32,054 nucleotides of DNA. Origin: Gammaproteobacteria bacterium. Its GTDB lineage: Bacteria > Pseudomonadota > Gammaproteobacteria > SG8-11. Shown here one piece after another: positions 1 through 32,054 of this stretch; positions within the stretch are counted from its first letter, which is position 1, and each line of letters opens with the position of its first letter. The stretch is from assembly GCA_024641505.1 (NCBI GenBank), contig JAHECY010000044.1, forward strand, positions 1-32,054, in the 5' to 3' direction. Position numbers and translations under genes: made by a program. A model generated the notes under the pieces. That model saw only the letters and a list, made by a program, of their open reading frames with translations. It searched no databases and had not been told where the DNA came from.

Positions 1-1
1 C

Positions 2-1096
2 AAACGCTGGGTCATTAAAATCGGCAGTTCCCTGATTACGGATCATGGCCGTGGCCTGAGCATGGCGAACATTCGCGAATGGGTGAGTCAGATCGCCTTT
101 TTGCGCAGTGCCGACATCGATGTGGTGCTGGTCTCCTCCGGCGCGGTGGCGGAAGGCATGAAGCGCCTGGGCTGGAGCAAGCGGCCGCGTGCGCTGTATT
201 CCCTGCAGGCCGCGGCGGCGGTTGGGCAGATGGGGCTGGTGCAGACTTACGAAAGCTGTTTTGCGCAACACGGCCTGCATACCGCCCAAGTGTTGCTGAC
301 CCACGACGATCTGGCGCACCGGCGCCGTTATCTCAACGCGCGCAGCACCTTGCGTGAGTTGTTGCGTCTGGGGATCGTGCCCGTGGTGAATGAAAACGAT
401 ACCGTGGCCATGGACGAAATCCGCTTCGGCGACAATGACACCCTGGGCGCGCTGGTGGCCAACCTGATCGAGGCCGACGTGCTGGTGATTCTCACCGACC
501 AGGAAGGCATGTATGACCAGGACCCGCGCGCCAATCCGGCCGCGCAATTGATTCATGAGCATCCGGCCAATGACCCGGCCTTGCTGCAAATGGCCAGCGG
601 CGCCGCCGGCAGTTTGGGGCGCGGCGGTATGCTCACCAAAGTCAAAGCCGCGGTGGTCGCGGCCCGTTCCGGCGCCAGCACCATTATCGCGCCGGGCAAG
701 GCGGGCAATGTGTTGCGCAAGATCCATGACGGTGAAGTGATCGGCACCTTATTGTTGCCCGCCCAGGCACCGGTGGCGGCGCGCAAGCAATGGCTGGCCA
801 GCCAGTTACAGGTGCAGGGACGATTGACCCTGGACGCCGGTGCCGTGCGCGTGTTGCGGGAATCGGGCAAAAGTTTGTTGCCGGTGGGCGTGAAGCAGGT
901 GCAGGGAGAATTTATTCGCGGCGAACTGGCGTTGTGCCTGGACGAGGCCGGCAAGGAAGTGGCGCGCGGACTGGTCAATTACAGTGCCGACGAAACCCGC
1001 AAGATCATGGGCCAGCCCAGTGACCGCATCGAGAGCCTGCTGGGGTATGTCGATGAACCGGAATTGATTCATCGGGATAATCTGGTGGTGATTTAA
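2..1096 (+). CDS. proB: Glutamate 5-kinase (5' end cut by window)
   Basis: ProB phosphorylates L-glutamate to glutamyl 5-phosphate, the first step of proline synthesis in the cytoplasm. The reading frame is open from base 2, giving [12 protein letters not shown], the usual N-terminal phosphate-binding strand. An ATG at 62 is internal to this block, so the true start lies just left of the window and only a few residues are missing. Family motifs follow in order: [44 protein letters not shown] and [12 protein letters not shown] (amino acid kinase fold), then a C-terminal PUA domain over roughly the last 90 residues, ending at TAA 1094-1096. In relatives the gene follows obg, which would lie outside the window. 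A pair of REP-like repeats follows the stop. Identification is firm. Confidence 0.96.
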
Positions 1097-1110
1097 CAAT
1101 GGTACAAGCC

Positions 1111-1131
1111 GGTGCGTAATACGCACCCTAC
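1111..1131 (-). repeat. REP-like palindromic element, copy 1
   Basis: On the minus strand this reads GTAG followed by GGTGCG-TATTA-CGCACC, the exact consensus of the family in this window. It lies 14 bp after the proB stop and forms an inverted pair with the copy at 1161-1181, the two GTAG ends facing each other across 29 bp. Confidence 0.85.
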
Positions 1132-1160
1132 GGCTTGGCGGGAATGGCGGTGTTTGATGT

Positions 1161-1181
1161 GTAGGGTGCGTATTACGCACC
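1161..1181 (+). repeat. REP-like palindromic element, copy 2
   Basis: Plus-strand consensus copy (GTAG then GGTGCG-TATTA-CGCACC), inverted relative to 1111-1131. The pair fills most of the 122-bp gap between the convergent ends of proB and the histidine kinase gene. It may serve as a bidirectional transcription barrier, but there is no U-tract, so that role is inference. Confidence 0.85.
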
Positions 1182-1218
1182 GTGCATAAAAGTGGTATGC
1201 ATTGAGCGGTCTGTGTTG

Positions 1219-3057
1219 CTAGCCCGCCTGGGGCAGTTGCTGGCCGTGGTGCTGCTGGACGTGCTGGGTCAGCGGCAGTTGAATGACAAACTTCGCGCCT
1301 TTGCCTTCTTCGCCGATCGCTTTGATGGTGCCGCGGTGCCGATCCACGATCTTCTTGCACACCGCCAGGCCGATGCCGGTGCCTTCATACTGGCTGCGTC
1401 CGTGCAGCCGCTGGAACATGCCGAACATTTTTTCCGTGTACTTGTTGTCAAAACCGATGCCGTTGTCCTCGATGATGAGACAGCAGCTGTTGGTGACCAG
1501 GTGTACCGGAATATTGCCGGGGGCGGCGCTATTCTGCGGCGCCAGGCGGATATGCAGCTCCGGCGTGGTGTCGGGCTTGCGGAACTTGATCGCGTTGCTG
1601 ATCAGGTTCTGGAACAATTGCTGAATCTGGGATTCATCACCCTCGACAACGGGCAGCGCGTCGACGCTGATGCGGGCGTCGGTGGTCTCGATGCTGACCT
1701 GCAGATCGGACATGACATTAGCCACGACTTTCGATAAATCCACCAGGGTAAACGGTTCGGCCTTGGTCGACACCCGCGAATAAACCAGCAGATCGTAAAT
1801 CAATTTCTGCATGCGATCGGCGGCGCCGGTCATGCGCGCCAGGTAATCCTGTCCCTGTTCATTCAACTGATCCTTGCATTTCACCTGCATGCGCTGGGCG
1901 AAGGTCTGGATTTTACGCAACGGTTCCTGCAGGTCGTGGGAAGCGACATAGGCGAAATCCTGCAATTCACGGTTGCTCGATTGCAGACGACCGGTATAGT
2001 CGGTCAGCGCTTCCTCGGCTTCCTTCATGTTGGTAATGTCGCGGATCACGCACACTTTCTTCTTGTCGATGGAGCGTTCCCGATCGTTAATGGCATAGAT
2101 GCGCACATCATTAATGCGACCCTGGTACTTGTGAATACATTCACCATAACCGGTGGTGTCCAGGGTGATGGTTAATCCGCAACGCGGCTCGGTGCAGCCG
2201 TCCAGCAGCAAGTCCATATAAGAGGTGTTGAGCAGTTTGTCAGCGGTGATATCGGTAATCTTGCCGATGTTGTTGTTGGTGTGGGTAATGCGGCCGTGCG
2301 CGTCGGCCAGTACCATGACTTCCTGCATGGCGTGTAATGCGTCCATCCAGGCCCGGTCGGGTTCGTTGCCGGTGTCCGTGCCCGTCGCCGGCGCCGACGT
2401 TGGCCGGCTGCCGAGCATGGCGGTGAGCGCGCGCAGCAGCGCGTCGCTGTAAATCACGGCCAGCACGAAAAACAGCGTAATCATGGCGATCATGGCGCCG
2501 AAGGCGGCTTCCACCAGGCCGCCGGTGTCATCCTTGACGCCCGTCAATGTCGTGGTTTCGGCGTTGACATAAGCGGGTATCGATTGTGAGAATTCCAGCA
2601 GTTTCGGTTTGCCGATGTTCTTCCACAGTGCGCTGAATTTGCGCAAGTTCCCTTCCGCGATGCTGGCGCTGAGGGTGTCCAGCACGCTGATCAAGTCTCG
2701 GGTGGCCACCACCACATCGGCATACTTGCGCTGGATGTCATCGTTGCTTCCGGACAGCTTCGCGCTCAGTTCCCGCAATTTCGTGCGTTGACTGCGATAA
2801 CGTGTCAAGGCGTACGCCATTGGCGTTTTCTCGTCCATGACATTGTCGAACAGCGGCGCCAGATCGCCGCCCACGATATTTTGCATTGCGCTGGTGTATT
2901 CAGCCGCCAGCGCGCCCCGGTTGACCGTGTCTTGGGTTTGGTAGGCAGCCTGAATCAGATAGATACCCCCGCCGTAACAGCAGAGACCGATCAGCAGCAT
3001 GGTGAGCCACAGCTTGCGTGGCAAACTTAAAGCGCTGTTATCATCGGAAATTTTCAT
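1219..3057 (-). CDS. Membrane sensor histidine kinase with PAS domain
   Basis: Predicted inner-membrane sensor kinase of 612 residues. Two hydrophobic segments (about 16-38 and 184-206) bracket a roughly 145-residue periplasmic sensing region with helical character. A PAS-like domain follows (about 238-345), then a HisKA domain with the phospho-acceptor in VASHDLQEPLRKI (His374). The HATPase_c domain has N box NLISNAIKF (484-492), G1 DNGIGFD (531-537) and G2 GTGIGLAV (559-566). All catalytic boxes look intact. The SHDLQEPLRKI type of H-box is the one commonly partnered with small Rcp1-like response regulators, and one lies divergently next door at 3279. The signal is not predictable. The start is the ATG at 3055-3057; no strong Shine-Dalgarno is visible, so the exact N-terminus is uncertain. 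Confidence 0.9.
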   Translation of the reverse strand: MKISDDNSALSLPRKLWLTMLLIGLCCYGGGIYLIQAAYQTQDTVNRGALAAEYTSAMQNIVGGDLAPLFDNVMDEKTPMAYALTRYRSQRTKLRELSAKLSGSNDDIQRKYADVVVATRDLISVLDTLSASIAEGNLRKFSALWKNIGKPKLLEFSQSIPAYVNAETTTLTGVKDDTGGLVEAAFGAMIAMITLFFVLAVIYSDALLRALTAMLGSRPTSAPATGTDTGNEPDRAWMDALHAMQEVMVLADAHGRITHTNNNIGKITDITADKLLNTSYMDLLLDGCTEPRCGLTITLDTTGYGECIHKYQGRINDVRIYAINDRERSIDKKKVCVIRDITNMKEAEEALTDYTGRLQSSNRELQDFAYVASHDLQEPLRKIQTFAQRMQVKCKDQLNEQGQDYLARMTGAADRMQKLIYDLLVYSRVSTKAEPFTLVDLSKVVANVMSDLQVSIETTDARISVDALPVVEGDESQIQQLFQNLISNAIKFRKPDTTPELHIRLAPQNSAAPGNIPVHLVTNSCCLIIEDNGIGFDNKYTEKMFGMFQRLHGRSQYEGTGIGLAVCKKIVDRHRGTIKAIGEEGKGAKFVIQLPLTQHVQQHHGQQLPQAG

Positions 3058-3278
3058 GCTTCACGCTCGGGAGGGTCGGGGTTCAGTGCCATGACTATTG
3101 AAGTTATCGTTAGAAAGCGTGGCCCCTTTAAGAAAAGATTAATATATGGCCGTGAAATTGCCGTTTCCGATTAGCATATTCAATTTAATTATATTTCCTG
3201 GAAAATGTATGATCGGAGAAGCCTTGCCGATGGACGATATATTGGTTGTTAAAATACATATATTCCAAGGAGCGCGCT
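3058..3278. promoter_or_regulatory. Divergent A+T-rich intergenic control region
   Basis: This 221-bp gap between the divergent kinase and response-regulator genes is much richer in A+T than its surroundings, especially 3120-3265, as expected for two back-to-back promoters. A small perfect dyad, TTTCC-T-GGAAA, lies at 3194-3204. No convincing -35/-10 pair could be fixed for either direction, so the promoter assignment rests on position and composition. Confidence 0.4.
3267..3272 (+). promoter_or_regulatory. Ribosome binding site deciding the response-regulator start
   Basis: AAGGAG sits 6 bases before the ATG at 3279. The upstream in-frame ATG at 3246 has no such site, and starting there would add 11 residues foreign to the family, so 3279 is chosen. 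Confidence 0.8.
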
Positions 3279-3731
3279 ATGCACAGCCTGGCAAATCCCA
3301 TCACCATTCTAATGGCGGACGATGACGAAGATGACAGAATGATGACCAAGGAGGCGCTTGAGGAGGAAGGGAGGCTGCACAATAATCTACGCTTCGTCGA
3401 GGATGGCGAGGAACTGATGGATTATCTCTACCATCGGGGAGAGTTCAGTTCCGCGGAGGATTATCCGCGTCCGGGATTAATCCTGCTCGATCTGAATATG
3501 CCGCGCAAAGACGGGCGCGAGGCTTTGAAGGAAATCAAGAACGACCCCGATTTGCGCCAGATTCCGGTGGTGGTGATGACCACCTCCAAAGCCGAGGAAG
3601 ATATTTATCGTTCCTACGATCTTGGCGTCAACTCGTTTATCAAAAAGCCGGTGTCTTTCGAGCGTTTAGCGGAAGTGTTGCGGGAGATCACCCGTTACTG
3701 GTTTGAGATTGTGGAACTGCCCCGAAAATAA
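3279..3731 (+). CDS. Single-domain response regulator, Rcp1 type
   Basis: Stand-alone receiver domain of 150 residues with no output domain. It has the acidic pocket ADDDEDD (13-19), the phospho-acceptor in LLDLNMP (Asp71), the switch threonines MTTS (101-102) and the conserved lysine in FIKKPVS (122-123). The long loop before the acceptor (YHRGEFSSAEDYPRPG) is typical of the Rcp1 subfamily, which pairs with phytochrome-like histidine kinases. It is probably a phosphate-relay partner of the divergent kinase at 1219-3057. A 20-bp gap links it to the REC-GGDEF-EAL gene, so the two are likely co-transcribed. All residues needed for phosphorylation are visible. Confidence 0.92.
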   Translation: MHSLANPITILMADDDEDDRMMTKEALEEEGRLHNNLRFVEDGEELMDYLYHRGEFSSAEDYPRPGLILLDLNMPRKDGREALKEIKNDPDLRQIPVVVMTTSKAEEDIYRSYDLGVNSFIKKPVSFERLAEVLREITRYWFEIVELPRK

Positions 3732-3751
3732 TTCTCGACTGCGCGCGGTGT

Positions 3752-5509
3752 ATGTCAGACGTTGAAACGATCAGGGTGCTGCTGGTGGAGGATGATGAAG
3801 ATGACTACTTCATCACCCAGGATCTGCTTGCGGAAGTCACCAGTATGCATGTGGTGCTCGACTGGGCGCGCAATTACCAGGAGGGGTGCGCGCGCCTGCA
3901 GCACGACGCCTATGACGTTTATATATTTGATTTTCGGCTTGGCGATCGGTCCGGCCTGGATCTGCTCAAGGAGGCGCGCACGCTGGGGTGCGCCGGGCCT
4001 TGCATTTTCCTGACCGGCCAGAGCGATATCGAGATCGACATGCAGGTGATGCGGGCCGGCGCCGATGATTATCTGGTAAAAGGCCGCATCGACGCCGCGC
4101 TGCTGGAGCGCTCCATCCGTTACGCCCGGGAGCGAAAGAAGTCCGCGGATCAAGTGTTGTTCATGGCCTACCATGACAATTTGACCGGCTTGCCGAATCG
4201 CACCATGTTCAAAGAACGCCTGCAGAGCGCTGTTTCCAACACGCTGTTGATGGAGAAGCAATTCGCGGTGCTGTTTCTGGATATCGATAACTTCAAGCGC
4301 ATCAACGATACCCTGGGACACAAGGTCGGCGACCTGTTGCTCAAGGAAGTGTCGGACCGGCTGCGGGGCAGCGTACGGACCAGCGATACCATTTCCGCAT
4401 TGCGTTTGACCAGTAGTGAAAATACCATCGCCCGGCTGGGTGGCGATGAATTTACCATTTTGCTGATGGATCTCAAAGACGCGCAGGCGGCGGCGGTGGT
4501 GGCGCAGCGGGTTATCGACAACATTTCAAGTCCCTTTTATCTCGCGGGCACCGAGTTGTATGTTACCGCGAGTATTGGCATCGCCATTCATCCCCAGGAC
4601 GGCAAAGATATCGATACCTTGCTGATCAATGCCGACGCCGCCATGTATCACGCCAAGAAGGTCGGAAAAAACAACTTTCAGTCCTATCGGGAGTCGCTGT
4701 GCGCCGGCGGCATGGAACGGCTGGTACTGGAAAACGATCTGCGCAAGGCGCTCGAACGGGATCAGTTGCAATTGTATTTTCAACCCATCGTCGACGCGCG
4801 CGAGGGACGCGTGCGCAGTATGGAGACTTTGTTGCGCTGGCAACATCCTGTCATGGGCATCATCGGACCCGACCAATTCATTCCGATCGCCGAGGAAACC
4901 GGCGTGATCGTCGATATCGGTCATTGGGTACTGATAGAGGCGATGCGGCAATTCAAGCTCTGGCGTACCGCGGGTATCGAGATCGACTATGTTTCGGTGA
5001 ACATTTCCTGTCAACAAATCGCACATCCGAAATTTCGCTGTCAATTGCTGGAGGCGATCCGGGATGCGGCCATCGACCCGATGTGTCTGGAACTGGAGAT
5101 TACCGAAAGCGTCGCCTTGCAACACACCGCGGAGAATATCGAGTTATTCGAGGAATTACGCGCATTCAATGTGCGCGTTGCCATCGATGATTTCGGCAGC
5201 GGCTACAGTTCGTTCAATATGTTGAAGCGCATTCCGATCAACACCATCAAAATAGACAAGAGCTTTATTCAGGACATTACCGATGTTGCGCACAACGAGG
5301 CTATTATTGCCGCGATGGTGGCGATGGTACGGAGTCTGGGCCTGGATGCCGTGGTGGAAGGCGTGGAGACCATGGCGCAACTGCAGGCGGTGCAGAAGCA
5401 CGGTTGCCATCAAGTACAGGGCTTCCTGTTCAGCGTGCCCTTATCGGCAAAACAAGCGACGGAATATCTCATGAACCGGCAGTATGTAAAGGTCTATTCC
5501 AACGGTTAG
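3752..5509 (+). CDS. REC-GGDEF-EAL cyclic-di-GMP signalling protein
   Basis: Cytoplasmic protein of 585 residues predicted to make and/or break c-di-GMP under phosphorylation control. The N-terminal receiver (about 6-125) has EDDEDD, acceptor Asp60, FLTG and Lys110. The GGDEF domain (about 135-312) starts with the usual DNLTGLPNR and carries an intact RLGGDEF (230-234). The EAL domain (about 325-575) reads ETL (358-360) at the signature but keeps VNIS, ELEITES, DDFGSGYSS, IKIDKSFI, VEGVET and QGFLFS, so phosphodiesterase activity looks possible. An extra stretch of about 12 residues separates the I-site-like RTSD (209-212) from ARLGGDEF. Its stop codon overlaps the stop of the convergent M48 protease gene. 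No clear Shine-Dalgarno is seen at the ATG at 3752; translation may be coupled to the preceding gene. Confidence 0.93.
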   Translation: MSDVETIRVLLVEDDEDDYFITQDLLAEVTSMHVVLDWARNYQEGCARLQHDAYDVYIFDFRLGDRSGLDLLKEARTLGCAGPCIFLTGQSDIEIDMQVMRAGADDYLVKGRIDAALLERSIRYARERKKSADQVLFMAYHDNLTGLPNRTMFKERLQSAVSNTLLMEKQFAVLFLDIDNFKRINDTLGHKVGDLLLKEVSDRLRGSVRTSDTISALRLTSSENTIARLGGDEFTILLMDLKDAQAAAVVAQRVIDNISSPFYLAGTELYVTASIGIAIHPQDGKDIDTLLINADAAMYHAKKVGKNNFQSYRESLCAGGMERLVLENDLRKALERDQLQLYFQPIVDAREGRVRSMETLLRWQHPVMGIIGPDQFIPIAEETGVIVDIGHWVLIEAMRQFKLWRTAGIEIDYVSVNISCQQIAHPKFRCQLLEAIRDAAIDPMCLELEITESVALQHTAENIELFEELRAFNVRVAIDDFGSGYSSFNMLKRIPINTIKIDKSFIQDITDVAHNEAIIAAMVAMVRSLGLDAVVEGVETMAQLQAVQKHGCHQVQGFLFSVPLSAKQATEYLMNRQYVKVYSNG

Positions 5510-7473
5510 TGCGCAGCCTCATCCTGCAGGATCGGCGGTAGCGGGCATTCCAGCGCTTCGGCGACCAGGCGCAGCAGTTCACCTTCCGCCAGACTCACTT
5601 TGTCGTCGGCAACGACAATTTCCGTACAGGCGCGCATCACTTCGCGACGCGGTAACGGCGTCAATCGCGCCAGGTGCCGCAACGCTTGCGCTACGTCTTC
5701 CAGAATGATGTTGGTCAACGGCAGGGGGTCCGCGCTACCCACGCCGAGGTGCGCCATGCCCTTGCGGTAAGCGCTGCCGGCCAGTTGCGTGTCCTGATTT
5801 CCGCAATGGGCAAGGAGTGACATCAGGATGGCGCAGTGACCCATCAGGGGTTGCAGATTGTGGTAGTGCTGGCGCTTGCGTTTGCCTTGAGTCGCCGCCA
5901 GTCTGGCATGCACGATGTTTTTCAGAATGAAACGGCGCAAGGAACGTTTACCGTCAAGCGCGATCAGCTGGTCGAGGATACGGACAAACAATTCACGGCT
6001 GGCGCCCTTGAGCAGTTCCAGTTCCGGGAGCGCCAGCTCCAGAATCGGCAGGCGCAAGCGGTCACCCAAGGGCAGGCATACCGCAAACAAATTTCGGGTC
6101 CAGATGGCGGTATTTTCGCCGGCGGCCTGGGCAATGTTTTCCAGTTGCCGTTGCCGTAAATTATCGTCATGCCGGTCCAGTGCCAGGGCATAGATCACCG
6201 CGCCCACGCCATCGGCGGCGTCCAGAGCGTCGATTACGCTGCGCGGTACCTGGGCGCGCAATTGCGCGGCATAGACCAGATGCTTGTGCAGCGGTTGGCC
6301 GACGGTCGCCAACACCCCCATGGCGCCCGCGCTGAGCGCTGTCGACAGTGTTTCGGCCGGCAAGGTTTCACGCACGGGCGCGTCCGGCGCCGGTTCTTGA
6401 TAGGGTTTGGCGTAGGTGATCGCCGGCGCCGGGGTGTCCAGGGGAAACGATGGATCGATGCGCCGGATGCGTTCCGTCAATGGCGGATGGGTGGCCAGCA
6501 GGCCGGGAAAAAAGTAGTTCGCGAAACTTTCACCGAAAAACAGATGGCTGAGGGTTTCCGCGTGTTTATTCCTGATGCGTGTGCCCAGCAAGTGCGCCCG
6601 CATTTTATGCAGAGCACCGGTAATGCCTTCGGTGCTGCGCGTAAACTGCACCGCCGAGGCATCCGCCAGAAACTCCCGTTGCCGGGAGATGTGACTCTTG
6701 ATCAGTTTGGCGATGAACAATCCGCCGTAACCGGCCAGCATCAGCAACACGCCGACCGCCAGCATCGCGGGATGGGTTTGGATTTCGCCTCGGAGGCTGC
6801 CGGCGTTCCAATCGGTGTCGGCCCGGCTGACACGGCCCATGCCCAGGCACAGGCGTTGACCGATGGCGCCGATAAACTGGATGCCGTTGAGGATGCCGGC
6901 CAGGCGTATATTCAATGCCATATCGCCATTGAGGATGTGACTGAATTCGTGCGCGACGACGCCCTGGAGTTCGGCGCGGTCCAGCGTTACCAGTGCGCCT
7001 TTGGTGACGACGACCACGGCGTTATGCAGGTTATGGCCCGCGGCGAACGCATTGATGCCGCGTTCCGCGTCCATGACATAAGTGCCCGGTACCGGCATAC
7101 CGGAGGCGATGGCCATTTCCTCGACCACATTGATCAGTTGCCGTTCCCTGGCGTCGGTGCTGTGACGGAATGCGCGGCGCGCGCCCACCATGGCGGCGAT
7201 AGCGGCTCCGCCCTTGCCCAGTTGGATCATGCGATAGACGCTGGCGCCGAGAATCACCAGGATCGTTAGCGTCGAGGCGAGCAGGTAGACCTGAGGTGCG
7301 ATGTGTTTGAGCTGCGGCAAAGTGCTGCTGTGCACGTTGAAGCGCGCCGCCATGATGACCAGCGCGACGGTGCCGTTGATCACCAGCAGGATCAGAACCA
7401 GTGCCAGGATAAACAGCAATACCGCCCGGGTCGTTTTGCGGCGCGCATCATCCTGGTGCTGAAAGAAATCCAT
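5506..7473 (-). CDS. M48 family membrane metalloprotease with long C-terminal extension
   Basis: HtpX-like zinc protease of 655 residues, about twice the length of HtpX. Hydrophobic segments lie at about 17-41 and 62-80, with another at about 236-256. The catalytic motif is VVAHEFSHILNGD (His175, Glu176, His179), and the probable third zinc ligand is Glu267 in REFLADASAVQFTRS, followed by the family signature ATHPPLTERIRRIDP (about 327-341). Residues beyond about 380 form a helical region of unknown role. Its end (RREVMRACTEIVVADDKVS then AEGELLRLVAEALECPLPP) resembles TerB-like helical domains; that is an inference from pattern only. It follows lemA by 9 bp, a pairing common in bacteria and thought to act in envelope protein quality control. 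The shared stop region with the convergent gene means there is no space for a terminator. Confidence 0.92.
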   Translation of the reverse strand: MDFFQHQDDARRKTTRAVLLFILALVLILLVINGTVALVIMAARFNVHSSTLPQLKHIAPQVYLLASTLTILVILGASVYRMIQLGKGGAAIAAMVGARRAFRHSTDARERQLINVVEEMAIASGMPVPGTYVMDAERGINAFAAGHNLHNAVVVVTKGALVTLDRAELQGVVAHEFSHILNGDMALNIRLAGILNGIQFIGAIGQRLCLGMGRVSRADTDWNAGSLRGEIQTHPAMLAVGVLLMLAGYGGLFIAKLIKSHISRQREFLADASAVQFTRSTEGITGALHKMRAHLLGTRIRNKHAETLSHLFFGESFANYFFPGLLATHPPLTERIRRIDPSFPLDTPAPAITYAKPYQEPAPDAPVRETLPAETLSTALSAGAMGVLATVGQPLHKHLVYAAQLRAQVPRSVIDALDAADGVGAVIYALALDRHDDNLRQRQLENIAQAAGENTAIWTRNLFAVCLPLGDRLRLPILELALPELELLKGASRELFVRILDQLIALDGKRSLRRFILKNIVHARLAATQGKRKRQHYHNLQPLMGHCAILMSLLAHCGNQDTQLAGSAYRKGMAHLGVGSADPLPLTNIILEDVAQALRHLARLTPLPRREVMRACTEIVVADDKVSLAEGELLRLVAEALECPLPPILQDEAAH

Positions 7474-7482
7474 CGCGCGGTA

Positions 7483-8103
7483 TTACAGCTTGACGCGTAC
7501 CGGCTCCCGTTCCGCCTTGTTATCCAGCTCCCACAGGGAAGCGGCGCTGAAATTGAACGGACCGGCGATCATATTGTCGGGAAAACTCTCCCGGGAGGTG
7601 TTGTAGCTCATGACGGAATCGTTATAGGCCTGGCGCGAGAACGCGATGCGGTTTTCCGTGGTGGTCAGCTCTTCCATCAGTTTCTCCACGGTCTCGTTGG
7701 CTTTCAGATCCGGATAGTTTTCGGCCACGGCAAATAGCCGGCCCAGGGCGCCGGATAGGGCGGATTCCGCGGAAATCAATTGTTGCATGGCACCGGCATC
7801 CGTGGGATTGCCGGCGGCCTTGTGGCTGGCGCTGGCCGCGTGGTTGCGGGCTTGAATGACCGCTTCCAGGGTTTGGCGTTCGTGCTGCAGGTAAGCTTTG
7901 GCGGCTTCCACCAGGTTCGGGATCAGGTCGTAGCGTCGTTTGAGTTGCACGTCGATCTGGGAGAACGCATTTTTAAAGCGATTCTTCAGATTGACCAAAT
8001 TGTTATAAATGGCGATGCAGTAAAAAATCAGGCCGCCGAAAATGGCAAAAAAAGCAATTAGTCCCCATGGCATGTGCAGAGTCCCCGTATGGTGAGCAGG
8101 CAT
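7483..8103 (-). CDS. lemA: LemA family protein
   Basis: Inner-membrane protein of 206 residues (or 196 if the second ATG at 8071-8073 is used). An N-terminal membrane anchor (PWGLIAFFAIFGGLIFYCIAI) is followed by the family hallmark NNLVNLKNRF...QIDVQLKRRYDLIPNLVE and a long helical domain, ending in FNFSAASLWELDN. LemA proteins form a membrane-anchored helical coat and frequently sit next to an M48 protease or a TPM-domain protein, as here. Neither candidate start has a strong Shine-Dalgarno; the shorter form would put the anchor right at the N-terminus, which is usual for the family. Molecular function is still poorly defined. Confidence 0.93.
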   Translation of the reverse strand: MPAHHTGTLHMPWGLIAFFAIFGGLIFYCIAIYNNLVNLKNRFKNAFSQIDVQLKRRYDLIPNLVEAAKAYLQHERQTLEAVIQARNHAASASHKAAGNPTDAGAMQQLISAESALSGALGRLFAVAENYPDLKANETVEKLMEELTTTENRIAFSRQAYNDSVMSYNTSRESFPDNMIAGPFNFSAASLWELDNKAEREPVRVKL

Positions 8104-8153
8104 TTAACATAGGGTATTAACGGCACATGCGGTATAAGCTTTACAAATACGCT

Positions 8154-8187
8154 CAACCGACGTGCCGGTGTACCGGTACGTCGGTTG
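8154..8187 (-). terminator. Strong hairpin, probable terminator
   Basis: Arms of 15 bp (8154-8168 and 8173-8187) pair perfectly apart from one G-T wobble, around a 4-base loop TGTA. It lies downstream of the small secreted-protein gene (minus strand) and upstream of lemA. On the minus strand the hairpin is followed by AGCGTATTTGTAAAG, which is only partly T-rich, so rho-independent termination is plausible but the U-tract is poor. It could instead be an operator for lemA. Confidence 0.5.
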
Positions 8188-8217
8188 GCAGGAGAGCAAA
8201 TGACCGGTTACCGACCT

Positions 8218-8496
8218 CTAGCGGCGGTTGCGATGACTATTGCTGTTTCTATGATCCGAGCGGTTCGACCGACGGTGCGCGCCATCCCGACGATGGTCGC
8301 CATCCCGGCGATGGTCGCCGGATCGGGAACGGTCGCCGTCATGGCGCCGGGAATGATCGCCGCTATTGCCCGTGGTCGTGGTAGTGGTGGTGCTGGAGCC
8401 CGTATTCAAGTCACTGGGCGTGACCGCCAGTGCGTTGCCTGCCGCCAGGGTAAACAAGCTTAACAGGCTGGTCAGTAGTACAGTTTTCAATTTCAT
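8218..8496 (-). CDS. Small secreted Arg/His/Asp repeat protein, unrecognised
   Basis: Protein of 92 residues with a clear signal peptide (MKLKTVLLTSLLSLFTLAAG, cleavage probably after ALA at 24). The mature part has a run of seven threonines (36-42) and then an almost pure Arg/His/Asp/Gly/Ser tail containing an 18-bp-encoded HRRDGD repeat (HRRDGDHRRDGAHRR at 62-76). A strong Shine-Dalgarno (AAAGGAGT, 8501-8508) lies just before the ATG, which supports a real gene. It follows the membrane-protein gene at 8526 with a 29-bp gap. The charged, histidine-rich tail might bind metal or polyanions, but no known domain is recognised and the tail is low-complexity. Confidence 0.72.
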   Translation of the reverse strand: MKLKTVLLTSLLSLFTLAAGNALAVTPSDLNTGSSTTTTTTTGNSGDHSRRHDGDRSRSGDHRRDGDHRRDGAHRRSNRSDHRNSNSHRNRR

Positions 8497-8501
8497 GCAG
8501 A

Positions 8502-8505
8502 CTCC
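8502..8505 (-). promoter_or_regulatory. Strong Shine-Dalgarno of the small secreted protein
   Basis: GGAG within AAAGGAGT, 5 bases before the ATG at 8494-8496. It is among the best ribosome binding sites in the window and is the main reason to accept the low-complexity ORF as a gene. Confidence 0.75.
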
Positions 8506-8525
8506 TTTGTAACCAATGTCATGCG

Positions 8526-9221
8526 TCAGGCCATGCGGCCGTTTGACGTGGATGGTGCTTTGACTTTGGGTGTTACGTTGAGACGAATATGTAAGGTTTT
8601 GATCTTGCCGTTGTGCTCGATACGCGCAATCAAATGCCCTTCAGCGGTATTGTTGGCCTTTAACGCCAGGGTAAGCATGTTGCTGCCATGACGGATGTTT
8701 TCCGTCCAGCTTACCGATTGCTCGCCGGGAAAACCCGCCAGTTCCACGTTCGCGGGCAGTTGAATGGAGATGCGCGCGGCGGCCAGGTCGCTCGGCGAGT
8801 TGAACAGCAGATCCACTTTCTGGATGCTGTTCTGGGAAATATTCACCGTGTGCACCGCCGTCGGAGTGACGGAGGGTTCCGCCTGTGACGCTTGCTCAGG
8901 AGCGGCGTTCAAAGCGCTATAATTCATCCACAGGGCAAATATCGTCAGCAACAAGGCAGTGCCGGCGGCGATTATCGTGGAGCTGTCAAGCCTGAACTGG
9001 AGGCGGCTCCGGAAATGACGCGTCAACACTTGATATAAATGCGCCGGCTGCCCCAAGGTCGCCACGCGGCACAGGGTTCCATTGCGGGTATGGACAAGTG
9101 TCACCGCCCGTTGCCATTGGGCGTGACGCCAAGCCACGGGCGCTTGCGAGTCACCGCTGTGCCGGATGAGCCTGCCGTCAATGGCATGACTTGCGTCCCT
9201 GTCTGTATCATAGAGGTTCAT
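8526..9221 (-). CDS. Single-pass membrane protein with periplasmic beta-type domain, unrecognised
   Basis: Protein of 231 residues with three parts: a cytoplasmic N-terminus of about 80 residues, one transmembrane helix (about 82-101, IIAAGTALLLTIFALW) and a periplasmic domain of about 125 residues. The periplasmic part alternates hydrophobic and polar residues (VDLLFNSPSDLAAARISIQL, GHLIARIEHNGKIKTLHI), which suggests a beta-sandwich, perhaps Ig- or CARDB-like. The topology resembles that of anti-sigma or regulatory membrane proteins, but no zinc-finger motif and no adjacent sigma-factor gene are present, so no function is assigned. It is the first gene of a likely two-gene unit with the small secreted protein. 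The start is the ATG at 9219-9221, with a weak ribosome site. Confidence 0.7.
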   Translation of the reverse strand: MNLYDTDRDASHAIDGRLIRHSGDSQAPVAWRHAQWQRAVTLVHTRNGTLCRVATLGQPAHLYQVLTRHFRSRLQFRLDSSTIIAAGTALLLTIFALWMNYSALNAAPEQASQAEPSVTPTAVHTVNISQNSIQKVDLLFNSPSDLAAARISIQLPANVELAGFPGEQSVSWTENIRHGSNMLTLALKANNTAEGHLIARIEHNGKIKTLHIRLNVTPKVKAPSTSNGRMA

Positions 9222-9607
9222 GGCTGGCGCTGGTTACTCTCATCGGTCGGTGGGGCTGGTCACGCACGACGCACGCGCAACCGCGAGACGGTGCGTGTGG
9301 CGCATGCCGGAAACCGGCCATCCACCTGTTTTCGTATAAGCAAATACAGAATTACCGTATTTGCTGATCTGCTTGCTGTGCTACCTTTCGCTCGTGATCA
9401 GCATCACTGAAAAACTCACGGGATATAAACAGACAAGGCACTAGGGGTATAGTGTGGTTTTCTGAGACGAATGAGAAGTTACGATGACTGATAAGCTTAT
9501 CTCGGGAGGGGTATATATGGCGCTTGGGCGGCGCTCGCCAGCACCCTTAACAGGGCTCTCGCCAAGACGTGTCAGGTGGGGCGCAGGCGCGTTGGCGTGT
9601 GTCGAGT
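9222..9607. other. Non-coding gap of 386 bp with an inverted repeat
   Basis: No supported gene was found. The gap lies upstream of the minus-strand membrane-protein gene and downstream of the DUF3617-like gene, so it should hold a promoter for the former. It contains an inverted repeat with 9-bp arms, AGCAAATAC (9339-9347) and GTATTTGCT (9357-9365), separated by 9 bp, a spacing typical of a dimeric repressor site. The rest, including GC-rich 9520-9600, shows nothing recognisable. I could not fix a -35/-10 pair. Confidence 0.5.
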
Positions 9608-10021
9608 TTATTTGCAGTCGCCGATACGTTTGGCGGTGATCGTTTCCCGCAATTTGGAAGTGCCGTCGGGCATCTTTATCATGATATCGATGCTGCCCTT
9701 GGCGTTGTCGCCCTGGTAGGTGATTTTGCCGTTACCGGTGAGTTGTCCCATGGGCGTGTCACACACCATTTTCCAGCTCACGCTGCTGCCCATGGTCTTC
9801 TGGTTGAGAATCTGGCAGGCGGCATCGCCGTTATTACTGCCGATGACCGGCATCGGATTAGTATCGGTGATGCAGAAGTTTGTGCGTTCGCTGCTGCTCG
9901 AGGCATTGCCGCCGGTGCCGCTCATCACGACTTCGGCTTCCCACATACCGGGATTGACCGAAGCGTGAGCGAGCACCGGAAACAGGATGATCAGGAAAAA
10001 ACAGGCGCGGTAGGCGGTCAT
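9608..10021 (-). CDS. DUF3617-like secreted protein
   Basis: Protein of 137 residues with a signal peptide (MTAYRACFFLIILFPVLAHA, cleavage after residue 20) followed by VNPGMWEAEV, the characteristic start of DUF3617 proteins. Four cysteines in the mature part (in FCITD, ACQIL, MVCDTP and the terminal GDCK) could form disulphides, and WKMVCDTPMGQLTGNGKITY matches the family's second half. It is presumably periplasmic; function unknown. The frame stays open upstream to 10126, but that stretch runs through the rpsT terminator hairpin and would bury the signal peptide, so the ATG at 10019-10021 is chosen. No strong Shine-Dalgarno is visible. Confidence 0.78.
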   Translation of the reverse strand: MTAYRACFFLIILFPVLAHASVNPGMWEAEVVMSGTGGNASSSSERTNFCITDTNPMPVIGSNNGDAACQILNQKTMGSSVSWKMVCDTPMGQLTGNGKITYQGDNAKGSIDIMIKMPDGTSKLRETITAKRIGDCK

Positions 10022-10062
10022 TGGCAGGTTCCCATGGTGAATCTGCAAGGGTATCGGCCAAA

Positions 10063-10087
10063 AAAAGCCGGCATTAAGCCGGCTTTT
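10063..10087 (-). terminator. rpsT: Rho-independent terminator of rpsT
   Basis: A perfect 10-bp stem, AAAAGCCGGC (10063-10072) with GCCGGCTTTT (10078-10087), loop ATTAA. On the minus strand the stem runs into seven T residues, and the site is about 80 bp past the rpsT stop. The A-rich and T-rich flanks are symmetrical, so it could work in both directions. Confidence 0.88.
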
Positions 10088-10169
10088 CGTCGCTGTCGCT
10101 GGCACCAGGCCTCGGCATACTGCCACCGGTGTTACCGGATGCAGTGTTCCGCCAGCCGTGCTGCAAGCC

Positions 10170-10433
10170 TTAGCCCATGGCGCGGATGCGCGCGTTGAGG
10201 CGGCTCTTGTGGCGGGCGATTTTATTCTTGTGCGCGATTCCCTTGTTGACCATGGAATCGATCAGCGGCATGGCGTCTTTGTAGGCGCTCTGGGCATCGT
10301 CTTTCTTGCCACCTTCGATAGCCTTGAGTACTTTCTTGATGGCGGTGCGCATAGTGGAGCGCAGGCTCATATTATGGTCCCGGTTCTTGATGCCCTGACG
10401 GGCTCGTTTCCTGGCTTGGGCGGTATTGGCCAA
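10170..10433 (-). CDS. rpsT: 30S ribosomal protein S20 (TTG start)
   Basis: S20 binds 16S rRNA in the small subunit. The product is 87 residues, the usual length, highly basic, beginning MANTAQARKRARQ and ending NARIRAMG. The start codon is TTG (10431-10433), preceded by AGGAG with an 8-base gap. The E. coli rpsT also uses UUG, and that weak start is part of S20's translational self-control, so the same regulation is a reasonable inference here. It is transcribed alone, divergently from murJ, with a good promoter (10481-10509) and terminator (10063-10087). Confidence 0.97.
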   Translation of the reverse strand: MANTAQARKRARQGIKNRDHNMSLRSTMRTAIKKVLKAIEGGKKDDAQSAYKDAMPLIDSMVNKGIAHKNKIARHKSRLNARIRAMG

Positions 10434-10480
10434 TGTCTTTACTCCTGAAAAGCTTACGATAGTGTCCGCAAAGGCCGCAT

Positions 10481-10509
10481 ACTATGCTGAGTTTGCCCGG
10501 GTTTGTCAA
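10481..10509 (-). promoter_or_regulatory. rpsT: Sigma-70-type promoter of rpsT
   Basis: On the minus strand a perfect -35 box TTGACA (10509-10504) is followed after 17 bp by CATAGT (10486-10481), which matches four of six -10 positions. It lies about 50 bp upstream of the rpsT start codon. Confidence 0.7.
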
Positions 10510-10725
10510 TGGGCAGCGGCGCGCGCGGTGGTTTACGAAAGCGAAAATATATCAGATAGTTACCCGCAACTTAAGTGACATTCGGCCACCCGCCTCAATA
10601 ATACCCGCGCCACGGCGCGCCAGGTGCCAGGAATAGCATTAAAATGCTTTATAAGACAAATAGTTATTGCTTGACGCCGGGGCCGGCATCAGCCGCGACA
10701 CGTTACTGGAATTCCGGATGGGGTC

Positions 10726-12288
10726 ATGACCAAAGAACTCTTTAAATCCACGGGCATTGTCAGCGGTTTTACCCTCGTTTCCCGCATTCTGGGGCTGGCC
10801 CGGGATGTCGTGTTTGCGCAATTCCTCGGTGCTTCCGCCGGGCCCGGCATGGATGCCTTTCTGGTGGCATTCAGAATTCCTAATTTTATGCGGCGTTTGT
10901 TTGCGGAAGGGGCTTTTTCCCAAGCTTTTGTACCGGTATTCGCCGCGTGGAAAGGCGAGAAAAGCCCGGAGGAGGTCAGGGAGCTGGCCCGCAGCGTGGC
11001 GGGGACCCTGGGGACGATCTTGCTCGTGGTGTCCTTATTGGGCATGGTCGGGGCGCCGGTGCTGGTGACGGTATTTGCCTTTGGGTTCGTAGGCGCCCCG
11101 GATAAATTTCAGCTTACCGTGGATTTATTGCGCATTACGTTCCCCTATGTGGTGTTTATTTCCCTGACCGCCCTCGCGGGGGGGATTCTGAATACTTATG
11201 ATCGGTACGGGGTGCCGGCATTCACGCCGGTGCTGCTCAATATTTGCTTGATCGCGATGGCGATCGGCGCGGCGCCCTATTTCGATCCGCCGGAACTGGC
11301 CCTGGCCATTGGCGTGTTTCTGGCCGGTGTGGCGCAATTAGCCTTGCAATTACCGTTTTTGAAGCAACTGGGTTTGCTCGGTTGGCCACGCTGGGCATGG
11401 CGGCATCCCGGAGTGCAGCGCATCAAAATGCTCATGGTGCCCGCCCTGTTCGGATCGTCGGTGACCCAGTTCAATTTGCTGTTCGACACGGTGATCGCCT
11501 CCATGCTGGCCACCGGTAGCATTGCCTGGCTGTATTATTCCGACCGGCTCATCGAATTTCCCCTGGGCGTATTTGGCGTCGCCATGGCGACGGTGCTGCT
11601 GCCCAATTTGTCGCAACGCTTTGTGGAGCGGCAAGCACGGGAGTTTTCGCGCATGCTGGATTGGTCTTTGCGTTGGGCGCTGCTGCTGGCGGTACCGGCC
11701 ACGGTGGGTTTGGTTATCCTTGCCGGGCCGATTCTGGCGACCTTTTTTTTCTACGGCAAGTTCACCCTGGAGGACACGCGCATGGCCACCTGGAGTCTCA
11801 CCGCCTATGCGTTTGGCCTGGTGGGCTTTGTCGGGGTCAAAGTGCTGGTGCCCGGTTTTTACGCCCGTCAGGACAGCCGCACGCCGGTGCGTGTGGGCAT
11901 CATCGCGATCCTGAGCAATATGGTGTTGGTGGGGTTGCTGGTGGTGCCCTGGTATTTGCTGGGTCTGCCCGGGCCGCATGCGGGACTGGCGTTGGCCACC
12001 GGGATTTCGGCTTATCTCAACGCGGGCTTATTACTCAAAATTTTACAGCAACAGAAAATCTATACACCGGAACCCGGTTGGCGGCGCTTCCTGCTGCGTT
12101 TACTGGTGGCCAATGGGGTGATGGCTGGCCTGTTGGTCATGGGCGTGGCGGACATAAGCCAATGGGCGCAACAGTCTTTGTGGGAACGGGTCGGTTTTCT
12201 GACCTTGTGGGTGCTGGCCGGCGCCGGCAGTTACCTGATAACGCTGTTGGTCATGGGGCTGCGGCCCCGCGACCTGCTGTTGCAGTAA
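10726..12288 (+). CDS. murJ: Lipid II flippase MurJ (MviN)
   Basis: Multi-pass inner-membrane protein of 520 residues in the MOP exporter superfamily that flips lipid II to the periplasmic face for peptidoglycan synthesis. It starts with the conserved STGIVSGFTLVSRILGLARD (central-cavity arginines at about 20 and 26) and continues with MDAFLVAFRIPNFMRRLFAE then GAFSQAFVPVF. About 13-14 hydrophobic helices are spread through the rest, with YYSDRLIEFPLGVFGVAMAT in the middle. GGATGGGG precedes the ATG closely as a weak ribosome site. It is divergent from rpsT and leads into ribF-ileS-lspA, though ribF has its own promoter and 576 bp of repeat-filled sequence intervenes. Confidence 0.97.
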   Translation: MTKELFKSTGIVSGFTLVSRILGLARDVVFAQFLGASAGPGMDAFLVAFRIPNFMRRLFAEGAFSQAFVPVFAAWKGEKSPEEVRELARSVAGTLGTILLVVSLLGMVGAPVLVTVFAFGFVGAPDKFQLTVDLLRITFPYVVFISLTALAGGILNTYDRYGVPAFTPVLLNICLIAMAIGAAPYFDPPELALAIGVFLAGVAQLALQLPFLKQLGLLGWPRWAWRHPGVQRIKMLMVPALFGSSVTQFNLLFDTVIASMLATGSIAWLYYSDRLIEFPLGVFGVAMATVLLPNLSQRFVERQAREFSRMLDWSLRWALLLAVPATVGLVILAGPILATFFFYGKFTLEDTRMATWSLTAYAFGLVGFVGVKVLVPGFYARQDSRTPVRVGIIAILSNMVLVGLLVVPWYLLGLPGPHAGLALATGISAYLNAGLLLKILQQQKIYTPEPGWRRFLLRLLVANGVMAGLLVMGVADISQWAQQSLWERVGFLTLWVLAGAGSYLITLLVMGLRPRDLLLQ

Positions 12289-12298
12289 CAGAAACCAC

Positions 12299-12319
12299 GG
12301 TGCGTCATACGCCCCCTAC
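12299..12319 (-). repeat. REP-like element, degenerate copy
   Basis: Minus-strand copy with two differences from the consensus (TCAT for TAAT, and GCC for GCA), starting 11 bp after the murJ stop. It sits in a 33-bp segment (12291-12323) repeated with one mismatch at 12451-12483. Confidence 0.7.
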
Positions 12320-12403
12320 GCACTGCTGTTGCGGCATTGGTGGAGACTCCGGCGGCAAGCGCTGTGTAAAAATGTCCACGTGCACGCATCAGCGGCATGG
12401 ATT

Positions 12404-12424
12404 GTAGGGTGCGTATTACGCACC
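12404..12424 (+). repeat. REP-like palindromic element, consensus copy
   Basis: Exact plus-strand consensus. With the inverted copy at 12459-12479 it forms a 76-bp unit with GTAG at both outer ends, similar to a REPIN. Confidence 0.83.
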
Positions 12425-12458
12425 GGCCATTGCGCTTGCGGAAGCTGTTGGAAACCAC

Positions 12459-12479
12459 GGTGCGTCATACGCACCCTAC
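12459..12479 (-). repeat. REP-like palindromic element, near-consensus
   Basis: Minus-strand copy with one change from the consensus (TCAT in the loop, stem intact). It is the second half of the 12404-12479 inverted pair. Confidence 0.78.
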
Positions 12480-12541
12480 GCACGGTCTGCTGTTGGGTTG
12501 CGGTGCAGATAAAGGTGATGCTCCACATTTTCCCTCTGCGA

Positions 12542-12654
12542 TAGCGGTGGGGTGCTTGCCAGGACCGCCGTGAACCCATCCCTGGGGGCTCGCAAGCGCC
12601 ATCCCGGGCACTTGACGTCCTGGCAACGGCGGCCCCACGCCACCCCCACCGCTA
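12542..12654. repeat. 113-bp interrupted palindrome
   Basis: Outer arms of 11 bp match perfectly in inverted orientation (TAGCGGTGGGG at 12542-12552 and CCCCACCGCTA at 12644-12654). So does an inner pair of 10 bp (TTGCCAGGAC at 12556-12565 and GTCCTGGCAA at 12617-12626). The centre is GC-rich. The element is unrelated in sequence to the REP-like family and looks like a small non-autonomous or structural intergenic element. No ORF or transposase is associated. Confidence 0.6.
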
Positions 12655-12723
12655 CGGAGAGCTGGCGGGAAATCCTAAACGAAGCCATCTGGGACCGGGT
12701 CTTTGTTCCAGTTTTAAAAATCC

Positions 12724-12744
12724 GGTGCGTAATACACACCTTAC
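12724..12744 (-). repeat. REP-like element, degenerate copy
   Basis: GGTGCGTAATACACACC followed by TTAC; two differences from the consensus, one breaking the stem. It is the last of four copies in the murJ-ribF gap. Confidence 0.65.
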
Positions 12745-12834
12745 GATCCGTGCCGTTGTCTGGGTAACAGAGAGCTTAAACCTTGTAAATTATGCATGTT
12801 ATTCCTAGGCACGCCTATATTACCTAAAATTGGT

Positions 12835-12840
12835 TATAAT
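12835..12840 (+). promoter_or_regulatory. ribF: -10 element upstream of ribF
   Basis: A perfect TATAAT lies 24 bp before the ribF ATG. No good -35 is seen at 16-18 bp (CGCCTA at 17 bp), so the strength is uncertain. It would let ribF-ileS-lspA be transcribed independently of murJ. Confidence 0.5.
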
Positions 12841-12864
12841 GCGCGTTTTCGCCACGCCAGACAC

Positions 12865-13821
12865 ATGGAACTCATTCGCGGTATACACAATATCAGACCG
12901 GCTCATCACGGGTGCGTGGTGACCATCGGAAATTTCGACGGTATTCATTTGGGACACCAGGCGGTGATCGGTCAAGTGGCTGAAAAAGCCCAGGAATTGT
13001 CCTTGCCGGCCTTGCTCATGACGTTTGAACCGCAGCCTCGGGAGTACTTTGCGCCGCAGCGGGTGCCGCCGCGCTTGACCCGGTTGCGGGAAAAAATATT
13101 GAATCTGCGCCGCTTCGCGCTGGATCGGGTTTTGGCGGTGCGATTCAATCAGGCCTTCGCCGCGCTCAGTGCCGAGGATTTTATTCGGCAAATTCTCGTG
13201 GAGAAACTGGGCGTGCGCTACCTGGTGGTGGGGGATGATTTTCGTTTTGGCCGGGATCGGCGCGGGGATTTCGCGATGTTGCAGGCAGCGGGCGCGACCT
13301 ACGGTTTCGAGGTGGCGAATATGCATTCTTTTCAAGTGGCGGAGCAACGGGTGAGCAGTACCCTGGTGCGTGCCGCCCTGGCCGCGGGCGACCTGGAGCG
13401 GGCGGAAATCCTGCTGGGGCGGCCTTACCGGATGGCGGGCCGGGTGCGCCACGGGGATAAGCGCGGTAGAACCATTGGTTTCCCTACCGCCAACCTGTAT
13501 TTGCACCGGCGCGCCACGCCGGTATCCGGCGTGTTCGCCGTGGAAATGTTCGGGGTGCCCGGCGAGCCGGCGGCCGGCGTCGCCAATGTGGGGACCCGGC
13601 CCACGGTGAATGGCACCCGCACCCAGTTGGAAGTGTTTTTGTTCGATTTCGACACGGATATCTATGGCCGTTACGTGCAGGTCAGTTTTCTGGGCAAACT
13701 GCGCGATGAACGGCGTTTTGAGTCTTTCGACGCGCTGCGCCAGCAGATCGACCGGGATGTGGCGGACGCCCGGGAATTTTTCCAGCAGCATTATGGCCGC
13801 CGTAACGGCGGTTCCCGCTGA
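12865..13821 (+). CDS. ribF: Bifunctional riboflavin kinase / FMN adenylyltransferase
   Basis: RibF converts riboflavin to FMN and then FAD. The 318-residue product has the N-terminal nucleotidyltransferase domain with TIGNFDGIHLGHQAVI (HxGH-type motif) and VGDDFRFGRDRRGDF, then VSSTLVRAAL. The C-terminal kinase domain has GRVRHGDKRGRTIGFPTANL, GTRPTVNG and EVFLFDFDTDIYGR. The frame is open from 12796, but the family start MELIRGIHNIRP is at 12865, downstream of the TATAAT, so that ATG is used despite a weak ribosome site. FMN/FAD made here is needed by, among others, the flavin-linked Rnf subunits encoded further right. It is followed by ileS after 63 bp. Confidence 0.97.
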   Translation: MELIRGIHNIRPAHHGCVVTIGNFDGIHLGHQAVIGQVAEKAQELSLPALLMTFEPQPREYFAPQRVPPRLTRLREKILNLRRFALDRVLAVRFNQAFAALSAEDFIRQILVEKLGVRYLVVGDDFRFGRDRRGDFAMLQAAGATYGFEVANMHSFQVAEQRVSSTLVRAALAAGDLERAEILLGRPYRMAGRVRHGDKRGRTIGFPTANLYLHRRATPVSGVFAVEMFGVPGEPAAGVANVGTRPTVNGTRTQLEVFLFDFDTDIYGRYVQVSFLGKLRDERRFESFDALRQQIDRDVADAREFFQQHYGRRNGGSR

Positions 13822-13884
13822 GCCCGGGCTTTTGCTATGCTGCGCAGGGATACACCGAAAATACGATAACCAGATGAGGAACCA

Positions 13885-16707
13885 GTGGCTGACTATAAGC
13901 ATACCTTGAACCTGCCCAAGACCGACTTTCCCATGAAAGCCAATCTGGCGCAGCGCGAGCCGGCGGCGGTACAGCAATGGCAGGACAGCGCTTTGTATGA
14001 AGCGCTGCGTGGCGCCTGCGCGGGTCGGCCGAAATTCATTCTGCATGACGGTCCGCCCTACGCCAACGGAGAAATTCACCTGGGGCACGCGGTGAACAAG
14101 GTTCTCAAGGACATCATCGTCAAAGCCAAGACCTTGAGCGGTTTTGATGCGCCTTATGTACCCGGCTGGGATTGCCACGGCTTGCCCATCGAATTGCAGG
14201 TGGAAAAGAAAATCGGCAAGGCCGGGGTAAAAGTCGATGCCAAGGCGTTCCGTGATGCCTGCCGGGACTATGCGCGCAAGCAGGTGGACGTTCAGCGCAC
14301 GGATTTCATGCGCCTGGGGGTGCTCGGCGATTGGCACCGGCCCTACCTGACCATGGATTACAAATTCGAAGCGGATATCATTCGTTCCCTGGCGCGCATC
14401 ATCGCCAACGGTCATTTGCATAAGGGCGACAAGCCGGTGCACTGGTGTATCGAGTGCGGCTCGGCGCTGGCCGAAGCGGAAGTGGAATACAAGGACAAGA
14501 CCTCGCCGGCCGTTGACGTGCGTTTTCCGATACTGGACGACGCGGCATTGATGCAGCGTTGCCATCATGTGGAAGGGCATGAAGGTCAGGGACCGATAGC
14601 CGTCGTCATCTGGACCACGACCCCATGGACGCTGCCGGCGAACCAGGCCGTGGCCTTGAATCCGGAGCTGGAGTACGTGGTGGTGCAGTGTGACAACCAG
14701 GGCCGACAGGAACGCCTGGTGCTGGCGGAAGCCCTGCTCAAGGATGCCATGGTGCGTTATGGTATCGATAACTACCGCGTCATCGCCTACTGCCGCGGCG
14801 ATGCGCTGGAAGGCATGAAGCTGCAACATCCGTTTTATGAGCGCGAAGTGCCGGTAATTCTTGGCCACCATGTCACCACCGACGCGGGCACCGGGGCCGT
14901 GCATACCGCGCCCGGTCACGGTCAGGACGACTATGCGGTGGGCAGCCGTTATGGTTTGAAGGTGGATAATCCGGTGGGCGGCAATGGTTGTTTTCTCCCG
15001 GGCACGCCGCTGTTCGCCGGCGAGCATGTGTTCAAGGCCAATGAGCATGTCATCGAAGTGCTCAAGGCCAAGGGCATGCTGGCGCACAACGCCGCTTTGC
15101 AACACAGTTATCCCCATTGCTGGCGCCACAAGACGCCGATCATCTTTCGCGCCACGCCCCAGTGGTTTATCGGCATGGACCAGAAGGGTCTGCGCTCCAC
15201 GGCGCTTGATGTCATCAAGCAAACCCAATGGGTACCCGCCTGGGGTGAAGCGCGCATCGAAGGCATGGTGGGGAATCGTCCCGACTGGTGTATTTCACGC
15301 CAGCGCACCTGGGGTGTGCCGATCCCGTTGTTCGTGCACAAAACCTCCGGTGCCCTGCATCCGAAAACCGCCCTGTTGATGGAAGAAGTGGCGCTGCTGG
15401 TGGAAGCCCGGGGCATCGATGCCTGGTTTGATCTGGACCCCGCGACGTTGCTGGGCAGCGAAGCCGGTATCTATGACAAGGTGAACGATACCCTGGACGT
15501 GTGGTTCGATTCCGGTGTTACTCATGCGTGTGTGCTGGAGCAGCGCCCGGAGCTGGCGTTCCCCGCGGATCTCTACCTGGAAGGTTCCGACCAGCACCGC
15601 GGTTGGTTCCAGAGTTCCTTGTTGACGTCGGTGGCGATGAAAGGCGTGGCGCCTTACAAGGAAGCGCTGACTCACGGATTTACCGTGGATGCCAAGGGCG
15701 TGAAAATGTCCAAATCCATCGGCAACACTATCGCGCCGCAGAAAGTGGCGAACAGTCTGGGCGCGGATGTGCTGCGCTTATGGGTGGCGTCCACCGATTA
15801 CCGCGGCGAAATGACCGGCTCCGACGAGATTCTCAAGCGTACCTCCGACGCTTATCGGCGCATGCGCAATACCGCGCGCTTCCTGCTGGCCAATCTCACG
15901 GGTTTCGATCCGCAACAGCATATGGTGGCGGCGGACAAGCTGGTGGCGCTGGACCATTGGGCCTTGCAGCGGGCGCAAGCCTTGCAACAGGAACTGACCG
16001 CCGCTTATGACCGTTACGAGTTTCACCTGATTTATCAGAAGGTGCATAACTTCTGCTCCGTGGACATGGGCAGTTTCTACCTGGATATCATCAAGGACCG
16101 GCAGTACACCACACAGGAAGACAGCCATGCGCGGCGCTCCGCGCAGACCGCCATGTACCATATCATCGAGGCCATGACTCGGTGGCTGGCGCCGATCCTG
16201 AGTTTTACCGCCGAGGAGATGTATCGCTTTATCCCGGGTCCCCGGCAGCAAAGCGTGTTCATGCACACCTGGTATGAGTTCCCGAACCTGGCGGCATCCG
16301 CGTTCGATCTGGAATACTGGCAACGGGTGTTCGCGGTGCGCGAGCAGGTGAGTCGCGAGCTGGAACGCGCGCGTATCGCCGGTGCCATCGGTTCCTCCCT
16401 GGATGCCGAGGTGGATATCTACTGCGGTGACGAAATGCATCGGCATCTGGCGCGACTTCAGGATGAGTTGCGTTTCGTTACCATTACGTCCTATGCGCGC
16501 CTGTATCCCCTGGCGCAGAAGCCGGACACTGCGATGGCTACGGAATTGCCTGACCTGTGGGTGAAAGTGGCCGCATGTGCCCACGGTAAATGCGTGCGTT
16601 GCTGGCACCACCGGCAGGATGTGGGCGTCAACGCCGCGCATCCGGAATTGTGTGGCCGGTGCATCAGTAATGTCGAAGGTGCCGGTGAACCAAGGAGTTA
16701 TGCATGA
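13885..16707 (+). CDS. ileS: Isoleucyl-tRNA synthetase (GTG start)
   Basis: Class I aminoacyl-tRNA synthetase charging tRNA-Ile, 940 residues. It has [16 protein letters not shown] (HIGH motif at 65-68), the CP1 editing domain ([14 protein letters not shown]), KMSKS at 607-611 and a C-terminal zinc site, CVRC (903-906) with CGRC (923-926). The start is GTG at 13885 with GAGGA four bases upstream, giving [21 protein letters not shown] as in relatives. Its TGA stop overlaps the lspA ATG (ATGA), implying translational coupling. A long antisense ORF across this gene (12820-15228) is a compositional shadow. Confidence 0.98.
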
Positions 16708-17222
16708 CGACATTAGCGCACACCACAGACCATCGTAAGCCGCTGGCAAGTGGCATCTTTTGGCTTTGGATCAGCGGCCTGGTGGTGGTGCTGGATCAGG
16801 TGTCCAAGAGTATCGCGGAACATTCCCTGAACCTGCATGAGCCGATGGCGGTGCTGCCGTTCTTCAATTTTACCCTGGCTTACAACACCGGCGCCGCGTT
16901 CAGTTTTCTGGCGGACGCGTCCGGCTGGCAACATTGGCTGTTCGCAGTGATCGCGGTGGTGGTGAGCGCTTTCATTGTCGGTTGGCTATGGCGTCTGGGT
17001 CGGGAGCAGCGTTGGTTGGGCGTAAGCCTGACGCTGATCCTCGGCGGCGCCATCGGTAATGTCTGGGATCGGCTCACGCTGGGTCATGTCATCGACTTTA
17101 TCGATGTCTATTACCAGGATTGGCATTTCGCGACGTTCAATATCGCCGACTCCGCGATTTCCATCGGCGCCACCATGCTGGTGATCGAGAGCTTGTTCTT
17201 TCACGGCAAGCATAAAGCATAG
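16704..17222 (+). CDS. lspA: Lipoprotein signal peptidase (signal peptidase II)
   Basis: LspA is an aspartyl protease of the inner membrane that removes the signal peptide from diacylated prolipoproteins. The product has 172 residues, four hydrophobic segments, the conserved [11 protein letters not shown], and the two catalytic aspartates in GNVWDRL (Asp122) and FNIADSAI (Asp149). It overlaps the ileS stop by 4 bp. The TAG stop codon coincides with the first bases of a degenerate REP-like repeat (17219 onward), so the repeat array begins right at the gene end. Confidence 0.97.
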
Positions 17223-17301
17223 GGTACGTATGACCCACTGGTTTTTAATGTAGGGTGCGTATTACGCACCGGTTTTTAATGTAGGGTGCGTATTACGCAC
17301 C
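17219..17301 (+). repeat. Tandem 31-bp REP-like units (three copies)
   Basis: Three head-to-tail units, each a REP-like element followed by GGTTTTTAAT or similar: 17219-17249 (degenerate, overlapping the lspA stop codon), 17250-17280 (consensus) and 17281-17301 (consensus, without the T-rich tail). The consensus copies proper are 17250-17270 and 17281-17301. Confidence 0.82.
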
Positions 17302-17367
17302 GTTGTGGCTCTAGATCTTGGGTGACTCTTGATCTTGATCCGGGTCGGCCGGGATAAGATCAAAAGC

Positions 17368-17388
17368 GGTGCGTAATACGCACCCTAC
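17368..17388 (-). repeat. REP-like palindromic element, consensus copy
   Basis: Exact minus-strand consensus. It is inverted relative to 17281-17301, with GTAG at the two outer ends and 66 bp between. Its CTAC end runs straight into the 20-bp tandem array at 17386. Confidence 0.85.
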
Positions 17389-17525
17389 GCGAGAAACATC
17401 GGTGGTACGCGAGAAACATCGGTGGTACGCGAGAAACAACGGCGGTACGCGAGAAACATCGGTGGTACGCGAGAAACATCGGTGGTACGCGAGATACAAC
17501 GGCGGTACACGAGATACAGCGGCGC
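17386..17525 (+). repeat. Seven tandem 20-bp repeats upstream of fkpB
   Basis: The unit is TACGCGAGAAACATCGGTGG. Copies 1, 2, 4 and 5 are identical, copy 3 has AACGGCGG at the end, and copies 6 and 7 drift further (GAGATACAACGG, then ACACGAGATACAGCGGCGC). The period of 20 is not a multiple of three and several frames stay open through it, so short ORFs here are artefacts. The array ends 59 bp before the fkpB start and so lies in its leader or promoter region. Confidence 0.92.
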
Positions 17526-17584
17526 TGAACATGGGGCGCGCGCCGCACCCGCGTTTAATAATTATCAGGATCATGCAGGAAATA

Positions 17585-18064
17585 ATGACCAACGACAACG
17601 CGCCAACCATCATGCCCGGCAGCCGGGTGACCATGCATTACTCCATCACCTTGCATGACGGCACGGTGGCGGATTCCAGTTATGGCGATGAGCCCATGGA
17701 GTTTGTCATGGGCGACGGCACCTTGCTGGAGGGGCTGGAGCGGGCACTGTATGGTTTGGCGCCGGGACAGCAGCAGGTATTGCAGATCCCGCCGCAGGAA
17801 GGTTTCGGATTCCGGGATCCTGAGAATGTGCATACCATGGCGCGTGCCGAGTTCAAGGACGATATGCCGTTAGCCCCCGGCGTCATCATTGAATTTGCCA
17901 CGCCTTCCGAGGTGCTGGTGCCGGGTATGATTCGGGAAGTGGCGGTGGATACGGTGCAGGTGGATTTCAACCATCCCCTGGCGGGCCATGAAATTACCTT
18001 CAAAGTGGATATCCTGGCGGTGGTGCCCGCCGATGAACAGCCGAATGAGCAGGAACAAGTCTGA
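17585..18064 (+). CDS. fkpB: FKBP-type peptidyl-prolyl isomerase (SlpA/FkpB)
   Basis: Cytoplasmic prolyl isomerase/chaperone of the SlyD-like class, 159 residues. It has [20 protein letters not shown], the FKBP core [39 protein letters not shown] (insert-in-flap region) and the closing [16 protein letters not shown]. There is no histidine-rich SlyD tail. The frame is open upstream through the tandem repeats, but the start is placed at the ATG at 17585, preceded by AGGA. Its TGA shares one base with the ispH ATG (TGATG), so the two are coupled. In relatives it follows lspA directly; here 362 bp of repeats intervene. Confidence 0.95.
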
Positions 18065-19011
18065 TGGAAATCGTATTAGCCAATCCCCGGGGATTTTGCG
18101 CCGGCGTCAATCGCGCGATCGAGATCGTGGAGCGGGCGCTGGAAATTTTCGGCGCGCCGATTTATGTGCGCCACGAAGTGGTGCATAACCGCTATGTGGT
18201 CAACTGTCTCAGGGAAACCGGCGCTGTGTTCGTCGATGAGATCGCTCAGGTGCCGGATAACGGCACTGTCATTTTCAGCGCCCATGGGGTGTCCCTGGAG
18301 GTACGCCGTCAGGCGGAATCGCGGGGACTGCGCGTGTTCGACGCCACTTGTCCGCTGGTGACCAAGGTGCATCTGGAAGTGGCGCGTTTCGCCAAGACCG
18401 GTCAGGAGTGCATCCTTATCGGTCACGCGGGGCATCCGGAAGTGGCTGGTACCATGGGGCAATACGTCAACGGCGAGGCGGGCGGCATCTATCTGGTGGA
18501 AACCGTCGCCGATGTCGCGGGCATCGAGGTCAGGAACCCGGAAAATCTCGCCTATGTCACCCAGACCACCTTGTCCATGGACGACACCAACCAGATCGTG
18601 GCGGCCTTGAGGCGGCGCTTTCCGTTGATCCAGGGTCCACGCAAGGATGATATTTGTTATGCCACTCAGAACCGCCAGGATGCCGTGAAACAACTGGCGC
18701 AAGAGTCCGACGTGGTGCTGGTGGTGGGATCGATCACCAGCTCCAATTCGAACCGTTTGAAGGAGGTGGTGGAGCGTAGTGGTATCCCCGCTTACCTGAT
18801 CGATGGCGCCAACGATATTGATCCCGCCTGGTTACAGGGTAAGCACCATATTGGTTTGACCGCTGGTGCTTCGGCGCCGGAGATCCTGGTGCAGGGCGTC
18901 ATCGATTTACTGCAGAACCGCTATGGCGCCCAGGTGCGGCAGATGGCCGGTCTCGAGGAAAACGTGCATTTTTCCCTGCCCAAAACCTTGCTGGTGGGTA
19001 CCCCGCGGTGA
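18064..19011 (+). CDS. ispH: 4-hydroxy-3-methylbut-2-enyl diphosphate reductase
   Basis: IspH (LytB) is the last enzyme of the MEP isoprenoid pathway, an iron-sulfur reductase yielding IPP and DMAPP. The product has 315 residues with cluster ligands Cys12 ([11 protein letters not shown]), Cys96 ([11 protein letters not shown]) and Cys198 ([11 protein letters not shown]), the catalytic Glu126 in HPEVAGT, and substrate residues in HEVVHN, FSAHGVS, SSNSNR and TAGASAPE. It is coupled to fkpB. The A-run just after its TGA is the T-tract of the terminator that serves the convergent pilin operon. Confidence 0.98.
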
Positions 19012-19037
19012 AAAAAAAAGGGATCGCGAACGATCCC
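19011..19037 (-). terminator. Rho-independent terminator of the minor-pilin operon
   Basis: On the minus strand GGGATCG-TTCG-CGATCCC (19037-19020) is followed by nine T residues (19019-19011). It is a textbook terminator about 34 bp after the pilE stop. The last T of the tract overlaps the final base of the ispH stop codon. For ispH on the plus strand the same hairpin lacks a U-tract. Confidence 0.9.
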
Positions 19038-19070
19038 TTGCACAATGCTAAGAGAAGTATTGTAATTTTA

Positions 19071-19496
19071 TTACCAGCATTTCCCCGGACCATCGGCGGT
19101 TTTCTGGCCGGTGGAGGATAAATGCAGGGCGCCGCAGGTATCTTTGGTTTGTTTGCCCTGAGGCGTGGCGGTGGCAAGCCACGACACTACCGGATTGGCC
19201 GCGCCACCGTCGGTACGGACAATCGTGACATCATAATTGCCACCCTCGGATAACGTCGAAGTCAAACCGGGGAGCGCCAGGACATTCACCGTGTAGGTGT
19301 TGTTTTGCGACATGAAACGCTCCTCCGCCTGGGCGACTTTTTCCAGCGCCACATAGCCAGCCGTCCGTTTACCTTTGCGCGACTGTTGCTCATACGCCGG
19401 ATAGGCGATCACCGCCAGTATGCCAACGATCGCGACGGTGATCATCAGTTCGATCAAGGTAAATCCCCTAACCTTTTTTATAGCTTCTGTATTCAT
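19071..19496 (-). CDS. pilE: Type IV minor pilin PilE
   Basis: Prepilin of 141 residues. The leader MNTEAIKKVRG is cut by PilD before FTLIELMITVAIVGILAVIAYP, which has the conserved Glu at +5 and the hydrophobic N-terminal helix. A short globular domain with two cysteines near the C-terminus (DTCGALHL, GKCW) provides the usual disulphide loop. The position right after pilY1/pilY2 and next to ispH matches PilE of the Pseudomonas minor-pilin operon, where it joins PilV, PilW, PilX and FimU in priming the pilus. It is the last gene of the operon, followed by a strong terminator. Confidence 0.92.
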   Translation of the reverse strand: MNTEAIKKVRGFTLIELMITVAIVGILAVIAYPAYEQQSRKGKRTAGYVALEKVAQAEERFMSQNNTYTVNVLALPGLTSTLSEGGNYDVTIVRTDGGAANPVVSWLATATPQGKQTKDTCGALHLSSTGQKTADGPGKCW

Positions 19497-19514
19497 GTAG
19501 CTGGTGCCTCGTTA

Positions 19515-19850
19515 TTAAGGTGTATAGTTGCGTGGAATCTGCCAGACCTCGGTAACATCACCGCTGTTATCGTCCAAGATCAGGCCGACGTACAGTCCTG
19601 GTCGCAACTGGCCGACGGAACCGGTCCGGGTCGCGGACATCTTGACCAACGCCTTGTGGGGCATGATATGGCCCAGGTCGCCGACCACGATCTTGTAAGT
19701 GCCATTTCCCAGGTTGTAGAGAGCGTCGATTTGCCCATGCTCGTGAAACGATTCGGGATAACCGCTGGGAAGTTTGCCGGCCTGGGCCTGGGCAATGCCC
19801 AGGCACAGTACCAGCAGTGAGATCAGCGTGATTCCAGATAACTTTTTCAT
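19515..19850 (-). CDS. pilY2: PilY2-like small secreted protein
   Basis: Protein of 111 residues with a signal peptide (MKKLSGITLISLLVLCLGIAQAQA). The mature part, about 87 residues, is probably beta-rich (GTYKIVVGDLGHIMP, GLYVGLILDDNSGDVTEVWQ). AGGAGA lies 8 bases before the ATG. It sits between pilY1 and pilE, exactly where PilY2 is found in P. aeruginosa, and has a similar size; the call rests mainly on position because PilY2 is poorly conserved. It is probably periplasmic, with an accessory role in pilus biogenesis. Confidence 0.72.
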   Translation of the reverse strand: MKKLSGITLISLLVLCLGIAQAQAGKLPSGYPESFHEHGQIDALYNLGNGTYKIVVGDLGHIMPHKALVKMSATRTGSVGQLRPGLYVGLILDDNSGDVTEVWQIPRNYTP

Positions 19851-19870
19851 CTTCTATTCTCCTGCTCAAT

Positions 19871-22800
19871 CTATTGTAGACGCTGCCACATGAGGCGGCC
19901 CTGCGGGGTACCGGTAATCGCTTGTTCCGGCGGACTGGTCTGGCTGGCTACCGGCTCCGGCGTACATGCCAGGTCGCCCGGATCACACGGTTGCGTATTG
20001 GTGATCACCGGCGCGGTATTGGTCGCGCCGGTACCACCGAGCGAACCGTCCGAGAAGTTCATCAAGATCAGGTCCGTGGTGCCGCCTTCGCCCTGAATCA
20101 GTGCCGGTGCCGACGGAATACCGTGGGTCGATTGCGAGCCGCTTACCGCGTAGCCGTTGACCAGATCAGCGGACGTGAACCGACCGTCGCCGTTGAGATC
20201 CAGTGGCGACTGGCCGAGACGGCTGCCGTCAAAGGCATCCAATATCATCAGCCAGCCGGTGCCACCGAAGATGCAGGGGCCGCTGGCCGGGATCAGGGTG
20301 CTGAAGATAATACGGCCGTTACGCAACACCGGTTCCGTGATCACGCGTTCCCCGTTGTTCTTGCCGGTGGCCACATTCACCAGGTCCATGTACCAGCCCT
20401 TGTGTTTGGACCAATCGATGATGTTGTCCGTGGTGACGCGGAAGTTGCTGCCCCAGCTGAAACCAACCTCGTTCAAGATCTGTTGTTGCAGGAGATTGGC
20501 GCGGGTAAATGGCGCGAACGCGGTTGCGTCGCCCTTTTCCCATTGATCCCAGATGGAGTAGAAAGTCTGGGTCGGTACCCCGGTCATGATGTTGTCGGCG
20601 CTGTTAAGGTATCTGCCGGTGCCGAAATAGATCAGGTAGCCGGGGTGCAGGGGATGCGGTCCGATCGTCATCTTGGCGGTAATGGACTGCATGGAGCCGT
20701 CCGGCGATTTGGCGGTGAACAATGGTTTGCCGCCGAAAGAAATACCCCACTTTGCCGGGTCGACGTCGGAAACATCGAAGCGCCAGAGATTGCCGAACAT
20801 GTCGCCACCGTAGAGGAAGTCAACCTTGAAATCCTGGTCAGCATCCATGGCCGCCACGGCCATGACGCCGTTGGCGCGATTGCCGCCGGTAGGGTCCTTG
20901 GCCATGCCGTAACCGGTATTCAGCTTCTTGATGAGGGTACCGGTGGCGATATCGACAACGTAGATTACCGCGTTACCGGTGGTGCTCGGGTTAGCATCGG
21001 CAATGGTGTTGTTCAGGCCGTTACCGAATACCGCGGCCCACTTGCCGGTCGCGAGACGGATGACGATTGGATCGCTGAAGGTCAGCCCCAGGTCGGCATC
21101 GTTCTTATCGGTAAACTCCCACAGGAAGGTTTTTCCTGGAGTCGCTTCGGAGAAGATGCTGGGATCGGTGACGTCCAGCGCCATCATGGCTTGACCGCCG
21201 CCGCGCATGCCTTCCACCACGACCGTATGCCAGTCAGGGTTGGTGGCGTCGCCGAAGTTCGCGTCACCGGCGGTGGGTGAGCCGTCGATGAAATAGGTGT
21301 GCGAATAAGAAGGCGAAGACAAGCTTGCCAGCTTACTGTACGTGGTATTGGGAACATAGGCGATCAGTTCCTGGCCCGATGTCGCCGGGAAGGTACCGTC
21401 CTTGTTGATGGAAGCGTCGAAGCCGTGCAGCAAGCCGTCATTCGCGCCAACATATACCAACGGTTTGCGGTTGGCGTACTTGACGGCGAAGTCGGCGTAA
21501 CCATCGAAGCTGTAATATCGGTTAGGCGCGCCGACGAACACCGGCGCCGAATTGATGATGTCGCCCAGGGTGGACGGCCACACGCTGCCGCGGTGACGGA
21601 ATTTCAGTGTGCCGCCGCATTTCGCGGGATCGCCGATTTCCAGTTCACAGTTGCGATCGCCACGCAGGAAGTCCAGTACCAGTGGGTCGCTGTTCAATGC
21701 GGTCTGTTGCGCTGCGGTCAAGTTTGCCCAGCGGAAGGGCGCGCTGGTGGTGCCGTCCGAGGTAATAATGGTGCGGGTGGTGGGGTCTTGCTTCAGCACC
21801 TGGGTGGCCACGCTTCTGAAGTTCTTGACCACGCCACCGGTGATTTCGGCGAACGGGATGAACAGCAGATCACCAGCCCAGTCCTTGGTGTGGTACTTGG
21901 CCTGGAACACCAGGGTGTCGGTGCGTACCGTGGTGGTGTTGAAGGACAATGCGGCGGTGGCCGCCGAGCGGGCGACGATGCTGCTGAGCATGGCTTTGAG
22001 CGCGGTCACCAGTTTATCGGGATCGTTGGCTTCCAGGAACTCGCCACGGCCGTTATAGGCGGCATGCCGCAGATCGTCGATTTTGTATTCATCCAATGTC
22101 AGCAAGGGATTGGGCCAGCCGGGAAATACCGGGCAGGCTACCCCGTCCGCGTCCGTGGTTTCATCAGGCATGCACTTGAGGGAACCATTGACGCCGAAGG
22201 CGATGCCGTAGGTGACCATGTGCTGGGCATTGTTCTGGTCCACGCCCAGGATGGTCGGCACGTTATTGGCGGTGGTGGGACGGATGTCCGTTTCATAATA
22301 GTACATGGCGATATCCGCCAGGGTGGTGTACTTGCCCTTGATGAGATCCTTATAGTTGCCGCCGTCCCACAGGGAGTTGCCGTCACTGTCGGTATCCAGG
22401 ATTTGCGGGCTCTGGGTTTTTTCTTCCTGATAAAAGCCGTCGGTCAGCAGCAGCGTGAAATTCTGCTGGCATTCGCCGCCCGAGCCGGCAGGCAGGGGCG
22501 CGGTCTGGCTGCTGGAGAAATAGCTGTTGGTCTTGCCGGACAGGTATTTGCCGATTTCGTGCAGGGCGCTGAGAGTCGGCGTGGCGCCATTGGGGTCGAG
22601 CTGATACAGCTCCGCCAGTAAGGCCGCGCGATTCGCTTCCCCGGCGACGGAACTGTCGATCAGGGCAACGTGTTTTTTATGCACGGAATTGGGGTGAATC
22701 GTCGCCATGCCCAAACGCATGTTCTGCACGGTGGCGATGGTATGGCCGAACGCGCCTTTCGCCATCAAATGCCGTGAGCGGTAATAGGAGAACCAGTTGG

Positions 22801-23614
22801 CGAAGTTTTGCTGCACCTGGGCCACGGTTTTGCCCCAGAGCGCAACGGTTTTAACGGCCGGGATCGTGCCCAGTTCGCCGTTGAGGTTGCCGATCTGGTA
22901 GGCGGTTTGCTCGCCATCCTGATACTTACCGTCTTTGGCGTAATAAGTAGCCGGGACGGTCGCGGGCGATTTTTCCTTGCCGTCCGTCCAGGTGTAGAAA
23001 TACATGCCGCCGGGCAACGCGATGCGTTTACTGCCCGCGCCGACATTGGGATCCCCCGCGGTAAGATCCACGGCTTCGTTTTTCGGGTCCTTGGTGCTGT
23101 AAGGATCGTACCAGGCCGCCGCTACCGGCATGTTGGCGAAGGCAACGCCCTTGTCATCCACGCCTTCCCAGGGCACGTAATCCCGTTTCGGATCGAAATA
23201 CAGGGGATTAAAGTCATGGTTGCGAAAGCGCCAGTTGTCGCTGGTGGCGACGTCGCAGGCATCTCCGCTGTAGTTCAGTTGGTGATCCACGACGAAGCGA
23301 TACGACACGCTTTTGCAGTTCGTGCCGTAGGGATTGACGGGCAGGGTGCCGAAGCCGGCGACGTCGGTGCCGTCGGGCTGGTTGGTGCGCACCAGGCCGT
23401 TTTGTTTCCAGTCACGGGTGATGGCGTCCCAGCCCATACTGCCGGAATCGTCGATCAGAAAGACGATATTGGCCGGTACCGCCGTGCCCAGAAACAGCGG
23501 CGTGTCGGACAGGGTCCAGAGCGTGGCATGGGCGCCGGTGGTGGCGAATGCCAGCGCCAGCAGAGATAACCTGCCGAGAGCCTTGGCGTATTGGGTGATG
23601 GTTTTGTTTCTCAT
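19871..23614 (-). CDS. pilY1: Type IV pilus tip adhesin PilY1
   Basis: Secreted protein of 1247 residues. The signal peptide is at 1-30 (ends GAHA). A von Willebrand A-like domain starts at about 50 with the MIDAS motif DDSGS (55-59), and a C-terminal PilY1 beta-propeller begins near RGSVWPSTLGDIINSAPVFV, then RKPLVYVGANDGLLHGFD. Calcium-type loops: DADQDFKVD (about 918-926, at the site matching the calcium loop that controls pilus retraction in P. aeruginosa PilY1), DLNGDGRFTSAD (about 1139-1150) and DTDSDG (about 404). The protein caps the pilus with the minor pilins and mediates adhesion and surface sensing. The frame allows a GTG start at 23621-23623, but GAGAGG (23623-23628) points to the ATG at 23612-23614. 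Confidence 0.96.
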   Translation of the reverse strand: MRNKTITQYAKALGRLSLLALAFATTGAHATLWTLSDTPLFLGTAVPANIVFLIDDSGSMGWDAITRDWKQNGLVRTNQPDGTDVAGFGTLPVNPYGTNCKSVSYRFVVDHQLNYSGDACDVATSDNWRFRNHDFNPLYFDPKRDYVPWEGVDDKGVAFANMPVAAAWYDPYSTKDPKNEAVDLTAGDPNVGAGSKRIALPGGMYFYTWTDGKEKSPATVPATYYAKDGKYQDGEQTAYQIGNLNGELGTIPAVKTVALWGKTVAQVQQNFANWFSYYRSRHLMAKGAFGHTIATVQNMRLGMATIHPNSVHKKHVALIDSSVAGEANRAALLAELYQLDPNGATPTLSALHEIGKYLSGKTNSYFSSSQTAPLPAGSGGECQQNFTLLLTDGFYQEEKTQSPQILDTDSDGNSLWDGGNYKDLIKGKYTTLADIAMYYYETDIRPTTANNVPTILGVDQNNAQHMVTYGIAFGVNGSLKCMPDETTDADGVACPVFPGWPNPLLTLDEYKIDDLRHAAYNGRGEFLEANDPDKLVTALKAMLSSIVARSAATAALSFNTTTVRTDTLVFQAKYHTKDWAGDLLFIPFAEITGGVVKNFRSVATQVLKQDPTTRTIITSDGTTSAPFRWANLTAAQQTALNSDPLVLDFLRGDRNCELEIGDPAKCGGTLKFRHRGSVWPSTLGDIINSAPVFVGAPNRYYSFDGYADFAVKYANRKPLVYVGANDGLLHGFDASINKDGTFPATSGQELIAYVPNTTYSKLASLSSPSYSHTYFIDGSPTAGDANFGDATNPDWHTVVVEGMRGGGQAMMALDVTDPSIFSEATPGKTFLWEFTDKNDADLGLTFSDPIVIRLATGKWAAVFGNGLNNTIADANPSTTGNAVIYVVDIATGTLIKKLNTGYGMAKDPTGGNRANGVMAVAAMDADQDFKVDFLYGGDMFGNLWRFDVSDVDPAKWGISFGGKPLFTAKSPDGSMQSITAKMTIGPHPLHPGYLIYFGTGRYLNSADNIMTGVPTQTFYSIWDQWEKGDATAFAPFTRANLLQQQILNEVGFSWGSNFRVTTDNIIDWSKHKGWYMDLVNVATGKNNGERVITEPVLRNGRIIFSTLIPASGPCIFGGTGWLMILDAFDGSRLGQSPLDLNGDGRFTSADLVNGYAVSGSQSTHGIPSAPALIQGEGGTTDLILMNFSDGSLGGTGATNTAPVITNTQPCDPGDLACTPEPVASQTSPPEQAITGTPQGRLMWQRLQ

Positions 23615-23622
23615 GTTAAACA

Positions 23623-23628
23623 CCTCTC
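23623..23628 (-). promoter_or_regulatory. pilY1: Ribosome binding site deciding the pilY1 start
   Basis: GAGAGG (minus strand) lies 8 bases before the ATG at 23612-23614. It overlaps the alternative GTG codon at 23621-23623, which would have no site of its own. Confidence 0.65.
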
Positions 23629-23676
23629 GTGGTGTAAAATTTAATTGCTTGGTAGTGCAAGTTACTCGATTTCAAA

Positions 23677-24252
23677 TTACCAACGATACAGTGACCGTAA
23701 AATGCGCACTGTCGTCGGATTGATGCCGGTTGCCCGGGTGGTGATTCGGTAATAGTTAACGATGGTGGAGCTGGCGCACCAGGGGCAACTGGACTTGACC
23801 CGGTACAACTCAATAATGATTTCCGGTGCGGTGACAAACTGCAGCGCCTGGGTGCCCACCAGATCACCGAGTTTCACGGCATTGAGACCCCACCAGGTAT
23901 CGGATGCGCTGGCGCAAACTTCCGCGACGGTACCGCAAAAACCGGTCGGCTTGATAATGGCGCTGTCCAGCGGTGTCAGAGGTCCGGAATTGCGCAGCCA
24001 GGTTTCCGCTTCCCGCAACGCGGATTCCGCGGAATACAACGCCAGGTTCTGATCTTTGATATTGCGCGTGATCAGTTCTTGATGGATGCCGCCGGAGCTG
24101 GCGGTCAGACCCAGCAAGGTCAGAATGACCAGAAATACCAGACCCACCACGAGCGCGCTGCCCTTTTGTCGGTTACGGCCTGTTATTGTGATGTTGCTCG
24201 GATTCGGACGTGTCATGGCGAATGTCCCGTATTTAACTGAGTTGAATGTCAT
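23677..24252 (-). CDS. pilX: Type IV minor pilin PilX
   Basis: Minor pilin of 191 residues. The prepilin site is RNRQKG then SALVVGLVFLVILTLLGLTA; there is no Glu at +5, as is usual for PilX and the related GspK-type subunits that sit at the pilus tip. The conserved NLALYSAESALREAETWL helix and four cysteines follow. The ATG at 24250-24252 overlaps the pilW TGA (ATGA) and is taken as the start; a second ATG at 24214-24216 would give a shorter leader and cannot be excluded. PilX links the minor-pilin complex to PilY1, which is the next gene. Confidence 0.9.
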   Translation of the reverse strand: MTFNSVKYGTFAMTRPNPSNITITGRNRQKGSALVVGLVFLVILTLLGLTASSGGIHQELITRNIKDQNLALYSAESALREAETWLRNSGPLTPLDSAIIKPTGFCGTVAEVCASASDTWWGLNAVKLGDLVGTQALQFVTAPEIIIELYRVKSSCPWCASSTIVNYYRITTRATGINPTTVRILRSLYRW

Positions 24253-25127
24253 ACGCATAAATCCAGACCTGCCGCCCGGGCGCACCGGTTCCTGAGTTTG
24301 ATGGTGCTGGTCATGACCCGGCGCTGGCGTTTGTCCTTCGCTGCCGGCACGATGGTGCCGAGCAGGTTGTAGGTGGCGGTATCGGGGGCGGAGCGGGTTT
24401 CTTCCGCGGATGCCACCAGTATCGCGATGCGTACCGTCAATACCTGCAAGGGATTGGCGATGGCGTCAAACGGCAGATATCGGTCCGGCGCGCCGTCGCT
24501 GGGCACATCGGTATCCACGCCATAAAGAATCTCAAGGCGTTCAATACCGTCCACCAATTCGATGTTATTGCAGAACAAAGCGGGTCGCCCGGAGACGGGG
24601 CTGTTCTTGACGAGGATCTGGTTACTGATGCCATAGCTGGCGATAACGGCGACGTTGGGATTGAACGGTGCGGTAGCCGCTGTCACCACGGTGCCGACGC
24701 AATCGATGGGCGGATTGCCGGCATCATTGATCATGATCGGATCGGCCATGGTGTTGATGGTGAGGCTGTCGCTGGTCAGGCCGTTGCCTTCGGTACCGCT
24801 GAGCGGCATGTTCGCGCCATAGGCCCAGAGTTCCACGTCGGCTTTGTCGGTTTTGCCGTTGTTGTCGGCATCCATATCCGGAAAATTGTCGATATCGGGT
24901 ACGTAACCGGTGTCCGACAATACACCCGAGATGAAGTCCAGCGCGAAGCCACCGTTGTCAAACATGCCGGACAAGGCATCGTTGTAACGGTAGGCCTTTT
25001 TGTTGGCGCTGAAGATATTGGCAATGCCGGCGACCAGGACCAGGCCAATGACCATGGCGATCATCAGTTCGACCAGCGTGAAGCCGCGTTGGGTTCTGTC
25101 TGACATGGCAAGTTTCCACTGTTTCAT
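24249..25127 (-). CDS. pilW: Type IV minor pilin PilW
   Basis: Minor pilin of 292 residues. The leader MKQWKLAMSDRTQRG is cut before FTLVELMIAMVIGLVLVAGI (Glu at +5). A large globular domain follows, typical of PilW/GspJ subunits, with the family phrase LDFISGVLSDTGYVP. An unusual feature is a complete EF-hand-like loop at 86-97 (DADNNGKTDKAD), which could bind calcium. The start is the ATG at 25125-25127, overlapping the pilV TGA (ATGA); an upstream in-frame ATG at 25181 lies inside pilV and is ignored. PilW bridges PilV/FimU and PilX-PilY1 in the tip complex. Confidence 0.93.
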   Translation of the reverse strand: MKQWKLAMSDRTQRGFTLVELMIAMVIGLVLVAGIANIFSANKKAYRYNDALSGMFDNGGFALDFISGVLSDTGYVPDIDNFPDMDADNNGKTDKADVELWAYGANMPLSGTEGNGLTSDSLTINTMADPIMINDAGNPPIDCVGTVVTAATAPFNPNVAVIASYGISNQILVKNSPVSGRPALFCNNIELVDGIERLEILYGVDTDVPSDGAPDRYLPFDAIANPLQVLTVRIAILVASAEETRSAPDTATYNLLGTIVPAAKDKRQRRVMTSTIKLRNRCARAAGLDLCV

Positions 25128-25714
25128 AGGTCGACTTCCATTATGTAGCAGTTCAGATCTGTATTGCTTTGGGGTGGGCAATTCAGGCCCGTGGCGCCGG
25201 TGCGTTCACCGTCCCAGCGCATGGTGATGGTGAAGCGCGCGCGTGCCGGTCCGGGAGTGCCGAGGGTGCCGGGATACAAGCGGATGGTGTTGCCGCCGTT
25301 GTCCACCATGTCGGTGCGTGTGATGTAGCCACCGGCATAGCCGGTCGGGCCCGGCAGCACCACCAGGTTGTCGGTATACCATTGCAACAGGTCATACGCT
25401 TCCAGTTGACCGGGAGTGCACATTGCGGACAGGCAATTGACACCGGCAGCGGGCGGGGTCATTGGCGTAACGTCACTGTAGAGTGTTGCGCCACCAGGGG
25501 GCGGATAGATGCCGCCGATATTCGCCCGCATTCTGTCCGCCATCTCATTGGCCTGTTGAATCGCGGAAAGGCGCATGGCGGATGAGGCGCCACTCTTGAG
25601 AGTGAAGGCCTGCAAACCGGCGATGCCCAGCAAACCGATGGAAAGAATAAGCAGTGCCACCATGTTTTCTAACAGGGTGAAACCGCGTTGGCTGTTGGTG
25701 AGGGTCGTATGCAT
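25124..25714 (-). CDS. pilV: Type IV minor pilin PilV
   Basis: Minor pilin of 196 residues. The leader MHTTLTNSQRG is cut before FTLLENMVALLILSIGLLGI (Glu at +5), followed by the family region LQAFTLKSGASSAMRLSAIQ and NEMADRMRANIGG. The frame also has an ATG at 25730-25732 that overlaps the end of fimU. AGGT lies before the second ATG (25712-25714), and that start gives a typical leader length, so it is preferred. It is the second gene of the operon and overlaps pilW. Confidence 0.9.
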   Translation of the reverse strand: MHTTLTNSQRGFTLLENMVALLILSIGLLGIAGLQAFTLKSGASSAMRLSAIQQANEMADRMRANIGGIYPPPGGATLYSDVTPMTPPAAGVNCLSAMCTPGQLEAYDLLQWYTDNLVVLPGPTGYAGGYITRTDMVDNGGNTIRLYPGTLGTPGPARARFTITMRWDGERTGATGLNCPPQSNTDLNCYIMEVDL

Positions 25715-25722
25715 ATGGTTAC

Positions 25723-26241
25723 CTATGCGCATTTTTTGGCGGTGGTGGTGGTGATGCGCTCAGCCCGCGGTTTTCCGGCGGTGTTGACGCTGATCCGGGT
25801 GCCGGTGGTGACTTCGGCATCGGTTTTGTTGCGCGCTTTACAGAAATCCACGGTCACCCCGCCCACGGGGAGAATGAAGCCGTTGTTCCGGTAGGTGATC
25901 ACGGGGGCGGTGGCGCTAACGGTAATGGTATCGGGAACTCCCGCATAAACCCGGATCGTGGTGTTAGTAACGTCCTGAACGATCCATCCGGTTTTCCAAT
26001 CCGTCGGATCCGCGCTGCAGTTTACCTGATCGGTGCTGGCGCAGATGGTGGCGCCCCCGCTGCGGATGGCTTCACTGCGCGCCAGGTGCAGACCTTGTAC
26101 CAATGAATTTGCCGAAGCAACCAGGGTGTTGTGGTCCAATACGGCGTACATTTTTGGCATGGCGACCGCCATCAGGATAATGATGATCCCAACGGTGACC
26201 ATCAATTCCACGAGTGTCAGGCCTGATTGAAGTTTGCGCAT
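25723..26241 (-). CDS. fimU: Type IV minor pilin, GspH/FimT/FimU family
   Basis: Minor pilin of 172 residues. The leader is MRKLQSG, then LTLVELMVTVGIIIILMAVAMP; the first mature residue is Leu rather than the usual Phe, and Glu is present at +5. The GspH-type helix (ANSLVQGLHLARSEAIRSGG) and a beta-rich domain with cysteines follow. It is the first gene of the operon, in the place of FimU in P. aeruginosa; only one GspH-like gene is present here, without a separate fimT. The ribosome site is weak. Confidence 0.88.
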   Translation of the reverse strand: MRKLQSGLTLVELMVTVGIIIILMAVAMPKMYAVLDHNTLVASANSLVQGLHLARSEAIRSGGATICASTDQVNCSADPTDWKTGWIVQDVTNTTIRVYAGVPDTITVSATAPVITYRNNGFILPVGGVTVDFCKARNKTDAEVTTGTRISVNTAGKPRAERITTTTAKKCA

Positions 26242-26467
26242 GTCATTTGTCCGGTTACCAAAAAAGAAATTCTTCCAGCTACAGGAAAAATTGTACCGGT
26301 GTCCAGATTTTGTGGTAGGGGGTGGCGCTACCGCTCGTCGCTCAATCGCCGCCGCTGGTCATAAAACGCGGTGCGTGCGCGCAGTGCGTGGCGTGCAAGA
26401 GTGTTAAGCGTTTTTGATGATAACGATATTGGCGCCGGTGATAACGGCGCATGGTTCGGGATCGGCG
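26242..26467. promoter_or_regulatory. Gap holding the minor-pilin promoter and the end of rnf
   Basis: This 226-bp gap lies between the rnfE stop and the fimU start, both genes on the minus strand. A TACAAT (26295-26290, minus) could be a -10 box; the -35 at 17 bp (CTACCA) is poor, which would fit a regulator-dependent promoter. A 6-bp stem, GCGCCG (26432-26437) with CGGCGC (26445-26450), could end rnf transcription, but no T-run follows. Both assignments are weak. Confidence 0.35.
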
Positions 26468-27145
26468 CTACGCACTGGTGACAGGTTTGGTGTGGTTGAT
26501 GTCACTGGTGCGCCAGGAGATGCGCTCCAGGCGGTTCTTGATGGCGATGATCAAACCCAGTCCGATGAAAGCGCCGGGCGGCAGTATCGCGAGCAGAAAT
26601 CCCCGGTAATCGTCCACCAGGGTTATGGTCCAATGCTGGGCCTGGGCACCGAACAACAGATGTGCCTGCGCCAGTAAAGTGCCGCGTCCCAGGCTCTCGC
26701 GCAACGCGCCCAGCAGCACCAGAATTACAGTAAATCCCAGACCCATGGCCAGACCGTCCAGGCAGGAGCGCGCCATGGTGTTTTTGGAGGCGAACGCTTC
26801 CGCGCGCGCGATGATCACGCAATTGGTGACGATCAGGGGAATGAAGATGCCAAGGATTTTATAGAGATCGTACAGGTAGGCGCGCATCGCCAGTTCCACC
26901 GCGGTAACGAAACAAGCGATGACCAGCACGAACACCGGAATACGCAGTTCCGGCCGCACGATATTGCGAATCATGGCAACGGTACCGTTGGAGCCGATCA
27001 GTACCAGCGTGGTTGCCAGTCCCAGTCCCAAGGCATTGACCACGGTGCTGCTTACCGCCAGCAACGGACACAGACCGAGTATCTGGACGGTGGCGGGATT
27101 GTTGCGCCACAAGCCGTCCTGGATGATGCTGCCGTAATTTGCCAT
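26468..27145 (-). CDS. rnfE: Rnf electron transport complex subunit RnfE
   Basis: Integral membrane subunit of 225 residues with about six hydrophobic helices. It shows [25 protein letters not shown] at the start and [22 protein letters not shown] in the middle, a motif shared with RnfA (related to NqrD/NqrE) that includes the conserved membrane cysteine. Rnf couples electron transfer between ferredoxin and NAD to ion movement. It is the last gene of the operon, 5 bp after rnfG, with GGAGGGTAA serving as its ribosome site and containing the rnfG stop. Confidence 0.96.
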
Positions 27146-27150
27146 GAGTA

Positions 27151-27789
27151 TTACCCTCCTGGAGGTGGGGCCGGGCCAAAGATCAGGTCCTGGTGGTCTT
27201 TATAATAGAGCAGGGCATTGTGGATGGCTTGTACCACCGCCCGAGGTGTTATGGTAGCACCGGTGAATTGATCAAAATAGCCACCGTCTTTCTTGACATG
27301 CCAGCCCTGGGTATCCGGCTGGGTCAGGGATTTCCCCTGAAAGCTCTCGATCCACCGGGTCTTTTCCGCTTCGATCGCATCGCCCAGGCCGGGAGTTTCC
27401 CGGTGTTCCAGAATGCGCGCCCCGGCGAGGCTGCCGTCCCTGCGGATGCCGACCAGCATCTTGATGGCGCCGCTATAACCGTTGGGGGCATACACCGTGA
27501 GCACGGCGGCGCTGGGTTCGCCGTGCAGCCGTGCCCGATACACGGTCACCGGCTTACGGCTGCCGAGGTACTGCGCGTCGGTGACTTCCAGGGTATCGTG
27601 AAAGATGTCATTGTCGTGGTCCGACGGTTTAACTATGGAGTGCAGCGTGCGAATGATGGCCGCGCGTTCGCTGGCGGCAATACGATCCTTGGTCACGTCG
27701 AAGGTGTAGGCCACGAGGCCGGTACCGATCAAGGCGAACAGTGCCAGCAGTACCGCGGAACGCCACATGTTTTTACGCAGTGCTTCCAT
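27151..27789 (-). CDS. rnfG: Rnf electron transport complex subunit RnfG
   Basis: Membrane-anchored flavoprotein of 212 residues. One N-terminal transmembrane helix (about 10-29) is followed by a periplasmic FMN-binding domain. The covalent FMN site is the TGAT motif in [12 protein letters not shown], with Thr179 as the attachment residue. [12 protein letters not shown] is the other family block. The ATG shares one base with the rnfD TGA, so translation is coupled. Confidence 0.96.
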
Positions 27790-28823
27790 CAGTCGCGCTC
27801 ACCATGACCGAACGCGCGCGGCTGCGTGAAATGATCCAGGGTCGGCGCCGCCATGTTCATGAGCAGGACCGCGAACGCGACACCGTCCGGATAGCCGCCC
27901 CAGGTGCGGATGATGTAGGTGATGATGCCGATGCCGGCACCGTAATACAGACGACCCCGGTTGGTGGTGGCCGCGCTCACCGGATCGGTGGCGATGAAAA
28001 ATGCCCCCAGCATGGTGGCGCCGCTGAACAGGTGCAACATTGGGTCACTGTAGCGTCCCGGGTCCAGCAAGTGGAAAAAGCCGGCGCTGATCAGCAAGGC
28101 GAGCAGCATGGCGACCGGAATGTGCCAATGGATGATCTTGCGCCACAGCAACAACAAGCCACCGAGCAGCGCCATTGCGTTCACCCATTCCCAACCCGTG
28201 CCGCCGAGGCGGCCGTAAAGTTCGCCGTTGTTAAGGATCTCGACCATGCTGTGCGTACGACTCAGTTCCATGCGAAGATGATCCAGCGGCGATGCCATGG
28301 TGACCGCGTCGACGCCGGTAATGCCGGCATTGAAGATCAGGTCCAGGGTGGCGCCAAAATCATAATGCAGGGCGCTGTGGGTCGCCGGCGTCAGCCAGGC
28401 GGTCATTTCCCGGGGGAATGAAATCAGCAACAGCACATAACCGACCATGGCCGGGTTGAAAGGATTGTGCCCGAGTCCTCCGTACAGATGTTTGGCGACG
28501 ACGATGGCGAAACTGACGCCGATCACGGTGAGCCACCAGGGCGCCAGCGGCGGAATCGCAAAGCACAGCAACGTGGCGCTCACCAGAGCGCTGCCATCCG
28601 TTAGAAACAGCATTCGCGATTTGTCGCGCAACGACAGCATCAGCGCTTCACACCCCAGTGCCGTAGCGCAAGCCAGCGTCAGATGCACCGCAATACCGGC
28701 ACCGAAAAACCAGCCATGGGCCAGTAGCGCCGGCAACAGGCACGCCAGTACGGTGAACATCAGTTTGGGCACGGAGTTCGGGCCATGAATATGCGGCGAG
28801 CTGCTGGTGCGTAATACTGTCAT
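27789..28823 (-). CDS. rnfD: Rnf electron transport complex subunit RnfD
   Basis: Polytopic membrane subunit of 344 residues, related to NqrB, with covalently bound FMN. The attachment site is GVDAVTMASPL (Thr175). Other family blocks are HNPFNPAMVGY, GAFFIATDPVSA and RTWGGYPDGVAFAVLLMN. It lies 15 bp after rnfC and overlaps rnfG by one base. Confidence 0.97.
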   Translation of the reverse strand: MTVLRTSSSPHIHGPNSVPKLMFTVLACLLPALLAHGWFFGAGIAVHLTLACATALGCEALMLSLRDKSRMLFLTDGSALVSATLLCFAIPPLAPWWLTVIGVSFAIVVAKHLYGGLGHNPFNPAMVGYVLLLISFPREMTAWLTPATHSALHYDFGATLDLIFNAGITGVDAVTMASPLDHLRMELSRTHSMVEILNNGELYGRLGGTGWEWVNAMALLGGLLLLWRKIIHWHIPVAMLLALLISAGFFHLLDPGRYSDPMLHLFSGATMLGAFFIATDPVSAATTNRGRLYYGAGIGIITYIIRTWGGYPDGVAFAVLLMNMAAPTLDHFTQPRAFGHGERD

Positions 28824-28838
28824 AGGGTCACTATAGGG

Positions 28839-30521
28839 TTACTGGGCGTCACTATTTTTGTTTGGGGGGCGTTCGGTGCGTTGCCGGCGGTGTTGCTTGC
28901 GGCGCGCCTCCACTTCGTCGATCAACTGTTGCTGTTGTGCCGACAGATTGTCCACGTTGCGGGGTTTCGTGTCCGATTGCGCTTTGCGTGTCTTGACGCG
29001 CTCCACGGCCGCGGCGATCGCGGCTTTCTTGCGCGCCAGATCTTCTGCCTCGGCGCTCGGTGCGTGCAGGGCATCGGCTTTTTGTTTGTGGCGCAACGCG
29101 CGCTCGGTTTTCTCCCGTTCCAGCCGAAATTGGCGGAATTCATGGCGCTGGCGCGCGATGTCCGCTTTTTCCTTGTCGTGTTCCTGAGCCCAGATTTCAC
29201 TTTTGGCGAAGCGATAATATTGCACCAACGGAATGTGGCTGGGGCATACATAGTCGCAGCAGCCGCATTCGATGCAATCGAACAGGTGAAAATCCTGGAT
29301 CTTGTCGAAATCGCGGCTGTGGGCATGCCAGTAAAGTTGCTGCGGCAGCAGATTCGCGGGACAGACGTCGGCGCAGTTACCGCAACGGATACAGGGCATG
29401 GCCGCGCCATGGTTGCCGTAGGGCAGACGCTTGCCCTGTTGCTGCACCAGAATGCAGTTACAGGTCTTGATTACCGGCACATCGCCGCGGTGCAGGGTGT
29501 AACCCATCATCGGACCGCCGATGATGACAGCGCTGACTTGCGCCGGATTGATGTCGAAGCTGCGCAGCAGAAAATCCACCGGGGTGCCGTAACGCACTTC
29601 CAGATTCAGATCGCGTGGTACGTGACCGGCCAGGGTGACGATGCGCGAAATTGAACTTTGGCCCAGGTAGACGGCCCGATGCGCCGCCGCGGCCGTCGCC
29701 ACATTGTGGCAGACGATACCGGCGTTGATGGGCAGTGCTTTGGCGGGAATTTCGATGCCGGTGAGCAGTTTGATCAGCTGTTTTTCGCCGCCGGCGGGAT
29801 AAATGGCGGGTATCGCGCGCACGCTCACGTTGCCGACGCCGGCGCTGGCCAGCGCGGCTTGCATGGCGGCGATACTTTCAGGTTTGTTATCTTCGATGGC
29901 GATCACCGCCTGTCGGGCGCCCAGGGCATGCATCATGATGCGGGCGCCGCTGACCACGGCGGGCGCCCGTTCGCGCATCAGCATGTCGTCACAACTGATA
30001 TAAGGTTCGCATTCGGCGCCGTTCAATACCAGCAGTTCCACCGAATTGCCACCGCTGGGCTTGAGTTTGACCGCGGTCGGAAAGCCGGCGCCACCCATGC
30101 CGACGATGCCGGCCTGACGAATCAGTTTACGCAGAACATCCGGCGCCAGGTGCGGGAAATCATCGCCGGTGATGGTGGGTGAATCACACCAGCGATCAGC
30201 ACCGTCGGTGGTGACAACAATACAGGGCGCTTGCAGGCCCGACGGGTGTGCCACCGGTCGTTTCTCGATCGCGGACACCGTACCGGAACTGCTGGCGTGA
30301 ATGTTGGCGCTGATGGCGCCGGTGGCGCGGGCGATGACCTGACCGGTCAGCACCCGATCGCCGGGTTTGACCACGGGTTCCGCCGGAGTGCCGATGTGTT
30401 GTTGCAGTGGGATGACGAGCTGCGGTGGCAGCGGCGCCTGCTGAATCGGCTGGTCGGTGGCGCCCGCTTTGAAGTCAACCAGCTTCAGGCCGCCATGGAA
30501 GGAAAATAAACGTGTGTTCAT
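28839..30521 (-). CDS. rnfC: Rnf electron transport complex subunit RnfC
   Basis: Peripheral NADH/FMN- and Fe-S-binding subunit of 560 residues. The N-terminal barrel-sandwich part is followed by the nucleotide-binding [13 protein letters not shown] (141-153) and [13 protein letters not shown]. Two [4Fe-4S] motifs are present: [12 protein letters not shown] (Cys377, 380, 383, 387) and [12 protein letters not shown] (Cys416, 419, 422, 426). A charged, Ala/Lys/Arg-rich helical tail of about 120 residues follows, typical of gammaproteobacterial RnfC. The ATG at 30519-30521 overlaps the rnfB TGA (ATGA). The frame is open upstream to 30626, but that stretch lies inside rnfB. Confidence 0.97.
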
Positions 30522-31069
30522 GGCAGTGCCTGCGGGCGTGGTTCCGGAAAAGGTACTTTCCAGTTGTCGACGTTCTGACGTACCGGGATGATGTAGATGC
30601 AGTCCACCGGGCACGGGGGGATACACAGCTCACAACCGGTGCATTCTTCGGCGATCACGGTGTGCATTTGTTTGGCGGCTCCCAGAATGGCATCCACCGG
30701 GCATGCCTGAATACACAGCGTGCAGCCGATGCACAGGTCTTCATCGATCTCCACCACCACCTTTTCCTTGTGCGTGCCATGTTCCTCGTTCAAGGGTTTG
30801 GGGTCACGGCCCAGCAGGTCCGCCAGCGCATGAATCACCGCCTCACCACCCGGCGGGCACTGGTTGATATCCGCGCCGCCATCGGCGATGGCCTGGGCAT
30901 AGGGTCGGCAGCCGGGGTAGGTACACTGACCGCACTGGGTTTGGGGCAGGATGGCGTCGATTTTATCCACCAGGGGATTGCTTTCCACCCGGAAACGCAC
31001 CGCCGCGTACCCCAGGATCATGCCAAACACCGCACCCAGCAATGCCAGGATCAATACCGCGGTCCACAT
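30518..31069 (-). CDS. rnfB: Rnf electron transport complex subunit RnfB
   Basis: Ferredoxin-like subunit of 183 residues. It has an N-terminal membrane anchor (about 3-24), a cluster-binding motif CGQCTYPGC (Cys46, 49, 54 and Cys71), then two [4Fe-4S] ferredoxin motifs (Cys113/116/119/123 and Cys143/146/149/153). It probably delivers electrons between ferredoxin and RnfC or the membrane subunits. It starts 3 bp after the rnfA stop and overlaps rnfC. Confidence 0.97.
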
Positions 31070-31072
31070 GAT

Positions 31073-31654
31073 TTAACCCCGCACCAGGCCGGAGAAGCCC
31101 ATGAACGCCATGGACATCAGGCCGGCGGTAATCAGGGCGATGGCCGGGCCGCGGAACGCCAGTGGTACGTCCGCGGCGACGATGTGTTCGCGCATGGCGG
31201 CGAACAGTATCAACACCAGGGAAAAACCCACCGCGGCCCCGAAGCCGTAGAGCGCGGAAGAAAAGAAATCCAGCTCCTGCTGCACATTGAGCAGGGCGAC
31301 ACCCAGCACCGCGCAATTGGTGGTGATCAAGGGCAGGAAAATTCCCAGCACCTGGTACAGCAACGGGCTGGTTTTATGCACTACCATTTCCGTGAACTGA
31401 ACCACCACCGCGATCACCAGGATGAAACTGATGGTGCGCAGGTAGGTGATATCCAGCGGTACCAGAATGAAATGATTCACCAGATAACTGCAGATCGACG
31501 ACAGGGTAAGCACGAACGTGGTCGCGAACGCCATGCCAATGGCGGTCTCCAGTTTTCGGGACACGCCCATGAACGGGCACAGCCCCAGGAATTTGACCAG
31601 CACGAAGTTATTCACCAGCACCGTGCTGACCAGGATCAATAAGTATTCAGCCAT
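31073..31654 (-). CDS. rnfA: Rnf electron transport complex subunit RnfA
   Basis: Integral membrane subunit of 193 residues with six hydrophobic helices. It starts [20 protein letters not shown] then [12 protein letters not shown], with [20 protein letters not shown] in the middle. It is paralogous to RnfE and contributes the membrane Fe-S/ion path. It is the first gene of the rnf operon. AAGGA lies 12 bases before the ATG, a rather long spacing. Upstream of it a REP-like copy (31683-31703) lies in the leader or promoter region. Confidence 0.97.
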
Positions 31655-31682
31655 GGATATGCTAAGTCCTTTATTCTTGTCC

Positions 31683-31703
31683 GGTGCGTAATACGCACCT
31701 TAG
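31683..31703 (-). repeat. REP-like element in the rnfA leader
   Basis: The stem and loop match the consensus; the head reads CTAAG instead of GTAGG on the minus strand. It ends 29 bp upstream of the rnfA start codon, close enough to be in the 5' untranslated region. Confidence 0.75.
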
Positions 31704-31765
31704 TGCGAATCCGTTTATTTCCTGTTGTGCATGTGATTCGATCCGCATCGGTATTCTCCGTCCGC

Positions 31766-31786
31766 GTAGGGTGCGTATTCCGCACC
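31766..31786 (+). repeat. REP-like element, one change in the loop
   Basis: GTAG then GGTGCG-TATTC-CGCACC. It is followed by GTTGTTTTTTTCTG, so the stem plus T-run could act as a terminator on the plus strand, shielding the rnf promoter region from transcription coming from the left. Confidence 0.72.
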
Positions 31787-31835
31787 GTTGTTTTTTTCTG
31801 TAACGAAGCCATGCTCCGTTCTGGAAACAAAAGCC

Positions 31836-32054
31836 GGTGTGTAATACGCACCCTACGCAGGCGGTGTGTAATACGCACCCTCACAGGCGGTGTGTAATAC
31901 GCACCTTACACAGCCGGTGCGTAATACGCACCCTACACAGGCGGTGTGTAATACGCACCCTCACAGCAGGTGTGTAATACGCACCCTCACAGCAGGTGTG
32001 TAATACGCACCCTACGCAGCCGGTGCGTAATACGCACCCTACACAGGCGGTGTG
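31836..32054 (-). repeat. Tandem array of 26/27-bp REP-like units, running off the window
   Basis: Eight complete units start at 31836, 31863, 31889, 31916, 31943, 31969, 31995 and 32022, and a ninth starts at 32049. Each is GGTGYGTAATACGCACC then CYTAC or CCTC and a short ACAG/GCAG spacer. All point the same way. Most have GGTGTG in place of GGTGCG, turning one stem pair into a G-T/A-C mismatch. Units are 26 or 27 bp because some lack one base (CCTCACAG against CCTACACAG). There are no unique spacers, so it is not a CRISPR array. Confidence 0.92.

Follow-up and report, generated by a model that had tools for sequence, protein, structure and literature searches.

Calcium-type loops in the minor pilin PilW: a recurrent C-terminal hairpin loop as a stronger candidate site than an acidic loop at residues 86-97

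That type IVa pili depend on calcium is attributed in the accessible literature to PilY1/PilC; the calcium motif Dx[DN]xDGxxD has been described for PilY1 (PMC8833165, PMC13190605). The effects of calcium differ between species, and calcium-free PilY1 resulted in no pili in one species (PMC4471445). In Myxococcus, formation of the cluster_1 complex depends on calcium, which its authors credit to PilY1.1 (PMC8833165), and PilW3 does not localise without PilY1.3, which itself needs PilV3 and PilW3 for its localisation (PMC13190605). Calcium sites are also described in pilin-like subunits of a related filament, the type II secretion pseudopilus, where the tip-complex subunit GspK/XcpX and GspG carry them (PMC6211770; calcium in pseudopili is also treated in PMC7248040 and PMC5131608). 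At the level of the loop itself, Dx[DN]xDG calcium loops are known to occur in a strand-loop-strand setting, and CD2 acquired a calcium site when a loop of this kind was placed between two of its strands (PMC3123361). The main text of that paper by Rigden and Galperin contains 'PilY1' 10 times and 'pilin' and 'PilW' zero times in a term search. For PilW, no description of a calcium loop was found in the open-licence literature as far as its text was available, and a description may exist elsewhere; in the accessible text of PMC6322766, Ca2+ is mentioned for PilW/PilV only at helix residue E5.

The window analysed here is a stretch of 32,054 nucleotides from a Gammaproteobacteria bacterium (contig JAHECY010000044.1). 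On its minus strand, ORFs together with Pfam and NCBIfam searches delineated a minor-pilin cluster of the canonical fimU-pilV-pilW-pilX-pilY1 type, made up as follows.

25723 to 26241, minus strand: fimU / gspH-type minor pilin (Pfam GspH, 3.2e-13)
25124 to 25732, minus strand: pilV (NCBIfam TIGR02523, 4e-18)
24249 to 25127, minus strand: pilW, core minor pilin, 292 aa plus stop (ORF, translation, Pfam and fold search)
23677 to 24285, minus strand: pilX (Pfam PilX_N, 2.8e-10; PilX, 1.6e-06)
19871 to 23623, minus strand: pilY1, tip adhesin, 1250 aa (Pfam T4P_PilY1, 9.3e-54)

The pilW reading starts at the ATG at 25127 and yields 292 aa. Its product matches the Pfam family PilW (PF16074, 5.3e-20; 72.1 bits against a cut-off of 26), has a prepilin N-terminus (N_methyl, 4.6e-10; 39.1 bits against a cut-off of 21.2) and is encoded next to fimU, pilV, pilX and pilY1. 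The predicted fold is that of a PilW/GspJ-type pilin, with Z 13.2 to TTHA1219 and Z 8.9-9.6 to the GspJ-type XcpW/EpsJ (fold search; VIA-align rows below Z 4 were taken as background), and Foldseek alone matched the model below E 0.001 solely to TTHA1219 chains. Sequence searches of the PDB found no PilW structure. The earlier note on this DNA took PilW to adjoin PilY1 in the tip complex, but the two may not be neighbours: in Myxococcus models PilV and PilX lie between them, although PilW had been placed just below PilX by pull-downs in that system (PMC11046646). Adjoining the pilin cluster, at 26468-31654 on the minus strand, are ORFs that include two whose Cys motifs are of ferredoxin type, along with several membrane proteins. 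We take the ORFs of this stretch to resemble Rnf/Rsx electron-transport subunits.

The earlier note proposed an EF-hand-like calcium loop within PilW. The loop and the structural element predicted to follow it are located as follows.

24837 to 24872, minus strand: flagged loop DADNNGKTDKAD, PilW residues 86-97, within the hypervariable stretch that follows the long N-terminal helix (translation)
24819 to 24845, minus strand: short predicted helix, PilW residues 95-103, overlapping the end of the flagged loop (AlphaFold2, low confidence)

Translation confirmed the sequence, strand, coordinates and residue numbers of this loop. Its spacing, D-x-D-x-N-G-x-x-D-x-x-D, brings Asp or Asn to positions 1, 3, 5, 9 and 12 and Gly to position 6, a likeness to dockerin and EF-hand loops that extends to the short helix predicted behind it. 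It differs from them in its single copy and in several further features. Position 8, which is Ile, Leu or Val in EF-hand loops (PMC3123361), is Thr93, and position 5 is Asn90 and not Asp, the one departure from the strict Dx[DN]xDG motif. A PROSITE-style EF-hand pattern had no match anywhere in PilW, and the Pfam EF-hand and dockerin models, which are short and insensitive, had none in the full protein (limit E 1) or in the flagged segment (limit E 10, with most matches above about 0.1 dropped). An EF-hand or dockerin domain as a family assignment for residues 86-97 was rejected for lack of such a match. In the AlphaFold2 model of PilW (73 sequences; mean pLDDT 82.9), the region of the loop, residues 81-100, has block means of only 57 and 60; a 3-residue helical turn is predicted with low confidence at residues 79-81, and no helix is predicted to enter the loop in this low-confidence region. 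Thus, the residue pattern is present as proposed, but the label 'EF-hand' is unearned given Thr at 8, Asn at 5, the missing Pfam match, the low pLDDT and the lack of a predicted entering helix. A fair name for the feature is 'Dx[DN]x[DN]G loop'.

To place this loop in its family, PilW relatives were collected and counted. Scanning the genome collection with the single window PilW as query returned zero relatives, and the scan with alignment A2 contributed the best 80 of 369 loci, at 24-55% identity in the best segment. One PilW ORF set comprised 131 of 210 candidate ORFs, the rest being short or without the C-terminal pattern; alignment A3 was built from 74 rows, with six left out for odd ends and one dropped for a stop codon. 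For counts at the C-terminal site, 313 aligned domains gave 288 distinct ones that had both the Y and the G column with 22 residues following, of which 270 remained at <80% identity, and removing 19 without an upstream pilin motif gave a set of 251 proteins. The PilW set is biased towards relatives of the window and high-scoring PilW; the least biased sample is that of the phylum, with 30 loci plus 80 from further down the ranking and the lowest rows left out.

The segment after helix alpha1, home of the flagged loop, is hypervariable in PilW. Among 251 non-redundant proteins in which this segment was readable, the 12-residue acidic pattern was found in the window PilW alone (1/251), so residues 86-97 are not supported as a control point conserved in PilW. 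The nearest relative read (39% identity) and a second one (30%) have no such loop there. Among same-family genomes, no convincing pilW was found in three (best E 0.047); the fourth, the sole one with a recognisable pilW, holds the C-terminal part of the gene on a contig that ends before the flagged site. One of the first three, which belongs to the same genus and is 79% complete, had neither a PilY1 nor a convincing PilW among the matches, by incompleteness or loss of the pilus cluster.

When residues 41-292 of the window PilW were shuffled 20,000 times, 0.4% of the shuffles contained the 12-residue pattern and 3.5% a looser version restricted to positions 1, 3, 5, 6 and 9. Across the family, however, 209 of 500 shuffled sets of the 251 PilW held at least one 12-residue pattern; one match in 251 is expected by chance, and the rarity of the pattern in a single PilW is therefore no evidence of function. 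A plain chance match would nevertheless be too strong a verdict, because the six-residue core D.[DN].[DN]G is enriched after alpha1. Between alpha1 and the C-terminal site, the core occurs in 16/251 PilW (shuffle mean 4.9, maximum 12), and in the post-alpha1 segment in 7/251, the window included, compared with a mean of 1.02 and a maximum of 4 in region shuffles and a mean of 1.40 and a maximum of 6 in local shuffles (0/300 reached 7; six position bins were tested). The seven proteins share 26-41% pairwise identity, with one pair at 51%. Calcium-type loops thus seem, from these counts, to arise occasionally in the post-alpha1 segment of PilW lineages, and a sporadic extra calcium loop is possible, since the short core recurs there above shuffles. 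Part of the excess may reflect clustering of Asp, Asn and Gly in loops, because reversed or permuted motifs reach 0-4/251 in the same segment.

These data bear on the reading that both loops of PilW bind calcium, residues 86-97 being an accessory, lineage-acquired Ca2+ site that orders the variable segment of the PilW head; this keeps the proposal of the earlier note but drops the EF-hand label. Such a reading draws on the good ligand spacing of the flagged loop, on the short helix predicted to leave it and on the core in the post-alpha1 segment of 7/251 PilW, above both region and local shuffles, but it has to accommodate Asn at 5 and Thr at 8, the low model confidence, a full pattern that does not recur, reversed or permuted motifs that reach 0-4/251 and the testing of six position bins. 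We regard it as unlikely.

A second site of calcium type was found near the PilW C-terminus, directly after a conserved 'YG'. Its copy in the window is located as follows.

24483 to 24515, minus strand: PilW family loop after YG, DTDVPSDGAPD, residues 205-215 (alignment, AlphaFold2)

The C-terminal domain has the consensus YGVDTDGDGVANRY in the hit alignment and LVEGVENMQILYGVDTDGDGVANRYV among the fetched PilW relatives, and the loop consensus is DTDGDGVAN. Its general form, D-x-[DN]-x-[DN]-G-x-x-[DN], is spaced like the calcium motif of PilY1, Dx[DN]xDGxxD, and the standard loop, in a strand-loop-strand context, matches the Dx[DN]xDG motif of Rigden and Galperin (PMC3123361). Across the 270 non-redundant domains, loop position 1 is Asp in 207, positions 3, 5 and 9 are Asp or Asn in 167, 168 and 145, respectively, and position 6 is Gly in 91. 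All four ligand positions (1, 3, 5 and 9) are Asp or Asn in 113/270 domains (63 of these also have Gly at 6), compared with a mean of 0.31 and a maximum of 2 when the 26 residues after YG were shuffled. At the YG site, the six-residue core was found in 67/251 PilW in the forward direction, 2/251 reversed and 1-19/251 permuted. By sample, the four-ligand loop occurs in 12/24 relatives, 44/75 of the class, 28/68 named genomes and 28/102 of the phylum, and named carriers include Nitrosomonas oligotropha, Methylomagnum ishizawai, Neptunomonas japonica and Legionella adelaidensis; one Pseudomonas PilW that was read is without it. The number of Asp/Asn ligands per domain (n = 270) was four in 113, three in 39, two in 34, one in 58 and none in 26. 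The loop is therefore dispensable for PilW, many domains keeping fewer than four ligand positions.

The window itself carries a lengthened copy, VDTDVPSDGAPDRY, with D205, D207, D211, G212 and D215. At D205-T-D207-V-P-S-D211-G-A-P-D215 it is two residues longer than the consensus, and its ligands are out of register with positions 1, 3, 5 and 9. The lengthened form was counted in 13/270 domains, and 144/270 were neither standard nor lengthened by the patterns used. In five other loci, as in the window, it reads DTD plus three residues, then DG or DQ, another two residues and a final N or D. In the AlphaFold2 model of the window PilW, the loop joins a strand at 195-204 to one at 216-218, with block pLDDT values of 93 and 94 covering residues 201-220. 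The Methylomagnum PilW, which has the standard loop, was likewise modelled as strand-loop-strand (mean pLDDT 77.3; block pLDDT 93-94). On this evidence, the hairpin loop is a better candidate for a calcium site in PilW than the flagged loop, and a plausible new member of the Dx[DN]xDG calcium-loop group. The earlier idea of a calcium site in PilW is kept, as a candidate Dx[DN]x[DN]Gxx[DN] loop of the family, and its position shifts from residues 86-97 to the C-terminal hairpin.

We further compared the hairpin with GspJ, the PilW counterpart in type II secretion, using the 30 best-scoring loci of the class sample, 28 of them readable. The core motif after residue 60 was found in 0/28; one of the 28 had a four-ligand match somewhere after residue 60. 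Where visible, the equivalent GspJ hairpin is short and contains Trp, as in RFLDxxxxWxxxWPP. Because this control is without the core, the loop looks like a PilW feature, either acquired in the pilus proteins or lost from their secretion counterparts. Calcium sites in type II secretion differ from the PilW candidate in lying in subunits K and G, not in J, and at other positions. The major pseudopilin is GspG.

The GspJ result also feeds the opposite reading, in which neither PilW loop binds calcium and both are ordinary Asp/Asn/Gly-rich turns of an extracellular protein. More than half of the PilW domains are without the full ligand set, the GspJ proteins read are without the core, and the calcium sites reported for the XcpVWX structure are in XcpX and not in the GspJ-type XcpW (PMC6211770). 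Turn propensity alone, however, hardly explains a four-ligand loop in 113/270 domains where 0.31 are expected, or a forward core in 67/251 where the reversed motif gives 2, and we consider this reading improbable. Weighing these comparisons, we slightly favour an explanation in which the flagged loop, an acidic turn particular to this lineage, may hold a calcium ion weakly but is neither a conserved control element nor an EF-hand, and in which the calcium-type site characteristic of PilW is the hairpin after YG. We consider it most likely that the hairpin loop takes up a single Ca2+, either in the periplasm or in the extracellular space.

The nearest described counterpart of such a site in the same complex is the propeller loop of PilY1 (D851-D859 in P. 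aeruginosa), which resembles the PilW loop in its ligand spacing of 1, 3, 5 and 9 and belongs to the same pilus tip complex. It differs in that it sits in a beta-propeller and has a measured role for calcium, whereas the PilW candidate loop sits in a pilin head. The PilY1 of the window has a loop of this kind as well.

20819 to 20845, minus strand: PilY1 propeller calcium-type loop DADQDFKVD, residues 927-935 (sequence)

The loop DADQDFKVD is followed by FLYGGDMFGNLWR, much like other PilY1 proteins. Two further stretches of the window PilY1 are of similar composition. Residues 1142-1153 (20165-20200, minus strand), DLNGDGRFTSAD, form a good 12-residue dockerin-like loop after the propeller, which agrees with 'motif 3' of PilY1 as cited in PMC13190605; a 12-residue dockerin-like pattern occurs somewhere in 18/57 PilY1 ORFs that come from other genomes and are 900 aa or longer. 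Residues 410-418 (22370-22396, minus strand), DTDSDGNSL, lie towards the N-terminus of PilY1 and are likewise rich in Asp and of the Dx[DN]xDG type.

Co-occurrence of the PilW and PilY1 loops was assessed in 60 hand-picked loci, of which 30 carry the full PilW loop and 30 lack it; the PilY1 site was read by eye, and no significant link was found. The PilY1 loop was present in 24/29 loci that have the PilW loop (absent in 5, one further locus unscored) and in 16/26 without it (absent in 10, four more having no PilY1 match), a difference with a Fisher p of 0.13 that is uncorrected for kinship and blunted by seven loci of the 'without' group that are short of one ligand only.

Under the preferred explanation, with the hairpin as the site, bound Ca2+ would close the hairpin in the globular head of PilW and make it stiffer, thereby stabilising PilW within the FimU-PilV-PilW-PilX-PilY1 complex. 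The role of the ion in PilW would then probably be structural and not switching. A structural Ca2+ in PilW would fit the localisation and calcium-dependence data from Myxococcus. As a broader and more tentative proposal, which we hold to be possible though short of probable, the type IVa pilus tip complex may have PilW as a second subunit that binds calcium: Ca2+ in the family-wide hairpin loop, a loop not seen in GspJ, would be required for the minor-pilin complex to be stable, and some lineages, that of the window among them, would add a post-alpha1 loop. The presence or absence of the PilW loop by lineage would introduce an extra variable, giving tip complexes with one versus two calcium-type sites. 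If PilW is indeed such a second subunit, some of the calcium dependence that is at present assigned to PilY1 would belong to PilW.
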